Part shown: positions 1 through 64,000 of the stretch, piece by piece | Layout: every line of letters starts with the position of its first letter | How positions within the stretch are numbered: the first letter of the stretch is position 1 | Assembly (NCBI RefSeq): GCF_004343075.1 | Contig: NZ_SLXP01000002.1 | Coordinates: 372,001-436,000 of the forward strand | Origin: Rhodovulum marinum | GTDB taxonomy: Bacteria; Pseudomonadota; Alphaproteobacteria; Rhodobacterales; Rhodobacteraceae | Length of the DNA: 64,000 bases | Direction of reading: 5' to 3' | The notes under the pieces: model-generated | The model's input: the letters and a program-made list of their open reading frames with translations, nothing else | Database searches by the model: none | Told to the model about the DNA's origin: nothing | Made by a program: the position numbers and the translations under genes

Positions 1-108
1 CGCTCCTTTGCCGTTGCGCGCCCGACCTAGCGGCTGGCCCGGTCAAGGGCAAGCGGCAGGGCGCCGCGTCCGCTTTCGCTCTTTCGCGCTGCCCGAAAAG
101 ATGGCCCA
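1..108. other. leading non-coding edge
   Basis: I see no supportable gene in this short edge segment. It is GC-rich and precedes the capsule gene, so it probably belongs to a larger capsule locus that continues to the left. No clear ribosome binding site stands in front of the first gene apart from a weak purine run (GAAAAG) at about 95-100. Confidence 0.4.
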
Positions 109-1410
109 ATGCCGCCGATGGCACAGTCTTCGGGCATTACGCGGCGCTTTCTGCTCCTTCAGGGGCCGCACGGGCCATTCTTCGACCGGCTGGGGCGGGG
201 CCTGCGGGCGGCGGGGGCGCAGGTCTGGCGCGCGGGGTTCAACCGTGGCGACCGGGCGTTCTGGTCGGACGCGGCGCACTACCTGGCGGTGACCTGCCCG
301 GCCGCGGACTGGCCGGCGCATTGCGCGGCCCTGCTGGACCGGCTGGGGATCACCGATATCGTGCTGTATGGCGACACCCGGCCGGTTCATGCCGCGGCGA
401 TCGCGGCGGCGCGGGCGCGGGGCGTGACGGTCCACATCTTCGAAGAGGGCTACCTGCGCCCCTGGTGGGTGACCTATGAACGGGACGGCGCGAACGGGCA
501 TTCGCGGCTGATGGGCCTGTCGATGGCCGAGATCGCCGCCCGGCTGCGGGGCGAGGGGCCGCCCGTGGCCGAGGCGCCGGCCCACTGGGGCGACATGCGC
601 GAACATGTCTTCTATGGCGCGCTGTATCACGGGCTGGTGATGGCGCCATCGCGCCGCTATCGGCATTACCGGCCCCATCGCGGGTTGCCGGTGAGTGCCG
701 AATTCGCGCTGTACCTGCGCCGGCTTGCCCTGTTGCCCGCCCATATCGCCGCGCGTTTCGCCGCGACGCGGGCGATCAGGCGGGGGGGCTTTGCCTATCA
801 CCTTGTGCTGCTGCAACTGGCCCATGACGCAAGCTTTCGCCACCATGGGCCGTTCGACCGGATCGAGGATTTCCTGGCGCGGTGCGTCGAGGGGTTCGCC
901 GCCGGTGCGCCCGCCCATCACCACCTGGTGTTCAAGGCACACCCGCTGGAGGACGGGCGCAGCCCCCTGCCCCGCAGTCTCCGCGCGCTGGCCCGCGCGC
1001 ATGGGCTGGCGGGACGGGTGCATTACGTACCGGGGGGCAAGCTCGCGCCGCTGCTGGACGGGGCGAAAAGCGCGGTGACGGTGAATTCCACCGCCGGGCA
1101 ACAGGCGTTGTGGCGCGGTCTGCCGCTGCGGGTCTTCGGGGCGGCGGTCTATGGCAAGCCCGAACTGGTTTCGGACCAGCCGCTGGCCGAGTTCTTCGCC
1201 GCGCCGCGCCGCCCCGACGCGGATGCCTATCGTGTTTTCCGGCGGTTCCTGCTGGAAACCAGCCAGGTGCCGGGCGGATTCTACTCGCGCCGCGGGCGCG
1301 ACCAGCTGATGCGCCAGGTGGTCGACATGGTGCTGGACGCGGCCGATCCCTACGAGGCGCGCCCGCGACCGGCCGCGGCGGCGGCGCAACACCTGCGGCT
1401 TGCGGGATAG
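109..1410 (+). CDS. kpsS: KpsS-type capsule polysaccharide Kdo transferase
   Basis: A 433-residue cytoplasmic protein of the KpsS family. Family knowledge: KpsS works with KpsC to build the poly-beta-Kdo linker on phosphatidylglycerol that carries group 2-type capsules. The sequence shows the family opening FLLLQGPHGPFF at about residues 14-25, an EEGYLRPWW segment near residue 110, and a late NSTAGQQALWRG motif typical of this glycosyltransferase fold. An ATG nine bases downstream (118) is an alternative start, and neither has a strong ribosome binding site. It is followed on the same strand by an export lipoprotein and kpsC, so the three genes form a capsule assembly unit. The ABC exporter genes (kpsM/T/E type) are not in this window. 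Confidence 0.85.
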   Translation: MPPMAQSSGITRRFLLLQGPHGPFFDRLGRGLRAAGAQVWRAGFNRGDRAFWSDAAHYLAVTCPAADWPAHCAALLDRLGITDIVLYGDTRPVHAAAIAAARARGVTVHIFEEGYLRPWWVTYERDGANGHSRLMGLSMAEIAARLRGEGPPVAEAPAHWGDMREHVFYGALYHGLVMAPSRRYRHYRPHRGLPVSAEFALYLRRLALLPAHIAARFAATRAIRRGGFAYHLVLLQLAHDASFRHHGPFDRIEDFLARCVEGFAAGAPAHHHLVFKAHPLEDGRSPLPRSLRALARAHGLAGRVHYVPGGKLAPLLDGAKSAVTVNSTAGQQALWRGLPLRVFGAAVYGKPELVSDQPLAEFFAAPRRPDADAYRVFRRFLLETSQVPGGFYSRRGRDQLMRQVVDMVLDAADPYEARPRPAAAAAQHLRLAG

Positions 1411-1537
1411 CACCGGCCCTCGACAGGCTGGCCAGAGCCACCCGAAGCCTGTAGGCTGAAGGCAAATTATCGAGGCGGCATCAAGCCGTCCGGGACGATC
1501 CTGAGGCAGTCAAAAGCAAGAACGAGGAAGCCGAGCA

Positions 1538-2677
1538 GTGAAAATCATGCATTCCCGGGGGGCAAGGGCGGTGGCCCTGCTGGCCCTCGTGGCGACCGTG
1601 AGCGCCTGCGGCCTGCCGCGCTCCGGCCCGAACAAGCGCGAAATCTACCAGGGCTCGGTTCAGAAACAGGGCGACGCCTTCGTCGTGGCGGTGAACGATC
1701 GGGTGACCCGGGCCACGGCGGTGACCCCCGCGATCGGCTTTCCGCCCGAGTTCCGCGGCGCGGGCCTGGTGACATCCGACATCATCCGCAACGGCGACGT
1801 ACTGGGCCTGACGATCTACGAGAACGTCGATGACGGGCTGCTGGCACAGGCCGGCGGCAATGCCGCGGCCCTGAGCGAGGTGCAGGTGGACGATTCGGGG
1901 TTCATCTTCATCCCCTATGCCGGGCGCATCCGCGCCGCTGGCAACACCCCCGAACGGCTGCGCCAGATCATCACCGAGAAGCTGGACGCCCAGACCCCCG
2001 ACCCGCAGGTGATCGTGCGCCGGATGGCGGGCGACGGCGCCACCGTGTCGGTGGTGGGCGGCGTCGCGGGCCAGGGGGTCTATCCGATCCAGCGCCCGAA
2101 CCGCACGCTGACCGGCATGCTGGCGACCGCGGGTGGCATTTCGATCCCGCCCGAGGTGGCGCGGATCACCGTGCTGCGCGGCCACCAACGCGGCGAGGTC
2201 TGGTTCCAGGACCTGTACGACCATCCCGAGATCGACATCGCGCTGCGCAACGGCGACCGCATCCTGGTCGAGCGCGACACCCGCGCGTTCACCGCGCTGG
2301 GTGCGATGGGCGCACAGCGGCGCGTGCCGTTCGAAACCCAAAGCCTGTCGGCGATCGAGGCGATCGCCCAGGTCGGCGGGCTGAGCAGCCAGCTGGCCGA
2401 TCCGACCGGCGTCTTCGTGATCCGCAACGAATCCGAAGAAATCGCCCGCATGGTTCTGGGCCGCGACGACCTGATCGGGGCGCAGCGCCTGGTTTACGTG
2501 CTGGACCTGACCGAAACCAACGGCATGTTCCTGGCCCGCGATTTCGCGATCCGCGACGGCGACACGGTCTATGTCACCGAAGCGCCCTTCGTGCAGTGGC
2601 AGAAGACCCTGAGCGCCATCACCGGCACGGCAGGCACCGCGAGCTCCCTGGCCAACGTCGTGGACAGCAACAACTGA
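1538..2677 (+). CDS. polysaccharide export outer-membrane lipoprotein (Wza/KpsD family)
   Basis: A 379-residue lipoprotein: the signal peptide ends in a lipobox (VSAC, Cys at about residue 24). It is followed by a polysaccharide biosynthesis/export domain (about residues 80-165) and later SLBB-like segments with the repeated pattern 'GG...G...R'. Family knowledge: such proteins form the outer-membrane channel through which capsule or exopolysaccharide leaves the cell. The start is GTG; GAGGAAG lies 8 bases upstream, which favours it over an ATG three codons later. It lies between kpsS and kpsC, so it is most likely the export channel for the capsule whose Kdo linker those enzymes make. It could equally be named KpsD or Wza; the length is close to that of Wza. 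Confidence 0.85.
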   Translation: MKIMHSRGARAVALLALVATVSACGLPRSGPNKREIYQGSVQKQGDAFVVAVNDRVTRATAVTPAIGFPPEFRGAGLVTSDIIRNGDVLGLTIYENVDDGLLAQAGGNAAALSEVQVDDSGFIFIPYAGRIRAAGNTPERLRQIITEKLDAQTPDPQVIVRRMAGDGATVSVVGGVAGQGVYPIQRPNRTLTGMLATAGGISIPPEVARITVLRGHQRGEVWFQDLYDHPEIDIALRNGDRILVERDTRAFTALGAMGAQRRVPFETQSLSAIEAIAQVGGLSSQLADPTGVFVIRNESEEIARMVLGRDDLIGAQRLVYVLDLTETNGMFLARDFAIRDGDTVYVTEAPFVQWQKTLSAITGTAGTASSLANVVDSNN

Positions 2678-2685
2678 GCGCATCA

Positions 2686-4734
2686 ATGGCCCGGAACCCG
2701 GCCCATGAAACCGCCGCCGGGGGGGAAACCTCCCGGCGGCTTTTCGTCTATAACGGCGGTTTCGTGACCCAGCGGCGGGTGCGCCGCATCCTGGCGCTTG
2801 CGGGATATGACATCCACCTGGGGGTGCCGGGGCCGGACGACATCGTGGGCATCTGGGGCGCCCGCCCGACCGCCGGGCGCGGACTGAGGGTCGCGCGGGC
2901 ACGCGGCGCGGGGCTGCTGAGGGTCGAGGACGCGTTCCTGCGCTCGGTCCTGCCGGGGCGGGCGCGCGGGGCGGGCGCGCCGCTGGGTCTGATGCTGGAC
3001 CGGCGCGGCGTGCATTTCGACCCGACCGTGCCATCCGACCTGGAGCATATCCTGGCCACCCATCCGCTGGACGACACGGCCCTTCTGGACCGGGCGCGCG
3101 CGGCCATGGCGCGGCTGAAGGCGGGCCACCTGACGAAGTATACCGGGTTCGACCCGGCCGCGCCGGTGCCCGCGCCGGGCTATGCGCTGGTGATCGACCA
3201 GACCGCGGGCGATGCCTCGGTCACGGCCAGCGGGGCGGATGCCGCCACCTTCCGCGAGATGCTGGCGGTGGCGCAAATCGAGAACCCCGGCGCGCGGGTC
3301 ATCGTCAAGACCCACCCGGAAACCGGGCTGGGCCTGCGGCCTGGCCATCTCGGCCCCGAAGTGGCGGGGGACCGGGTGACGGTCCTGTCCGATCCGGTTT
3401 CGCCCTGGGCGCTGCTGGAGGGGGCGGTGGCGGTCTATACCGTGTCCTCGCAGATGGGGTTCGAGGCGATCCTGGCGGGGCACAAACCGCGCGTCTTCGG
3501 CCAGCCGTTCTATGCCGGTTGGGGGCTGACGCAGGACGAACGCCCCGTCGCCCGGCGCGAACGCCGACTGACCCGCGCGCAGCTGGTGGCCGGCGCGCTG
3601 ATCCTGGCACCCACGTGGTACGACACCTATCGCGACCGCCTGTGCGAACTGGAGGACGCGCTGGCCACGCTGGAGGCCGAGACGCGCACCTGGCGCGAGG
3701 ACCGGCAAGGCTGGGTGGCGGGCGGCATGCGGGCGTGGAAACGCGGCACGGTGCAACGCTTTTTCGGGGGCGTCCGCGCGGTGCGCTTTGCCCGCGACAG
3801 CGCCCGCGCCGAGGCGCGCGCGGCGGCGTCAGGGCGGCGCGTGATGGTCTGGGCCTCGTCCGCCGGGGACGTGGCGGCCGGCACCTGGCGCGTCGAGGAC
3901 GGGTTCCTGCGCTCGCGGGGCCTGGGCGCGGCGCTGGTGCCGCCCTTGTCGCTGGTGCTGGACGATCTGGGCATCCACTACGACCCCACGCGGGAAAGCC
4001 GGCTGGAACGGCTGGTGGCGGCGGCCTGCGACCTTGACCCGGTGGCGCGCGCCCGCGCCGGGCGGCTGATCGCGACGCTGACCGGCGGGGGGGTTACGAA
4101 ATACAACCTGGGCGGCGCGACCCTGCCCGCCCTGCCGCCGGGGCGGCGCATCCTGGTCGCGGGCCAGGTCGAGGACGACGCCTCGGTGCGGCTCGGCTGC
4201 GCGCGGGAACGAACCAACCTGGACCTGCTGGAACGCGCCCGGGCCGACAATCCCGGCGCCGTCCTGATCTACCGGCCCCACCCCGATGTCGAGGCCGGGT
4301 TGCGCCCCGGCGCGCTGGAGGATGCGGCGGTGCTGGCCCTTGCCGACCTGGTGCTGCGCGGGGGCGGGCTGGCCGAACTGCTGGCCGGGGTGGACGAGGT
4401 CTGGACCCTGTGTTCGGGGCTGGGCTTCGAGGCGCTGTTGCGCGGGCTTCCCGTCACCTGCCTTGGCGCGCCCTTCTATGCCGGTTGGGGGCTGACGCGC
4501 GACCTGGGCCCCGTGCCCGCACGCCGCGCGGCGCGGCCCGATATCGTGGCGCTGGCCCACGCGGTTCTGATCGACTACCCGCGCTACCTGGACCCCGTCA
4601 CCGGGCGGCCCTGCCCGGCCGAGGTCGTGGCCGAGCGGCTGGCCCGGGGCCAGCTGCCGCGCCCGGGGCCGGGGCTGCGGATGCTGTCGCGGCTGCAGGG
4701 CGCGCTGGCCGGCGCGGCGTGGCTGTGGCGCTAG
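2686..4734 (+). CDS. kpsC: KpsC dual-module capsule Kdo transferase
   Basis: A 682-residue cytoplasmic enzyme with two copies of the KpsC/KpsS glycosyltransferase module, the usual KpsC architecture. The duplication is visible: each half ends with the same motif, FYAGWGLTQDE near residue 275 and FYAGWGLTRDL near residue 600, and each half carries a V(E)DGFLRS or VEDAFLRS segment and a TKYN/TKYT segment. Family knowledge: the two modules add beta-2,4- and beta-2,7-linked Kdo to the linker started by KpsS. I chose the ATG 9 bases after the stop of the preceding lipoprotein; the reading frame stays open upstream, but that part lies inside the neighbour. It is the last gene of the capsule unit. 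Confidence 0.88.
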   Translation: MARNPAHETAAGGETSRRLFVYNGGFVTQRRVRRILALAGYDIHLGVPGPDDIVGIWGARPTAGRGLRVARARGAGLLRVEDAFLRSVLPGRARGAGAPLGLMLDRRGVHFDPTVPSDLEHILATHPLDDTALLDRARAAMARLKAGHLTKYTGFDPAAPVPAPGYALVIDQTAGDASVTASGADAATFREMLAVAQIENPGARVIVKTHPETGLGLRPGHLGPEVAGDRVTVLSDPVSPWALLEGAVAVYTVSSQMGFEAILAGHKPRVFGQPFYAGWGLTQDERPVARRERRLTRAQLVAGALILAPTWYDTYRDRLCELEDALATLEAETRTWREDRQGWVAGGMRAWKRGTVQRFFGGVRAVRFARDSARAEARAAASGRRVMVWASSAGDVAAGTWRVEDGFLRSRGLGAALVPPLSLVLDDLGIHYDPTRESRLERLVAAACDLDPVARARAGRLIATLTGGGVTKYNLGGATLPALPPGRRILVAGQVEDDASVRLGCARERTNLDLLERARADNPGAVLIYRPHPDVEAGLRPGALEDAAVLALADLVLRGGGLAELLAGVDEVWTLCSGLGFEALLRGLPVTCLGAPFYAGWGLTRDLGPVPARRAARPDIVALAHAVLIDYPRYLDPVTGRPCPAEVVAERLARGQLPRPGPGLRMLSRLQGALAGAAWLWR

Positions 4735-4796
4735 GCGATGCGGTCCGCTTCTGCGGGTGTAAACGCAGTGTTTCGTGACCGGCTCTCAACTCGCGA

Positions 4797-4825
4797 TTGC
4801 ACTTTCCAAAGCCTGGTGCTAGTCA
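4797..4825 (+). promoter_or_regulatory. candidate promoter of the VPLPA-CTERM gene
   Basis: A TTGCAC hexamer (4797-4802) and TAGTCA (4820-4825) are separated by 17 bases, about 55 bases before the ATG. The -10 match is weak. The region is more AT-rich than its surroundings, as expected for a promoter after the capsule genes. Inference only. Confidence 0.3.
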
Positions 4826-4877
4826 GATTTTCGGCGTATTTTCGACACATTACGCCGCATTTCAAAGGCGGACAAAC

Positions 4878-5648
4878 ATGACGAAAAATCCGGTTTTCAT
4901 CGCGCTTGCCTCGCTTGCCGTGGCGGGCATGGCGCATGCAACGACAATTTCCCTGCCCCAGGCCTCGGGCGGCGTACTGAACGCCACGGTCACCGCGATT
5001 GATCCCACCGCGTGGTCGCAAGTCGACCTGAGCCAGGGCACCGTGCTGCCCACGGGCGCCGCGTGGACGGCGGACTCGAATATCGAATTGCTGCCCAACG
5101 CAACCTATCCGGTCGACCCCGTACTGGTGGGCGGCGATCCCTGCACCTTTGCCTGTTCGCCCTATTACGGCGGCGTGCTGGGCGACCTGTCAACGATCTC
5201 CGGAGCGCCGGGCTGGGAGACGGCCTCGTTCTGGACGGTGTTCGACCTGAAGGTGGCTGGTGGCACCAACGAAGCCACCTTGCGCTTCGACGAGCGGCAG
5301 GGCGCGGTTTCGCTGCTCTGGGGCTCGCCCGATATGTCCAACGAGATCGAGTTCCTGCTGGGCGACGTGGTGGTCGGATCGTTCTTCGGGGCCGAACTGG
5401 ACTGGTTCAACACGACCTTCGGCGAGGATATCGTGGACCAGCCCGGCCGGGGCAGCGCGCTGCTGACGCTGTCGGGCCTCCCCTTCGACGGGCTTCGGTT
5501 CCGCACCTACGGCTATGGCGGCACCTTCGAGATGGCGAATATCACAACCGCGCCGGTGCCCGTGCCTGCGGCGGCGCTTTTGATGGTGACGGCGCTGGGC
5601 GCGCTGGGCGCCGTGCGTCGCACCCGCCGCGAGCGGCCGAACGCCTGA
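4878..5648 (+). CDS. secreted protein with VPLPA-CTERM-like sorting tail
   Basis: A 256-residue exported protein. It has an N-terminal signal peptide ending in AHA (residues 16-18), a beta-rich body of about 210 residues with no family I recognise, and a C-terminal tripartite tail: VPVPAAALL, a hydrophobic helix, then the basic cluster RRTRRER. Family knowledge: tails of the VPLPA-CTERM type, common in Rhodobacteraceae, are processed by a dedicated exosortase, and such proteins are often linked to exopolysaccharide. The ATG is preceded by an AAGGCGGA stretch; the frame runs further upstream but without a signal peptide. It sits 143 bases after kpsC. No exosortase is in the window. The ligand or function of the body is unknown. 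Confidence 0.8.
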   Translation: MTKNPVFIALASLAVAGMAHATTISLPQASGGVLNATVTAIDPTAWSQVDLSQGTVLPTGAAWTADSNIELLPNATYPVDPVLVGGDPCTFACSPYYGGVLGDLSTISGAPGWETASFWTVFDLKVAGGTNEATLRFDERQGAVSLLWGSPDMSNEIEFLLGDVVVGSFFGAELDWFNTTFGEDIVDQPGRGSALLTLSGLPFDGLRFRTYGYGGTFEMANITTAPVPVPAAALLMVTALGALGAVRRTRRERPNA

Positions 5649-5656
5649 CATTGTCC

Positions 5657-5680
5657 GCGCGGCGCGCCCGGGCGCCGCGC
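5657..5680. terminator. hairpin between convergent genes
   Basis: A perfect 9-bp stem (GCGCGGCGC / GCGCCGCGC) with a 6-base loop lies between the convergent VPLPA-CTERM gene and ribD. There is no T tract on either side, so it is at best a stem that assists termination in both directions. Confidence 0.35.
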
Positions 5681-5728
5681 CGACGCCCGCCCGTCCGACA
5701 CGCAGCCCGCGGTGACACGCTCCCGCGG

Positions 5729-6829
5729 TCAGTCGCGCTCCCACACATGCAGGACATCGGCCCCGATGGCGCGCGTTTCGACCAGGCGAAACCGCGGGGC
5801 TTCGGCCAGGCGGCCCAGGCCCAACGCCCCCAAGGCAGGCCAGCCTTCGGCCCCCAACGCCAACCCGGCGGTGAATCCCACCAGATCGTCCACCAGACCG
5901 GCGGACAAAAGCGAGGCGGCCAGGCTGCCGCCCCCTTCGCAGAACACCCGCGTGAGGCCCGCCGCGCCCAACGCCCGCAGCATCGCCAGCGGGTCAAGCT
6001 GGCCGCCCGGCGCCACCGCCACCTCGATCAGGTGCGCGCCGCGCGCCGTCCACGCCGCGACGCGCGCCGGGTCGGCATCGGCCCCGTGACACAGCCAAAG
6101 CGGCACGCTGTCCGCGCCCCGCGCCAGCCGGCCATCGAGCGGCAGGTCGAGCCGCCGCGTGCAGACCACCCGAACCGGCTGATGCGCCACGCCAAGGTCG
6201 CGCACGGTCAGGTCCGGATCGTCGGCGCGCGCGGTGCCACCGCCCACCATCACCGCATCGTGACGGGCGCGCATCGCATGCACCGCGCGGCGGGCCTCGG
6301 GGCCGGTGATCCAGCGGCTTTCACCGGTCGCGGTGGCGATCCGCCCGTCGAAAGACGACGCCAGCTTGAGCGTCAGCGCCGGGCGCCCCTGGGTTCGGTT
6401 CAGCAGGAAACCGCGATGGGCACGCCGGGCCGCCCCTTCGAGCACGCCGGTCGCGACCTCGATCCCGGCCGCGCGCAGCATCGCGTGACCGCGCCCGGCC
6501 ACCCGCGGGTCCGGGTCCTCCAGCGCGGTCACGACGCGCGCCACCCCGGCGGCCACCAGCGCCTTGGCGCAGGGCGGCGTCTGGCCGTGATGCGAGCAGG
6601 GTTCGAGCGAAACATAGGCGGTGGCCCCGCGCGCGGCCGCGCCGGCCTGGGCCAGCGCCACGGGTTCGGCATGGGGGCGGCCGCCGGGCGCAGTCCAGCC
6701 ACGGCCGACGATCCGGTCCCCGTTGACGATCACGCAGCCCACGGCGGGGTTCGGCCAGGTGCGCCCTTGCCCGCGCGCGCCCAGCGACAGGGCGAGCGCC
6801 ATGAACCGCGCGTCGGTGTCGGCGATCAC
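5729..6829 (-). CDS. ribD: bifunctional riboflavin deaminase/reductase RibD
   Basis: A 366-residue bifunctional enzyme of riboflavin synthesis. The N-terminal zinc deaminase domain has its HAE motif ([11 protein letters not shown], about residue 50) and the PC...C signature ([13 protein letters not shown], about 75-87). The C-terminal reductase domain begins at about residue 150 ([14 protein letters not shown]). Family knowledge: it deaminates the pyrimidine product of GTP cyclohydrolase II and then reduces the ribosyl side chain with NADPH. The start is GTG, overlapping the nrdR stop in a GTGA, which indicates translational coupling; the next ATG would cut into the deaminase domain. The nrdR-ribD pair is a common neighbourhood. 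Confidence 0.93.
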
Positions 6830-7293
6830 TCCTCGGCCGCAGCGGGCGGGCGCAATTCGCTGACGAACTTGTCGAAATCGTCGGCCGCCTGGAAGTTCTT
6901 GTAGACGCTGGCAAAGCGGACATAGGCCACGGTGTCGATCCGGGCCAGCGCCTCCATCACGATCTCGCCGATCACCTTGGAGGGAATGTCGGTCTCGCCC
7001 ATGCTTTCCAGCCGCCGGACGATCCCGGAAATCATCTGGTCCATCCGCTCGGGATCGACGGGACGTTTCTGCAGCGCGATGCGAATCGAGCGTTCCAACT
7101 TGTCACGGTCGAAATCCTCGCGCCGGCCGTTCGACTTGATCACCACCAGGTCGCGCAGCTGTACCCGTTCATAGGTGGTAAAGCGCCCGCCACAGGCCGG
7201 GCAGAAGCGGCGCCGCCGGATCGCGACGTGATCCTCGGCGGGGCGCGAGTCCTTGACCTGCGTGTCGATATTTCCGCAAAACGGGCAGCGCAT
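6826..7293 (-). CDS. nrdR: NrdR ribonucleotide reductase repressor
   Basis: A 155-residue regulator. An N-terminal zinc ribbon (CPFC at residues 3-6, CPAC at about 32-35) is followed by an ATP-cone domain (from VIKSNGRRE, about residue 50). Family knowledge: NrdR senses ATP/dATP and represses ribonucleotide reductase genes through NrdR boxes. It overlaps ribD by 4 bases. GGGAGAGG lies directly before the ATG. A perfect DnaA box stands 28 bases upstream of the start codon, which is of interest for a regulator of dNTP supply. Confidence 0.95.
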
Positions 7294-7320
7294 GGCCTCT
7301 CCCTCGGTGGTGCGTTCAAC

Positions 7321-7329
7321 TTATCCACA
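7321..7329. promoter_or_regulatory. DnaA box in the nrdR promoter region
   Basis: TTATCCACA is an exact match to the DnaA-box consensus TTATNCACA and lies 28 bp upstream of the nrdR start codon. The surrounding 40 bases are AT-richer than the genes. A single box can occur by chance; its place before a replication-linked regulator is why I list it. Confidence 0.45.
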
Positions 7330-7389
7330 GCCACTATAGGGGAGCCTCTAGGGTTTGGGTAGGGGCCTTTTCACCTGCTAGATATGGGG

Positions 7390-7800
7390 TCAGCCCAGAT
7401 GCGCGGCCACCTGCCGCCGATGCGGCGCAGCGCGATGTTCATAAAGGTAAATTCCCTGCCAGGTGCCCAGCGCCGGGCGTCCATCCGCCACCGGGATCGA
7501 CAGCGACACGGGCAGCAGGGCGGCCTTGATATGGGCGGGCATGTCATCGGGCCCTTCCAGCGTGTGCCGCAGGTAGGACATTACCGGATCGTCGGCGGAC
7601 GGCACGAGGCGCGCGAAATAGGCGTCGAGGTCGCGTTTCACGTCCGGGTCGGCGTTTTCCTGGATCAGCAGCGAACAGGAGGTATGGCGCACGAACAGCG
7701 TGAGCAGCCCATCCCCCTGCCCCGCGGTCCAGCGGCAAACATCGGCCGTGAATTCGTAAAGGCCGGGCCCCCGGGTCGGGATCGTGAAGGTGGTCTGCAT
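7390..7800 (-). CDS. YjbQ family protein (secondary thiamine-phosphate synthase)
   Basis: A 136-residue YjbQ/UPF0047 family protein, full length for the family. It shows the conserved FVRHTSCSLLIQE segment (about residues 32-44), the NADPDVKRDL acidic run, GPDDMPAHIK near residue 85 and the closing LGTWQGIYLYEHR. Family knowledge: it has been annotated as a secondary thiamine-phosphate synthase because some members complement thiE mutants, but its main role is unclear. I chose the ATG at which homology begins; the open frame continues upstream with no family similarity. It is followed by a 157-base gap and then, in the other transcript, the end of ubiV. Confidence 0.88.
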   Translation of the reverse strand: MQTTFTIPTRGPGLYEFTADVCRWTAGQGDGLLTLFVRHTSCSLLIQENADPDVKRDLDAYFARLVPSADDPVMSYLRHTLEGPDDMPAHIKAALLPVSLSIPVADGRPALGTWQGIYLYEHRAAPHRRQVAAHLG

Positions 7801-7957
7801 CGCCCCTCGTGCCGCTTGGTGCGGGCACGCTATGGCAGGGGCGCGCGGCGGGCAAGGGGCACGGGCCGCGCCCCGTTGCGCGCCTGCAGTGGCATCCCGC
7901 GGACGGCGCGGACGGATCACGGTTGCGGGCCGGCTGTCGCGCCGGCCCGGACCGTGG

Positions 7958-8878
7958 TCAGGCCATTTCGGTCGCCCGGGGCACCCAGTCGTGCCCTGCC
8001 CGGCCACGGTAGAAGCCGTTGACGAAAGGCGCGTCGATGCCCAGCTCGCGCAGCTTCGCCTCGCCCTCGTCCACGCCCATCCGGCCGGCCAGCACCTCGT
8101 CGAAGATCCGCGTCACCGCGATCATGTCGCAGGTATGCGGCATCACCCGGAAATGGGTCACGCCGATCGACTTCATGTCCTCGAGATCGGCCATCATGTC
8201 GAGATAGCCATAGCTGAGCGTCTGGATGCCGTTGACCGTCAGGAACGGCTTGTCGTCCATCGTCTTGAGCACCATCCCGTCGGGATCCTCGCCGCAGACG
8301 AACTGGCAGTTGTCCTTGGTGCGGTCATGGGCACGGGCGTGATAGCACCGCGCCGACAGCGCCAGCGAGGCGCGGCCGAAGACCTGCACCTCGACCCCCA
8401 CGCCCAGTTCGGCGCCCTTGGCGCCCAGGCCCTCGACGGCGCTGCGCGGCAGTTCGGGCAACAGGCTGAAATGCGTGGCGCCCTGCCCCGCGAGGTAGGC
8501 CATGGTCTCTTCGTTGTAAACATTAAGCAGCGCCCCGATCCGGTGCGGCCGCCCCTTGAGGTGCAGAAGCGCGGCGGTGTTGTTCACCTCCAGGTCGCGC
8601 CCCTCCTGCTTGGACCACTCCATCAGGATGTTGCGCTCGCGCTTGATGACCACTTCGGAGAACGAGCAATAGACCACCTTCTTGCCCGCGCGCTCCAACC
8701 GCTCGGCGACCTGGTCGAGATGTTTGTCGTCGAAGAACGGCGTGCGCTTGGAACAGATCACCTCGCCCAGGTAGACGGTCGAAACCGGGCTTTCGTCGGC
8801 GATGCGATTGTAGAAGTCGATCTTCTGTTCGGCGGGCCAGTGAAACAGGTTCGGCCCGAGGGTGAGTTCCGCAGCCAT
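7958..8878 (-). CDS. ubiV: UbiV, oxygen-independent ubiquinone hydroxylation subunit
   Basis: A 306-residue peptidase-U32-like protein. Four cysteines fit the [4Fe-4S] ligands of UbiV: C42 and then C178, C191, C195, with the same 13- and 4-residue spacing as in the E. coli protein. Family knowledge: UbiU and UbiV form a heterodimer that hydroxylates the ubiquinone ring without O2, taking oxygen from prephenate. The ATG lies 5 bases after the ubiU stop, with GTGGAGG inside the end of ubiU as ribosome binding site. It is the last gene of ubiT-ubiU-ubiV, so its expression should follow the FNR-type box upstream of ubiT. Confidence 0.92.
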   Translation of the reverse strand: MAAELTLGPNLFHWPAEQKIDFYNRIADESPVSTVYLGEVICSKRTPFFDDKHLDQVAERLERAGKKVVYCSFSEVVIKRERNILMEWSKQEGRDLEVNNTAALLHLKGRPHRIGALLNVYNEETMAYLAGQGATHFSLLPELPRSAVEGLGAKGAELGVGVEVQVFGRASLALSARCYHARAHDRTKDNCQFVCGEDPDGMVLKTMDDKPFLTVNGIQTLSYGYLDMMADLEDMKSIGVTHFRVMPHTCDMIAVTRIFDEVLAGRMGVDEGEAKLRELGIDAPFVNGFYRGRAGHDWVPRATEMA

Positions 8879-8883
8879 GCCGC

Positions 8884-9891
8884 TTACCTCCACTTCTTGG
8901 TTTTCAGCGCGCCCTCGGTCTGTTTCTGACCCTCGGTCAGCGCGACGAGGTCGGCAAGTTTCGGCTCTTCGCCCGCCATGATCGAGTCGACCGCCTCGCG
9001 GAAGGCGGCGACCACTTTTTTCACATAGGCCCGCGAGCGCTGGCGCCCCTCGATCTTGAAGGCATGCACACCGGCATTGATCAGCTCGGGCAGCATGGTG
9101 GACGCGTTCAGGCTGATCGGTTCCTCGAAGGCGTAATAGCCGCCGTCGCGGGCATCGCACTTGTAGCGGCCCTTGCAGATCGTGGGGTAGCCGGCGGTTT
9201 CCTCGGGGCCGAAGCGGTCGATCATGTAATCGCCCAGGATCGTCGACATGCTGCCATCCTCGGCGCGTTCGTATTTCACGCAGGCCGCGGGCGAACAGGC
9301 GCCGTCCATGTTGGTCGATTGCCCGGTGACATAGTTGGTCAGCGAACACCGCCCCTCGACCATCAGCCCGTGGTTGCCGAAGATGAAGGTCTCGACCTCG
9401 CAGGGGATTTCCTCGACCAGGCCGCGGATCTCGCTGACGGTCATGATGCGGGGCAGGACCACGCGCTTGACCCCGAATTCGCGCACGTAATACTCGATCG
9501 CCTCGGGCGACGAGGCCGCGGCCTGTACCGACAGGTGGATGCGCATGTCGGGGTGATGCTTCTGGATGTAGGCGGCGACCGCGATATCGGCGACGATGCA
9601 GGCATCCGCGCCCAGCCGGGCCGACAGGTCGACCATGTCCTTCCACAGCTGCACATTGCCCGACGGCGGGAAGGTGTTCAGCGTGATCAGGACCTTGGTG
9701 CCGCCGTCATGGGCGTAGCGGATGGATTTCTCCATCTCTTCGGGGGTGAAGTTCAGGCCGACGAAGTTGCGCGCGTTGGTGGCGTTCTGATAGCCGCAAT
9801 AGACGGCGTCGGCGCCGGCATCGACGGCCGAGCGCAGGGCGGCGGGGGTCCCCGCGGGACAGATCAGTTCGGGCTTGACCGGTGCGTTCAT
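8884..9891 (-). CDS. ubiU: UbiU, oxygen-independent ubiquinone hydroxylation subunit
   Basis: A 335-residue peptidase-U32-family protein that partners UbiV. It opens with the family segment ELICPAGTPAALRSAVDAG and has the EGRCSL core near residue 180. Candidate iron-sulphur ligands are C182, C199 or C204, and C239; the cysteine that E. coli UbiU has seven residues before the EGRC cysteine appears to be Gly here, so C164 or C245 may substitute. Family knowledge: UbiUV carries out O2-independent ring hydroxylations in ubiquinone synthesis. It overlaps ubiT by 4 bases (ATGA) and is followed by ubiV after 5 bases, a tight operon. Confidence 0.92.
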   Translation of the reverse strand: MNAPVKPELICPAGTPAALRSAVDAGADAVYCGYQNATNARNFVGLNFTPEEMEKSIRYAHDGGTKVLITLNTFPPSGNVQLWKDMVDLSARLGADACIVADIAVAAYIQKHHPDMRIHLSVQAAASSPEAIEYYVREFGVKRVVLPRIMTVSEIRGLVEEIPCEVETFIFGNHGLMVEGRCSLTNYVTGQSTNMDGACSPAACVKYERAEDGSMSTILGDYMIDRFGPEETAGYPTICKGRYKCDARDGGYYAFEEPISLNASTMLPELINAGVHAFKIEGRQRSRAYVKKVVAAFREAVDSIMAGEEPKLADLVALTEGQKQTEGALKTKKWR

Positions 9892-10424
9892 GTGCTGGCC
9901 CCTTTCCGTTTCTGGGCATTCTCGGCAGCGCGGCGCAGGAAGTTCAGCGCCCCGCGCCCGGGCGCGCCGAACATGTCGGCCACGCTTTCGGCGATGGGTT
10001 CGTCCACGTCATCCAGCGCGTTGCGCAGGCAGACCACCGCCTCGGTGTCGCCGGTCACGATCAGGTCGCGCGAGAAGAACAGCGCATCGCCGTCCTGCTC
10101 GGTATCCATCAGCGTGAGCAGATCGAGAAACTTGCCCGAGATGCGCGCGACATGGGGCGGCAGTGCCCGGCGGTTCACCGCGCGGAAATCCAGCGCCTCG
10201 GGATCGGGGCGCAGGTACAGCATCAGGGGCATGTCCACCGGGTCGATCAGGAAATAGGCGTGCCGGTGCGGCCCCAGACGGTCGAACATGTCGGGGTTCT
10301 GCGCGGCGATCCTGTGGACGATGCGCTTGAGGATGGGGTTGAGAAGGAACAGCGGCAGGGGCGGCGCAAAGGGAAAGCCGACCGGGCCGCCGGAAAGGCG
10401 TGAGGACTTGGGTTCGGATGTCAT
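9888..10424 (-). CDS. ubiT: UbiT, SCP2-domain accessory factor for anaerobic ubiquinone synthesis
   Basis: A 178-residue protein with one SCP2-like lipid-binding domain (about residues 45-150), including the YFLIDPVDMPLMLYL strand pair. Family knowledge: UbiT is the anaerobic counterpart of UbiJ and is thought to bind the isoprenoid tail of ubiquinone intermediates for UbiU/UbiV. It is the first gene of the operon and overlaps ubiU by ATGA. An FNR-type palindrome is centred 43 bases before its ATG, which implies induction at low oxygen. The operon context makes the assignment firm although SCP2 domains alone are not specific. Confidence 0.88.
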   Translation of the reverse strand: MTSEPKSSRLSGGPVGFPFAPPLPLFLLNPILKRIVHRIAAQNPDMFDRLGPHRHAYFLIDPVDMPLMLYLRPDPEALDFRAVNRRALPPHVARISGKFLDLLTLMDTEQDGDALFFSRDLIVTGDTEAVVCLRNALDDVDEPIAESVADMFGAPGRGALNFLRRAAENAQKRKGAST

Positions 10425-10460
10425 GGCGCCAGTCGTTACTCGGATGTCTCAGGGAGAGAC

Positions 10461-10474
10461 TTGACCTACGTCAA
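10461..10474. promoter_or_regulatory. FNR/FnrL-type box before ubiTUV
   Basis: TTGACCTACGTCAA is a perfect 5-4-5 palindrome that matches the FNR/CRP-family pattern TTGAY-N4-RTCAA. It is centred about 43 bases upstream of the ubiT start codon. Because the downstream genes make ubiquinone without oxygen, control by an FnrL-like or Dnr-like regulator is the natural reading. The exact regulator cannot be told from the site. Confidence 0.7.
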
Positions 10475-10576
10475 ACCGCCTGCCGCGTCGTGGTCACGAA
10501 TTGTCACAGGCGGCCCCGGGGGCCGGAAACACGCCGTTTCCATGCCGCGCGGGGGTCATCACATACGCGTGAGGGG

Positions 10577-11020
10577 TCAGTCGAAACGCAGATCGAAGAT
10601 CGGACGGCAGGCGGCGCGCCCGTGGATCGGCAGGAAGTTCCGCCCCGGCCGGTCGACCCCCATGGACAGGCTGTCGGGCAGCGCCTCGGCGGCCCGAGTC
10701 AGGGCGGCATCGGGCGAGACGGTGAAGACGGCGCTGGTGGCGCCGGGCCGGGTCGCGCTGCGCCCGCGCGGGGTCACGACATAGATGCGCCGGTTGACGG
10801 GCACGCGCAGTTCGTCCTCGGCGAATTCGGCAGCCGCGCACCACAGGTCGGACCCCGCGTCGCCCGGCCGGGTGAACACCTCGAACTGGCCGGGGATGCG
10901 GGCGTCGGGGACAACGAGGTTGCCCCGGAAGGTCCGCATCGCTTGCGGCGCGTCATTGGGGCCGGCGGGCATGCAGGCGGTCAGGGCGAGGGCTGTGCAG
11001 AGCGCGAGGGCGAGGCGCAT
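10577..11020 (-). CDS. putative lipoprotein of unknown function
   Basis: A 147-residue protein with a clear lipoprotein signal: a short hydrophobic segment ending in LTAC (Cys at residue 16). The mature part has two further cysteines (about residues 61 and 138), which could form a disulphide, and no family I recognise. The composition and codon use are like those of the neighbours. GGAG precedes the ATG. It lies upstream of the ubiT promoter on the same strand, separated by about 150 bases that carry the FNR box, so it is probably a separate transcript. Its location would be the periplasmic face of a membrane. Confidence 0.7.
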   Translation of the reverse strand: MRLALALCTALALTACMPAGPNDAPQAMRTFRGNLVVPDARIPGQFEVFTRPGDAGSDLWCAAAEFAEDELRVPVNRRIYVVTPRGRSATRPGATSAVFTVSPDAALTRAAEALPDSLSMGVDRPGRNFLPIHGRAACRPIFDLRFD

Positions 11021-11279
11021 GGGCGGGTCTCCGGGGCGCTGGATCGGGCGATAGTGACCGAATAATGAGGGTAGGTCTGTCCGGCAAGCTGCGGCCGGTC
11101 AAGTGGTGGCAATTCCAGGCTTGGCGGGTTCGGCCCCACCGATGCTCCAGCGCGTTGGGCGCAGGGTTGAGGATTGGCAACCTTCCAATGGGTGCAGAAA
11201 GAGCGACCATGGATCTAGCAGAACCGTCAGCTATGTGCGATCTTGCTTGCCAGTAGAGTTTTTCTGGAGGCATTTTGAG

Positions 11280-12059
11280 ATGTTCAAGAAAATTGCATTT
11301 TCGTCTGCCTGCACACTTCTCGTCGCAACATCAGCATCCGCCTCTACGCTGATCTATGAGGCCAACTTCATCGCAACACTCGATAGTGTGCTTATGTCGG
11401 TGAGCGCCATAATTCCTCCCACGAACCCGGGGGAATGGGAAACCCTCATTCAGCTCGACCCAATCGCCTACAGGTCGCTTTCTCAGACCGGAGATGCAAT
11501 GGGCTTTTCGCCAGAGCAATGGTTCAATGGCATGGAACCGGGCGATAGCACTCGGGCAAAGTTTCAGGTTTTCGCCGATGCGCCTTCATTGGAACTTGGA
11601 AATCCAATTGACGAGGAACGTGCAAGGGATCTCGGCATCGAGGTTCGCTGCCGCCTTTCAGATTCGAATCTGGACACTACATTCTGCGCAAATTACGGCG
11701 CGTCAAGTTTGTCCTTAACCGCCGACGGAATGGGATTCCAAGCTTCGTCTTTTTCATCCGCTGCGGCGCCTTATAATTCATTCAGAATTGACCCTAACGG
11801 CGGCAGCCTCGTTTTCGGCAACGAAGCGTATTACACTGGAAAATTTGATGAAGTCCATTGGTGGACGTTCGACGGTATGACCGTCCAATTCTCATTTTCA
11901 GACGTGAACGTCACGATTCCAGCGATCAACCCCAACTCGCTACCTGCTCCAATACCGCTTCCGGGGAGCATTCTTCTGCTTACCGGCGCCATTGCCTTTA
12001 TGGCTGGCTCGGGACGACTCGTCCAAAGACACGAAAACTGCTCTGAACCGCAGTCCTGA
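11280..12059 (+). CDS. secreted protein with VPLPA-CTERM-like tail, low G+C
   Basis: A 259-residue exported protein with a signal peptide ending in ASA (about residue 20), a body with no family I recognise, and a C-terminal sorting-like tail: LPAPIPLPGSILLLTG, a hydrophobic helix and a short basic cluster. The tail resembles VPLPA-CTERM domains processed by exosortases. A GGAGG lies about 11 bases before the ATG; the frame is open further upstream without a signal peptide. Base use is unlike the neighbours: the first full 60-base line of the gene has 28 G or C, and rare-looking AT-ending codons are common, which suggests recent acquisition. The gene ends 24 bases before the convergent rpoD. 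Compare the similar secreted protein at 4878-5648. Confidence 0.75.
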   Translation: MFKKIAFSSACTLLVATSASASTLIYEANFIATLDSVLMSVSAIIPPTNPGEWETLIQLDPIAYRSLSQTGDAMGFSPEQWFNGMEPGDSTRAKFQVFADAPSLELGNPIDEERARDLGIEVRCRLSDSNLDTTFCANYGASSLSLTADGMGFQASSFSSAAAPYNSFRIDPNGGSLVFGNEAYYTGKFDEVHWWTFDGMTVQFSFSDVNVTIPAINPNSLPAPIPLPGSILLLTGAIAFMAGSGRLVQRHENCSEPQS

Positions 12060-12083
12060 TCATTCGCGCCGGCAAGGCACACG

Positions 12084-14075
<1,992 letters not shown>

Positions 14076-14124
14076 GGAGTGCTCCTTGAGGGGGAGGCTG
14101 ATTCGCCCGCCGGTTCAAATCGAA

Positions 14125-16158
14125 TCAATAGCGCGAATCATCGGGAAGGCCACCCGATTCGCCTGTTTTTTCTGGCGCTTCCCGTGCGTCTGTGCCCCGG
14201 TTGCGGCGCTTTCCCCGGGCATAGTCGATTCGGTCCAGCAATTCGGTAAACGCGTCCTTCTCGTCGCGACTGATCCGGGCACCGTTCGGGCCGATCTCGT
14301 AATCGGTACGGTCCTCGGTATCGCTGCGGCCCGCGCGGTTGCGGGCCTCGGCGACCTGGCCGAGACGCCAGGTCAGCCCTTCGTCGGCCAGCCCCTGAAG
14401 ATCGTGCATCGCGTCCTCGATCTCGCGCTCGGCGCCCCGCGCCGCCGACAGCTTGGCCAGTTCCTCGGCCAGGCACAGCGCCGCCTTTTCCGCATTGCCC
14501 GGCTGACGGATCGGCGGGGCTATGCGGACATGGCTGAGCGAGAACAGCTTTTCAAGGGGCTCGGCACCGAGACGCGCCTCGAGCGCGGCACGGAAGGCGG
14601 CGGGATCGGCCTGCGGCGCCCCATGCGCAGCGGCCAGCAGCGCCGCCCGAAGGCGCGCATGCATGTCCGAGGCACATTCCAGCCGTTCGACCTCGGCCTC
14701 GAACTCGGCGATCAGGGCGGGATGGGTCACCAGCGTGGCCAGGATCACCGCCTCGCGCAGGTCCTCGGCGAAGCGGTCGGAGGCCGCGACCAGGGCGGAC
14801 CCCTTGGTCGAGGGGCGTGGCGCGGCGGGAGTCTCGCGGCCTTTCCAGCCGCCCTTGCGGGCGGGGCCGCGGGCGGGGCGGAACAGCGCCCAGCGCAGGT
14901 GTTTGATTTCCTCGCCGTAATGGCGGCGCAACGAGGGATCCTTGATCCGGCTCAGCGCCTGGCGCAGGTCGCGGTCGAGCGCGGCCTTGCGTTCGGGGCT
15001 GTCGAAGACGCGGCCCTCGGTCTCGCGCTCCCACAGCAGCTGTACCATGGGCCGGGCGGCCTCCAGCACCGCCTGCATCGCCCCCGCCCCGCCCGCACGG
15101 ATCACGTCGTCGGGATCCTGGCCCGCCGGCATCAGGGCAAAGCGCAGCGCGCGACCGGGCTCTAGCAAGGGCAGCGCAAGGTCGATCAGCCGCCGCGCCG
15201 CGCCGATGCCCGCCTTGTCGCCGTCCAGCGCCACGATGGGTTCGGGGTGGATGCGCCAAAGCAGCTGCAACTGGCTTTCGGTGATCGCGGTGCCCAGCGG
15301 CGCCACCGCCGCCGTGAACCCCGCCTGCACCAGCGCGATCACGTCCATGTAGCCCTCGGCCACGATCAGCGGCTGGCCCTTGCCGGCGGCCTCGCGCGCG
15401 GGGCCGTGGTTGTAGAGATTGTGCCCCTTGTCGAAGAGCTCCGTCTGCGGCGAGTTGAGGTATTTCGCGGTATCGTTCGGATCCATCGCCCGGCCGCCAA
15501 AGGCGATGGCGCGGCCCCGCGCGTCGCGGATCGGGAACAGGATGCGGTTGCGGAACACGTCATAGGGCTCGCGCCCCTTGTCGGAGGTCTTCGCCAACCC
15601 CGCGCCCAGGATCAGGTCCTCGGCAACGCCCTTGCCGCGCAGGTGGGTCCACAGACCCTGCCAGCCGGACGGGGCGAAACCGATCTCCCAGCGGTCGCAT
15701 GCCGCCTCGTCCAGGCCGCGCCGCTCCAGGTAGGCGCGTGCCTTGGCGGCCGCGCTGCTGCGCAGCTGCATCCGGTAGTGGCGCACCGCCTGTTCCATCA
15801 CCTCGGCCAGTTGGGCGCGGCGGTCGGCCTTTTGCTGGGCCTTGGGATCGCGGGCAGGCACCTGCATGCCGGCCTCGCGGGCGAGGATTTCCACCGCCTC
15901 CATGAAACCCACGTTCTCGGTTTCCTTCACGAAAGAGATCGCGTCCCCCTTCGCGTGGCAGCCGAAGCAGTAATAGAACCCCTTGCGGTCATCGACGTGA
16001 AAGCTGGCGGTCTTTTCCTCGTGGAACGGGCATGGTGCCCACATGTCGCCCTTGCCCTGGTTCGACTTGCGGGTATCCCACATGACCTTGCGCCCCACGA
16101 CCTGGGACAGCGACACGCGAGTGCGCAGTTCTTCAAGGAAACCGGGGGGCAGGCTCAT
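14125..16158 (-). CDS. dnaG: DNA primase DnaG
   Basis: A 677-residue primase. The N-terminal CHC2 zinc-binding domain shows CPFH (about 41-44) and CFGC (about 62-65). The TOPRIM core has VAEGYMDVIAL near residue 265 and the acidic ALDGDKAG motif near 310. The C-terminal part would bind DnaB helicase. It makes RNA primers at the replication fork. I chose the ATG that gives MSLPPGFLEEL, the usual primase start; the frame is open upstream but not conserved. It is followed by rpoD and probably shares its transcript. Confidence 0.96.
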   Translation of the reverse strand: MSLPPGFLEELRTRVSLSQVVGRKVMWDTRKSNQGKGDMWAPCPFHEEKTASFHVDDRKGFYYCFGCHAKGDAISFVKETENVGFMEAVEILAREAGMQVPARDPKAQQKADRRAQLAEVMEQAVRHYRMQLRSSAAAKARAYLERRGLDEAACDRWEIGFAPSGWQGLWTHLRGKGVAEDLILGAGLAKTSDKGREPYDVFRNRILFPIRDARGRAIAFGGRAMDPNDTAKYLNSPQTELFDKGHNLYNHGPAREAAGKGQPLIVAEGYMDVIALVQAGFTAAVAPLGTAITESQLQLLWRIHPEPIVALDGDKAGIGAARRLIDLALPLLEPGRALRFALMPAGQDPDDVIRAGGAGAMQAVLEAARPMVQLLWERETEGRVFDSPERKAALDRDLRQALSRIKDPSLRRHYGEEIKHLRWALFRPARGPARKGGWKGRETPAAPRPSTKGSALVAASDRFAEDLREAVILATLVTHPALIAEFEAEVERLECASDMHARLRAALLAAAHGAPQADPAAFRAALEARLGAEPLEKLFSLSHVRIAPPIRQPGNAEKAALCLAEELAKLSAARGAEREIEDAMHDLQGLADEGLTWRLGQVAEARNRAGRSDTEDRTDYEIGPNGARISRDEKDAFTELLDRIDYARGKRRNRGTDAREAPEKTGESGGLPDDSRY

Positions 16159-16271
16159 GTCCCATAATATCGGTTGCGGGCGCGGTGCTGTCCAGACACC
16201 TGCGTCACGGAACGGGCGCACGCCCGAAGGGCGCGCCGGGCCCAACGCTTTGCGACGCCCGCTAGGGCGGC

Positions 16272-16299
16272 GGAAAGGGGCGGGAGCCCTGCCCTTTCC
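16272..16299 (-). terminator. hairpin downstream of glutamate dehydrogenase
   Basis: An 8-bp stem (GGAAAGGG / CCCTTTCC) with a short internal loop and three further G-C pairs lies 7 bases beyond the stop codon. No T tract follows on the minus strand, so termination efficiency is uncertain. Confidence 0.4.
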
Positions 16300-16305
16300 C
16301 GCACC

Positions 16306-17736
16306 TCACAACCCCTTGGCATGATAGCTGGCCGCCACCCGCTCGATCGCGACCATGTAGGCCGCCATCCGCAGATCGGGCACGTCCGGGCGGCCATGCC
16401 AGACCTCGCGCATCGACTGGTAGGCGGTGCGCATCGTGTCGTCCAACCCCGAGCGCACCAGTTCCAGTTCGTCCGCGCCGCGCAGGTAGCGTTCCTTGAA
16501 CCCCGGGCTCAGCGTCCAGGTATTGCCCATCTCGTGCGACAGCCGTTCCAGCTCGTCCACCACCAGCTGGTGGCGCGCCTCTTCCTGGCGGCGCTGCATC
16601 CGGCCGAAGCGGATATGGCCCAGGTTCTTGACCCATTCGAAATACGACACCGTCACCCCGCCCGCATTGGCATAAAGGTCGGGGATGATGACCGTGCCGC
16701 GCTCGGACAGGATATGATCGGCGCCCGCGGTGACCGGCCCGTTGGCCGCCTCGATGATCAATGGCGCACGGATGCGCGGGGCGTTCTCGCGGGTGATCAC
16801 CCCTTCCAGCGCGGCGGGGATCAGGATATCGCAATCCTCCTCCAGCAGCACCGCGCCGTCCATCAGGTAGGTACCGCCCGGAAAGCCCTGCACGCCGCCA
16901 TTCGCCGTGATCCAGTGGCGCAGAGCCTCGATGTCGATGCCCTCGGGGTTCCAGATGCCGCCATCGTGCTCGGCCACGCCGATCACCCGCACGCCGTCCT
17001 CCTCGGACAGGAACCTGGCCGCGTGATAGCCCACGTTGCCCAGCCCCTGCACGATCGCCCGCTTGCCGTCCAGCAGCCCGGACAGACCCGCGCGCGCCAC
17101 GTCTTCGGGATGGCGAAAGAACTCGCGCAGCGCGTATTGCACCCCGCGGCCCGTCGCCTCGACCCGGCCCGAGATTCCGCCCGCGTTCAGCGGCTTGCCC
17201 GTCACGCAGGCATGCGCGTTGATGTCGGTTGTATGCATCCGCTGGTACTGGTCGGCGATCCAGGCCATCTCGCGCGCGCCGGTGCCCATGTCGGGGGCGG
17301 GCACGTTCTGGCTGGGCGAGATCAGGTCGCGCTTGATCAGCTCATAGGCAAAGCGGCGGGTAATCTGTTCCAGCTCGTGCACGTCCCAGGCGCGGGGGTC
17401 GATGCACAGCCCCCCCTTGGAGCCGCCGAAGGGCGCCTCGACCAGCGCGCATTTATAGGTCATCAGCGCGGCCAGCGCCTCGACCTCATCCTGGCTGACG
17501 GCCAGCGCATAGCGAATGCCGCCCTTGACCGGTTCCATATGCTCGGAATGGACCGAGCGATAGCCGGTGAAGGTCTCGATCTTGCCGCGCAGGCGCACCC
17601 CGAAACGGACCGTGTAGGTGGCGTTGCAGACCCGGATCTTCTCGGCCAGGCCCGGGGCCAGGTCCATCAGCGCCACCGCCTTGGCGAACATGCGATCGAC
17701 CGATTCGCGAAACCTCGGCTCGGACGGCGGCGCCAT
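16306..17736 (-). CDS. NAD(P)-dependent glutamate dehydrogenase family
   Basis: A 476-residue Glu/Leu/Phe/Val dehydrogenase. The catalytic lysine segment APFGGSKGGLCIDP (about residues 97-110) and the PAPDMGTG loop (about 148-155) are intact. The C-terminal Rossmann domain has the glycine-rich VQGLGNVGYHAA near residue 213. It interconverts glutamate with 2-oxoglutarate and ammonium. GGGAGGAAAG stands before the ATG. It is transcribed away from the Tad-like genes. The substrate could in principle be another amino acid, but the length and motifs fit glutamate dehydrogenase best. No operon partner is visible. Confidence 0.88.
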   Translation of the reverse strand: MAPPSEPRFRESVDRMFAKAVALMDLAPGLAEKIRVCNATYTVRFGVRLRGKIETFTGYRSVHSEHMEPVKGGIRYALAVSQDEVEALAALMTYKCALVEAPFGGSKGGLCIDPRAWDVHELEQITRRFAYELIKRDLISPSQNVPAPDMGTGAREMAWIADQYQRMHTTDINAHACVTGKPLNAGGISGRVEATGRGVQYALREFFRHPEDVARAGLSGLLDGKRAIVQGLGNVGYHAARFLSEEDGVRVIGVAEHDGGIWNPEGIDIEALRHWITANGGVQGFPGGTYLMDGAVLLEEDCDILIPAALEGVITRENAPRIRAPLIIEAANGPVTAGADHILSERGTVIIPDLYANAGGVTVSYFEWVKNLGHIRFGRMQRRQEEARHQLVVDELERLSHEMGNTWTLSPGFKERYLRGADELELVRSGLDDTMRTAYQSMREVWHGRPDVPDLRMAAYMVAIERVAASYHAKGL

Positions 17737-18008
17737 CGCTTTCCTCCCTGCTCTCCCCGTCGCACCCTACGCGACACGTCGGCGGTTTCCAGCCCCAGTT
17801 GACGCGGTCAGACTCAGCCGCGCGGTGCGTCGTTTCCCATCCGTCCACAATGTCCGCGGCACGCCCGAAAAACGCACGGCTCCCGCCCGAAAACAAAGTA
17901 AAAGCGCAGAATTCGGCCTCATTTTCGCCACAGCTTGGCGTCTTACTATGGCCGCACCTGGTGCGTGCAGAGACTGGCCCGGCGGGCCCCGAACCGAGGA
18001 CGATTACG

Positions 18009-19805
18009 ATGTCGATTGCTCCGAAAGACCGCGTCGGCCGCGCGCGTGACGGGCGGCAGGCCGCGTTGCGTCGCAGTCTTGCGCGGTTCCGCCGCGAGGA
18101 AAACGGCAGCCTTGTCATCTTTTCGCTGATGCTTCTGGTGGCGATGCTGTTCACCGCCGGTCTGGCGGTCGATTTCATGCGCTACGAATCGACCCGTTCC
18201 CAGTTGCAGAACACGATGGACCGCGCCGTTCTGGCCGCCGCCAGCCTCAACCAGTCCCAGGACGCCGAGGAGGTGGTCCGCGACTATTTCCTCAAGGCCG
18301 GCCTCGGCGACTATCTCGGCCCGATCCAGATCGAGGAGGATATCTCCTCGGGGACCGCCGCCTATCGCAAGGTGAAGGCTGTCGCCGGGGCCACGCTGGA
18401 CCCGATCTTCCTGCCGATCATGGAGAAGGTCGTCCGCCCCCGGAAATGGGCCGTCCGCGAAGGTCATTCCGAAGACGCCAACAACCTGCTGGCCAACCAG
18501 GTCGACTTCACCAAGATGCCGGTCTTCGCCGCCAGCACGGCCGAGGAAGGCATCAGCGATCTTGAAATATCGCTGGTGGTCGACGTGTCGGGGTCGATGG
18601 GATGGGGATCGAGTTCCGGCAACAGCAAGATTTACGAGCTGCGCGAGGCGGCCAAGGATTTCGCCTACAACATGCAGTGCAACCCGAACCAGGACCGCGG
18701 CTCGGGCGCGGCCTGCGAGGTGCAGCATGGCAAGGTCTCGATCTCGATCGTACCCTATTCCGAACAGGTGGCGGCCGGGCCTGTCCTGCTGGGCCAGTAC
18801 AACGTCACCAACGAACACAATTCCTCGTTCTGCGTCGATTTCACCTCTGACGATTTCGCCACGACAAGCATGCAGAACTTCGTCAAGGATCCGGCGATCA
18901 TCACGCCGGCGCCCCAGGACATTCTGGAACGGACCGGCCACTTCGACCCCTGGAACAACTATAACTATTCGCCCGGGAGCTGGACTTGCCGGAATGAAAG
19001 CTGGCGCTGGATCAAGCCGTTCATGGACGACCTGGGCGAGGTCTACAGCGCGATCAACGCGCTGTCGGCGGGCGGCAACACCTCGATCGACCTCGGCATG
19101 AAATGGGGCACGGCGCTGCTGGATCCCGGCAGCCAGCAGGTGGTGACCAACCTGACCAATACCCCGGTGGCCTCCGGTTCGACCGAGATGGTGATCGACC
19201 CGGTGTTCGACGGACGGCCCTATGCCTATGATCAGGATTACAACATGAAGGCCATCATCCTGATGACCGACGGGGTGAACACCGACCAGCATTATCTCAA
19301 GGACACATACCGGTCCGGCCCGTCGATCGTCTGGCACTACAAGAAGGCAAACGGGGACTTCGGAGATACCGAAATCTATTCGATCTACAACGACGACTAT
19401 AAGAAATACCGCTGGGTCAAGCCGAACGGGTATTACTACGACTACAACTGGCACAGTAACCCCTATGTCGGCTCCGACGGCGCGGAAGCCTATCAGATGA
19501 CCTATCAAGAGGTCTGGTCGAAGTTCACCACCAAATGGTTCGACCGCTTCGCCCCGAACCCGGTGAGCGAACACGGCAACGCCACCAAGAACGCCCGCCT
19601 GGCCGATATCTGCACCGCCGCCAAGGAACAGGACATCCTGGTCTACACCATCGGCTTCGAGGTGGGCGAGGGCAGCGAAGAGGAGGCGGTGATGCGCAGC
19701 TGCGCCAGCACGTACAACCACTTCTTCCTGGCGGATGGCATGAACCTCGCCGACACCTTCGGCGCCATCGCCTCGTCGATCAACCAGCTGAGGCTGACGG
19801 AATGA
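18009..19805 (+). CDS. TadG-like pilus assembly protein with von Willebrand A domain
   Basis: A 598-residue membrane-anchored protein. The N-terminus is positively charged and followed by ENGSLVIFSLMLLV, the pseudopilin-like TadE/TadG anchor (about residues 35-60), then an extracytoplasmic region. A vWA domain starts near residue 187 with the metal-binding MIDAS motif DVSGSM (Asp192) and continues to the MTDGVN strand near residue 418. A Tyr-rich insert lies at about 445-490. Family knowledge: TadG proteins are linked to tight-adherence (Flp) pili or related secretion. AGGA precedes the ATG. It overlaps the next gene by ATGA and heads a three-gene operon. The export ATPase and platform genes of a Tad system are not in the window. 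Confidence 0.83.
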   Translation: MSIAPKDRVGRARDGRQAALRRSLARFRREENGSLVIFSLMLLVAMLFTAGLAVDFMRYESTRSQLQNTMDRAVLAAASLNQSQDAEEVVRDYFLKAGLGDYLGPIQIEEDISSGTAAYRKVKAVAGATLDPIFLPIMEKVVRPRKWAVREGHSEDANNLLANQVDFTKMPVFAASTAEEGISDLEISLVVDVSGSMGWGSSSGNSKIYELREAAKDFAYNMQCNPNQDRGSGAACEVQHGKVSISIVPYSEQVAAGPVLLGQYNVTNEHNSSFCVDFTSDDFATTSMQNFVKDPAIITPAPQDILERTGHFDPWNNYNYSPGSWTCRNESWRWIKPFMDDLGEVYSAINALSAGGNTSIDLGMKWGTALLDPGSQQVVTNLTNTPVASGSTEMVIDPVFDGRPYAYDQDYNMKAIILMTDGVNTDQHYLKDTYRSGPSIVWHYKKANGDFGDTEIYSIYNDDYKKYRWVKPNGYYYDYNWHSNPYVGSDGAEAYQMTYQEVWSKFTTKWFDRFAPNPVSEHGNATKNARLADICTAAKEQDILVYTIGFEVGEGSEEEAVMRSCASTYNHFFLADGMNLADTFGAIASSINQLRLTE

Positions 19806-20353
19806 GCGCGCTTGCCCGCCTGAAGGCCCGCATCTGCCGGGCAGTTCGCCGCGAGGACGGCACCGCCAGCATCGAGGTGGTACTGGCGCTGCCGGTCGTC
19901 TTTTCGATGTTCCTGATGGGTCTCGAGGCCTCGATCCTGATGACCCGGCAGATGCTTCTGGAACACGCACTGGACACGTCGATGCGGGGGGTGCGGCTGG
20001 GCCATTACCCTGGACTGGACCACGACAAGTTCAAGAAGCTGCTCTGTTCGCAGATCAACCTGTTCCCCGATTGCGAGAACGTGCTCAAGATCGAACTGAC
20101 GCCGGTGTCGCGCACCACCTGGGACCTGCCCGGCGAGGAAATCACCTGCGTCGACCGGCGGGCGCCGATCCAGCCGCTGACGAACTTTGCCCAGGGTCCG
20201 CAGAACACGCTGATGGTGGTGCGGGCCTGCGTCGTGGTCGACCCGTTCTTCCCGGGCATCGGCCTGGGGCTGAAGCTGCACGAGGACCCGCGCGACGGCT
20301 ATGCGCTGGTGGCCCGCTCGGCCTTCGTCAACGAACCTGGCGCGGGGATCTGA
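19802..20353 (+). CDS. TadE-family pseudopilin-like protein
   Basis: A 183-residue protein with the TadE signature: a short basic leader, then EDGTASIEVVLALPVVF, where the conserved Glu sits in the hydrophobic anchor (about residues 18-45). The extracytoplasmic part has four cysteines that may pair. Family knowledge: TadE/TadF minor pseudopilins are needed for Flp pilus or adhesin assembly. Its ATG overlaps the vWA gene stop, and the third gene begins 3 bases after its stop, so the three are one operon and probably one complex. Confidence 0.82.
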   Translation: MSALARLKARICRAVRREDGTASIEVVLALPVVFSMFLMGLEASILMTRQMLLEHALDTSMRGVRLGHYPGLDHDKFKKLLCSQINLFPDCENVLKIELTPVSRTTWDLPGEEITCVDRRAPIQPLTNFAQGPQNTLMVVRACVVVDPFFPGIGLGLKLHEDPRDGYALVARSAFVNEPGAGI

Positions 20354-20356
20354 GCC

Positions 20357-20941
20357 ATGGCACGCCTGTTCACCGATCCGTTCCGCCGTTTCGCCCGCGA
20401 CGACCGCGGCAACATGGTGATGGAACTCCTGCTGGTGCTGCCTTTCTTCATCTGGGCGATCCTCGGCATCATCATCTATTTCTACGGCTTCCACCTGAAG
20501 ACGCTGAACATGACCGGTTCCTACACGATCTCCGACCTGATCAGCCGCCAGCAGGAAGGCCCGGTCACCCCCGCCGATATCGAGGGCCTGGACGACATGT
20601 TCGCCTTTCTGACCGATACGCCCGACAAGATGAGCCGGATCCGGGTGACGTTGGTCTATTGCGAAAAGAATTGCGACACCGCCGCGCGCGATCTCGACAT
20701 CGACTGGTCCTACGGCACCGACAACGCCCCGGCGATGACGGAAAGCGACCTGGCCAATGTCTTCGACTCGAAGATCCCGATCCTGCCCACCAATGAACGG
20801 GTGATCCTGGTGGAAACCCAGGTGCTGTACCGCCCGCCGGTCTGGTTCGGCGTGTTCCCCCGCACGATGGACAGCTTCGTCGCGACGCGCCCGCGTTTCG
20901 TGCCAAAGCTGGAATGGGATGACGGGTCCGGCTCTGTCTGA
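20357..20941 (+). CDS. second TadE-family pseudopilin-like protein
   Basis: A 194-residue protein with the same design as its upstream neighbour: a basic leader, then DRGNMVMELLLVLPFFIWA with the conserved Glu in the anchor helix (about residues 16-45), and a periplasmic domain with a Cys pair (CEKNC near residue 98). It closes the vWA-TadE-TadE operon. The pair may correspond to TadE and TadF, but the sequences do not let me say which is which. About 160 bases without a gene follow before a convergent membrane protein. Confidence 0.8.
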   Translation: MARLFTDPFRRFARDDRGNMVMELLLVLPFFIWAILGIIIYFYGFHLKTLNMTGSYTISDLISRQQEGPVTPADIEGLDDMFAFLTDTPDKMSRIRVTLVYCEKNCDTAARDLDIDWSYGTDNAPAMTESDLANVFDSKIPILPTNERVILVETQVLYRPPVWFGVFPRTMDSFVATRPRFVPKLEWDDGSGSV

Positions 20942-21101
20942 GATCGCGGCCGAAGCCTGCCGACACCGCGTCCGGCAGGACCGCCGCCCGGGTCGCGCGC
21001 AGCGCCGGTCAACGCGGGAAGAATCCCCGGCAGGTTTGCCGATCGCATGACGCCGCCGCACCGCGATGGACCATGACACGGCGGCCGAACGCGCGTCGGT
21101 G

Positions 21102-21599
21102 TCAGGCGCCCTCGTCCCCCTGCCCGCCCTGCGAGCGTTCGAGCAAAAGCGCGGTCAGGATCTCGGCCATCGCCTTGGCCTGCGCCGCCGAGGTCACGCC
21201 GCCCACGCCCAGCCGCCGGCCGAACCGCCACCACACCCCGGGCGCCCAGGCCCGGCCTCCGGCGCGCGTCAGCTTGAGCGTGAACCCGTTCGACGGCTTC
21301 AGCGCGAACATGCCCCGCTCGATGCCTTCGATGTCGTCGATCCGCGCCAGTTCGCGGCCCGTGTCATCGAACAGGCCGGCACGGGTCAACCGCAGCGGGT
21401 GCGCGGTGGCGCGGCGCATTGCCTCACCCAGGGCCAGCACGGCGCCCCCCAGCACCAGCAGGAATCCGCGCCAGAGCGGCGCGTCGGGCGGGCGCACCAG
21501 CGCGACCGACAACAGCAACCCGGCCAGCAGGACCATCACGCCCAGCCCGACCACGCGACGCACGGCAGAGACGCGCAAAACGGCAAGTTCTTCGGTCAT
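21102..21599 (-). CDS. small membrane protein of unknown function
   Basis: A 165-residue protein with two close transmembrane segments near the N-terminus (about residues 17-37 and 43-60), followed by a cytoplasmic PH-like or DUF-type region rich in beta strands and a C-terminal helix ending in an acidic tail. I do not recognise a specific family. The ATG giving MTEELAVL is preferred because the upstream extension has no hydrophobic or conserved content. It is convergent with the Tad-like operon and divergent from the repeat protein. Confidence 0.65.
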   Translation of the reverse strand: MTEELAVLRVSAVRRVVGLGVMVLLAGLLLSVALVRPPDAPLWRGFLLVLGGAVLALGEAMRRATAHPLRLTRAGLFDDTGRELARIDDIEGIERGMFALKPSNGFTLKLTRAGGRAWAPGVWWRFGRRLGVGGVTSAAQAKAMAEILTALLLERSQGGQGDEGA

Positions 21600-21840
21600 C
21601 GGCACCCTTTCCCGGACTGCATGCGGCGATCTAACCCGCCCGGCCGCCGGGGCCAAGGGTATCAAGCGACTCGGAGTTTGGCAGACAATCGCCTAGACTG
21701 CCCATGCGCCGGGCAAACCCGGTGCCGTCAATACGCGAATGCGGGGACGCGGCGAAAAATCACCTTGCCCGCAGCGCACAACACGCCATCCTTGCGAAGA
21801 AGCCAATTCGTTTGGTGGACAGGATCAACGTAGGTGGACC

Positions 21841-22221
21841 ATGACTGACAAATCCAACACCATGACCAACCCGCAGGTCGAAACCAAGACCTTCACCAAC
21901 CCGCAGGTCGAGACCAAGACCATGACCAACCCGCAGGTCGAAACCAAGACCATGACCAACCCGCAGCTCAGCACGAACAACCCGACGCCGTTCTCGAGCG
22001 CGATGAACATGGCACTGCTGAGCGGGCGCGCGACGAATGTCGAGCTGCGCTCCAGCGACCCGACCCCGCTGTCGCGGATGATGAACTGGCCGCTGCTGAG
22101 CAGCAAGAGCACCATGTTCGACACCGAACTGACCACGCCCGGCGCCAGCAGCTCGAGCGCCAGCGACAGCGGTTTCAACAAGTTCATTCGCGGCATCATG
22201 ACCGGCGAACCGCAGAAATAA
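21841..22221 (+). CDS. small two-module repeat protein, unrecognised
   Basis: A 126-residue protein with no family I recognise and no signal peptide or membrane helix. It consists of four 10-residue units of the form MTNPQVETKT (residues 8-47; the last one ends LSTNN), then two related units of about 26 residues, each starting PTP(F/L)S and containing MN..LLS (about residues 50-75 and 76-101). A Ser-rich linker and an amphipathic tail (GFNKFIRGIMTG) follow. It is rich in Thr, Asn, Ser and Gln. GGTGG stands before the ATG, and a strong hairpin follows the stop, so it is likely a monocistronic gene. Composition is polar and low in Ala, unlike its neighbours. A structural, surface or regulatory role is possible but unsupported. 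Confidence 0.65.
   Translation: MTDKSNTMTNPQVETKTFTNPQVETKTMTNPQVETKTMTNPQLSTNNPTPFSSAMNMALLSGRATNVELRSSDPTPLSRMMNWPLLSSKSTMFDTELTTPGASSSSASDSGFNKFIRGIMTGEPQK
21862..21981 (+). repeat. four tandem 30-bp coding repeats
   Basis: Four in-frame 30-bp units start at 21862, 21892, 21922 and 21952. Units 1 and 3 are identical over nearly their whole length, unit 2 differs at its first codon and one silent site, and unit 4 diverges in its second half. Near identity of the DNA as well as of the protein suggests recent expansion by slippage or recombination. Confidence 0.9.
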
Positions 22222-22246
22222 GCGCTTAGCCGTCCTTGCAATACGT

Positions 22247-22281
22247 GCACCCGGCGACTGCCATCGCCGGGTGCCGTCGTT
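22247..22281 (+). terminator. intrinsic-type hairpin after the repeat protein
   Basis: A perfect 11-bp stem (GCACCCGGCGA / TCGCCGGGTGC) with a 6-base loop is followed by CGTCGTTT. It lies 26 bases after the stop codon and between convergent genes, so it may serve both strands. Confidence 0.6.
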
Positions 22282-22314
22282 TCCGCGGCCGCGCCCCATG
22301 CACGGAACGCGGGG

Positions 22315-22902
22315 TCAGGCGCCGACCGCCTTGCGCACCATCTCCCAGTACAGCGCGGCCACGCGCTCTGCACTCAGCCGCCCGCCGGGCCGGTACCAGG
22401 TGGTGACGCCCGTCAGCATCGCGATCACCGCCAGCGTGGCCAGCTTGGTATCGGGCAGGTCGAACACTCCCGCCGCCCGGCCCGCGCGCAGGATATCCTC
22501 CAGCCCGGTCTCGTAGCGTTTGCGCAGCGCTTCGATCTCGGCAAAGTTCCGGGGGTCGAGATTGCGCAGTTCCATATAGGCGATGAACACCGCGTCGGGC
22601 CGTTCCAGGTGAAAGCGGATGTGGAACCGTGTGAACGCCTCCAGCGCATCAAGCGGCCCTGTGCCCTTGGGTTCAAGGTCCCAGGCGGCAAGCAGTTCCT
22701 CCAGGTGGCTGCGCATCAGGTCGGCCAGAAGCCCCTGTTTGTCGGGGATGTAGTTGTAAAGCGCGCCGGCCTGCACGCCCACCTCGGCCGCGATCTGGCG
22801 CATCGACACGGCAGCATAGCCATGGCGGGCGAACAGCCGCAGCGCGGCCGCGCGCAACCGGGGGCCGGTGATCTGGGAATGCGAACCGGATGTGCGTGCC
22901 AT
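22315..22902 (-). CDS. TetR-family transcriptional regulator
   Basis: A 195-residue regulator. The N-terminal helix-turn-helix is typical: LRLFARHGYAAVSMRQIAAE followed by VGVQAGALYNYIPDKQGLL (about residues 22-60). The C-terminal ligand domain carries the segment WYRPGGRLSAE often seen in regulators of fatty-acid or acyl-CoA metabolism. A perfect 16-bp palindrome starts 15 bases upstream of its start codon, so autoregulation is likely. It is divergent from the small lipoprotein and homoserine dehydrogenase genes. The ligand cannot be read from the sequence. Confidence 0.9.
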   Translation of the reverse strand: MARTSGSHSQITGPRLRAAALRLFARHGYAAVSMRQIAAEVGVQAGALYNYIPDKQGLLADLMRSHLEELLAAWDLEPKGTGPLDALEAFTRFHIRFHLERPDAVFIAYMELRNLDPRNFAEIEALRKRYETGLEDILRAGRAAGVFDLPDTKLATLAVIAMLTGVTTWYRPGGRLSAERVAALYWEMVRKAVGA

Positions 22903-22917
22903 GGTGTTCAGTGTTAT

Positions 22918-22933
22918 CTGAACGTGCGTTCAG
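22918..22933. promoter_or_regulatory. predicted TetR operator
   Basis: CTGAACGTGCGTTCAG is a perfect 7-2-7 inverted repeat just upstream of the TetR gene and on the divergent side before the small lipoprotein. Size, symmetry and place fit a TetR-family operator controlling one or both directions. Confidence 0.65.
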
Positions 22934-23051
22934 TTCAATCCCCGCCCCGGCCGGTGCGTCTTGCCGGGGGCTGTGTCGCGCGGCTATGGTCACGCGGGGC
23001 CGGATACGCGCACGCCTTGCGCAAACCGGCCGGGCAAGGATGGGCACGGGC

Positions 23052-23309
23052 ATGGCAGAACGCATCGCGACGGCATTGGCGGCAGGCATGTTGGCCGCGG
23101 GACTCGCGGGGTGTGCCACCTTCCCCGAGGTCGACGCCGCCGAACAGGCCCGCGCGCTGCCCACCGAAGCCCCGCGCATCGTGCCGGTCGAGCCGATCCT
23201 GGCGCGCGCCGCCCGGACCGGGGCGGAACCCGAAGACGCGGCCCGCCTCGAGGCGCGGGCGGCGCTCTTGCGACAGAAGACCGCCGCGTTGCGCACACGC
23301 CCGTTCTAG
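23052..23309 (+). CDS. small putative lipoprotein
   Basis: An 85-residue protein with a lipoprotein signal ending in LAGC (Cys at about residue 20), then a helical, Ala- and Arg-rich tail with no recognised domain. AAGGA stands 11 bases before the ATG; another in-frame ATG 12 bases upstream (23040) is possible. It lies between the TetR operator and homoserine dehydrogenase, so it could be a target of the regulator. Such short lipoproteins are frequent in this group and mostly uncharacterised. Confidence 0.6.
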   Translation: MAERIATALAAGMLAAGLAGCATFPEVDAAEQARALPTEAPRIVPVEPILARAARTGAEPEDAARLEARAALLRQKTAALRTRPF

Positions 23310-23425
23310 GCCGCGCCCCCTCCCCCCCGCCCGGTGCACATGTGCGGGCCGCGTTGCAAGCCCCGCGCCTTCGCGCTAACACCCCGTCGAACCTCGTCAG
23401 ATCATCCCAGCCGGGAGCACGCCCC

Positions 23426-24712
23426 ATGACCACCCCCCTGCGCATCGGCATCGCCGGGCTCGGCACCGTCGGCGCCGGTGTCGTCAAGATCGTCCAGGCC
23501 CGGGCGAACCTCATCGCCCAGCGCGGCGGCCGGCCGATCACGATCAGCGCCGTCTCGGCCCGGACCCGCGACAAGGATCGCGGCGTCGACCTGTCGGCCT
23601 ATGCCTGGGAGGATGACCCCGTCGTGCTGGCCCGGCGCGAGGATATCGACGTGTTCGTGGAACTGATGGGCGGCAGCGACGGGCCGGCCAAGGCCGCGAC
23701 CGAGGCCGCCATCGCCGCCGGCAAGGACGTGGTGACCGCAAACAAGGCGATGCTGGCGGTCCATGGCCAGGCATTGGCCGAGGCCGCCGAAGCCGCGGAC
23801 CGGGTGATCCGTTTCGAGGCGGCGGTAGCGGGCGGGATTCCCGTGGTCAAGGCGCTGACCGAGGGGTTGGCGGGCAACCAGATCACCCGTGTGATGGGCG
23901 TGATGAACGGCACCTGCAACTACATCCTGACGCGGATGGAAAGCGAGGGCCTGCCCTATGAAAAGGTGTTCGAAGAGGCCAACGCGCTGGGCTATCTGGA
24001 GGCCGACCCGACGCTGGACGTGGGCGGCATCGACGCGGGCCACAAGCTGTCGCTGCTGGCCGCCATTGCCTTTGGCACGCGGGTCGATTTCCCGGCGATG
24101 GAGCTGGAGGGGATCGAGCGGATCTCGATCGACGATATCCACCACGCCGCCGACATGGGCTTTCGGATCAAGCTGTTGGGCGTGGCGCAGATGACGGGCC
24201 GCGGGCTGGAACAGCGCATGTCGCCCTGCCTGGTGCCGGCGACCTCTCCGCTGGGCCAGCTGGAGGGACCGACCAACATGGTCGTGCTGGAAGGCGACGC
24301 GGTCGGCCAGATCGTGCTGCGCGGCGCCGGCGCGGGCGAGGGACCGACCGCCAGCGCCGTGATGGCTGACGTGATCGACATCGCGCGCGGCACCCGGGTG
24401 TCGACCTTCGGCCAGCCTGCGGCCGGATTGGCACAGTCGCGCGCGGCCCGTGCCTCGGCGGCGGCCCCCTATTACCTGCGGATGGAACTGGAGGACAAAC
24501 CCGGTGCGCTGGCCAAGGTGGCGGCGGCACTGGGCGAGGCGGGCATCTCGATCGACCGGATGCGCCAGTATCGCCACGCGGCCAGCACCGCGCCCGTGCT
24601 GGTCGTTACCCACAAGACCACGCGCGACGCGCTGGATCACGCACGCGCGGGGTTTGCGGCCACCGGCGTGGTGGTGGGCGACCCGGTGGCGATCCGCATC
24701 GAAGAGGTCTGA
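23426..24712 (+). CDS. hom: homoserine dehydrogenase
   Basis: A 428-residue enzyme that reduces aspartate semialdehyde to homoserine, the branch point to methionine, threonine and isoleucine. It has an N-terminal Rossmann fold (GIAGLGTVGAGVV, residues 7-19), the catalytic domain with GVMNGTCNYIL (about residues 172-182) and ALGYLEADPTLDV, and a C-terminal ACT domain from about residue 350 (ELEDKPGALAKVAAAL) for feedback control, usually by threonine. GGGAG precedes the ATG. metZ, which uses an activated homoserine, is about 22 kb away. Confidence 0.95.
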   Translation: MTTPLRIGIAGLGTVGAGVVKIVQARANLIAQRGGRPITISAVSARTRDKDRGVDLSAYAWEDDPVVLARREDIDVFVELMGGSDGPAKAATEAAIAAGKDVVTANKAMLAVHGQALAEAAEAADRVIRFEAAVAGGIPVVKALTEGLAGNQITRVMGVMNGTCNYILTRMESEGLPYEKVFEEANALGYLEADPTLDVGGIDAGHKLSLLAAIAFGTRVDFPAMELEGIERISIDDIHHAADMGFRIKLLGVAQMTGRGLEQRMSPCLVPATSPLGQLEGPTNMVVLEGDAVGQIVLRGAGAGEGPTASAVMADVIDIARGTRVSTFGQPAAGLAQSRAARASAAAPYYLRMELEDKPGALAKVAAALGEAGISIDRMRQYRHAASTAPVLVVTHKTTRDALDHARAGFAATGVVVGDPVAIRIEEV

Positions 24713-24822
24713 TCCCGGCCAAGGCGGGGGCTGCGCGGCACTTTCGCGACGGCCCGGCACCCCTTTACGGTTCATTAACCTTAACAAAGCAATAAGAGCG
24801 GGTCACAGTCGAAAGATCCGCC

Positions 24823-26874
24823 ATGCCGCCGGTGATCTCTCTGGCGGCGGCCCGGCAAACCTCTGCCGAGACCGCCGAACTCGCCTTCCAGCACCGCAGC
24901 GCGCTGCGCCTGGGAGAAAAGCTGCGCGCCACCGGCGCCGTCAGTGCCGAGGCGCTGGAGCGCGCCCTGGCAGACCATGCGCGAATGGATGTCCGGCTGG
25001 GCGAATTGCTGATCGCCGAGGGCGCGGCCAACGCCGAAGATGTGGCGCAGGCGCTTTGCGCGCAATACGGCACGGGGCGCGCCGATTTCGCGGCCTATCC
25101 GCCTGATCCGCGCCTGATCGACGTGATCGGCGCCCAGCGCTGCCTGCATCTGGGTATCCTGCCCTGGCGGCGGTTCGCGGGCGCCACGCTGGTGGCCACC
25201 TCGCGCCCCGATAGGTTCGAGCAGATCGCCCCGACCCTGCCGGCCGAGCTGACCCCCGCGATCATGGTGATCTGCCGCGAGGACGAATTGCAGGACGCCC
25301 TGGCCGAGCGCCGCGCGCCGTTGCTGGTGGCCGCGGCCGAAACCCGCGTCCCCGAGGCCGAAAGCTGCCGGGCCTGGCTGCGCGCCGGGCCGCGCGCCGC
25401 AGTCGTGGCGGCGCTGGCCGCGCTGGTGCTGCTGGCGGTGCTGGCGCCGATGCCGGTCCTGGCGGCGCTGACACTATGGACGGTGGGGTGGATGGCGCTG
25501 GGCAGCCTGCTCAAGGCCGCGGCCGCGGTGACCCAGGCGCACGCGCTGCGCCGGGCGCGCCGCGTCCCGCCCCCCGCCGCGCCGACCATTGCCCGGCTGC
25601 CGCGCATCTCGATCCTGGTGCCCCTGTTCCGGGAAACCGAGCTGGCCTCGCGGCTGATCCGGCGGCTGTCGCGGCTGGATTATCCCCGCGCGCTGCTGGA
25701 TATCTGCCTGGTTACCGAAGAAGGCGACGCCGCGACGCAGGCCACGCTGGACGCGGCACAGCTTCCGCCGTGGATGCGCCGGGTGACGGTGCCGGGCGGC
25801 GCGCTCAGGACCAAGCCGCGGGCGTTGAACTATGCGCTGGATTTCTGCCACGGCTCGATCGTGGGCATCTACGACGCCGAGGACGCCCCCGCCCCCGACC
25901 AGTTGCGCCGGGTGGTCGAGCATTTCCACAGCTGTGGCCCGGACGTGGCCGTGCTGCAGGGGGTGCTGGATTTCTACAATTTCCGCGCCAACTGGCTGGC
26001 GCGCTGTTTCGCCATCGAATACGCCGCCTGGTTCCGCGTGGTCCTGCCCGGTCTGGCGCGGCTGGGCGTGCCGGTGCCGCTGGGGGGCACGACGTTGTTC
26101 TTCCGCCGCCGCGTGCTGGAAGACCTGGGCGGCTGGGACGCCCATAACGTGACCGAGGATGCCGACCTGGGCCTGCGGCTGGCCCGCCATGGCTATCGGA
26201 CCGAATTCCTGGACAGCGTCACCGAGGAAGAGGCCAATTGCCGGGCCTGGCCCTGGGTGCGGCAACGCTCGCGCTGGCTCAAGGGCTATGCGCTGACCTG
26301 GGCCACCCATATGCGCCGCCCCGACCGGTTGTTGCGCCAGTTCGGGCCCTTGGGCTTTCTCGGCATGCAGGTGCTGTTCCTGGGCACGCTGACCCAGTTC
26401 GTCTTCATGCCGCTGATCTGGTCGTTCTGGGCGCTGCCGCTCGGGCTGAGCCATCCGTTGCAACAGGTGCTGCCCGCGGGCGGCATGGCAGCCCTGTTCG
26501 CGGTGTTCATCGGTTCGGAACTGGTAACGCTGGGCGTGGGCGCGATGGGGGTGACACGGGCGGGCAAGCGCCGGCTGATTCCCTGGCTGCCGACGCTGCA
26601 CCTGTATTTCCCTCTGGCCGCGCTGGCCTCGTACAAGGCGGTCTGGGAAATGGCGGCAAAGCCGTTCTTCTGGGACAAGACACGGCACGGGCTGGACGGC
26701 CCCGACGACACGCGGGCCGACGCCGCCCGTGCCCATGTCGGCGCCGCGATCGCACGCGCCGGCGCGGTGGATGTAACCGCCCCCACGCCCGTCACCACCC
26801 CCGCCGATCAGCCCTCGGCCATCAACGCCTCGGCGTCGTGGCGCAGCCGTGCCTCGAACGCGATCGAGATGTGA
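24823..26874 (+). CDS. glycosyltransferase family 2 with N-terminal MshEN-like domain
   Basis: A 683-residue membrane glycosyltransferase. Residues about 29-90 carry two tandem MshEN-type motifs (RLGEKLRATGAVSAEAL and RLGELLIAEGAANAEDV), the fold that binds c-di-GMP in some ATPases. Two hydrophobic helices (about 190-230) precede the GT2 domain, which has DAEDAP (DxD, Asp351), TEDAD (about 444) and QRSRW (Gln481), the processive cellulose-synthase-like signature. Further membrane helices follow. It likely polymerises or transfers sugars across the membrane under nucleotide control. The last 67 bases overlap the end of the convergent GntR gene. The polymer made is unknown. Confidence 0.85.
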   Translation: MPPVISLAAARQTSAETAELAFQHRSALRLGEKLRATGAVSAEALERALADHARMDVRLGELLIAEGAANAEDVAQALCAQYGTGRADFAAYPPDPRLIDVIGAQRCLHLGILPWRRFAGATLVATSRPDRFEQIAPTLPAELTPAIMVICREDELQDALAERRAPLLVAAAETRVPEAESCRAWLRAGPRAAVVAALAALVLLAVLAPMPVLAALTLWTVGWMALGSLLKAAAAVTQAHALRRARRVPPPAAPTIARLPRISILVPLFRETELASRLIRRLSRLDYPRALLDICLVTEEGDAATQATLDAAQLPPWMRRVTVPGGALRTKPRALNYALDFCHGSIVGIYDAEDAPAPDQLRRVVEHFHSCGPDVAVLQGVLDFYNFRANWLARCFAIEYAAWFRVVLPGLARLGVPVPLGGTTLFFRRRVLEDLGGWDAHNVTEDADLGLRLARHGYRTEFLDSVTEEEANCRAWPWVRQRSRWLKGYALTWATHMRRPDRLLRQFGPLGFLGMQVLFLGTLTQFVFMPLIWSFWALPLGLSHPLQQVLPAGGMAALFAVFIGSELVTLGVGAMGVTRAGKRRLIPWLPTLHLYFPLAALASYKAVWEMAAKPFFWDKTRHGLDGPDDTRADAARAHVGAAIARAGAVDVTAPTPVTTPADQPSAINASASWRSRASNAIEM

Positions 26875-27461
26875 GCCTTGAGCGCATCATAGGCCGCGTC
26901 GCCATCGCCCGCCTCGATCGCCGAGACGATGGCATCATGTTCGGCCAGCGCGTCCTGGCCCCGGCCCTCGATCGCCAGCGAGGTGGTCGCCATCAGCGCC
27001 ATGGTCCGGTGCACCAGGTCAAGCTGTTGCACCAGATAGCGGTTGTGCGAGGCTAGGTGGATCTGCTTGTGGAACCGCCGGTTCGCCCGCGCCATCGCGG
27101 ATGAGTCGTTCAACAGTTTGCGGTCGTCGTTCACCATGGCGCGCAGCACCCGCACCTCCTCGGCGGTGGCATGCCGCGCGGCAAGGCGCGCGGCCAGCCC
27201 CTCAAGCTCCGCGCGCACCACGTATAGTTCGGCCATCTGGTCATGGGTCAGAGACGCCACGATCAGGCTGCGGCCGTCGCGGGTCAGCAGCGATTGCGTT
27301 TCCAGCCGCTGCAGCGCCTCGCGGATCGGCGTGCGCGAGACCCCGAAGCGTTCGGCCAGTTCGCTTTCGACAAGCCGATCGCCGGGCGTGTAGACGCCGA
27401 CGTCGATCGCCTCTAGGATCAGTTCATACGCGTCCTTGTGCGCGGGACGGGTGTCCTTCAT
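26808..27461 (-). CDS. GntR-family regulator, FCD (FadR-like) subfamily
   Basis: A 217-residue regulator. The winged helix is clear (LAERFGVSRTPIREALQRLE, about residues 36-55) and is followed by an all-helical FCD ligand domain with the metal-site histidines (FHKQIHLASHN near residue 138, HDAIV near 182, KAHI near 204). AGGAG lies 10 bases before the chosen ATG; an ATG six codons upstream is possible. A FadR-like half-palindrome lies in the divergent promoter region shared with the HAD gene. Its 3' end overlaps the glycosyltransferase gene tail to tail. The ligand is likely a small carboxylic acid. Confidence 0.9.
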   Translation of the reverse strand: MKDTRPAHKDAYELILEAIDVGVYTPGDRLVESELAERFGVSRTPIREALQRLETQSLLTRDGRSLIVASLTHDQMAELYVVRAELEGLAARLAARHATAEEVRVLRAMVNDDRKLLNDSSAMARANRRFHKQIHLASHNRYLVQQLDLVHRTMALMATTSLAIEGRGQDALAEHDAIVSAIEAGDGDAAYDALKAHISIAFEARLRHDAEALMAEG

Positions 27462-27482
27462 CTGCGGGGGCTCCTGCATACG

Positions 27483-27494
27483 ATGGTCTACAAT
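27483..27494. promoter_or_regulatory. predicted GntR/FCD operator
   Basis: ATGGTCTACAAT fits the ATnGTnnACnAT dyad seen at many FCD-type GntR operators. It lies 22 bases upstream of the regulator start in the divergent promoter region shared with the HAD gene. Confidence 0.45.
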
Positions 27495-27563
27495 AGAGGC
27501 TGCGCTTGCAGCAAACAAGCCTTCGTGATTGTGCCTTTTGCCGCAGGGGGTTAAGCGACGCCC

Positions 27564-28214
27564 ATGGTGGCCAGTGATTTCACGCATGTCCGGGGCTGGG
27601 TGTTCGACCTGGACAACACGCTGTATTCGCCCGACATACGGTTGTTCGACCAGATCGAGCACAGGATGATCGCCTTCGTAAGCGAGGCGCTGGGCGTGGA
27701 TGCGGCCGAGGCGAACCGGCTGCGCAAGCAATACTGGGCGGAGTATGGCACCACGCTGGCTGGCCTGATGGAGGTGCACGGCGTCGATCCCGGCCCCTAT
27801 CTGCACGAGGTGCACGACATCTCGCTGGACGATCTGGCCCCCGACCCCGACCTGCGCGCCCGCATCACGGCCCTGCCCGGCCGCAAGATCGTGCACACCA
27901 ACGGCAGCGGCCCCTATGCCGAACGGGTTCTGGCCGCGCGCGGCCTGGATGGCGTGTTCGACGCGATCTATGGCGTGGAACACGCGGGATTCCAGCCGAA
28001 ACCGCGGCGCGAGGCGTTCGAGGTGGTCTTTGCGCAGGGCGGAATCATCCCGCTGGAAGGCGCGATCTTCGAGGACGATCCCCGTAACCTGGCCGCGCCG
28101 CACGCGATGGGGATGCGCACCGTTCACGTGGCCCCCACGCCCGAACACGCCGCCCATATCCACCACCACACCGACGACCTGGGCGCCTTTCTTGCCGATC
28201 TGACAGGCGGTTGA
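27564..28214 (+). CDS. HAD-family pyrimidine 5'-nucleotidase-like hydrolase
   Basis: A 216-residue soluble HAD hydrolase. Motif I is FDLDNTLY (catalytic Asp at about residues 15 and 17), motif II is VHTNGS (about 111-116), and the late acidic motif is FEDDPRN (about 169-175). The layout matches the SDT1/pyrimidine 5'-nucleotidase group, which dephosphorylates UMP/CMP or similar small phosphates. Start: ATG after a GTTAAGCGACGCCC stretch with a weak ribosome binding site. It is divergent from the GntR regulator. The substrate is inferred only from family. Confidence 0.85.
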   Translation: MVASDFTHVRGWVFDLDNTLYSPDIRLFDQIEHRMIAFVSEALGVDAAEANRLRKQYWAEYGTTLAGLMEVHGVDPGPYLHEVHDISLDDLAPDPDLRARITALPGRKIVHTNGSGPYAERVLAARGLDGVFDAIYGVEHAGFQPKPRREAFEVVFAQGGIIPLEGAIFEDDPRNLAAPHAMGMRTVHVAPTPEHAAHIHHHTDDLGAFLADLTGG

Positions 28215-28253
28215 CCCGCACCGGTCCGAAGGTCGGTCTGGCCGGGGCAATTT

Positions 28254-28283
28254 TATGCATGCATAGGTATGCAACGTGTTGCA
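28254..28283. promoter_or_regulatory. two adjacent palindromes upstream of a small membrane protein
   Basis: TATGCATGCATA (28254-28265) is a perfect 12-bp palindrome, and TGCAACGTGTTGCA (28270-28283) is a perfect 6-2-6 inverted repeat. Both lie 43-72 bases before the ATG of the 65-residue membrane protein. The regulator that would bind them is not evident. Confidence 0.5.
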
Positions 28284-28325
28284 AAACGCGGATGGCCGAC
28301 CTATGGTCCGCGAAGGGAGATATTC

Positions 28326-28523
28326 ATGGGGACGAATATGACTGACAGCCACGACGAACCCGGCGGGTTCTGGACCGAGGCGGGCATCTGGGTGGCCATC
28401 CTCGCGCTTTTCACGGGATGGGGCTTCTCTATCTTCAAATGGGGCGTTCTGGGGCTTTACATGCCAGCCGTCATCGCGGTGCCGATCTGCCTGATCGTGC
28501 TGGTCTGGATCAGCATGGGCTGA
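28326..28523 (+). CDS. small membrane protein, 65 residues
   Basis: A 65-residue protein with a polar N-terminus and two hydrophobic segments (about residues 21-37 and 41-61) that could form a helical hairpin in the inner membrane. AGGGAGA stands 5-11 bases before the ATG; a second in-frame ATG four codons later is possible. It lies 63 bases before the UbiH-type gene on the same strand and may share its transcript. I recognise no family. Confidence 0.65.
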   Translation: MGTNMTDSHDEPGGFWTEAGIWVAILALFTGWGFSIFKWGVLGLYMPAVIAVPICLIVLVWISMG

Positions 28524-28586
28524 CCGGCGGATCGCCTCTTGGACCCGGCGCCCGGGCGGGCTATCTCGGGGGTCAGGAGGCATCCC

Positions 28587-29789
28587 ATGACGCGCATTTC
28601 AACCGATATCCTGGTTTCCGGCGGCGGCGTCGCCGGCCTGACCGCGGCGGCCCTGTTCGGCTCGGCCGGCTTCCGCGTGATCTGCGTGGACCCCGCGCCG
28701 CCCGTGACGGAGGAAACGGCGGACGGCGCGGACCTGCGGACCACCGCCTTCCTGCAACCCTCGCTGAAGGTGCTGCAACAGGCGGGGCTTTGGGATCGGC
28801 TGGCCCCCTTTGCGACCGACTTGCAGGTGATGCGCATCGTCGATGCCGGCGGCAAGACGCCCGCGCCCCGGATCACCCGCGATTTCAACGCACGCGACGT
28901 GTCCAGCCTGCCCTTTGGGTGGAACCTGCCCAACTGGCTGCTGCGGCGCGAGATGGTGGCCCGCGTCGCGGAATTGCCCAATGTCGATTTCCGCCCCGGC
29001 ATCGGCACGAAATCGGTCCTGACCCGCGATGCCGAGGCGCTGGTCACGCTGACCGACGGCACCCGTGTTTCGGCCCGGCTTCTGGTCGCCGCGGACGGGC
29101 GCAATTCCCCGGTGCGCGAGGCGGTCGGGATCGGCGCGCGCACGATCCGCTATGGGCAAAAGGCGCTGGCCTTCGCCGTCACCCACCCCGAACCGCACCA
29201 CAACGTCTCGACCGAGATCCACCGCTCGGGCGGGCCGTTCACCCTGGTTCCCCTGCCCGACCGCGACGGCAAGCCCTGTTCGGCCATCGTCTGGATGGAA
29301 CGCGGCCCCGAGGCGCTGCGGCTGGCCGCCATGCCCGAGGCCGAGTTCAACGCCGAGATGACGGCACGCTCGGGCGCGATCTACGGGCCGCTGAACCTGG
29401 TCACGCGCCGCACCGTCTGGCCGATCATCAGCCAGATCGCCCACAGTTTCCGGGCCGACCGAACGGCGCTGGTGGCCGAGGCCGCCCACGTGGTGCCGCC
29501 CATCGGCGCGCAGGGGCTGAACATGAGCCTCGCCGATCTGCGCGTTCTGCTGGAGCTGTGCCGCGCCGCCCCCGCCCAGATCGGCGAACCCGCCATGCTG
29601 GAGCTGTATCACCGCCGCCGCTATCCCGAGGTGGCGGCCCGCGTGACCGGCATAGACGTGCTCAACCGCACCTCGATGCAGGGCGCCCCCGCCATCCGTG
29701 ACCTGCGCGCGGCGGGCATCGCCTCGCTTTACGCGCTGAAACCGGTGCGCAAGACGCTGATGCAACTGGGCATGGGGGCGCGCGGCTAG
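28587..29789 (+). CDS. UbiH-family FAD-dependent monooxygenase (ubiquinone hydroxylase)
   Basis: A 400-residue flavoprotein of the UbiH/UbiF/UbiL family. The N-terminal FAD-binding fold shows VSGGGVAGLTAA (residues 10-21), the middle holds LLVAADGRNSPVR (about 169-181), and the third motif is GAQGLNMSLADL (about 309-320). Family knowledge: these enzymes hydroxylate the ubiquinone ring with O2. Which ring position is attacked cannot be told from sequence. CAGGAGG is an excellent ribosome binding site 6 bases before the ATG. The gene ends in a CTAG that also holds the stop of the convergent Lrp gene. It is the aerobic counterpart to ubiTUV at 7.9-10.4 kb. Confidence 0.88.
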   Translation: MTRISTDILVSGGGVAGLTAAALFGSAGFRVICVDPAPPVTEETADGADLRTTAFLQPSLKVLQQAGLWDRLAPFATDLQVMRIVDAGGKTPAPRITRDFNARDVSSLPFGWNLPNWLLRREMVARVAELPNVDFRPGIGTKSVLTRDAEALVTLTDGTRVSARLLVAADGRNSPVREAVGIGARTIRYGQKALAFAVTHPEPHHNVSTEIHRSGGPFTLVPLPDRDGKPCSAIVWMERGPEALRLAAMPEAEFNAEMTARSGAIYGPLNLVTRRTVWPIISQIAHSFRADRTALVAEAAHVVPPIGAQGLNMSLADLRVLLELCRAAPAQIGEPAMLELYHRRRYPEVAARVTGIDVLNRTSMQGAPAIRDLRAAGIASLYALKPVRKTLMQLGMGARG

Positions 29790-30244
29790 CCCAAGGGCCC
29801 CGGTAGCCGTTCTTCGCTGAGGATCACGTTGGCCTCGACATTGCCGACGCCCGGCAGGGTCATGATGCGGCGGCGCAGCACCCGCTCGAAATCCGACAGG
29901 TCGCGCGCCACGACCTTCAGCCGGTAGTCGAACAGGCCCAGCACGTGCTGCACCGTCTGCACCTCGGGAATGGCGCTGACCGCGCGTTCGAACTGTTCCA
30001 GCCCGACGCGGCCCTTGGTGGCGAGCTTCACGCCCAGGAACACGCTGACCCCGAATCCCAGCGCCTCGGCATCCAGCACCACACGCCGACCGGCGATCAC
30101 GCCCGAGTCTTCCAGCCGCTTCACCCGCCGCCAGGTCGCCGGCTGCGACAGACCGAAGCGCCGGCCCAACGCGCCCGCGCTTTGCGTCGCGTCCTCGGCC
30201 AGCGCCCGCAGGATGTGGCGGTCAATCTCGTCCAGATCGATCAT
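29786..30244 (-). CDS. Lrp/AsnC-family regulator (second of a pair)
   Basis: A 152-residue Lrp/AsnC regulator: N-terminal winged helix (RRFGLSQPATWRRVKRLED, about 28-46) and C-terminal RAM/ligand domain ending near LPGVGNVEANVIL. Family knowledge: such proteins form octamers and respond to amino acids. It overlaps the upstream Lrp gene by ATGA, so the two are co-translated and may form mixed oligomers. Its stop shares the CTAG tetranucleotide with the stop of the convergent UbiH-type gene. Confidence 0.92.
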   Translation of the reverse strand: MIDLDEIDRHILRALAEDATQSAGALGRRFGLSQPATWRRVKRLEDSGVIAGRRVVLDAEALGFGVSVFLGVKLATKGRVGLEQFERAVSAIPEVQTVQHVLGLFDYRLKVVARDLSDFERVLRRRIMTLPGVGNVEANVILSEERLPGPLG

Positions 30245-30705
30245 ACCGGCAACGCCTCGGCACGCTTGATGTCGGCCACGTGCATCAACGCCTCGATATC
30301 GGCGATATGCGGCAGGGTCAGGATGCGGCTGCGGTACAGGTCCTGGTAATGGGCCATGTCGCGGGCCAGGATGTTCAGCCGCACGTCGACCCGGCCCAGG
30401 AAGGTCTGGATTTCACGGACCTCGGGCACCTCGCGCGCGGCGGCCACGAATTCGTCAAAGGCACGCGGGTCGGTCTTGTCGAGCGAGAATCGCAAGCTGA
30501 CCTCGAGCGAATAGCCCAGCGCGCGCCAGTCGATCACCGCCTGTATTCCCTTGAACAGCCCCTTGGCGCGCAGCTTTTCCAGCCGCCGCCAGCAGGTCGC
30601 GGTGGTCACCCCCGCCCGGTCCGCCAACTCTGCGGTGGACAGGTCCGGGTCTGCCTGCAGATAGCGCAGCAAGCGGCGGTCGGTATCGTCGATAGGAATG
30701 GTCAT
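30241..30705 (-). CDS. Lrp/AsnC-family regulator (first of a pair)
   Basis: A 154-residue Lrp/AsnC regulator with a winged helix (DRAGVTTATCWRRLEKLRAKG, about 27-47) and RAM domain. It is divergent from ilvC across a 127-base AT-rich region, a setting that suggests autoregulation and control of branched-chain amino-acid synthesis. It overlaps the second Lrp gene by 4 bases. Only about a third of residues agree by eye with its partner, so the pair is not a recent duplication. Confidence 0.92.
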   Translation of the reverse strand: MTIPIDDTDRRLLRYLQADPDLSTAELADRAGVTTATCWRRLEKLRAKGLFKGIQAVIDWRALGYSLEVSLRFSLDKTDPRAFDEFVAAAREVPEVREIQTFLGRVDVRLNILARDMAHYQDLYRSRILTLPHIADIEALMHVADIKRAEALPV

Positions 30706-31855
<1,150 letters not shown>

Positions 31856-31875
31856 TCCCGCCTGTCCGGATCACG

Positions 31876-31902
31876 AAAGGGCGCCCCGCGGGGCGCCCTT
31901 TT
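31876..31902. terminator. intrinsic terminator after ilvC
   Basis: AAAGGGCGCCCC and GGGGCGCCCTTT form a 12-bp near-perfect stem with a 2-base centre, flanked by A's on the left and T's on the right. The symmetry allows it to end both ilvC and the convergent 58-residue gene. Confidence 0.85.
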
Positions 31903-31905
31903 GCG

Positions 31906-32082
31906 TCACGGCTGACCCTTGCCGCTGGGCGTGGTGCTGGGCGCATCGGCCGCCAGCGTGCTTTTCGGCGCATCGGGGTCGGCCTTGCGCGCCTCGGTCC
32001 TGCGCTTGTCGACAAGCGCATAGATCGCACCCGCGCCCAGCGTTCCGAGGGCCAGGATCACGATCAGGTCGGTCGCGGTCAT
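31906..32082 (-). CDS. small single-pass membrane protein, 58 residues
   Basis: A 58-residue protein read from ATG at 32082 to TGA at 31906. It begins MTATDLIVILALGTLGAGAIY (a single hydrophobic helix, residues 5-22), then has a basic turn (DKRRTEARK) and a polar Pro/Ala/Ser tail. The ribosome binding site AAAGGAGG is perfect and correctly spaced. The gene is convergent with ilvC and shares its bidirectional terminator, which supports a real transcript. I recognise no family. Confidence 0.65.
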   Translation of the reverse strand: MTATDLIVILALGTLGAGAIYALVDKRRTEARKADPDAPKSTLAADAPSTTPSGKGQP

Positions 32083-32103
32083 GTCGGTCCTCCTTTCATG
32101 TCG

Positions 32104-32128
32104 CGGGCGGCACCGATTGCGCCGCCCG
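32104..32128 (-). terminator. hairpin downstream of glmM
   Basis: An 8-bp stem (CGGGCGGC / GCCGCCCG) with a 9-base loop lies about 70 bases after the glmM stop and just before the 58-residue gene. There is no T tract, so it may only attenuate read-through. Confidence 0.3.
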
Positions 32129-32198
32129 TCGTGAAAGGAACCGCCCGCCCCGGATCGTTGTTCCGGGAATGCGGCTCACGTGCCCGTGATGGCGCGCC

Positions 32199-33566
32199 TC
32201 AGCCCGCCTCGACGGGGGTGCCGGCGGCCCGGGTGACGGCGGCCACGACCGCGGCGACCACCTCGGCCAGAAGCGCCTCGTCCTCGCATTCGGCCATCAC
32301 CCGGATCAGGGGTTCGGTTCCCGATTTGCGGATCAGCAGGCGCCCGCAGCCGGCAAGGCGCGCCTCGGCCTCGGCGATGGCGGACGCGACGGGCGGCAGG
32401 GCCAGCGGGTCGGTCCCGGCGGCGTACCGGACATTCTGCAACAGTTGCGGCACCCGGTCGAACCGCTGTGCCAGCGCCGAGGCGGGCTGGCCGCTTTCGA
32501 CCATCGCGGCGAGGAATTGCAGCCCCGCCAGCAACCCGTCGCCGGTGGTGCAGAAATCGGTCATCACGATATGGCCCGACTGTTCGCCGCCCAGGTTCCA
32601 GCCGCCCCGGCGCATCGCCTCGACCACGTAGCGGTCGCCGACGGCGGTGCGTTCCAGCCGGATCCCATGTCCTGCAAGGTGCTTTTCCAGCCCGAGATTG
32701 GACATCACGGTGGCGACCAGCGTTCCCGCCTGCAACCGCCCCGCCTTGGCCCATCGCTCGGCGAACAGCGCCATGATCTGGTCGCCATCCGCCACCGTGC
32801 CGGTTTCGTCGATGATCATCACCCGGTCGGCATCGCCATCCAGACAGATCCCCAGATGCGCGCCATGGGCCACGACCGCCGCGGCTGCCGCCTCGGGGTG
32901 GGTCGAGCCGCATTTATCGTTGATGTTCAGGCCGTTGGGTTTCACCCCCAGGGGCACGACCTCGGCCCCCAACTCCCACAGAACCTCGGGCGCCACCTTG
33001 TAGGCCGCGCCATTGGCACAGTCGACCACCACCTTCAGCCCGTCCAGCCGCCGCCCCGCCGGGAAGGTGGTCTTGGCGAATTCCGCGTAACGCCAAAGCC
33101 CGTCGTCGATACGCCGCGCGCTGCCGATATTCTCGGGCTGGGCGGGGTCGATTTCGCGGGCGAGGATCGCCTCGATCTCGGCCTCGGCCTCGTCGGACAG
33201 CTTGAACCCCTCGGGGCCGAAGAACTTGATGCCGTTGTCATGGTGCGGGTTGTGACTGGCCGAGATCATGATGCCCAGATCGGCCCGCATCGACCGGGTC
33301 AGGAACCCCACCGCGGGCGTCGGCACCGGCCCCAGCAGCAGCACGTTCATTCCGGTGGATGTCAGCCCCGCGGTCAGCGCGTTTTCCAGCATGTAGCCCG
33401 ACCGCCGGGTATCCTTGCCGATCACCACGCGGTGCTTGTCGGTGCCGTCGCGGCGGAAATAGCGGCCCGCCGCCGCGCCCAGTTTCAGCGCCATCCCGGC
33501 GGTCATCGGATAGCTGTTCGCCCGCCCGCGCACCCCGTCGGTGCCAAAGATCGTCCTGCCGCTCAT
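32199..33566 (-). CDS. glmM: phosphoglucosamine mutase
   Basis: A 455-residue phosphohexomutase of peptidoglycan and LPS precursor synthesis; it interconverts glucosamine-6- and -1-phosphate. It starts with the family segment [11 protein letters not shown]. The phosphoserine loop is [14 protein letters not shown] (Ser at about residue 102), the Mg2+ loop is DGDADR (about 245-250), and the sugar-phosphate loop [12 protein letters not shown] is near the C-terminus. Its start overlaps the folP stop by 4 bases, giving the folB-folP-glmM operon. Confidence 0.97.
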
Positions 33567-34579
33567 TCCGCCACTCCGTATCCTTTCAGCGCCCCGTCAA
33601 GGCGCATCGCCTGCCGCGTCTCGGCCACGTCGTGGACGCGCAGGATCTGCACCCCCTGCGCGATCCCGGCCAGCGCCACCGCGACCGAGCCCGGGCCGCG
33701 CCGGTCCGCCTGCGGTTCGTGGCCCAGCGCACCGATGAACCGCTTGCGCGAGGCGCCCAACAGAACCGGGCAGCCCAGCCCGTGAAACAGGCTCAGCCCG
33801 CGCAGCAGCGCCAGGTTATGCGCCACCGTCTTGCCAAAGCCGATGCCGGGGTCGGCCACGATGCGCGCCCGCGGGATGCCCGCCGCCTCGGCCGCGGCAA
33901 TCCGTTGAGCGAGAAAATCATAAACATCCAGCAGCACGTTGTCATAGTGCGGGTCGTTCTGCATGGTTTCCGGGTCGCCCTGCGCATGCATCAGGCAGAC
34001 CGGCGCCTCGGCCCGGGCCGCGACCTCGGCCAGCGCCGGATCATGGGTGAAGGCGGCGACATCGTTGACCATGTCTGCCCCGGCGGCCAGCGCCGCCCCG
34101 GCCACCGCGGCCTTGCGGGTGTCGATCGAGATCGGCACGGTCACGCCCGCCTTGCGTAGCGCCGCGATCACCGGCGCGGTGCGGGCGATTTCCTCGTCAA
34201 CCGGAACCTCGCGCGCGCCGGGGCGGGTGGATTCGCCGCCGATATCCAGGATATCCGCCGCCTCGGCCAGTGCGCGGCCATGGGCCAGGGCCGCGGCGGG
34301 CGCGTCGAACCGGCCGCCATCGGAAAAGCTGTCGGGCGTGACGTTCAGGATCCCCATGATCCGCGGCCGGTCCATGGTCAGCCCTGCCAGCGCGGGGCGC
34401 GGCCCTGCCAGCGCGGCGCGCGCCTCCTCGGGCAAGGCGCCTGCGGGCAGCAGCCGGGGCGGCGCGTCGCGAAACAGCTCTTCGGCGGCGGCGAACCAGG
34501 CCCAGCCGCCGGCCAGCGGCAGGGCATCGGCGGGGCGGGCGGCGTCGGTCTGGACGATGGGGCGGAAATAACGCTGCAT
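33563..34579 (-). CDS. folP: dihydropteroate synthase
   Basis: A 338-residue enzyme that joins p-aminobenzoate to dihydropterin pyrophosphate. The TIM-barrel signature is clear: [16 protein letters not shown] (about residues 71-86), [11 protein letters not shown] (about 116-126), [10 protein letters not shown] (about 155-164), and a late ASRKRFIG. About 65 extra residues precede the barrel, as in related alphaproteobacteria. It overlaps glmM by 4 bases and lies 39 bases after folB. Confidence 0.96.
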
Positions 34580-34618
34580 GGGGGCTGAATGGGCGATGCG
34601 CCTTGGCTTGGCAAGCCC

Positions 34619-35569
34619 TCAGAGCGCGTCGAGCACGGCCCCCGGCGCAACCGCCGTGACATCCAGGCCACCGGTCTCGGGCAACGCGTCCGCGCCGATC
34701 ACCAGCACCCGCGCCGCCTGAAGCCCGTGCGCCAGCCACAGCGCCAGGGCCAGCGCGTCACGCGGGCTGACCGAAGGATGTTCGACCGAGTCGAGCACGA
34801 TCTTGGACGGCGCCCAGACGGTGAATTGCCGATGCTTCATCGCCCAGTCGATTTCCGTCCGGCTGCCGCGGACCACGCAACGCGGATCGCGGCCCGCCAG
34901 CACCCAGGCGTTCTGTTCGATCGCCAGCAGGTCGATCCGCCGCTGCGCCGGCGCGATGGCCGACCGCGGCGCGGGTGCATCGGGGGCGCCCACGCACAGC
35001 ACCACGGGGTGCGCCCCCCCCGCCATCCGGTCCAGCCAGCGCGGCAGGTCCGGGTCGGCGATGGCCGCGTTCGACAGGAACACGACCAGCGGGTGATGCA
35101 GCGCCGCGTCCTCGGGGTCGGCGGGTTCGACCAGGCGCGGCGCGTCGGGCCGGCGGTCACGCACGATCTCGACCCCCAGAGCGCCGGGGCCGCGGTCCAA
35201 TTTCTCGATACGGACAAAGGCGCGCATCGCCTGGGGTTCGGCGAGGATACGTTCGGCGATCCGGTCGGCCAGCGTTTCCAGCAGGTTCAGCCGTTCCGAC
35301 GACAACTCGGCCGCGATGGCCTCGGTGATCGTGTCATAGGACAGGACACGGTCGACATCGTCCTCCAGTGGCGCGGGATGGGGGCGGACCTCGACGACCA
35401 CGTTGAAGCGCAGCCGCTGCGTCGTGCCCCGCTCGGCCTGGAAGGCGCCGATCTCGACCTCGACGATATGGTCACGCAGCGAGATCCGGTCGCGCATCGG
35501 CCGCGCCGGGGCCAGCGCCTGGGCACGCTCGGACGGGTGGGCGAAGGCAAGGCGGATCTCGTCAGTCAT
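34619..35569 (-). CDS. folB: dihydroneopterin aldolase with long C-terminal extension
   Basis: A 316-residue protein. Residues about 25-140 are a FolB domain (RISLRDHIVEVEIGAFQAER, then SYDTITEAI and LNLLETLADRIAERIL), which splits dihydroneopterin to hydroxymethyl-dihydropterin. Usual FolB proteins are about 120 residues, so the remaining 175 or so residues are additional. The extension has alternating strands and helices (VVFLSNAAI, VVLCVGAP, VLVIGADAL) that suggest a Rossmann-like fold, with no family I can name. GGAGG precedes the ATG. It heads the folB-folP-glmM operon. Confidence 0.85.
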   Translation of the reverse strand: MTDEIRLAFAHPSERAQALAPARPMRDRISLRDHIVEVEIGAFQAERGTTQRLRFNVVVEVRPHPAPLEDDVDRVLSYDTITEAIAAELSSERLNLLETLADRIAERILAEPQAMRAFVRIEKLDRGPGALGVEIVRDRRPDAPRLVEPADPEDAALHHPLVVFLSNAAIADPDLPRWLDRMAGGAHPVVLCVGAPDAPAPRSAIAPAQRRIDLLAIEQNAWVLAGRDPRCVVRGSRTEIDWAMKHRQFTVWAPSKIVLDSVEHPSVSPRDALALALWLAHGLQAARVLVIGADALPETGGLDVTAVAPGAVLDAL

Positions 35570-35671
35570 GGGGGGCCTCCCGGGCCGGTCCTGGCCCCCT
35601 GATACGCCGGATGCGGCGCGGAGGACAGCCCCCGATGCGGCAGGGCGTGGACCACACGCGACAGCGGACGG

Positions 35672-36361
35672 TCAGTTCTGCGCCACGACCTGCGCGCCGG
35701 GCTGGCGATAGAAGTGGTGCACGCCGATGGTGGCGGTGCGCGGGAAGCGGCTGGCCCAGCGCGGGTTCACGGCACTTGTGTGGTAATGGGTGGCGCCCTT
35801 GGTCAGGGGGCGCGGCGCGCCGTCCAGCATGACCCGCGCGATCTTGCCCAGGCGATCGTAGACGGCCGGTTCGCGCACCACCTCGGCATGTCCGTCGCAG
35901 GTATAGGTGAACTGGCATTGATAACGCTTGCCGGTGCCCTGGTGGACGACGCCGCAGACACTGTCGGGATAGGCCGGCGAGGCGACGCGGTTCAGGATAA
36001 CCTCGGCCACCGCGAACTGGCCTTTCACGGTCTCGCCGCGGGCCTCGAAATACAGTGCCTCGGTCAGGCATTCCCACTGCGCGCCGCCGCGCGCGCGCGG
36101 CTGGGCGGCCAGCCAGGCCGCATCGTAACGCGGTGTTGCAGCGGCCTCCTTGCTGGTCTTGCGGTTGGCCAATCGCTTGAGCCGGCGCTCGCCCACGCTT
36201 TTCAGCGCGCTGCGCTCGGCCCCCAGGAGCCGGGTGAGGTTTTCCCCCAGCATGGCCGTCGGATCGTTCGAGTGCGACCCGGTCATTTCGGCGTGAGAGA
36301 CCCCCGCGGAAAGCGCAAGCGCGGCCGCCAGGCCGGCTGCCCGTACAGTAACGATACCCAT
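35672..36361 (-). CDS. SleB-type cell-wall hydrolase
   Basis: A 229-residue exported hydrolase. A signal peptide (residues 1-24, ending SHA) is followed by a basic linker and a SleB/Hydrolase_2 domain (about 105-220) with LTEALYFEARGE (catalytic Glu), a conserved CQF...C pair, and GATHYHT. Family knowledge: these enzymes cut glycan strands in peptidoglycan and act in wall turnover. GGGGGA stands before the ATG. It is a separate gene, 186 bases after the PPDK-like gene ends on the same strand. Confidence 0.87.
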   Translation of the reverse strand: MGIVTVRAAGLAAALALSAGVSHAEMTGSHSNDPTAMLGENLTRLLGAERSALKSVGERRLKRLANRKTSKEAAATPRYDAAWLAAQPRARGGAQWECLTEALYFEARGETVKGQFAVAEVILNRVASPAYPDSVCGVVHQGTGKRYQCQFTYTCDGHAEVVREPAVYDRLGKIARVMLDGAPRPLTKGATHYHTSAVNPRWASRFPRTATIGVHHFYRQPGAQVVAQN

Positions 36362-36547
36362 TGATCCCCCAACGGTGACGTGGCCCCAGCAAGGCCCCGC
36401 CGCATTGCTTAACGCGAACGGCCTGCCGAGTCTACCCCTGTGGCCATTCTGCAACAGCGCGACGCATATTCTGCATCAAGGGGTTAGCTGCCGAAGCTGA
36501 TGCATTGCCTGAGCATCGGAATGCAAGCACCTTGCCACGCATCGCGC

Positions 36548-39097
36548 TCAATCGGCATGAACCTGCTTACCCAGCGCCAATTGCGCCGCCGCGAGGCGCG
36601 CCACCGGAACCCGAAACGGCGAGCAGGAGACGTAGTCGAACCCCGCCGCGCGGCAGAAGGCAATCGATTCCGCGTTGCCGCCATGCTCGCCGCAGATCGA
36701 CAGGGTAACACCCGGGCGGGACGCCCGGCCGCGTTCGGCGCCGATCTTCAGCAGCTCGCCCACCCCCTCGGCATCGAGGATGTGGAACGGGTCCTCGGCG
36801 AATACCCCCTGCTTGACATAGGACCCCATGAACCGCCCCGCGTCGTCGCGCGACAGGCCATAGGTCATCTGTGTCAGGTCGTTGGTGCCGAAGCTGAGAA
36901 AGGCCGCGTGCTGGGCGATGTCACCCGCGCGCAGCGCCGCGCGCGGGGTTTCGACCATCACGCCCAACCGATAGTCGAAATCGACGCCCCGCTCGGTCCG
37001 CACCGCGGCCGCCAGCGAGTCGATCCGCGTCTTGACCAGTTCGACCTCGCGCATCGCCGAAACCAGCGGGATCATGATCTCGGGCACCACCGGGTCGCCG
37101 TTATGGCTGGCCTCGATCGTCGCCTCGAAGATCGCACGGGCCTGCATGTCGTAGATCTCGGGGATGGTGATCCCCAGCCGGACCCCCCGCATCCCCAGCA
37201 TCGGGTTGAATTCCGAAAGCGCCTGAACCCGGCGCTGGACATCCGACACCGGCAGGTCCAGCGCCTCGGCCAGATCGCGCACGCCCTCGCGCGATTGCGG
37301 CAGGAATTCGTGCAGCGGCGGGTCGAACAGGCGGATGCAGACCGGCAGCCCCTGCATGATCTCGAACAGGCGCGTGAAATCGGCGCGCTGCATCGGCAAC
37401 AGGCGGGCCAGCACCGCGGCACGGTCCTGCGCGCGGTCGGCGAAGATCATCTCGTGCATCACCGTCAGCCGGTCTTCCTCGAAGAACATGTGCTCGGTGC
37501 GGCACAGCCCGATCCCGTCGGCGCCGAAACGGCGCGCGGTCTGGGCATCGGCGGGCGTGTCGGCATTGGCCCGCACACCGATGTCGCAGGCGGCCTCGGC
37601 CCAGCCCATCAGCGCCTGGAACGCGTCGTCCAGCGCCGGTTCCAGCATCGCCACCTCGCCCAGCAGCACCTGCCCGCTGGTGCCGTCCAGCGTGACAATG
37701 TCGCCCTCGTGCAGCTTGCGCCCGTCGGCGGTGATCAAGACACCGTCGCGCCGGTTCAGCCGCATGTCCGAGATACCGACGACACAGGGCACGCCCAGCC
37801 CGCGGGCGATCACCGCGGCGTGACTGGTCATGCCGCCGCGTTCGGTCATCACGCCGGCGGCGGCATGCATGCCGCGGATATCCTCGGGCGTGGTTTCGCG
37901 GCGCACCAGGATGCACGGCTCGCCGCGCGCTGCGCTGGCCTGCGCGGCGGCCGAACCGAACACCAGCCGCCCGGTGGCCGCACCGGGGCTGGCGGCAATC
38001 CCGTGGGCGATGACCTGGCGCGGTCCGGCCGGGTCGACCTGGCTGTGCAGCAATTCGCTGACCGCGCGCGGTTCGATCCGGCGCAGCGCCTCTTCGCGGG
38101 CGATGATCCCCTCATCGGCCAGCATCACCGCGATTCGCACCGCGCCGCGCGCGCTGCGCGGCACCCGAACGGCATCCAGCACCCACAGCTTGCCGGCCTC
38201 GATGGTAAAGTCGATCTGCATCTCTTCGCGCAGGTTCAACCGGCAGGTTTCACCATAGCGGCGCAATTGGGCGACCACATCGGGACAGCGATCCTCCAGC
38301 GAGGCGCCACGCGGGTCGCGGGTCAGGAAGATCGCCCCCTCGCGCACCGCGATGGCGTCGCGGCCCTGGCTTTGCACCAGGTAGCGGCCGGTGATCCGGC
38401 GCTGGCCGGTGCTGCCATCCACGAACTGGATCACGCCCGAGCCGCTTTCGGCGGGGCCAAGGCCCAGCGCCATCGCCTGCACCACAAGGCCCAGCCCCGC
38501 ATCGGCGGGCGCCCCCTTGGCCTGGCGCAACAGCCGCGCGGTCGTCCCCTCCCAGGCGCGGGCCATCGAACGCAGCACCTCGAGCAATTGCCGCCCCGGG
38601 TCCTGCGGGAAAGGGTCGTCAGTTTCGTCCGCATAGGCATCAAGCGCGGCGCGCAATGCCTTGGCCGAGGGTTCCTCGGGCTCGAACATGTCCGGGTCCA
38701 GCCGCGCGACATGCACCGCGAAGGACTGGATGAACCGCAGGTAAAGCGCGGTTGCCGCCGTCTCGCCATGGCTGTCGCACAGCGCGGCATGGCGCGCGTC
38801 GTTCATGCCGATATTCAGGATTGAGGCCGGCCCACCCCATTCGAAATCGGCCGAGCTGGGCCGCACCGAAACCAGCGGCGCGGGGCCGAAACAGGACATG
38901 AGCGCGCTGATATCGGGGGATTTGCCCTGGGCGATCCGATGCACCGCGTCGAAGGACAGCGCCACCGTGCGCGGCATCGGCAGGTCCATCCGCACCAGCC
39001 GCTGCAGGCATTTGGCGCGTGCACCATGCCGGTCGACGGCGATGTTCGCGCTCGGCGTTATCTCGGTAAAGTCAATGATATCCGCGTGTTTCTGCAC
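36548..39097 (-). CDS. pyruvate phosphate dikinase paralogue with degenerate ATP-grasp domain
   Basis: An 849-residue PPDK-like protein. The phosphohistidine domain is intact (RGGMTSHAAVIARG, His426) and so is the PEP/pyruvate TIM barrel (FGADGIGLCRTEHMFFEE; late CGEHGGNAESIAFC and SCSPFRVPVARLAAAQ). The N-terminal nucleotide domain is unusual: the GGKGANL opening is RHGARAK, the MPGMMDT glycine-rich loop is missing, and the ATP-site LQTR of PPDK is LDAV (residues 307-310). It may therefore not use ATP, or use another phosphoryl donor. A GTG start with AAAGGA 7 bases upstream fits best. It follows glyQ and glyS on the same strand. Confidence 0.8.
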   Translation of the reverse strand: MQKHADIIDFTEITPSANIAVDRHGARAKCLQRLVRMDLPMPRTVALSFDAVHRIAQGKSPDISALMSCFGPAPLVSVRPSSADFEWGGPASILNIGMNDARHAALCDSHGETAATALYLRFIQSFAVHVARLDPDMFEPEEPSAKALRAALDAYADETDDPFPQDPGRQLLEVLRSMARAWEGTTARLLRQAKGAPADAGLGLVVQAMALGLGPAESGSGVIQFVDGSTGQRRITGRYLVQSQGRDAIAVREGAIFLTRDPRGASLEDRCPDVVAQLRRYGETCRLNLREEMQIDFTIEAGKLWVLDAVRVPRSARGAVRIAVMLADEGIIAREEALRRIEPRAVSELLHSQVDPAGPRQVIAHGIAASPGAATGRLVFGSAAAQASAARGEPCILVRRETTPEDIRGMHAAAGVMTERGGMTSHAAVIARGLGVPCVVGISDMRLNRRDGVLITADGRKLHEGDIVTLDGTSGQVLLGEVAMLEPALDDAFQALMGWAEAACDIGVRANADTPADAQTARRFGADGIGLCRTEHMFFEEDRLTVMHEMIFADRAQDRAAVLARLLPMQRADFTRLFEIMQGLPVCIRLFDPPLHEFLPQSREGVRDLAEALDLPVSDVQRRVQALSEFNPMLGMRGVRLGITIPEIYDMQARAIFEATIEASHNGDPVVPEIMIPLVSAMREVELVKTRIDSLAAAVRTERGVDFDYRLGVMVETPRAALRAGDIAQHAAFLSFGTNDLTQMTYGLSRDDAGRFMGSYVKQGVFAEDPFHILDAEGVGELLKIGAERGRASRPGVTLSICGEHGGNAESIAFCRAAGFDYVSCSPFRVPVARLAAAQLALGKQVHAD

Positions 39098-39166
39098 CGC
39101 AGCGTCCTTTCGCCTAACGCAGCATACGCCCATGGCGTCGGCAGGCAAGCGAAGCTTGTGGAAACG

Positions 39167-41422
39167 CTACGAACCCTCGATGCGGGTCAGGTCGGCAAGT
39201 TGCAGGCAGGTCGCACGGATCCGGTGCAAAAGGTTCAGGCGGTTGCGGCGCACGATCTCGTTGTCGGTGTTGATCTGGACCGTGTCGAAAAAGGCGTCGA
39301 TCGGCCCGCGCAGCGCCGCCATCGCGGCCATCGCGGTGGCGAAATCCTCGGCCTCCAGCGCCGGGCCGATCGCCGCCTCCGCGGTATCCAGCGCGGTGAA
39401 CAGGACGGTTTCGGTGGCATCCTCGGCGAATTTCGGATCCGCGCCAAAGCTGTATTCGACCCCGTCCTTCGCCTCGGCCTGGGTCAGGATGTTGTTGGCC
39501 CGCTTGAACCCCTGCACCAGGTTCTCGCCATCCTCGGTCTTCAGCACCGCGTCCAGCGCCTCGGCCCGGCGCACCAGAAGGGTCAGGTCATCGGCGTTCG
39601 GCGTGGCCAGACAGGCGTCGATCACGTCGTGGCGGATGCCCTCGCCGCGCAGGTGGACCTTGAGCCGGTCATGGAAGAACGCCATCAGGTCGTCGCCAAG
39701 CGCGGGCAGGTGCTGACGCATGCGGGCCAGCCAGCTGCCCTCGGCGATCGCGGGCGCCGTGTCGCCTTGGGCCAGCTTGTCGATCACCGCGTGGAAGGCC
39801 GCGCCGAAAACGCCGTGGCGGGCGATCTCGTCGACCATCTGCTCCAGCACGTAGACCTCGCGCTCTTCGGCAGTGTCGAGGTTCAGCGCGATCACGTGCA
39901 CCAGAAGGTGCCTGTTCAGAACCGCCTGAAGCCCGATCCGCAGGTCATGGCCCAGCACGATGCGGATCACCCCCAGCGCGGCCCGGCGCAGCGCGAACGG
40001 GTCCTTGGACCCGGTGGGCTTCTCGTCGATGGCCCAGAACCCGGCCAGCGTGTCCAGCTTGTCGGCCAGCGCCACGGCGATGGAGACCGGGTGTCGGGGC
40101 AGATCATCCGCGGGGCCCAGCGGCTTGTAATGCATCTCGCAGGCCTCGGCGATCTCGGGTGCCATCCCGGCGGCCTGGGCGTAGTAGCGGCCCATGGTGC
40201 CCTGAAGTTCGGGGAACTCGTAGACCATTTCCGAGGCAAGATCGGCCTTGGCCACCCGCGCCGCACGTTCGGCGGTGTCGGGATCGGCGCCGACGATGGG
40301 CGCGATCTCGCGCGCAAGGTTGGCGATGCGGTCGATGCGGGCGGCCTGGCTGCCCAGCTCGCGCTGGAACGTGACCTGGCCCAGCGAGTCGATCCAGTCC
40401 TGCATGCCCGCGCGCGCCACGGCCAGGTCGTTGGACCAGAAGAACGCCGCATCCGACAGCCGCGCGGCCAGCACCTTTCCGTTCCCCTTCAGGATGGTTT
40501 CGCCCTCATCGGGGGTCTCGCGGTTCGCCACCGTGACGAAACGCACGATGCGGCCCGATTTCGGATCGCGCACCGAAAAGAACTTCTGGTGCTCCTTCAT
40601 CGAGGTCTGCAAGACCTCGGCGGGCAGGTCCAGGAACGCCTCGCCGATCTTGCCCATCAGCACCACGGGCCATTCCACCAGGCCCGCGACCTCGGCCAGA
40701 AGACCCTTGTCCTCGACCACTTCCAGCCCGCTGGCAAAGGCGGCGTTGGTGGCCGCGTGCCAGATATGCTCGGCGCGCTCGTCCTGGTCCAGCATGACCT
40801 TGGCGCGCTTCAGCTTGACCTGGTAATCCTCGATCCCCGTGACCCTGATCGGCCCCGGCGCCATGAAGCGGTGGCCGCGGGTTTCGTCGCCCGCGCGGAT
40901 GCCATCGATTTCCAGCGGCACCACCTGCGTGCCGGCCTCGTCGGACAGGACGCACAGGATGGAATGCAGCGGCCGGACCCAGCGCATGGCCCCCGCGCCC
41001 CAGCGCATCGACTTGGGCCAGGGGAAATTGCGGATCGTGGCCTCCAGCACCTCGGCGACGATCCCGGCTGCCGGGCGCCCGGGTTTCTCGATGATGGCGA
41101 ACCAGACCTGCCCCTTCTTGTCGTCCCGTGCCTCAAGTTGATCCTTGGTCAGGCCGGTGGACCGCAGGAACCCCTCCAGCGCCTTTTCTGGTGCATCGGT
41201 GCGCGGGCCCTTGCGTTCCTCGCGCACGTCCGGGCTTTGTGCCGACAGCCCCTCGATGGCCAGCGTCAGCCGGCGCGGCGTCGACCAGGCGCGGGCATGG
41301 GCATAGGTCAGCCCCGACTCGACCAGCCCGTCGGTGACGCGCTTTTTCAGCGCCTCGCGGGCATCGGCCTGCATCCGCGCGGGGATTTCCTCGGAGAAAA
41401 GCTCGATCAGAAGGTCGGGCAT
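39167..41422 (-). CDS. glyS: glycyl-tRNA synthetase beta subunit
   Basis: A 751-residue beta subunit of the bacterial (alpha2beta2) glycyl-tRNA synthetase. It opens with LLIELFSEEIPA, has the central HD-like region and a C-terminal anticodon-binding domain of the DALR type (ANNILTQAE...). It recognises tRNA-Gly and works only with the alpha subunit GlyQ, whose gene ends 9 bases upstream. Full length for the family. Confidence 0.97.
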   Translation of the reverse strand: MPDLLIELFSEEIPARMQADAREALKKRVTDGLVESGLTYAHARAWSTPRRLTLAIEGLSAQSPDVREERKGPRTDAPEKALEGFLRSTGLTKDQLEARDDKKGQVWFAIIEKPGRPAAGIVAEVLEATIRNFPWPKSMRWGAGAMRWVRPLHSILCVLSDEAGTQVVPLEIDGIRAGDETRGHRFMAPGPIRVTGIEDYQVKLKRAKVMLDQDERAEHIWHAATNAAFASGLEVVEDKGLLAEVAGLVEWPVVLMGKIGEAFLDLPAEVLQTSMKEHQKFFSVRDPKSGRIVRFVTVANRETPDEGETILKGNGKVLAARLSDAAFFWSNDLAVARAGMQDWIDSLGQVTFQRELGSQAARIDRIANLAREIAPIVGADPDTAERAARVAKADLASEMVYEFPELQGTMGRYYAQAAGMAPEIAEACEMHYKPLGPADDLPRHPVSIAVALADKLDTLAGFWAIDEKPTGSKDPFALRRAALGVIRIVLGHDLRIGLQAVLNRHLLVHVIALNLDTAEEREVYVLEQMVDEIARHGVFGAAFHAVIDKLAQGDTAPAIAEGSWLARMRQHLPALGDDLMAFFHDRLKVHLRGEGIRHDVIDACLATPNADDLTLLVRRAEALDAVLKTEDGENLVQGFKRANNILTQAEAKDGVEYSFGADPKFAEDATETVLFTALDTAEAAIGPALEAEDFATAMAAMAALRGPIDAFFDTVQINTDNEIVRRNRLNLLHRIRATCLQLADLTRIEGS

Positions 41423-41431
41423 GGGGTGTTC

Positions 41432-42376
41432 CTAGTCAGCCGCGGCGGGGGCGTCGGCCGTCCAGCCGCCGGCATTGGTCTCGACGAAGGCGTCCGCGCA
41501 GCGCTTGGCCAGCGCGCGCACCCGCCCGATATAGGCCTGCCGCTCGGTCACGGAAATCACGCCGCGCGCGTCCAGCAGGTTGAAGAAATGGCTGGCCTTG
41601 ATGCACTGGTCATAGGCGGGGTGCACCATGATGATCCGCTTGCCCGACCGCGGGTCCACTTGCGGGTGGTCGAGGATGCGCTGGCATTCGGCTTCCGCCG
41701 CCTCGAAGAAGTGCAACAACTTCTCGGTATCGGCCACGTCGAAGTTCCAGCGCGAGTATTCCTCTTCGGTCTGGCGGAACACGTCACCGTATGTCAGCGG
41801 GATCGGCGCATCGGGGGCGTTGAACGGCATCTCCATCACGTGGTCGATGCCCAGCACATACATCGCCAGCCGTTCCAGCCCATAGGTCAGCTCGCCCGAG
41901 ACCGGGTGGCAGTCATGCCCCCCGACCTGTTGGAAATAGGTGAACTGGCTGACCTCCATCCCGTCGCACCAGACCTCCCAGCCCAGGCCCCAGGCGCCCA
42001 GCGTCGGGCTTTCCCAGTCATCCTCGACGAAGCGGATGTCGTGATAGTCGAAGTCGATGCCGATGGCCGCAAGCGAGCCGAGATAGAGTTCCTGCAGGTC
42101 GGGGGGCGACGGTTTGATCAGCACCTGGAACTGGTAATAGTGCTGCAACCGGTTCGGGTTCTCGCCATAGCGCCCGTCGGTCGGACGGCGCGAGGGCTGG
42201 ACATAGGCCGCAGCCCAGGGCCGCGAGCCCAGCGACCGCAGCGTGGTCGCCGGGTGAAAGGTACCCGCCCCCACCTCCATGTCATAGGGTTGCAGGACCG
42301 CACAGCCCTTGCCGGCCCAATAGTCCTGAAGCCGCAGGATGATCTCCTGGAAACTCCTGGGTCTGGCTTGGGTCAT
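41432..42376 (-). CDS. glyQ: glycyl-tRNA synthetase alpha subunit
   Basis: A 314-residue class II catalytic subunit that activates glycine. It opens with [18 protein letters not shown], has [16 protein letters not shown] as motif 1 region, [17 protein letters not shown] (motif 2) and [13 protein letters not shown] (motif 3). I chose the ATG giving MTQARPRSF; fourteen open codons upstream lack conservation. It is the first gene of glyQ-glyS-PPDK-like and is divergent from the SPOR-domain protein. Confidence 0.97.
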
Positions 42377-42436
42377 GGCGCGGCTGGCCCCTCTTGGCGG
42401 TGGGAAACGCAGCTTCAATAGGCAAGCGATGCAACA

Positions 42437-42485
42437 GGGTCAATCGAACCTGCACGAAAGACCGATGTTTGTCGTGCATTGACCC
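42437..42485. promoter_or_regulatory. long imperfect dyad in the glyQ divergent region
   Basis: Two nested inverted repeats, GGGTCAA/TTGACCC and TGCACGA/TCGTGCA, flank a 14-base centre. The structure lies 60 bases upstream of glyQ and 74 bases before the divergent gene. It could be an operator or a leader-RNA stem; no T-box features (specifier stem, antiterminator) are visible. Confidence 0.4.
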
Positions 42486-42558
42486 GAGGCTTTGGTAGGG
42501 TCGGCGGAAGATTCGCCCTTAAGGGCAACGTTAAGGATTGTCGGGGATTCCGGGACTT

Positions 42559-44283
42559 ATGAAGAGACTTGCAACCATCCTGCTGCTCGTGATCGCCGCC
42601 GCCCTGCCCGCCGGGGCACAGGATCGGGTCTGGCTTCAGATCGAGGCGCATCCCACGCTGCGCGAAGCCGAGGAGCGCGCCCGCACCTATGCCGGCACAT
42701 TGCCGAATGTCGGCGCCTTCCGGATCGCGTCGGGATGGTATTCCATCGCGCTGGGCCCCTATGCCGAACCCGAGGCGAACGCCGCACTTCGGACGATGCG
42801 CGCACAAGGCGCGATCCCGCGCGACAGCTTCATCTCGGACGGGGCCGATTTCCGCCAGCAGGTCTGGCCCGTGGGCGCCGAACTGCGCACCCCCGTGCCA
42901 ACGGCGACGCCCGCCCCCGAAACCCGGGCCGCGGCCCCCCTTCAACCGCTGCCCGACGAAACCCCGGCCGAGGCACGCCAATCCGAACGCGCGCTCGACC
43001 GGGACGGGCGCGCCCTGATCCAAACCGCGCTGCAATGGGAAGGGTTCTATGCCCAGGCGATCGACGCCGCCTTCGGCCCCGGCACGCGGCGCGCCATGGC
43101 CGATTGGCAGGCCGCGCTGGGATATGAACCGACCGGCGTTCTGACCACGCGCCAGCGCGAGGAGCTGGTCGGCGCCTACCGCGCCGAGATCGCCCGGCTG
43201 GGCATGCAGCCCATCGACGAACGCGAGGCCGGCATCCGCATTGAGATGCCCCTTGGCCTGGTGGAATTCGACCGCTACGAACCGCCCTTCGTGCACTACC
43301 GCGCCAGGGGTGACAGCGGCGTGCGCGCCCTGCTGATCAGCCAGCGCGGCGACCAGGCGACGCTGTACGGGCTGTACGACATCATGCAGACGCTGGAAAT
43401 CGTGCCGCTGGGGGGCACGCGGGAACGGAACACCACGTCCTTCACGCTGGCCGGACAGAACGCGCGGCTGCAATCCTATACCTATGCACGGCTGATCGGC
43501 GGCGCGGTCAAGGGCTTTACCCTGGTCTGGCCGCCCACCGAGGACGAAAAGCTGATGATGCGGGCCGCGATGACGATGCGCGAAACGCTCGATTCGGTGC
43601 CGAACGTCGCGCTGGACGAAACCCTGGGCGAGGCCAGCGCCGACCAGCGCGCCGACATGCTGTCCGGGCTGGAAATCCGCCAGCCCGACGCGACCCACTC
43701 GGGCTTTTTCATCGACGGTGCGGGCACGGTCCTGACCACGACCACCGGGCTGACCGCGTGCAACCGGATCACCATCGGCCACGATGTCGACGTGACGCTG
43801 ACCGCCAGCGACCCGGCGTTGGGGCTGGCGGTGCTGAAACCCTCGGTCGCGCTGGCGCCGATCGAATATGCCAGCTTCCAGGCCCGGGTGCCGCGCCTGC
43901 GCTCGGACGTGGCGGTGGCGGGCTTTTCCTATGGCGAGGTGCTGGACCTGCCGGTGCTGACCTACGGCACGCTTGCCGACCTGACAGGTCTGGACGGCCA
44001 GGACGCCGTCGCGCGGCTGGAGATCGAGGCGCTGCCCGGCGATACCGGCGGGCCGGTGCTGGACGCGGCGGGCGCGGTGCTCGGCGTGCTGCTGGCCCCG
44101 GGGGAAGGCGCGCGCCAACTGCCCCAGAACGTGCGCTATGCCGCCGATGTGGCCGCGATCGGGGCGTTCCTGTCGGCGAACGGCGTCGAGATGCGCACCG
44201 CCGAGGCCGAGGGGGCGCTGCCGCCCGCCGCGCTGACCCGGCGCGCGGCCGACATGACGGTGCCGGTTTCCTGCTGGAACTGA
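42559..44283 (+). CDS. SPOR and peptidoglycan-binding protein with inactive trypsin-like domain
   Basis: A 574-residue exported protein. Order: signal peptide (residues 1-20, AGA/Q), SPOR-like domain (about 22-95, RVWLQIEAHPTLREAE), Pro-rich linker, peptidoglycan-binding domain 1 (about 150-205, FGPGTRRAMADWQAALG), a middle domain, and a trypsin-like double barrel (about 375-550). All three triad positions are changed: Thr396 where LTNAH has His, Gly422 where Asp is expected, and Thr496 in GDTGGP in place of the catalytic Ser. It probably binds septal or denuded peptidoglycan without cutting peptides. It is monocistronic and divergent from glyQ. Confidence 0.78.
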   Translation: MKRLATILLLVIAAALPAGAQDRVWLQIEAHPTLREAEERARTYAGTLPNVGAFRIASGWYSIALGPYAEPEANAALRTMRAQGAIPRDSFISDGADFRQQVWPVGAELRTPVPTATPAPETRAAAPLQPLPDETPAEARQSERALDRDGRALIQTALQWEGFYAQAIDAAFGPGTRRAMADWQAALGYEPTGVLTTRQREELVGAYRAEIARLGMQPIDEREAGIRIEMPLGLVEFDRYEPPFVHYRARGDSGVRALLISQRGDQATLYGLYDIMQTLEIVPLGGTRERNTTSFTLAGQNARLQSYTYARLIGGAVKGFTLVWPPTEDEKLMMRAAMTMRETLDSVPNVALDETLGEASADQRADMLSGLEIRQPDATHSGFFIDGAGTVLTTTTGLTACNRITIGHDVDVTLTASDPALGLAVLKPSVALAPIEYASFQARVPRLRSDVAVAGFSYGEVLDLPVLTYGTLADLTGLDGQDAVARLEIEALPGDTGGPVLDAAGAVLGVLLAPGEGARQLPQNVRYAADVAAIGAFLSANGVEMRTAEAEGALPPAALTRRAADMTVPVSCWN

Positions 44284-44289
44284 GGCGTC

Positions 44290-44310
44290 GGGCCGCCGCC
44301 CCGGCGGCCC
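44290..44310. terminator. hairpin between convergent genes
   Basis: GGGCCGCCG / CGGCGGCCC form a perfect 9-bp stem with a 3-base loop between the convergent SPOR-protein gene and trkH. No T tract is present. Confidence 0.45.
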
Positions 44311-44316
44311 ACCCCG

Positions 44317-45765
44317 TCAGACCCGCCAGAACTGCACGGTCAGGATCGCGAAGACGACAAGCAGTTCCAGCCGCCCGATCAGCATCGCCACGCTGAGGAT
44401 CCATTTCGCCGAGTCGTTCAGCCCGGCGAAATTGCCGGACGGGCCGATCTGCTCGCCAAGGCCCGGGCCGATATTGCCCAGCGCCGTCGCCGCCCCCGAC
44501 AGCGCTGTCGTGGCATCCAGCCCCGTCGCGCTGAGCAACACCGATGTCAGACCCAGCGTCACCACGAAGAACACGAAGAACGACGTGACCGAGGACAGCA
44601 CGTCCTCGTCCACCGGCCGGCCGTTGAACCGCGGCTGGAACAACCCGTGGGGCGCGTGGATCGCCTTGATCTGCACCCGGATCGCCGAGAACAGGATCTG
44701 GTAGCGGAATACCTTGATCGAACACGCGGTCGAGGCCGAGCACCCCCCGATCAGCCCGATGAAGAAGAACAGGATCACCGGGAAGGCGCCCCACAGCTGA
44801 TAGTCGACGCTGGCATAGCCCGTGCCGGAAATGATCGAGGTCACGTTGAACACCCCCTCGCGGAAGGCGTGTTCGTAATGGTCGCCGTTGATCACAACCC
44901 GGTAGGCCGCGATCACCACGACGAGGGTGGCGATGATCCCCAGGTAGGTCCAGACCTGGCTGTCCTGCAGCAGCGGGCGCGCGGTACCGGCCAGAAGCTG
45001 CACGTAACGCACGAAGGGCAGGCTGGCGAGGATCATGTAGACCGAGGCCACGTATTCCGGCGCCCCCTGGAACACCCCGAAGGACGCGTCATGCGTGGAA
45101 AAGCCGCCCGTCGACATGCTGGTCAGCGCATGGTTCAGCGCGTCGAACGGCCCCAGCCCCACCGCCGAATAGCTCAGCGCGCAGGCCACCGTCAGTGCCA
45201 GGTAGATCACCGAGATCTGGGACGCGATCTCGACCGCGCGGGGCAGCACCTTGCCCGAGGTATCGAATGCCTCGGACCGGAAAATCTGCATGCCGCCGAC
45301 CCGCAGTTCGGGCAGAAAGGCCATCGCGACAACGATGATGCCGATGCCGCCGAACCATTGCAGCATCGACCGCCATAACAGCGTGCCATGGGGCAGCGCG
45401 TCCAGCCCCGTGAACACCGTGGACCCGGTGGTGGTCAGCCCCGACATCGCCTCGAAAAAGGCATCGACCGTGCGCGCTTCGGGCGCGCCCAGCACGAAGG
45501 GCAGCGCGCCGAAGACCGGCAGCGCCACCCAGACGCCCGTGGTCAGGAAAAAGGTCTGCTGCAATGTCAGCCGATCCTCGACGCCATTGGCGCAGGACAG
45601 CGCGATGAGCCCGCCGATCAGACCCGTGATCAACGCCGACTCCAGGAAGGCCGACCAGTTCGGATCGCCCCGCACCATGTCGAACACCATCGGCACCAGC
45701 ATGGTGGCGCCAAGCACGGCCACCAACAGGCCGACGACATATCCGACGGGGCGCAGGTCCAACAT
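44317..45765 (-). CDS. trkH: TrkH-family potassium uptake protein
   Basis: A 482-residue membrane protein, full length for TrkH, with about ten hydrophobic helices. The four pore-loop repeats are visible through their filter glycines: TTTGSTVFTG (about residue 110), STGGFS (about 220), GTGYASVDY (about 310) and LGNIGPGLG (about 430). It takes up K+ driven by ion gradients, normally with a cytoplasmic TrkA subunit, which is not encoded here. It lies 45 bases after folE2 on the same strand, perhaps by read-through only. Confidence 0.93.
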   Translation of the reverse strand: MLDLRPVGYVVGLLVAVLGATMLVPMVFDMVRGDPNWSAFLESALITGLIGGLIALSCANGVEDRLTLQQTFFLTTGVWVALPVFGALPFVLGAPEARTVDAFFEAMSGLTTTGSTVFTGLDALPHGTLLWRSMLQWFGGIGIIVVAMAFLPELRVGGMQIFRSEAFDTSGKVLPRAVEIASQISVIYLALTVACALSYSAVGLGPFDALNHALTSMSTGGFSTHDASFGVFQGAPEYVASVYMILASLPFVRYVQLLAGTARPLLQDSQVWTYLGIIATLVVVIAAYRVVINGDHYEHAFREGVFNVTSIISGTGYASVDYQLWGAFPVILFFFIGLIGGCSASTACSIKVFRYQILFSAIRVQIKAIHAPHGLFQPRFNGRPVDEDVLSSVTSFFVFFVVTLGLTSVLLSATGLDATTALSGAATALGNIGPGLGEQIGPSGNFAGLNDSAKWILSVAMLIGRLELLVVFAILTVQFWRV

Positions 45766-45810
45766 GACGCGCAGGCTTGTCCGCGCCGCGCGCGCCTGTC
45801 AAGCGGCCGC

Positions 45811-46917
45811 TCAGCCCCGGTGGATCAGCGTGGCGAACAGTTTCGGGTCCAGGCTTTCCGCAGCAAAGGTCGGCCCCTCGGTCAGAACGCTGACCGCGTC
45901 ATGGCTGTGCAGGCTTTCCTGGTGGCTGGCGATGACCCGGAAATCGCCGATCCGGGGGTCGCGTTCCAGCGCTTCGCAGAACAGCCGCGCGGCATCCTCG
46001 ACAAAGATCGGGTGCGCGGCGTTCAGTTCCGCAAAGGCCTGTTCGTCCTCGCGTTTCACCATCACCTGCGTTTCGGTCGGCACCGCGGAACGGCAAAGTT
46101 CGATCAGGTCCTCGAACCACAGACAGGGCGCATCGGGATCGAGCGCGACCGAGATACGCGCCACCGACCGCTGCGAATGCGGCGTGGCCAGCTGGCCCCG
46201 CTCGCGCCGGGCATGTTCAGAAAGTTCAAGCGAGCACGGGCAGGTGGACGAATACACATAGTCCATGTGCATGATCTTCTTGGCCACGCCCGCCTGTTCG
46301 ACCAGTTCCAGCGCAAAGTCGTAATATTGGAACCCGTCAAGCCCCGAGCGCAGCGACCGCATTTTCATCGGGAAGGAAAACCGCATCAGGATGCGCGCGT
46401 CGAAACTTTCAAGGTCCGACTTGTAGCTTTCCAGCGCCGCCTCGATCACCTCGAAACTGAACGTCCGTTCGGCATGGGCATAAAAGCTGCGCATGATGCG
46501 CGACATGTTGATGCCCTTCTTCTCGGCCTCCAGGCTGACGGTGCCGGTCACCGAGGTCTCCAGCGTCAGATCGCCGTTGTCGCGGGTGTGGAACCTTATC
46601 GGCAGTCGAAAGTTGGAAATACCGACATGCTGGATCGGGCGGCGCGAGCCACGGATCAGGCTGGCCGGGCCGTTCTGCAGGTCGGGCATGGTCGCCTTGT
46701 AGGCGGCATCGGCCTCGAAGCCATGCGGATAGTCGCGGCTGAGCACGGGATAGTCACCCGCCGGGCGCCCCCCCGGCAACAGCGCGGCCAGCCCGGGGTC
46801 GAGCGCGGCCAGTTCGGCCTCGGAGGCACGATCCGCCCAGCGGCGCAACAACTCCAGCGCGCGTTCCGCGTCCTCGCGGTCCGGGCTGCGTTCGATCTCG
46901 CGACTATGGACGTTCAT
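45811..46917 (-). CDS. folE2: GTP cyclohydrolase FolE2 (type IB)
   Basis: A 368-residue GTP cyclohydrolase IB, which makes the first pterin of folate synthesis. Family signatures are present: PIQHVGISNFRLPI (about 88-101), the metal-ligand cysteine in YSSTCPCSLELSEHAR (about 200-215), and the closing HQESLHSHDA. I chose ATG 46917; the frame is open far upstream through the antisense of metZ, with no similarity. Family knowledge: FolE2 works with Mn2+ or Fe2+ when zinc is short and is often under Zur, but I saw no convincing Zur box. folB and folP lie about 11 kb away. Confidence 0.95.
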   Translation of the reverse strand: MNVHSREIERSPDREDAERALELLRRWADRASEAELAALDPGLAALLPGGRPAGDYPVLSRDYPHGFEADAAYKATMPDLQNGPASLIRGSRRPIQHVGISNFRLPIRFHTRDNGDLTLETSVTGTVSLEAEKKGINMSRIMRSFYAHAERTFSFEVIEAALESYKSDLESFDARILMRFSFPMKMRSLRSGLDGFQYYDFALELVEQAGVAKKIMHMDYVYSSTCPCSLELSEHARRERGQLATPHSQRSVARISVALDPDAPCLWFEDLIELCRSAVPTETQVMVKREDEQAFAELNAAHPIFVEDAARLFCEALERDPRIGDFRVIASHQESLHSHDAVSVLTEGPTFAAESLDPKLFATLIHRG

Positions 46918-47018
46918 CGGCCGCCCCCTCCCTTTCACATCGTTGCGACGGACCCTAAAGATGGGGGGCACGCGGGGAATGTCCACTTCGAATGACGGTT
47001 TTGCCGGCGGTCGGTCGC

Positions 47019-48188
47019 TCACAGCCCCGTGAGCGCCGACTTCAGGTCGGCAATCAGGTCGTCGGGATCTTCCAGCCCGACGCTGAGCCGCACCAGCCCC
47101 GGCCCAATTCCCAGTTCGGCCTTGCGCGCATCCGACAGCCGCTGGTGGGTGGTCGTCGCCGGATGGGTCGCGATGCTTTTGGCGTCGCCCAGGTTGTTCG
47201 AGATCTTCCAGATATCCAGCCGGTCCAGCATCGCGAAGGCCGCGTCCTTGCCGCCCGCCAGTTCGACCGACAGCACCGTGCCGCCCTCGGGGAACAGCGC
47301 ATGCTGCGGATGGCCCGGAAGGCCCGGATAGATCACCCGCGCCAGATGCCCGTCCCCCGCCAGCGCCTCGGCGATGGCCCGCGCGCTGGCCGCCTGGGCC
47401 CGCACCCGCAAATCCAGCGTCTCCAGCCCCTTCAGCATCACCCAGGCGTTGAACGGGCTGATCGCCCCGCCGGTATGTTTCATGTAGGTTTCGACCGGGC
47501 CCCGCACGACGTCCCGCGGCCCCAGGATCGCCCCGCCCAGGCACCGCCCCTGCCCGTCGACATGCTTGGTCGTGGAATAGACCACCAGGTCGGCGCCCTG
47601 TTCGACCGCGCGCGAAAAAACCGGCGTGGCAAAGACGTTGTCGACGATCACCGTCGCCCCGGCCGCATGGGCGATCTCGGCCACGGCGGCGGTGTCGATC
47701 ACCTCCAGCGTGGGGTTCGAGACCGTTTCGAAGAACACCGCGCGCGTGCCGGGCGTGACCGCGGCGCGCCACTGGTCCAGGTCGGTGCCGTCGACGAAGG
47801 CCACCTCGACCCCGAAGCGCGGCAGGATCTCTTCCAGAATGTAGAGGCAAGACCCGAACAGCGCGCGCGCGGCCACAACCCGCTCGCCCGATTTCACGCT
47901 GGCCATCAGCGCGCCGTTGACCGCGGCCATGCCGGACGCGGCGGCAAAGGCCGCCTCGGCGCCCTCGATCGCGGCCAGCCGGTCCTCGAACATGGCGACG
48001 GTGGGGTTGCCGTAGCGGGCATAGATGAACTCGTCGGGGCCCGCCTCGATGAACCGCGCCTCGGCCGCCCCGGCGCTGGGGTAGTCGAAGCCCTGGGTCA
48101 GGAACAGCGCCTCGGACAGTTCGCCATACTGGCTGCGGCGCGCGCCGCCATGCACCGCCGCGGTGCGTTTGCTCCAGGTCCGTTTCAT
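47019..48188 (-). CDS. metZ: O-succinylhomoserine sulfhydrylase MetZ
   Basis: A 389-residue PLP enzyme of the Cys/Met metabolism family that makes homocysteine from O-succinylhomoserine and sulphide. It shows the substrate/PLP tyrosine and arginine in YARYGNPTV (about 56-64), the PLP lysine in YSTTKHVDGQGR (about 203-214) and the conserved ISNNLGDAKSIATHPATTTH. GGGAGGG stands 8 bases before the ATG. A SAM-II riboswitch and an intrinsic terminator lie in the 5' leader, so expression should fall when S-adenosylmethionine is plentiful; this also supports the methionine assignment over cystathionine synthase. Confidence 0.95.
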   Translation of the reverse strand: MKRTWSKRTAAVHGGARRSQYGELSEALFLTQGFDYPSAGAAEARFIEAGPDEFIYARYGNPTVAMFEDRLAAIEGAEAAFAAASGMAAVNGALMASVKSGERVVAARALFGSCLYILEEILPRFGVEVAFVDGTDLDQWRAAVTPGTRAVFFETVSNPTLEVIDTAAVAEIAHAAGATVIVDNVFATPVFSRAVEQGADLVVYSTTKHVDGQGRCLGGAILGPRDVVRGPVETYMKHTGGAISPFNAWVMLKGLETLDLRVRAQAASARAIAEALAGDGHLARVIYPGLPGHPQHALFPEGGTVLSVELAGGKDAAFAMLDRLDIWKISNNLGDAKSIATHPATTTHQRLSDARKAELGIGPGLVRLSVGLEDPDDLIADLKSALTGL

Positions 48189-48204
48189 CCGCGCCCTCCC
48201 GCGC

Positions 48205-48239
48205 AAAGAAAAACCCCCACCGTCCAAGACGTCGGGGGT
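48205..48239 (-). terminator. leader terminator between SAM-II riboswitch and metZ
   Basis: Read on the minus strand, ACCCCC pairs with GGGGGT and an inner CGTC pairs with GACG around a TTG loop, followed by TTTTTCTTT. It lies 17 bases before the metZ start codon and after the riboswitch, an attenuator position. Confidence 0.75.
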
Positions 48240-48249
48240 GCGACCCTGA

Positions 48250-48304
48250 CCTCTTTAGCGGCATGTTTAACGTGGCCCGCAATCCGGTGAACAAATCGCC
48301 ACGA
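48250..48304 (-). ncRNA. SAM-II riboswitch
   Basis: The minus-strand leader of metZ matches the SAM-II consensus. The P1 stem CGTGG/CCACG, the GATTTG loop strand, TTGC, the CCACGTTAAA junction and the 3' GCTAAAGAGG are all present in the right order, which allows the H-type pseudoknot. Family knowledge: SAM-II RNAs occur mainly in alphaproteobacteria upstream of metA, metX or metZ and bind S-adenosylmethionine. A candidate promoter places the transcript start a few bases upstream. Confidence 0.92.
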
Positions 48305-48314
48305 TCTGCGCGGC

Positions 48315-48343
48315 GTCCTACGCGCAACAGGCGTTGCCGTCAA
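48315..48343 (-). promoter_or_regulatory. candidate metZ promoter
   Basis: On the minus strand TTGACG (48343-48338) and TAGGAC (48320-48315) are separated by exactly 17 bases. The predicted start falls just upstream of the SAM-II RNA. The -35 match is good and the -10 match weak. Confidence 0.5.
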
Positions 48344-48431
48344 GCCGCGTCACGCAGGTGTAACAGGGCTTTCATGCCGGTGTTGTATGGTCCTGCGCTT
48401 CTGCACCACAAGATGTAGTGGGTCCTGCCCG

Positions 48432-49379
48432 ATGCCCCTGGTTCGCGTCAATGCCACGGCCGACCGCCCCGGCCCGCTGCCCGGCGCGCCGCCTCTGGGC
48501 GTTCAGCTGGACACGGCGCTGGCGGAGCTGCCCGGCGGGACGCCGATCGCGGTCCTGGTCCACGGCTTCCGGTTCAGCCCGGGCCAACCCGCCAAGACCC
48601 CGCATCGCCATATCCTGGCACTGAACCCCGAAACCGGCGGGCGGCGGGCGGTGTCCTGGCCGCGGGCGCTGGGGTTTACCGGCACCGGCCCAGGCGAAGG
48701 GTTGTGCATCGCCTTCGGTTGGGAATCGGACGGGACGATCTGGCAGGCCTATGACAATGCGGCGCGGGCGGGCACGGCGCTAGCCCGCCTGGTGGAGCAG
48801 ATCGCCACCCGCGCGCCGGGCCGCAGCGTCGATATCCTGGCCCATTCCCTGGGCGCGCGGGTGGCGCTGACGGCGATGGGCAAGATGCCGGCGGGCGCGC
48901 TGAACCACGCGGTGCTGATGGCCCCGGCCGAGTTCACCCCCCGCGCCCGCGCGGCGCTGGACAGCGCGGCCGGGCGCCGGGGGCGGGTGCTGAACGTCAC
49001 CAGCCGCGAAAACGACCCGTTCGACCTGTTGCTGGAAGCCCTGCTGGCGCCCGCCCGTGGTGGCGGCCGGTCGCTGGGCCACGGGCTGGAGGATGCGCCG
49101 CCGGGCTGGCTGGACCTGCACATCGACGACCCCGACACGCTACAGGCGCTGGCCGCCATGGGCCACCGGATCGCGCCCCCCGAGCGCCGGGTCTGTCACT
49201 GGAGCCCCTACCTGCGGCCCGGCATGCTGGCGCTGTATCGCGCCCTGATCCGCGGCGCCCTGCCCTTCGAAAACCTGTGCGCGGGATTGCCGCCGGCCCG
49301 CCCGGCGCGCTGGTCCCGGCTTCTGGCGCCGCCGCGGCGCCCGTTGCCCTTGCCGTTTGCGGGGAATGCCCCATCCTGA
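48432..49379 (+). CDS. alpha/beta-hydrolase-fold protein
   Basis: A 315-residue cytoplasmic protein with an alpha/beta hydrolase core. The oxyanion strand VLVHGFRF is at about residues 41-48. The nucleophile elbow is LAHSLGAR (Ser at about residue 140, in AHSLG rather than GxSxG), and a candidate acid and His follow (NDPFDLL; GHRI). It resembles lipase- or esterase-like enzymes; the substrate is unknown. The ATG giving MPLVRVN is preferred; 15 upstream codons are open. It is divergent from metZ and stands 28 bases before the glutathione transferase gene. Confidence 0.72.
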   Translation: MPLVRVNATADRPGPLPGAPPLGVQLDTALAELPGGTPIAVLVHGFRFSPGQPAKTPHRHILALNPETGGRRAVSWPRALGFTGTGPGEGLCIAFGWESDGTIWQAYDNAARAGTALARLVEQIATRAPGRSVDILAHSLGARVALTAMGKMPAGALNHAVLMAPAEFTPRARAALDSAAGRRGRVLNVTSRENDPFDLLLEALLAPARGGGRSLGHGLEDAPPGWLDLHIDDPDTLQALAAMGHRIAPPERRVCHWSPYLRPGMLALYRALIRGALPFENLCAGLPPARPARWSRLLAPPRRPLPLPFAGNAPS

Positions 49380-49407
49380 AGCGCGACCCCGTCGAAAGGA
49401 CCGCGCC

Positions 49408-50112
49408 ATGCCCGCCGAGATCGACCTGTACTACTGGCCCACGCCGAATGGCTGGAAGATCGCCATCGCGCTGGAAGAAATGGGCCTGCCCTACCGGGTT
49501 CACCTGGTGGATATCGGCGCGGGCGACCAGTTCGACCCCGACTTCCTGAAGATCGCGCCGAACAACCGGATGCCCGCCATCGTCGATCCGGACGGCCCGG
49601 ACGGTGCCCCCGTCTCGGTCTTCGAGTCGGGTGCGATCCTGATGTACCTGGCGCGCAAGACCGGGCGGTTTCACGGAGAAAGCGCGCGCGACCGGATCGC
49701 GGTCGAGGAATGGCTGATGTGGCAGATGGGCGGGCTGGGCCCGATGGCGGGCCAGGCGCATCACTTCCTGAAATACGCCCCCGCAATGGACCCGCCCCAG
49801 GACCTGCCCTATGCCAAGGATCGCTACCGCGCCGAGGTCGCCCGGCTTTACGGCGTGCTCGACCGACAGCTGGCAAAGAACCGCTTCGTGGCGGGCGGGT
49901 TCTTTTCCATCGCCGACATGGCGATCTGGCCCTGGGCGACCCTATGGGAGGGTCAGCAACAGACGCTGGAGGACAAGCCGCACATGGCGCGCTGGTTGGA
50001 CGAGGTGGGCGCAAGGCCCGGGGTGCAGCGGGGCCGCGCCCTGGCGAACGAAAAGCGCGGAAACCTTTCGACGGATCGCAAGGCGCAGGCGATGCTGTTC
50101 CGCCGGGGCTGA
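49408..50112 (+). CDS. glutathione transferase, nu-class/YfcG-like
   Basis: A 234-residue glutathione transferase family protein. The thioredoxin-like domain begins LYYWPTPNGWKIAIALEE, contains the cis-Pro and gamma-Glu site motif NRMPAIVD and FESGAILMYLA (about residues 52-83), and the C-terminal helical domain has FSIADMAIWPW. The TPNGWKI opening and overall form match YfcG/YghU, which act as glutathione-disulphide-bond oxidoreductases. GAAAGGA stands before the ATG. It is convergent with yciB after only 16 bases. Confidence 0.9.
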   Translation: MPAEIDLYYWPTPNGWKIAIALEEMGLPYRVHLVDIGAGDQFDPDFLKIAPNNRMPAIVDPDGPDGAPVSVFESGAILMYLARKTGRFHGESARDRIAVEEWLMWQMGGLGPMAGQAHHFLKYAPAMDPPQDLPYAKDRYRAEVARLYGVLDRQLAKNRFVAGGFFSIADMAIWPWATLWEGQQQTLEDKPHMARWLDEVGARPGVQRGRALANEKRGNLSTDRKAQAMLFRRG

Positions 50113-50128
50113 TCGCCGGGGGCCGGTC

Positions 50129-50743
50129 TCAGCCCTGGTCGTCCTTCTCTTCCTCGATGCCGTATTTCTGGATCAGCGCGCCCTGGGTCATGAAAAAGCC
50201 GAAGATCGCGATGGTCAGGCCGAAGGTCTTGAAATTCACCCACATGTCGGTGGACATCGTGCGCCAGATCACCTCGTTCAGCACGGCGAGCGCGGCGAAG
50301 AAAAACGCCAGCCTGCGGGTCAGGATCATCCAGCCCACGCGCTGCATCGGCATCACCTCTTCCATCACGAATTGCAGGTAGGACTGGCCGCGCAACAGCC
50401 CCGCGCCCAGCACGCCGGCAAACAGCGCGTAGATGATCGTGGGCTTCATCTTGAAGAACCGGTCGTCGTTCAGCCAGACGGTCAGCCCGCCGAAAACCAC
50501 GACCAGAACCGCGGTCGCGACCTGCATCTTCGAGATATGCCCGGTCAGCGCCCAGAGGATGCCGGTCGTGACCAGGATCAGCGGGATGAACCCGGCCGTC
50601 GCCAGCACGAAGCCATCATACTCGGTGCCGCCGATGGTAAAGACCTGGTCGCGCAGCCGCAGGTAGGCGATGAAAAAGGCCGCGATGGGGCCGATCTCAA
50701 GCGTCAGTTTCAGGATCGGGTTGATCGGTTTCTTGTCCGCCAT
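50129..50743 (-). CDS. yciB: YciB/IspA inner-membrane protein (septation protein A family)
   Basis: A 204-residue membrane protein with about six hydrophobic segments. It opens KLTLEIGPIAAFFIAYLR and contains KPTIIYALFAGVLG and the late RTMSTDMWVNFKTFG, which are typical of YciB/IspA. Family knowledge: it affects envelope integrity and septation and may interact with cell-elongation proteins. I chose the ATG giving MADKKPINP. It is the last gene of the run ftsY, 74-residue ORF, DMT transporter, yciB, starting 8 bases after the transporter stop. Confidence 0.9.
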   Translation of the reverse strand: MADKKPINPILKLTLEIGPIAAFFIAYLRLRDQVFTIGGTEYDGFVLATAGFIPLILVTTGILWALTGHISKMQVATAVLVVVFGGLTVWLNDDRFFKMKPTIIYALFAGVLGAGLLRGQSYLQFVMEEVMPMQRVGWMILTRRLAFFFAALAVLNEVIWRTMSTDMWVNFKTFGLTIAIFGFFMTQGALIQKYGIEEEKDDQG

Positions 50744-50751
50744 CGGCCCTG

Positions 50752-51660
50752 TCAGCCTCCCATTTCCACGATCACGGCACCGGCCGCGATCAATGCCATC
50801 AGCGCCATCCTGCGCGGTCCCACCGTCTCGCCCAGCACCAGCCAGCCGATCAGCGCCGCGAACACGGTCGAGGTCTCGCGCAGCACCGCCGCCTCGCCCA
50901 CCTTGTCCAGCCGCGTGGCCATCATCACCGCGCCGAAGCTGAGGAACGCCACCAACCCGCCGGCCAAGCCCCGCACCATCAGCGGACCCAGCGTCGGCCG
51001 GTGCGTCATCCGTGCCCAGCGCGCCGCGGCCAGCCAAGGCATCACCGTCAGCCCGTCGATGAAGAAGAACCAGGCCAGAAACGTGAAGGGGTCGGCAGTC
51101 GCCCGGATGCCATAGGCGTCATAGGTAGTGTACAGCGCCACGAACCCCCCGGTCAGCACCGCCAGCGCCAGCGCCGGTTTCAGCGTGTCGCGGTCCAGTT
51201 GCCAGTGCACCAGGTTATAGGCCGCCAGCCCGAAGATGCCGGCCAGCAGCACCCCCACCCCCAGCCACTGTGTCAGGGTGAACACCTCGCCGAACAGCAG
51301 GTAGGCCCCGATCACCGTGAACAGCGGCCCGGTGCCGCGCACCACCGGGTAGACCACCGTGTAGGCGCCCTTGGTGTAGGTATACCCCTGCGCGATCTTG
51401 TAGCCGAGATGGATCAGGAACACGACGCCGAAGATCGGCCACATGTGCGGTTCCGGCCAGGGCACCACGAACAGCGCCACGGGCGCGGCCATCGCGCCAT
51501 AGGAAAAGTCGATCGCCCCGCGCGACAGCCACGGGTCGTGCCGCCCCTTCTGCAACGCGCCGAACACCGCGTGCAGGACCGCCGCCGACAGCGCCAGGAT
51601 CAGCGCCAACTGGTGCCCCGCCTCGGTGCCCTCGATACTCGCTACCCAATCGGCCATCAC
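50752..51660 (-). CDS. DMT/EamA-like membrane transporter
   Basis: A 302-residue inner-membrane protein with ten hydrophobic segments arranged as two EamA-like repeats (VVYPVVRGTGPLFTVIGAYLLFGE in halves; VGEAAVLRETSTVFAALIGW). Members export metabolites, but the substrate is unknown. GTG at 51660 overlaps the upstream stop as GTGA; an ATG follows directly at 51657. This tight coupling places it in the ftsY-yciB operon. It lies 8 bases before yciB. Confidence 0.86.
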   Translation of the reverse strand: MMADWVASIEGTEAGHQLALILALSAAVLHAVFGALQKGRHDPWLSRGAIDFSYGAMAAPVALFVVPWPEPHMWPIFGVVFLIHLGYKIAQGYTYTKGAYTVVYPVVRGTGPLFTVIGAYLLFGEVFTLTQWLGVGVLLAGIFGLAAYNLVHWQLDRDTLKPALALAVLTGGFVALYTTYDAYGIRATADPFTFLAWFFFIDGLTVMPWLAAARWARMTHRPTLGPLMVRGLAGGLVAFLSFGAVMMATRLDKVGEAAVLRETSTVFAALIGWLVLGETVGPRRMALMALIAAGAVIVEMGG

Positions 51661-51881
51661 GGGAATTGCGCCATCCCGGGGCGGACGGCGAAGCCTGCCT
51701 TTTCAAAAAGCCGTTCGGCCCCGGGATCGGCCAGCCGCCCGCCCGCGCGCAGCCACGCATCGAACAGCCTGTCGCCAGGCCCGCCCCGGGCAAAGGCAAG
51801 GCGAAAGCCGGACACCCCCGCAACCTGCCGCAGCGCCGGGCATTCCTCCGGGCTGGCGGGCCTTTCCGGGACTTCAACCAT
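51657..51881 (-). CDS. 74-residue ORF between ftsY and the transporter
   Basis: A 74-residue reading frame that starts inside the last codons of ftsY (8-base overlap) and ends in the GTGA shared with the transporter gene. It fills exactly the space between two coupled genes. The product is mixed Arg/Gly/Pro/Phe with no recognised domain, signal or membrane helix; the middle ([19 protein letters not shown]) and the tail ([15 protein letters not shown]) could form a short alpha/beta unit resembling the end of an acetyltransferase-like fold. The case for it rests on arrangement. Confidence 0.5.
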
Positions 51882-54009
51882 CGATCCCCGCCAGCGCGCG
51901 GGCGAATTCCTCGGGTTCGAAGGGGGCCAGGTCGTCGATCTGTTCGCCCACCCCGATGGCGTGGATCGGCAGGCCGAACTTGTCGGCCAGCGCCACCAGA
52001 ACGCCCCCCTTGGCGGTGCCGTCCAGCTTGGTCATCACCAGCCCCGAAACATCGGCCAGCTTCTGGAAGATCTCGACCTGGCTCAGCGCGTTCTGCCCGG
52101 TCGTCGCATCCAGAACCAAAAGCGTGTTGTGCGGCGCGGTCTCGTCGCGCTTGCGGATGACGCGCACGATCTTTTCCAGCTCGGCCATCAGGTCGGCGCG
52201 GTTCTGCAAACGCCCCGCCGTGTCGATCATCAGCAGGTCGGCGCCCTCTGCCTCGGCCCGCGCCATCGCATCGAAGGCCAGGCTGGCCGGGTCCGCGCCT
52301 TCGGGTGCGGTCATCACCGGCACGCCCGCCCGGTCGCCCCAGACCTGAAGCTGTTCGACAGCGGCGGCGCGGAACGTATCGCCCGCGGCGATGATCACCG
52401 ACTTGCCGGCGGCGCGGAACTGGCTGGCCAGCTTGCCGATGGTCGTGGTCTTGCCCGACCCGTTGACGCCGACCACCAGCACCACCTGCGGTTTCTTCGG
52501 ATACAGCGGCATGGGCCGCGCGACCGGGTCCATGATCTGGGTGATCTCGTGGGCCAGCAGCCCCTTGATCTCGTCCACCGACAGCCGCTTGCCGAACCGG
52601 CCCTCGGCCATGTTCGCGGTGACCCGCATCGCCGTATCGACGCCCATGTCGGCGGTGATCAGCAACTCCTCCAGGCTTTCCAGCATGTCGTCGTCCAGCT
52701 CGCGCCGAATCACCGTCTTCTTGCGCACCGTGCGGCCAAGCATCCGGCCGAGAAAGCCGCGGCGCGGCGCCTCTTCCTCGACCTCTTCGACGATCTCCTC
52801 GATACCGCCCCGTTCCAGCGACTCCAGCGGCGAGGCGCCCCTGTCATAGGGCATCTCGACCGGCCCGGCGGGCGGCAGTTCGCCTGGCGCCGGCTCCGGG
52901 ACCTCGGCGGGCGGGACGGGCAGTTCCGGCGGGGCGGCGGGGGGCAGTTCCGAGGGCGCGGTCGGCACGTTCACTGGCTCGGGCTTCGGTTCAGGCTCCG
53001 GCTGGGGGTGCGGTTCGGGCTCCGGTTCCGGCGCAGGTTCCGACGGACGCTCCGGTTCAGGCTCCGGCTCCGGGATCGGCGCGGGTTCCGGTTCGGGCAG
53101 GGGCTCGGGTTCAGGTTCCGGTTCAGGCTCCGGCGCAGGGATCGGCTCCGGCTCGGGTTCCGGCATGGGCTCGGGTTCGGGCTCGGGCCGGGATTCGACA
53201 TATGGCTGGACGTCCGCCCGGCCCTGATCCTCTGCACCGGCGGCATCGGCAATTGGCTCCGGCTCCGGCGTCGTTTGGGGTGCCTCGGCCCGGGGCCGTC
53301 CGTCAATAGATGTATCGTCGGAGGGCGGGACCGGCGCGGCGTCCCCGGCCATCGGCCAGCCGGTCGCGGCGGCAGGTTCCTCGGACGGGGTGGCCACGGG
53401 CGGTTCGGGCTCGGGCGCGCTGGCCGGCGGCCAGGCCGGTGCGGGGGCCCACCCCGCCGCGGGCGGCGCGTCGTTCCGGGCGGCGGGCACGGGTGGTTCG
53501 GCGGGCGGCGCATCGGCCTCCGCCTCTGACGGAACCGGGTCGGCGGGGGGGGCTTGCGCCTCCTGCGCGGGGCCCGCGTCATCGTCGCGCGGCGGTTTTG
53601 CGGGCTCCGGCGGGGCGGGTTCCGTATCCGGCGTCTCGACCTCCGGGATCTCGGGCGCGGTCTCCTCAAGCGGCGGCGTCACGGGCGCGGCGGGGGGGCT
53701 GGCCTCGACGGGATCGCGGGCGATCTCGGGCAGTTGCGCGGGCGGGCCGGGCATCGGCTCGGCAAGCGATTTCACCGCATGGGCGGCACCCAGCACCAGC
53801 GGGGCCGTTGCGGGCGCATCGGGCGCATCGGGCGCGGCGGCGGGCGGGGCGTCGCGGCGCTCGGGGCGCTGGTCGGCAGGCGGCGCCGCGGTCTCGGTGA
53901 CCTCGACTTCCTCTGCCTCGCCGCCCTCGCGCACGATGGCCTCAAGCCCTTCCTCGATCTTCGAGGAAGACTTTCGCAGCTTGTCCCTGAGCTTTTTGAA
54001 GAACGCCAT
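51874..54009 (-). CDS. ftsY: signal recognition particle receptor FtsY with long Pro/Glu linker
   Basis: A 711-residue FtsY. The N-terminal basic helix ([15 protein letters not shown]) may contact the membrane. Residues about 30-400 form an acidic, Pro/Ala/Glu-rich A domain, including a dense Glu-Pro repeat tract at about 275-345 (DNA 52975-53187). The NG GTPase domain starts near 405, with the P-loop [15 protein letters not shown] (about 515), DTAGR and TKLDG. Family knowledge: FtsY receives SRP-ribosome complexes at the inner membrane. AGGAGG precedes the ATG. It is the first gene of the operon ending in yciB. Confidence 0.95.
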
Positions 54010-54207
54010 GTCGCCTCCTGCCGGACCCTGCCTTGACCTATGCGCAAACGGCGGGATTTGGAAGGGGCCGCCCCTTCCCGTGCCACGCCCATCCTGCGCC
54101 GCCACGGGCCGCCCACACCATGCCGCCCGCCGCCGCACCCCGCGACGCTGGCCATTCCGCATCCGCTCTGGCAGACTCGGTGCCGGATTGACCCGGAAGG
54201 ATCACGC

Positions 54208-54618
54208 ATGCGTCCCCTGCTGACCGCCCTGCCCCTGCTTGCGGCGCTGGCCGCGCCTGTCCCCGCGGCCGAACCCCAGCCGATGACCGCGGACGAGTTC
54301 GACCGCTATTCCACCGGCAAGACGCTGTTCTACGCGACCCGAGGCCAGGCCTACGGGGCGGAACAATACCTGTCCGGGCGGCGGGTGATCTGGACGTTTC
54401 TCGACGGCGAATGCACCCAGGGGGTCTGGTACGAATCCGCGGGCCAGATCTGCTTTCGCTACGATCACGACCCCGACGACCCCCAATGCTGGAGCTTTTA
54501 CCGCTCCTCCACGGGGCTGATGGCGCGGTTCGAGAACGACCCGGCCGCGACCGAGTTGGTCGAAGTGAACCAAAGCCGCGAACCGCTGGTCTGCACCGGC
54601 CCCGAGGTCGGCGTCTGA
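54208..54618 (+). CDS. small exported protein of unknown function
   Basis: A 136-residue protein with a signal peptide (residues 1-21, PAA/E). The mature part starts MTADEFDRYSTGKTLFYA and has a run of aromatic and acidic residues, with four cysteines (about residues 71, 84, 96 and 131) that could form two disulphides in the periplasm. The GECTQGVWY ... CFRYDHDPDD ... CWSFY pattern resembles a small beta-sheet domain of a DUF type, which I cannot name with certainty. GGAAGG precedes the ATG. It is divergent from ftsY and convergent with xseA. Confidence 0.7.
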   Translation: MRPLLTALPLLAALAAPVPAAEPQPMTADEFDRYSTGKTLFYATRGQAYGAEQYLSGRRVIWTFLDGECTQGVWYESAGQICFRYDHDPDDPQCWSFYRSSTGLMARFENDPAATELVEVNQSREPLVCTGPEVGV

Positions 54619-54634
54619 CCCCCGGCCGCCCGGT

Positions 54635-56203
54635 TCAGAACAGCGTGCCCTGCTCCGGCTTCTTGCCACCGGACCCGCGGGGGCGCCTGGGCGCCTTGCC
54701 CTCCGTCCCGCCCGCCGCAACGGACAGGCGGCCATCGCGGAACTCGATCTCCAGCGCCGCGGCCGTCTCGGCGGCGCGCTTGGTGGTGACCACCTGCCCG
54801 TCGCCGCGGATCACCGCATAGCCACGTTTCAGCGTTTCCTCGTAGCTCAACCCCTGGCGCACCCGCTCCAGCGCATCCAGCCGCGTGCGGCGGCGGTCCA
54901 GACCGGCCCGCAGCGCCGCCGCCAGGCGCCGGTCCAGCGCGTCAAGCGCCTTGCCGCGCGCCTCGATCTGGCGGGCGACCGCCTCGGGGCGGATGCGCGC
55001 GGCGCGCGCGTCCAGTTCGGCCCGGCGGGCGCGGATCAATCGCGACAGCGCCGGGCGCACGCGCCCCGCGCGATCCTCCAGCCGCCGCGCCTCGTCGGTG
55101 ATCCGGCGGCGCAGCAGCGCCGGGCGCAACGCCGCGCCCGCCTCGGACAGGCGCAGCTTTTCGCGGCTGATGCGGGCCTTCAGCGCGGCGGGCAACCGTT
55201 CGCCCGCGCGGTCCAGCCGCTGCGCCGCCGCCTCGACCAGCGAGGCCGGGCGCGGCAGCGCGCGCGACAGGTCCGCCAACCGCTGGCGGCGCTGCTGCAA
55301 CGCCCGCGCGATCGCGCGCGATCGCCGCGCCTCCTGCCCGTCGACCCAGGCCATCAGTTCCAGGCGCACCGGCACCGCCATCTCGGCCGCCGCCGTGGGC
55401 GTGGGCGCGCGGCGGTCGGCGGCGAAGTCGATCAGCGTGGTATCGGTTTCGTGGCCCACGGCGGAAATCAGGGGGATTTTCGACTCGGCCGCCGCGCGGA
55501 CGACGATTTCCTCGTTGAAGCCCCACAAATCCTCCAGGCTGCCGCCGCCGCGCGCCACGATCAGCAGGTCGGGCCGGGGCAGCGCGCCGCCGGGCGTCAG
55601 CGCGTTGAAACCGCGGATCGCGCGCGCCACCTCGGGCGCGCAGGCCGCGCCCTGCACCGCCACGGGCCAGATCAGCACCTTGCGCGGGAAGCGGTCGCGC
55701 AGCCGGTGCAGGATGTCGCGGATCACCGCCCCCGAGGGCGAGGTCACCACCCCGATCACCTCCGGCAGATAGGGCAGCGCCTGCTTGCGCTCGGCCGCGA
55801 ACAGCCCCTCGGCGGCCAGCGCCGCCTTGCGCTTTTCCAGCATCGCCATCAGCGCGCCGACACCCGCCGGCGCGATATCCTCGATCACCATCTGGTAGCG
55901 CGATTGCCCGCCAAAGGTCGTCAGCCGCCCGGTCGCGACCACCTCCATCCCTTCCTCGGGCTGGGTGGCCAGCCGCCCCGCGACCCCCTTCCAGATCACG
56001 CTGGCCAACACGTTCCGGTCGTCCTTGAGATCCAGATAGATATGCCCCGAACGCGGCCGGCTGACGCGCCCCACCTCGCCGCGCACGCGGATATGGGTGA
56101 AAGCGCCCTCGATGGTGCGTTTGACCGCCCCGGAAATCTCGGACACGGTGAATTCGGGCGCGTTGCCGCCCGGGCCGTCGTCGTCGATCAGGTCCGACAT
56201 CAT
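54635..56203 (-). CDS. xseA: exodeoxyribonuclease VII large subunit
   Basis: A 522-residue nuclease subunit. The N-terminal OB fold (about residues 10-110; HIYLDLKDDRNVLASVIWKG in its middle) is followed by the catalytic domain with ARGGGSLEDLWGFNEE (about 215-230) and SAVGHETDTTLIDF (about 243-256), then a long Arg-rich coiled coil. With XseB it degrades single-stranded DNA. The start overlaps the stop of the upstream gene (ATGA/MM). XseB is not encoded nearby. Confidence 0.95.
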   Translation of the reverse strand: MMSDLIDDDGPGGNAPEFTVSEISGAVKRTIEGAFTHIRVRGEVGRVSRPRSGHIYLDLKDDRNVLASVIWKGVAGRLATQPEEGMEVVATGRLTTFGGQSRYQMVIEDIAPAGVGALMAMLEKRKAALAAEGLFAAERKQALPYLPEVIGVVTSPSGAVIRDILHRLRDRFPRKVLIWPVAVQGAACAPEVARAIRGFNALTPGGALPRPDLLIVARGGGSLEDLWGFNEEIVVRAAAESKIPLISAVGHETDTTLIDFAADRRAPTPTAAAEMAVPVRLELMAWVDGQEARRSRAIARALQQRRQRLADLSRALPRPASLVEAAAQRLDRAGERLPAALKARISREKLRLSEAGAALRPALLRRRITDEARRLEDRAGRVRPALSRLIRARRAELDARAARIRPEAVARQIEARGKALDALDRRLAAALRAGLDRRRTRLDALERVRQGLSYEETLKRGYAVIRGDGQVVTTKRAAETAAALEIEFRDGRLSVAAGGTEGKAPRRPRGSGGKKPEQGTLF

Positions 56204-56685
56204 TCGCGCACCCCCAGATCCGTCCTTGCCGCCGCGATCACGTCCATCAGCGCGTCATTGGTCACCTCGGCGCGAAAGATCAACCTGTCGCGCAGGGTCT
56301 CCTTGCCAATGGCCAGCGCGATATCTCGGAAATAACGCGCAAGCACATCCTGGCTGTCCCGCGACAGCAGGAACACGCCCTCGTTCGACAGGCGGCGCAA
56401 GTGCTGGTTGGCCTCCTCGTGGTCCCAGGCAACGTGCGCGCGGTGGTCGTCGCCCGGGTCGCGCCCGTCCATCTCGTCCTGCAGGTCGCGATCCTCCAGC
56501 CGCTTGAGATTGCCCAGAACGGCGATCACCTCCTGGTAGAACGCGGCCTTTTTCTCCCACCACTGGCGGGTGCGGAATCGGCGGAACGCGAACAGGGCCG
56601 GCAGCCAGACGCCCAGCGCGATCGCCAGAACGGCGGCCAGGACATCCCGCAGGAACGCCGCGTCGAACAGCTCGGTCCAGGTCAT
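56200..56685 (-). CDS. membrane-anchored protein of unknown function upstream of xseA
   Basis: A 161-residue protein with one N-terminal hydrophobic helix (about residues 11-33, ending in FAFRRFRTRQWW, a basic stop-transfer) and a cytoplasmic helical domain rich in charged residues (KRLEDRDLQDEMDGRD ... HEEANQHLRRLSNEG). I recognise no family. The ATG giving MTWTELFDA is chosen because the longer frame would run into purD. Its stop overlaps the xseA start by 4 bases, so the two are co-translated. Confidence 0.62.
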   Translation of the reverse strand: MTWTELFDAAFLRDVLAAVLAIALGVWLPALFAFRRFRTRQWWEKKAAFYQEVIAVLGNLKRLEDRDLQDEMDGRDPGDDHRAHVAWDHEEANQHLRRLSNEGVFLLSRDSQDVLARYFRDIALAIGKETLRDRLIFRAEVTNDALMDVIAAARTDLGVRE

Positions 56686-56776
56686 GTCGCGCCGCACCTC
56701 CCATGGGGAAACCCAGTTGCCTATGGCCTGCGCGGAGCCTAGAACGCGCGGCAGGAAAGGCCAAGCGGAGAGCGCC

Positions 56777-58039
56777 ATGAACATCCTCATCCTGGGCGGC
56801 GGCGGGCGCGAACATGCGCTGGCCTGGGCGATCCTGCAGAACCCGAAATGCGACCGGCTGATCGTGGCGCCGGGCAATGCCGGGATCGCCGAAATCGCCG
56901 AATGCGCGGCGCTGGACATCGAGGATGGCGGCGCGGTGGCCACCTTCGCCGAGGAAAACGCCGTCGATTTCGTGGTGATCGGCCCCGAGGCACCGCTGGC
57001 GGCGGGTGTAGCCGACCGGCTGGCGGCGGCGGGCATCGCGTGTTTCGGGCCCAGCCGGGCGGCCGCCGAACTCGAGGCCTCCAAGGCGTTCACCAAGGCG
57101 GTGTGCGATGCCTGCGGCGCGCCGACCGCCGCCTACGGCCATTTCACCGAGGCCGCGGCGGCCAAGGCTTACGTGCGCGCCCAAGGTGCCCCCATCGTGG
57201 TCAAGGCCGACGGGCTGGCCGCGGGCAAGGGGGTGATCGTCGCCGAAACCGTCGAACAGGCCGAGGCGGCCATCGACGACATGTTCGGCGGCGCCTTCGG
57301 CGGTGCGGGCGCCGAGGTGGTGATCGAGGAATTCATGGCCGGCGAAGAGGCGTCGTTCTTCGTGCTGTGCGACGGCGAAAACGTGCTGCCGATCGGCACC
57401 GCCCAGGACCACAAGCGCGTGGGCGAGGGCGATACCGGCCCCAACACGGGCGGCATGGGCGCCTATTCCCCCGCCCCGGTGATGACGCCCGAGGTCTGCG
57501 AGAGGGCGCTGAACGAGATCGTGAAACCCACCGTGGCCGAGATGGCGCGCCGCGGCACGCCCTATCGCGGGGTGCTTTATGCCGGTCTGATGATCGAGAA
57601 CGGCGCGCCGCGCCTGGTGGAATACAATGTCCGTTTCGGCGACCCGGAATGCCAGGTGCTGATGATGCGGCTGGGCGGCCAGGTTCTGGATCTTTTGCTG
57701 GCCTGCGCCGAGGGGCGGCTGGGCGAGGCACGGGTGAACTGGGCGGACGACCACGCGATGACGGTGGTGATGGCCGCGCAGGGCTATCCGGGGGCCTACG
57801 CGAAAGGGTCTGTCATCGGTGGGCTGGACGCCCTGCCCGAGGATTCGTCGCACATGGTGTTCCACGCGGGAACGGACGCGCGCGAGGGCAAGGTGGTGGC
57901 CACGGGCGGGCGGGTGCTGAACGTGACCGCCCGGGGCGCCAGTTTGCGCGAGGCCCGCGACCGGGCCTATGACATGGTGGACCGGATCGACTGGCCCGGT
58001 GGATTCCATCGCCGCGATATCGGCTGGCGCGCGCTCTGA
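56777..58039 (+). CDS. purD: phosphoribosylamine-glycine ligase
   Basis: A 420-residue ATP-grasp enzyme that makes glycinamide ribonucleotide in purine synthesis. It opens MNILILGGGGREHALAWA, then has the ATP-grasp core (VVKADGLAAGKGV, about 135-147), GDTGPNTGGMGAYSPAP (about 220-236) and VRFGDPECQ (about 278-286). GCGGAGAG lies before the ATG; the frame is open upstream but not conserved. It is divergent from the xseA pair. Confidence 0.97.
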   Translation: MNILILGGGGREHALAWAILQNPKCDRLIVAPGNAGIAEIAECAALDIEDGGAVATFAEENAVDFVVIGPEAPLAAGVADRLAAAGIACFGPSRAAAELEASKAFTKAVCDACGAPTAAYGHFTEAAAAKAYVRAQGAPIVVKADGLAAGKGVIVAETVEQAEAAIDDMFGGAFGGAGAEVVIEEFMAGEEASFFVLCDGENVLPIGTAQDHKRVGEGDTGPNTGGMGAYSPAPVMTPEVCERALNEIVKPTVAEMARRGTPYRGVLYAGLMIENGAPRLVEYNVRFGDPECQVLMMRLGGQVLDLLLACAEGRLGEARVNWADDHAMTVVMAAQGYPGAYAKGSVIGGLDALPEDSSHMVFHAGTDAREGKVVATGGRVLNVTARGASLREARDRAYDMVDRIDWPGGFHRRDIGWRAL

Positions 58040-58087
58040 CCGGCCGGACGCAGGGGGCTATCCGCCCCATCTTGTCCTGCGGACAAT

Positions 58088-58119
58088 TCACCCCAGAGGG
58101 TATTTTCACCAAGAAGAAC
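58088..58119. repeat. short intergenic motif after purD
   Basis: The segment around GAGGGTATTTTCACCAAGAA (within 58088-58119) resembles a short motif that I recall as frequent in Rhodobacteraceae intergenic regions (GAG-TATTTT-..CCAAGAAGAA). It occurs once here. Its role is unknown; the assignment is from memory. Confidence 0.3.
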
Positions 58120-58131
58120 AAGGGGCTGCGC

Positions 58132-58838
58132 CTAGTTTCGGCAGGCCAGCGCGGCGCGGAACCCCGCAGCGGTCGCGGGCAGGCCGGCGGGGCGGGTTTC
58201 GATGCGGTCTGTCACGAGGCGGGCCAGCAAGAGGCGCGACCAGTCGGGGCTGGCGAGGACAAGTTCGGGGCCTTGCCCGCACTCGCGGATGCCGCCCGAG
58301 ATGAAATCGTCGCCGATGCGGTGATTGGTCAGCCCCTCGGCGCTGGCGATTTCGTGGAGGCGGCCGTTTTCGAACCGCCAGATGCGCAGGGTGCGGGCCA
58401 GGTGCGGGCGGTCGACATAGGCGATTTCCACCCGCCCATCGCCATCGAGGTCGGCCGCGCCCACCGGCGCCAGCCAGCGGTGGCGCGTCCCGATGAAGGG
58501 GGTTGCGGCGAGCAACCCGTTTTCGTTGTAGATCGAAAGCCTTGCGCCGCGATCGAGGTGGCTTTCGACGGCGATGATCTCGGGATTTCCGTCGCCGTCG
58601 AGATCGGCCAGCCGCGGTTCGGTATCCTCGAAGACGCGGCCCTTCGGCAGGATGATGCGGCGGTTGCGACCGTCCGACAGGCGCAGGTCGAGCGCGCCCC
58701 ATTCCACCGCGTCGCCCAGCACCCCGTGGGCATAGCGCGTGGTGGGCTCGGCATAGCGGGCCGAGACGATTTCGGCCGCCGCCGGGGCGGCGAGAAGGGC
58801 GGCGAGAAGGGCGGCGACCAGGGCCGCCGCCAGCCGCA

Positions 58839-58839
<1 letters not shown>
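58132..58839 (-). CDS. exported FG-GAP/VCBS-type repeat protein
   Basis: A 235-residue exported protein with a signal peptide (residues 1-23, AAA/E). Two calcium-binding FG-GAP-like repeats carry LADLDGDGNPEIIAVE (about 77-92) and GAADLDGDGRVEIAYVD (about 127-143), and two more blades are weaker, which suggests a partial beta-propeller. The role is unknown; relatives act in adhesion or periplasmic scaffolding. The ATG overlaps the ferredoxin stop (TGATG), so the two are translated together, an odd pairing of a periplasmic and a redox protein. Confidence 0.72.
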
Positions 58840-60071
<1,232 letters not shown>

Positions 60072-60086
60072 GTTCTACTCTTGTTC
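60072..60086 (+). promoter_or_regulatory. alphaproteobacterial LexA (SOS) box
   Basis: GTTCTACTCTTGTTC is an exact GTTC-N7-GTTC direct repeat, the LexA site of Rhodobacter-type alphaproteobacteria. It ends 2 bases before the ATG of the dnaE2 fragment. LexA binding would block transcription of this locus until DNA damage. Confidence 0.72.
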
Positions 60087-60088
60087 TG

Positions 60089-60463
60089 ATGGATATGCCC
60101 CGCCCCCGCGACTGGCCCAGGCCGCCTTCCTGTCTGCCGCACGCGATGCTGGACCTGCCGCCGGCAGGCGCGCGGGTGGCGGTGGCGGGGCTGGTGCTGG
60201 TGCGCCAGCGGCCGGGCACCGCCAAGGGGGTGATCTTCGTCACGCTGGAGGACGAGACGGGCGTGGCGAACGTGGTGGTCTGGGCCAAGATGTTCGAGCG
60301 GCATCGCCGGGCGGTGATCGCGGGACGGCTGTTGCGGGTCACCGGGCGGCTGCAGCGCGAGGCGGGGGTGACCCATGTGGTGGCCGAACGGATCGAGGAC
60401 ATTTCCGACATGCTGGACGACCTGCTGCGCCACACGCCCTGCCGCGCCGCCGACCAGCCCTGA
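60089..60463 (+). pseudogene. C-terminal fragment of error-prone DNA polymerase DnaE2
   Basis: A 124-residue open frame whose residues about 20-115 match the C-terminal OB-fold end of DnaE2 ([56 protein letters not shown]). Family DnaE2 proteins are about 1000 residues or more, so some 90 percent, including the polymerase core, is absent. Family knowledge: dnaE2 sits in the SOS-induced imuA-imuB-dnaE2 operon. Here a LexA box lies directly in front of the fragment, as if an internal deletion had fused the operon promoter to the gene end. It may be dead, or a small SOS-induced OB-fold protein. The opening residues ([14 protein letters not shown]) are not DnaE2-like. Confidence 0.75.
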
Positions 60464-60513
60464 GCGGCGGCCTGACGGGTGAACGGGCGGGGTGCGGTGG
60501 AACAGGACCCTGC

Positions 60514-60568
60514 GGGTTTCGCCTCGCTGCGCGAGGCGACCGGGGGCCGGGGGCTGACGCCCCCGGCC
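60514..60568 (-). repeat. inverted partial copy of a palindromic repeat module
   Basis: GGGTTTCGCCTCGCTGCGCGAGGCG plus the adjoining GGCCGGGGGC hairpin is the reverse complement, with a few changes, of the end of the two direct copies at 60663-60816 and 60882-61034. Confidence 0.75.
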
Positions 60569-60574
60569 CGTTTT
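60545..60574 (+). terminator. terminator-like hairpin after the dnaE2 fragment
   Basis: GGCCGGGGGC and GCCCCCGGCC form a perfect 10-bp stem around TGAC, followed by CGTTTTG. It is also part of the inverted copy of the repeat module described for 60514-61034. Confidence 0.65.
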
Positions 60575-60662
60575 GCCGATGCGACGCCGAGGGCGCCGTG
60601 TGACAAAGCGCGCCGCAGAAAGCGCGGCCAGAGGCCCGCCACGATCATATTGCCCGCGGGAT

Positions 60663-60816
60663 GCCGTCGATGCCCGGCACGCCCCCTCCCCTCGACAGCC
60701 CACAGGACACCCGCCCCGCACTCCCCGGCAAAACTGCCGACCCGCCGCCCCCATGGCCGGGGGCGTCAGCCCCCGGCCCCGGTCGCCCCGGCGCAGCCGG
60801 GGCGAAACCCGAAGGG
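60663..60816 (+). repeat. repeat module, direct copy A (about 154 bp)
   Basis: The copy shares most of its length with copy B (60882-61034). Both contain GGCCGGGGGC...GCCCCCGGCC and CCCCGGCGCAGCCGGGG hairpins and end in GGCGAAACCCGAAGGGA. Such paired palindromes are typical of REP-like intergenic elements. Confidence 0.85.
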
Positions 60817-60881
60817 AAGACCAGACCGACGCAGAACGCGCGACCGGGAACCCGCCACGAGCATCCCGCCCGCCCGACACC

Positions 60882-61034
60882 TCCGATCCCCGGCACGCCC
60901 CCTACGCCTCGACAGCCCGCAGAACACCCGCCCCGAACTCCCCGGAAAAACTGCCGACCCGCCGCCCCCAAGGCCGGGGGCGCCAGCCCCCGGCCCCGGT
61001 CGCCCCGGCGCAGCCGGGGCGAAACCCGAAGGGA
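60882..61034 (+). repeat. repeat module, direct copy B (about 153 bp)
   Basis: The second direct copy starts 219 bp after copy A. Differences are scattered single bases and short indels. The 740 bases between the dnaE2 fragment and the aminotransferase are otherwise without a supportable gene; open frames there are products of the repeats. Confidence 0.85.
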
Positions 61035-61203
61035 CCGACCGCGCCAGAAACACGGGCGGCGCGATGCCGGTGCGCCAGTCGATGCGACGTCGCGGGCCGG
61101 GACCTGACACCATTCTGCGGTGGGCAAGCCCCGCCGCCTGTCGTATCGGAAAGGCCAGCCCCGCCCTTGACGGGGCGCTTCGCACAGCCATGGAGCGCAG
61201 ATC

Positions 61204-62457
61204 ATGATCGCCGATACGCCCGGCCTGATGGACGAGGTCCGCAGCCGCTTTTCCCATGTGGACGCCTGCCCCTTCGAGGGGCCGCGGATCTTCTTCGAGA
61301 ACGCGGGCGGCGCGCTGCACCTGAAAAAGGTGGCCGAGACCAGCGCGTTCCACGCCTCGATCCCCGACAATCCCGGCCGGGTGAACGGCGCAGGCCAGCG
61401 GCTGCAGGAGATCGTGGACGCGGGCAAGGCCGATATGCGCCTGTTCTTCAACGCCGCGGGCGGCCGGGTCTTCGTCGGCGAAAGCGGGACGGAGCTGCTG
61501 TTCCGGCTGGTACGCACGGCGGCGCTGGGGGCCGAGGCGGGCGGCGTGATGATCGGGTCCACGCTGGAGCATCCGGCGACGGCCAGCGCCATGGCGCGCT
61601 GGGCGGGGATCACGGGGCGCGCGGTGATCCGGGTGCCGCATGACGACGCGACGGGCTGTGTCGGGGTGGAGGCCTACCGCGCGCATCTCACCCCCGAGGT
61701 GCGGGTGGCGACGATCCTGCACACCTCGCCGGTGACGGGGATGGCGGTGGATGTGGGCGGGGTCGCCGCGGCGATCCGCGAGGTCGCGCCCGAGGCGCTG
61801 ATCGTGGTGGACGGCATCCAGCATGCCAGCCATGGCGCCGTCGATGTCGCCGCGCTGGGCGTCGATGGCTATGCGGTCTCGCCCTACAAGATGTTCTCGC
61901 GCCACGGCTATGGCGTGGCCTGGGCGTCGGACCGGCTGACCGCCTGCGCCAAGGACCAGCTGGCCGGCGGGCCGGAGGACAACTGGGAGTTGGGCACGCG
62001 GGACGCGGGCGCCTATGCGACGTTTTCGGACGTGGTGGCCTATCTGGACTGGCTGGGCGGGCGGTTCGACGACAGCGCCGACCGGCGCGTACGGCTGGAA
62101 GCGGCGGGCCGCGCGATCAAGGCGCACGAGGCCGCGCTGACCCGGGCGCTGGTGGGCGGCACGGGGAACTTGCCGGGCCTTGGCGGGATGGCGGGTGTCA
62201 CGCTTGTGGGCGGAGACGCGGTCGAAGGGCGCGAAGGCGTGGTGTCATTCCGGCTGGCGGGCTGGGCATCGGCCGACCTGGTGGAACACCTGCGCCAGAA
62301 CGGGATCCGGGTGCACACGCGCAAGGCCGATCACTACTCGGGCAGCGTGCTGCGGCCCTTGGGGATGGACGATTGCGTGCGGCTGTCGATCTGCCACTAC
62401 AACACCGAAGCCGAGGTCGCGCGCTTCCTGTCGGTGATGCAGGCGCTGGCGGGCTGA
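61204..62457 (+). CDS. class V PLP aminotransferase/cysteine-desulfurase-like enzyme
   Basis: A 417-residue PLP enzyme of fold type I, class V. The PLP lysine lies in VSPYKMFSRHGYG (about residues 220-232), preceded by the Asp of VVDGIQHASHG (about 200-210) and TSPVTG. The mobile loop cysteine of NifS/IscS desulfurases is not evident, so an aminotransferase or lyase role is more likely. It ends 2 bases before convergent xylB. The sugar context of the next genes hints at an amino-sugar or amino-polyol substrate; this is inference. Confidence 0.82.
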   Translation: MIADTPGLMDEVRSRFSHVDACPFEGPRIFFENAGGALHLKKVAETSAFHASIPDNPGRVNGAGQRLQEIVDAGKADMRLFFNAAGGRVFVGESGTELLFRLVRTAALGAEAGGVMIGSTLEHPATASAMARWAGITGRAVIRVPHDDATGCVGVEAYRAHLTPEVRVATILHTSPVTGMAVDVGGVAAAIREVAPEALIVVDGIQHASHGAVDVAALGVDGYAVSPYKMFSRHGYGVAWASDRLTACAKDQLAGGPEDNWELGTRDAGAYATFSDVVAYLDWLGGRFDDSADRRVRLEAAGRAIKAHEAALTRALVGGTGNLPGLGGMAGVTLVGGDAVEGREGVVSFRLAGWASADLVEHLRQNGIRVHTRKADHYSGSVLRPLGMDDCVRLSICHYNTEAEVARFLSVMQALAG

Positions 62458-62459
62458 GG

Positions 62460-63920
62460 TCAGGCCAGCGCCTGATCCATCAGGCGGTGGAACCGGGCGC
62501 GGCGGGGGGCGAGGATCTCGGCCAGCGCCGGGTCGGGGTCGATCACGCGGTCGAAACCGGGCATCCGGGCGGCGAGGCTGTCGGCGCGGTCAAGCCCGGC
62601 GGCGACGCGGGCGAGCCGCGCGGCGCCGAGGCAGGCCGAGACGGGGGCGCGGTCGGGCAGGCCCGCGGGATGGCCCAGAAGCGTGGCGATCATCCGCATC
62701 CACAGCGCGCTGCGCGTGCCGCCGCCCACCACCGCCAGCCGGTCGAAGGGCACGCCCGCGGCGACCTGGGCGGCGACGCAATCGGCCATCAGGAAGGCCA
62801 CCCCTTCCAGCGCGGCCCAGCCCAGCGACGCGGCATCCGACCCCAGCCGCAGCCCGTCGAGCCGCGCGGTCAGGTCGGGGCGGCCATGGGGGGTGCGGAT
62901 GCCGGTCAGCGCGGGCAGGAAGACCGGCGCGTCGGGGGCGCGGCCCTCAGCCAGAAGGGTCTCGGCGGCGGCGGCGAGGTCGGCGGCGGTTCGGCCCGTC
63001 AGCCGCGCGGCCCAGTCGAGGGACGCGGTCGCGGCCATCACCACGCCCATGGAGAGAAACGCCCGGGGCGCGGCGTGGGCGCTGGTCAGGACGGCCGCCT
63101 GCGGCGCGGGGTGAAAGGCCCCGTCCACGATGCAGGCCACGCCCGAGGTGCCGACGGTGACCACCGCATCGCCCGGCGCGCCCGCGCCCACGCCCAGCGT
63201 GGCGGCCATGTTGTCGCCCGCCCCGGCGGCGACGGGCACGGCGGGGCCAAGGCCCCATCGGCGGGCAAGGTCAGGACGCACCTGCCCGGCGGCGGCCCAG
63301 GTGTTGACAATGGGGGGCAGCAAGTCGGGGTTCCAGCCGACTGCGGCGCACAGGCCCTCGTCCCAACGGTTCGTGGGAATGTCGAAAAGCTGGGTGCCAC
63401 CCGCGTCGGTTGGGTCCGAGGCCAGCTCTCCGGTCAGGGCGAGGCGCACGTAATCCTTGGTCAGCACCAGCATGCGCGCGCGGGCCAGCGCCTCGGGTTC
63501 GTGTTTCGCCAGCCACAGCAGTTTCGCGGCGTTGATCCCCGGATCGGGGGCGCAATTGGTGCGTTGGCCGATATCGGGAACAAGCGCGGCAAGGTCCGCG
63601 CATTCGGCCAGCGCGCGCTGGTCGTTCCACAGGATCGCGGGGCGGACGGGGCGCAGCGCCTCGTCCAGCAGCACGAGGCCCAGCATCTGCGCCGAGAAAC
63701 CGATCCCGGCGACGCCCGACAGGTCGTTCGCGGCGGCCAGTGCGTCGAGGCAAGCGAACACGGCGTCGACCCAGAGGTCGGGGTGCTGCTCGCTCCAGCC
63801 CGGATGGGGGACCGAGACGGGGATGGGGCGGTTGGCCTCGGCCAGCACGTCCAGCGCCTCGCCCACCAGGACGGCCTTGACGCCCGAGGTGCCGATGTCG
63901 ATGCCGATGACCTGGCTCAT
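62460..63920 (-). CDS. xylB: xylulokinase
   Basis: A 486-residue FGGY-family sugar kinase. It opens VIGIDIGTSGVKAVLV, has GFSAQMLGLVLLDE and AILWNDQRA (about 72-108), AGAGDNMAATLGVG (about 230-243), the substrate/ATP segment VGTSGV, and VVGGGTRSALW (about 395-405). It phosphorylates D-xylulose; related FGGY kinases for other pentoses or polyols cannot be excluded. Its ATG overlaps the stop of an upstream SorC-type regulator, so the pair is co-transcribed. Confidence 0.92.
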   Translation of the reverse strand: MSQVIGIDIGTSGVKAVLVGEALDVLAEANRPIPVSVPHPGWSEQHPDLWVDAVFACLDALAAANDLSGVAGIGFSAQMLGLVLLDEALRPVRPAILWNDQRALAECADLAALVPDIGQRTNCAPDPGINAAKLLWLAKHEPEALARARMLVLTKDYVRLALTGELASDPTDAGGTQLFDIPTNRWDEGLCAAVGWNPDLLPPIVNTWAAAGQVRPDLARRWGLGPAVPVAAGAGDNMAATLGVGAGAPGDAVVTVGTSGVACIVDGAFHPAPQAAVLTSAHAAPRAFLSMGVVMAATASLDWAARLTGRTAADLAAAAETLLAEGRAPDAPVFLPALTGIRTPHGRPDLTARLDGLRLGSDAASLGWAALEGVAFLMADCVAAQVAAGVPFDRLAVVGGGTRSALWMRMIATLLGHPAGLPDRAPVSACLGAARLARVAAGLDRADSLAARMPGFDRVIDPDPALAEILAPRRARFHRLMDQALA

Positions 63921-64000
63921 GGCGCCCCCAGGATGGCCTGGGCGGTGGCCTCGTCGGTCACGAAACTGTCGATATGCCCGAGGCCGAGGACCGCGCGCAG
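63917..64000 (-). CDS. SorC/DeoR-type sugar-binding regulator, C-terminal end (partial)
   Basis: Only the last 27 residues lie in the window; the gene enters from the right edge. GLGHIDSFVTDEATAQAIL matches the C-terminal signature of SorC-family sugar-binding regulators (usually ...ITDEATARALL). Its TGA overlaps the xylB ATG, a 4-base ATGA, which fits a regulator-kinase operon for sugar or polyol use. Confidence 0.75.
   Translation of the reverse strand: MRAVLGLGHIDSFVTDEATAQAILGAP

What the first reader, a model, noticed from the sequence alone, without database searches (positions are those of the whole stretch)
60072..60463. LexA box joined directly to a dnaE2 C-terminal fragment
Seen: an exact GTTC-N7-GTTC site ends 2 bp before a 124-codon frame whose residues about 20-115 look like the C-terminal OB fold of DnaE2. 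No polymerase core or imuA/imuB is nearby. Known: DnaE2 is the SOS mutasome polymerase under LexA. Inference: an internal deletion fused the SOS promoter to the gene end, leaving either a remnant or a small SOS-induced single-strand-binding OB protein.
Basis: partly seen in the sequence, partly recalled or inferred. Interest (0 to 1): 0.7.

Follow-up and report, generated by a model that had tools for sequence, protein, structure and literature searches.

The report
Damage-response polymerase split into two genes
In this bacterium and many relatives the error-prone DNA polymerase DnaE2, made after DNA damage, appears to be cut into two separately encoded proteins, a main enzyme and a small nucleic-acid-binding piece, each behind its own damage-response switch; the window holds the small piece.

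Summary
In detail: an exact LexA-type box (60072-60086) lies 2 bp before a 124-codon gene (60089-60463) matching only the C-terminal OB domain of error-prone DnaE2. It is not a deletion remnant. The same genome has the rest of DnaE2 on another contig: 977 residues, catalytic motif kept, natural stop just before the OB domain, LexA-like box upstream. imuA and imuB lie at two further loci with boxes. So dnaE2 has undergone gene fission.

In the genus (Rhodovulum by record matching), 8 of 16 genomes have the OB gene and the same 8 the truncated core. In the family at least 102 of 247 other genera show a short OB gene (hand count); I tested 70, and in all 65 with a DnaE2 over the cut-off a core stops before the OB domain. 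The split cores form one clade. The OB gene is under purifying selection and keeps its ferredoxin neighbour (75 of 80 loci) and its box (70 of 80). I infer a two-subunit DnaE2 whose OB subunit is SOS-induced from a leaderless mRNA. Binding and induction are untested. My searches found no report of the split.

The parts
60072..60086 (+). LexA-type operator GTTC-N7-GTTC
   Evidence: exact box in 70 of 80 related loci, 10 same-strand hits in 620,716 bp elsewhere in them
60076..60081 (+). Probable -10 element (TACTCT) inside the operator spacer
   Evidence: Inference: family spacer is TATNTTT with TTG at -18 to -16 from the box; in the window the -35 region reads TTCCCT, a weak match
60089..60463 (+). 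Standalone OB-domain gene of split dnaE2 (124 aa)
60113..60127 (+). N-terminal W-P-R-P-P stretch; W9 and P12 conserved in standalone proteins, candidate docking tail
   Evidence: W9 in 96% and P12 in 99% of the 80 standalone rows, not the common residues in 26 fused ones; docking role is inference
60176..60403 (+). OB fold, residues 30-105
   Evidence: Pfam PF01336 residues 30-105; AlphaFold2 model pLDDT 91.5; PDB neighbours are OB domains
58839..59162 (-). 2Fe-2S ferredoxin gene on the opposite strand: conserved neighbour, not part of the system
   Evidence: found on the opposite strand upstream in 75 of 80 related loci

Best explanation
The gene is one half of a split DnaE2. In one lineage of Rhodobacteraceae the imuA-imuB-dnaE2 SOS cassette is scattered, and dnaE2 has been cut in the linker before its OB domain. 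The core gene (polymerase, fingers, HhH, PLPLF motif) and the OB gene now lie far apart, each with a LexA-type operator. DNA damage relieves LexA, both proteins are made, and the OB protein joins the core in trans within the ImuA-ImuB-DnaE2 mutasome, where it holds single-stranded template. Shown here: fission, co-occurrence, conserved operators, one clade of cores, purifying selection, OB fold (predicted). Inferred: docking, ssDNA binding, SOS induction, mutasome membership, and a leaderless mRNA for the OB gene.
For: Own genome: core matches profile 4-938 and the window gene 948-1039. Genus: the same 8 of 16 genomes have both halves. Family: 65 of 65 tested genomes with a short OB gene and a DnaE2 over the cut-off have a core ending at 938-978; of 59 such genomes without a clear short OB gene, 53 reach position 1039 or beyond. 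Boxes: OB genes 27 of 28 exact, cores 26 of 28 with at most one mismatch, fused dnaE2 1 of 26. Split cores are one side of a branch, SH-aLRT 99. dN 0.116 and dS 0.47 for the OB gene, 0.120 and 0.49 for the core. PDIDxD in 28 of 28 cores. Divergent G048 and G105 keep both halves.
Against: G059 and G079 have a truncated core and no convincing OB match, G066 has an OB gene and no core: the halves are separable in a few genera. The OB tree alone does not show one origin. Core boxes are mostly one mismatch off (17 of 28) and a box with at most one mismatch occurs in 492 of 4,000 random 190-bp windows. Split halves lack the C-terminal [RK][DN]F[HR] tail of all 26 fused proteins. No interaction, expression or mutagenesis data.
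Confidence: 0.78

Rival explanations
1. The OB gene descends from DnaE2 but has become an independent SOS-induced ssDNA-binding or regulatory protein that no longer works with the polymerase; the truncated core works without an OB domain.
For: G066 keeps the OB gene without a core, G059 and G079 the core without an OB gene. PMC3919608 reports that several DnaE2s lack the OB domain (passage). Standalone proteins have lineage-specific conserved residues.
Against: The tight co-occurrence in genus and family, equal constraint on both halves and LexA-type boxes on both are expected of parts of one enzyme.
Confidence: 0.18
2. A non-functional remnant left by an internal deletion in dnaE2.
For: The short frame begins at an SOS box and holds only the gene's end.
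Against: The core is intact elsewhere; at least 102 other genera have a short OB frame; purifying selection; conserved neighbour and box.
Confidence: 0.01
3. Assembly or frameshift artefact of an ordinary fused dnaE2.
For: Such cases exist in the sample: G560 is a frameshifted fused gene, and G024 is best read as a fused gene cut by the ends of one contig.
Against: The halves are 0.75 Mb apart on one contig in G008 and 1.34 Mb in G010, with different neighbours and separate boxes, in many independent assemblies.
Confidence: 0.01

Closest known systems
ImuA-ImuB-DnaE2 mutasome (LexA-controlled imuA-imuB-dnaE2 cassette)
   Same: Same polymerase family, ImuA and ImuB homologues in the genome, LexA-type boxes
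   Different: Genes scattered over four loci and DnaE2 itself cut in two. A split cassette is known (PMC3919608, passage); a split DnaE2 I did not find in print
DnaE2 sequences that lack the OB domain (PMC3919608, passage seen)
   Same: The core gene here would be such a sequence
   Different: The missing domain is encoded elsewhere in the genome; the passages I saw do not say so
Cyanobacterial DnaE split by an intein (mentioned in a passage of PMC3919608; details recalled)
   Same: A C-family polymerase encoded by two genes
   Different: Cyanobacterial halves are rejoined by an intein (recalled); the gene ends seen here carry no intein-like extension, so the halves should stay two proteins
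Single-stranded DNA-binding protein SSB (PF00436)
   Same: OB fold
   Different: Only a weak match, E 0.011 and below the curated cut-off; DnaE2 OB is much closer

Membership tests
DnaE2 (error-prone C-family polymerase), core gene at G000:C15 | Profile match over the curated cut-off and polymerase catalytic motif | tested here: met
   NF004225 1246.7 bits, cut-off 939; PDIDVD at 406 of 977, PDIDxD in 28 of 28 split cores
DnaE2 (error-prone C-family polymerase), core gene at G000:C15 | OB domain in the same chain | tested here: not met
   Match ends at 938 of 1047; the OB part is the window gene
DnaE2 (error-prone C-family polymerase), core gene at G000:C15 | C-terminal [RK][DN]F[HR] tail seen in fused DnaE2 | tested here: not met
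   26 of 26 fused end so; 0 of 28 cores and 0 of 28 standalone OB proteins
ImuA-ImuB-DnaE2 mutasome | imuA and imuB homologues in the genome | tested here: met
   ImuB-like Y-family protein and ImuA (NF033429 E 9.7e-11 but 41.9 bits against a cut-off of 150)
ImuA-ImuB-DnaE2 mutasome | LexA-type operator on each gene | tested here: met
   Boxes upstream of lexA, imuA, imuB, core (one mismatch) and OB gene in G000; LexA binding itself not tested
ImuA-ImuB-DnaE2 mutasome | Contiguous cassette | tested here: not met
   Four loci in G000: C5, C15 at 82 kb, C15 at 40 kb, C2
ImuA-ImuB-DnaE2 mutasome | Physical complex and damage-induced mutagenesis | not testable with these tools
   The structure tool predicts single chains only; no assay
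SSB (PF00436) | Match over the curated cut-off | tested here: not met
   16.3 bits against 26
Intein-split DnaE | Intein halves at the broken ends | tested here: not met
   By eye on the 28 core ends and 28 OB proteins: cores run from about 2 to 50 residues past ...HP..LLR...LTP, no intein-sized extension; no intein profile was run on them apart from the Pfam and NCBIfam scans of the G000 genes

The most novel reading that the evidence does not exclude
DnaE2 in much of the Rhodobacteraceae is a two-subunit polymerase. Its OB domain is a free, separately SOS-induced subunit (leaderless mRNA, W-P-R-P docking tail) that completes the mutasome by joining core and template in trans, so that OB supply becomes a control point for induced mutagenesis.
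Probability: 0.45. Interest if true: 0.85.

Novelty: new variant of a known kind. Interest (0 to 1): 0.72.

Why it matters
A family-wide fission of a DNA polymerase into unlinked, separately LexA-controlled genes seems unreported in what I could search. It offers a natural experiment on what the OB domain of C-family polymerases does: the domain can be deleted or titrated on its own, in tractable roseobacters; Dinoroseobacter shibae, identified here by record length, appears to carry both a split chromosomal DnaE2 and a fused plasmid cassette. It also warns that domain-based surveys will read these cores as polymerases without an OB domain.

Tried and rejected
Remnant by internal deletion: rejected, since the core is intact elsewhere. 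Assembly artefact: rejected, since the halves are 0.75 and 1.34 Mb apart on single contigs in G008 and G010. An independent split outside the family: the one short-frame candidate on a single-contig genome (G560) has its DnaE2 in several frames and I read it as a frameshifted fused gene. G024 looked split, but the pieces lie at the two ends of one contig and I read it as fused across a circular junction.

Phage origin: 1 weak hit (39% identity) in 50,697 phage records. The first AlphaFold2 job, with 6 sequences, failed at pLDDT 45; the second, with 63, gave 91.5. A PDB profile search gave 5 weak hits, best 5fku_A (Pol III alpha) at E 0.012. A first ferredoxin-motif search used a wrong pattern and found 3 of 80; tblastn found 75 of 80. 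The box is not significant within the window alone. The OB tree could not confirm a single origin: 2 changes, 1 forced, 23% of bootstrap trees with 1.

Rows dropped or not tested: L170 (frame 982) left out of the standalone set, so 79 of 80, plus the window; G560 left out of trees and tail counts. Of 102 other genera with a short OB frame, 32 were not tested for the core; of the 145 others, 65 were not tested. Boxes before imuB were looked at in 6 of the 8 split genomes of the genus. The 80 named loci are the best 80 of 557 relatives and so lean to close ones. Counts were made by hand from printed rows; one search did not print its weakest rows. In one search (176 of 385 genomes matched, weakest rows not printed) outside the family some short frames sit at contig ends and a few mid-length frames (for example 504 aa in G321, 650 in G456) were not inspected.

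Full report
Observation. The box GTTCTACTCTTGTTC (60072-60086) and the 124-codon frame 60089-60463 are as described. The protein matches NCBIfam NF004225 (error-prone DNA polymerase) only at positions 948-1039 of 1047, E 5.3e-32, and Pfam PF01336 (OB fold), E 3.2e-12. An AlphaFold2 model from a 63-sequence alignment is a confident OB barrel (mean pLDDT 91.5, pTM 0.82); its best PDB neighbours include OB domains of AspRS and AsnRS, RPA and Stn1.

The missing part is in the same genome. Searching the window's own assembly with the DnaE2 profile gives three places: a DnaE2 over the cut-off covering 4-938 (contig C15, 1247 bits), a weaker match that I read as replicative DnaE1 (C9, 575 bits), and the window gene (C2, 948-1039). 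The C15 gene is 977 aa, has the polymerase, finger and HhH domains by Pfam, with a PHP match below its cut-off, and the PDIDVD motif. It ends with a natural stop after ...HPVALIRHRLTPGFANGPPRSTEAPKTTAAH. In a fused DnaE2 the same place reads ...HPLELLRPRLVGSLPHDRLAGASGRVTVTGLVITRQRPG...; the OB gene reads ...[29 protein letters not shown].... Together the two genes cover the fused protein to the end of the OB domain but not its C-terminus: 26 of 26 fused DnaE2s end in [RK][DN]F[HR]; 0 of 28 split cores and 0 of 28 standalone OB proteins do.

Genus. Three same-genus handles have contigs of the same length as named Rhodovulum records (66,709, 428,635 and 224,994 bases; R. tesquicola, R. kholense, R. 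visakhapatnamense), so the window is most likely from Rhodovulum (inference). Of 16 genomes, 8 have the standalone OB gene (the 7 besides the window's at 79-89% identity) and the same 8 have a truncated core. Two of the 8 (G014, G015) have a full-length DnaE2 as well; 5 have only a full-length one, and G003 among these also has a core fragment with stop codons; 3 have neither, though G001 has an N-terminal DnaE2 fragment at a contig edge. In G008 the halves lie at 1.09 and 1.84 Mb of one contig, in G010 at 1.48 and 2.83 Mb.

Family. Of 248 genomes, one per genus, 212 match the OB protein at E 1e-10 or better. By hand count of the printed rows at least 102 of the 247 others have it in a short frame (under 450 aa); most other printed rows are frames above 1,100 aa. 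I ran the DnaE2 profile on 70 of those 102: 65 of 70 have a DnaE2 over the cut-off, and in all 65 there is one that ends at 938-978, several of the longer ends reading past a stop codon; G050 has a full-length one in addition. The other five are G173 and G083 (core fragments ending at 941 and 938), G076 and G133 (fragments only in the printed rows) and G066 (listed 100% complete, no DnaE2 core). I also ran it on 80 of the 145 genera without a clear short OB gene: 59 of 80 are over the cut-off, and 53 of these reach position 1039 or beyond. The six others are G100 (OB in the same frame, so fused), G093 (contig fragments), G105 and G048 (truncated core, and a divergent short OB gene at 35% and 44% identity), and G059 and G079 (truncated core, no convincing OB match down to E 5). 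Across 385 alphaproteobacterial genomes (176 matched) the strong short-frame matches are in this family; outside it, short frames among the printed rows sit at contig ends or, in G560, in a frameshifted gene, and a few mid-length frames were not inspected.

Regulation. In the own genome, boxes of the GTTC/GAAC-N7 direct-repeat type lie upstream of lexA, imuA, imuB, the core (one mismatch, GAACAAAACGTGAAT) and the OB gene. Over 28 OB genes 27 have an exact box within 160 bp and 28 one with at most one mismatch; over 28 cores 9 exact and 26 with at most one; over 26 fused dnaE2 0 exact and 1 with one mismatch. Random 190-bp windows of these loci give 100 of 4,000 exact and 492 of 4,000 with at most one. 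In 80 named loci, 70 have an exact box against 10 same-strand hits in 620,716 bp elsewhere in them. In 50 of these 70 the first in-frame start codon is exactly 2 bp after the box, in 64 of 70 it is 1-5 bp after; the spacer is TATNTTT by majority and TTG stands at -18 to -16. With -35 and -10 placed there, transcription would begin at or next to the start codon; so I infer a leaderless mRNA under LexA. The window has the 2-bp spacing but a weak -35 (TTCCCT).

imuA and imuB. In the split genomes of the genus ImuB homologues (51-57% identity to the cassette ImuB; in G005 in two pieces on two contigs) lie apart from dnaE2; of 6 of these looked at, 5 have an exact box at or near the start and 1 a box with one mismatch. 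ImuA homologues (36-47% identity) lie elsewhere, 8 of 8 with an exact box. So the cassette is scattered over four loci in G000. Of the 7 fused dnaE2 genes in the genus 6 lie directly behind an imuB; that of G015 does not.

Evolution. In a tree of 54 cores (28 split, 26 fused, quick method) the split cores are one side of a branch with SH-aLRT 99, with the other alphaproteobacterial families on the fused side; this fits a single fission. The OB tree is too short to confirm it. Median dN and dS among the 8 genus members are 0.116 and 0.47 for the OB gene, 0.120 and 0.49 for the core: constrained, and to the same degree. The locus is syntenic: 75 of 80 loci have a 2Fe-2S ferredoxin gene upstream on the opposite strand. 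Standalone proteins share W9, P12, R74 and D110 at 96-99%, which are minority residues in 26 fused OB domains; a W-P-R-P tail particular to the standalone form is a candidate docking element (inference).

Mechanism. Most likely the two products reassemble as a two-subunit DnaE2 in the ImuA-ImuB-DnaE2 mutasome after SOS induction, the OB subunit holding single-stranded template. Fission, co-occurrence, operators, predicted fold and selection are shown; binding, ssDNA contact and induction are inferred. G059, G079 and G066 leave room for a core that works alone and for an OB protein with a role of its own.

Literature. Searches: (11 papers; 18, 15 listed; 0; 4; 100, 15 listed, none relevant by title; 20, 15 listed; 1; 13, 10 listed), in open-access PMC papers only. 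[quoted passage not shown] the passages I saw mention no separate OB gene. PMC12926913, a 2026 survey (abstract, sections 14 and 19 whole, passages), describes 11 mutasome types; it places ImuB contacts on the PHP and HhH regions of DnaE2, and its three uses of split concern the DnaE1/DnaE3 groups and ImuB. Passages of PMC6473078 list predicted LexA sites in D. shibae; dnaE does not occur in its main text, so it neither supports nor excludes the boxes described here. Passages of PMC10883770 and PMC9426580 give an imuB-dnaE2 operon in P. inhibens and an imuA-imuB-dnaE2 cassette on the 126-kb plasmid of D. shibae. G050 has a 126,304-base contig, the length of D. shibae plasmid NC_009957.1, so D. 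shibae probably carries both forms. Supplementary files were not read, so a mention there is not excluded.

Noticed in passing
window 60526-61034: GC-rich interspersed repeats right after the gene: a 136-nt direct repeat (60682-60817 and 60899-61034, 93%, spacing 217) and an inverted copy of its palindromic part at 60526-60568.
   Followed up: partly
window 59163-60071: The gap between ferredoxin and OB gene is about 900 bp in the window, against about 125-275 bp in most related loci listed (one of those printed is near 1,940), so an insertion or expansion lies here.
   Followed up: no
window 42766-42780 (-): A second exact GTTC-N7-GTTC match, inside long open frames; the number in the window is at the chance rate.
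   Followed up: no
G003:C3:177867-178385: A piece of DnaE2 core with a TGA and a TAG in a genome that has a full-length DnaE2 and no OB gene: looks like a decayed split core.
   Followed up: no
L201, L202, L203 (G059, G079, G066): Exceptions to the pairing: truncated core without a found OB gene (G059, G079) and OB gene with exact box and ferredoxin neighbour but no core (G066).
   Followed up: partly
L228, L248, L268 (G050): Genome matching D. shibae by plasmid length has a split chromosomal DnaE2 and a fused one on a 126-kb contig.
   Followed up: partly
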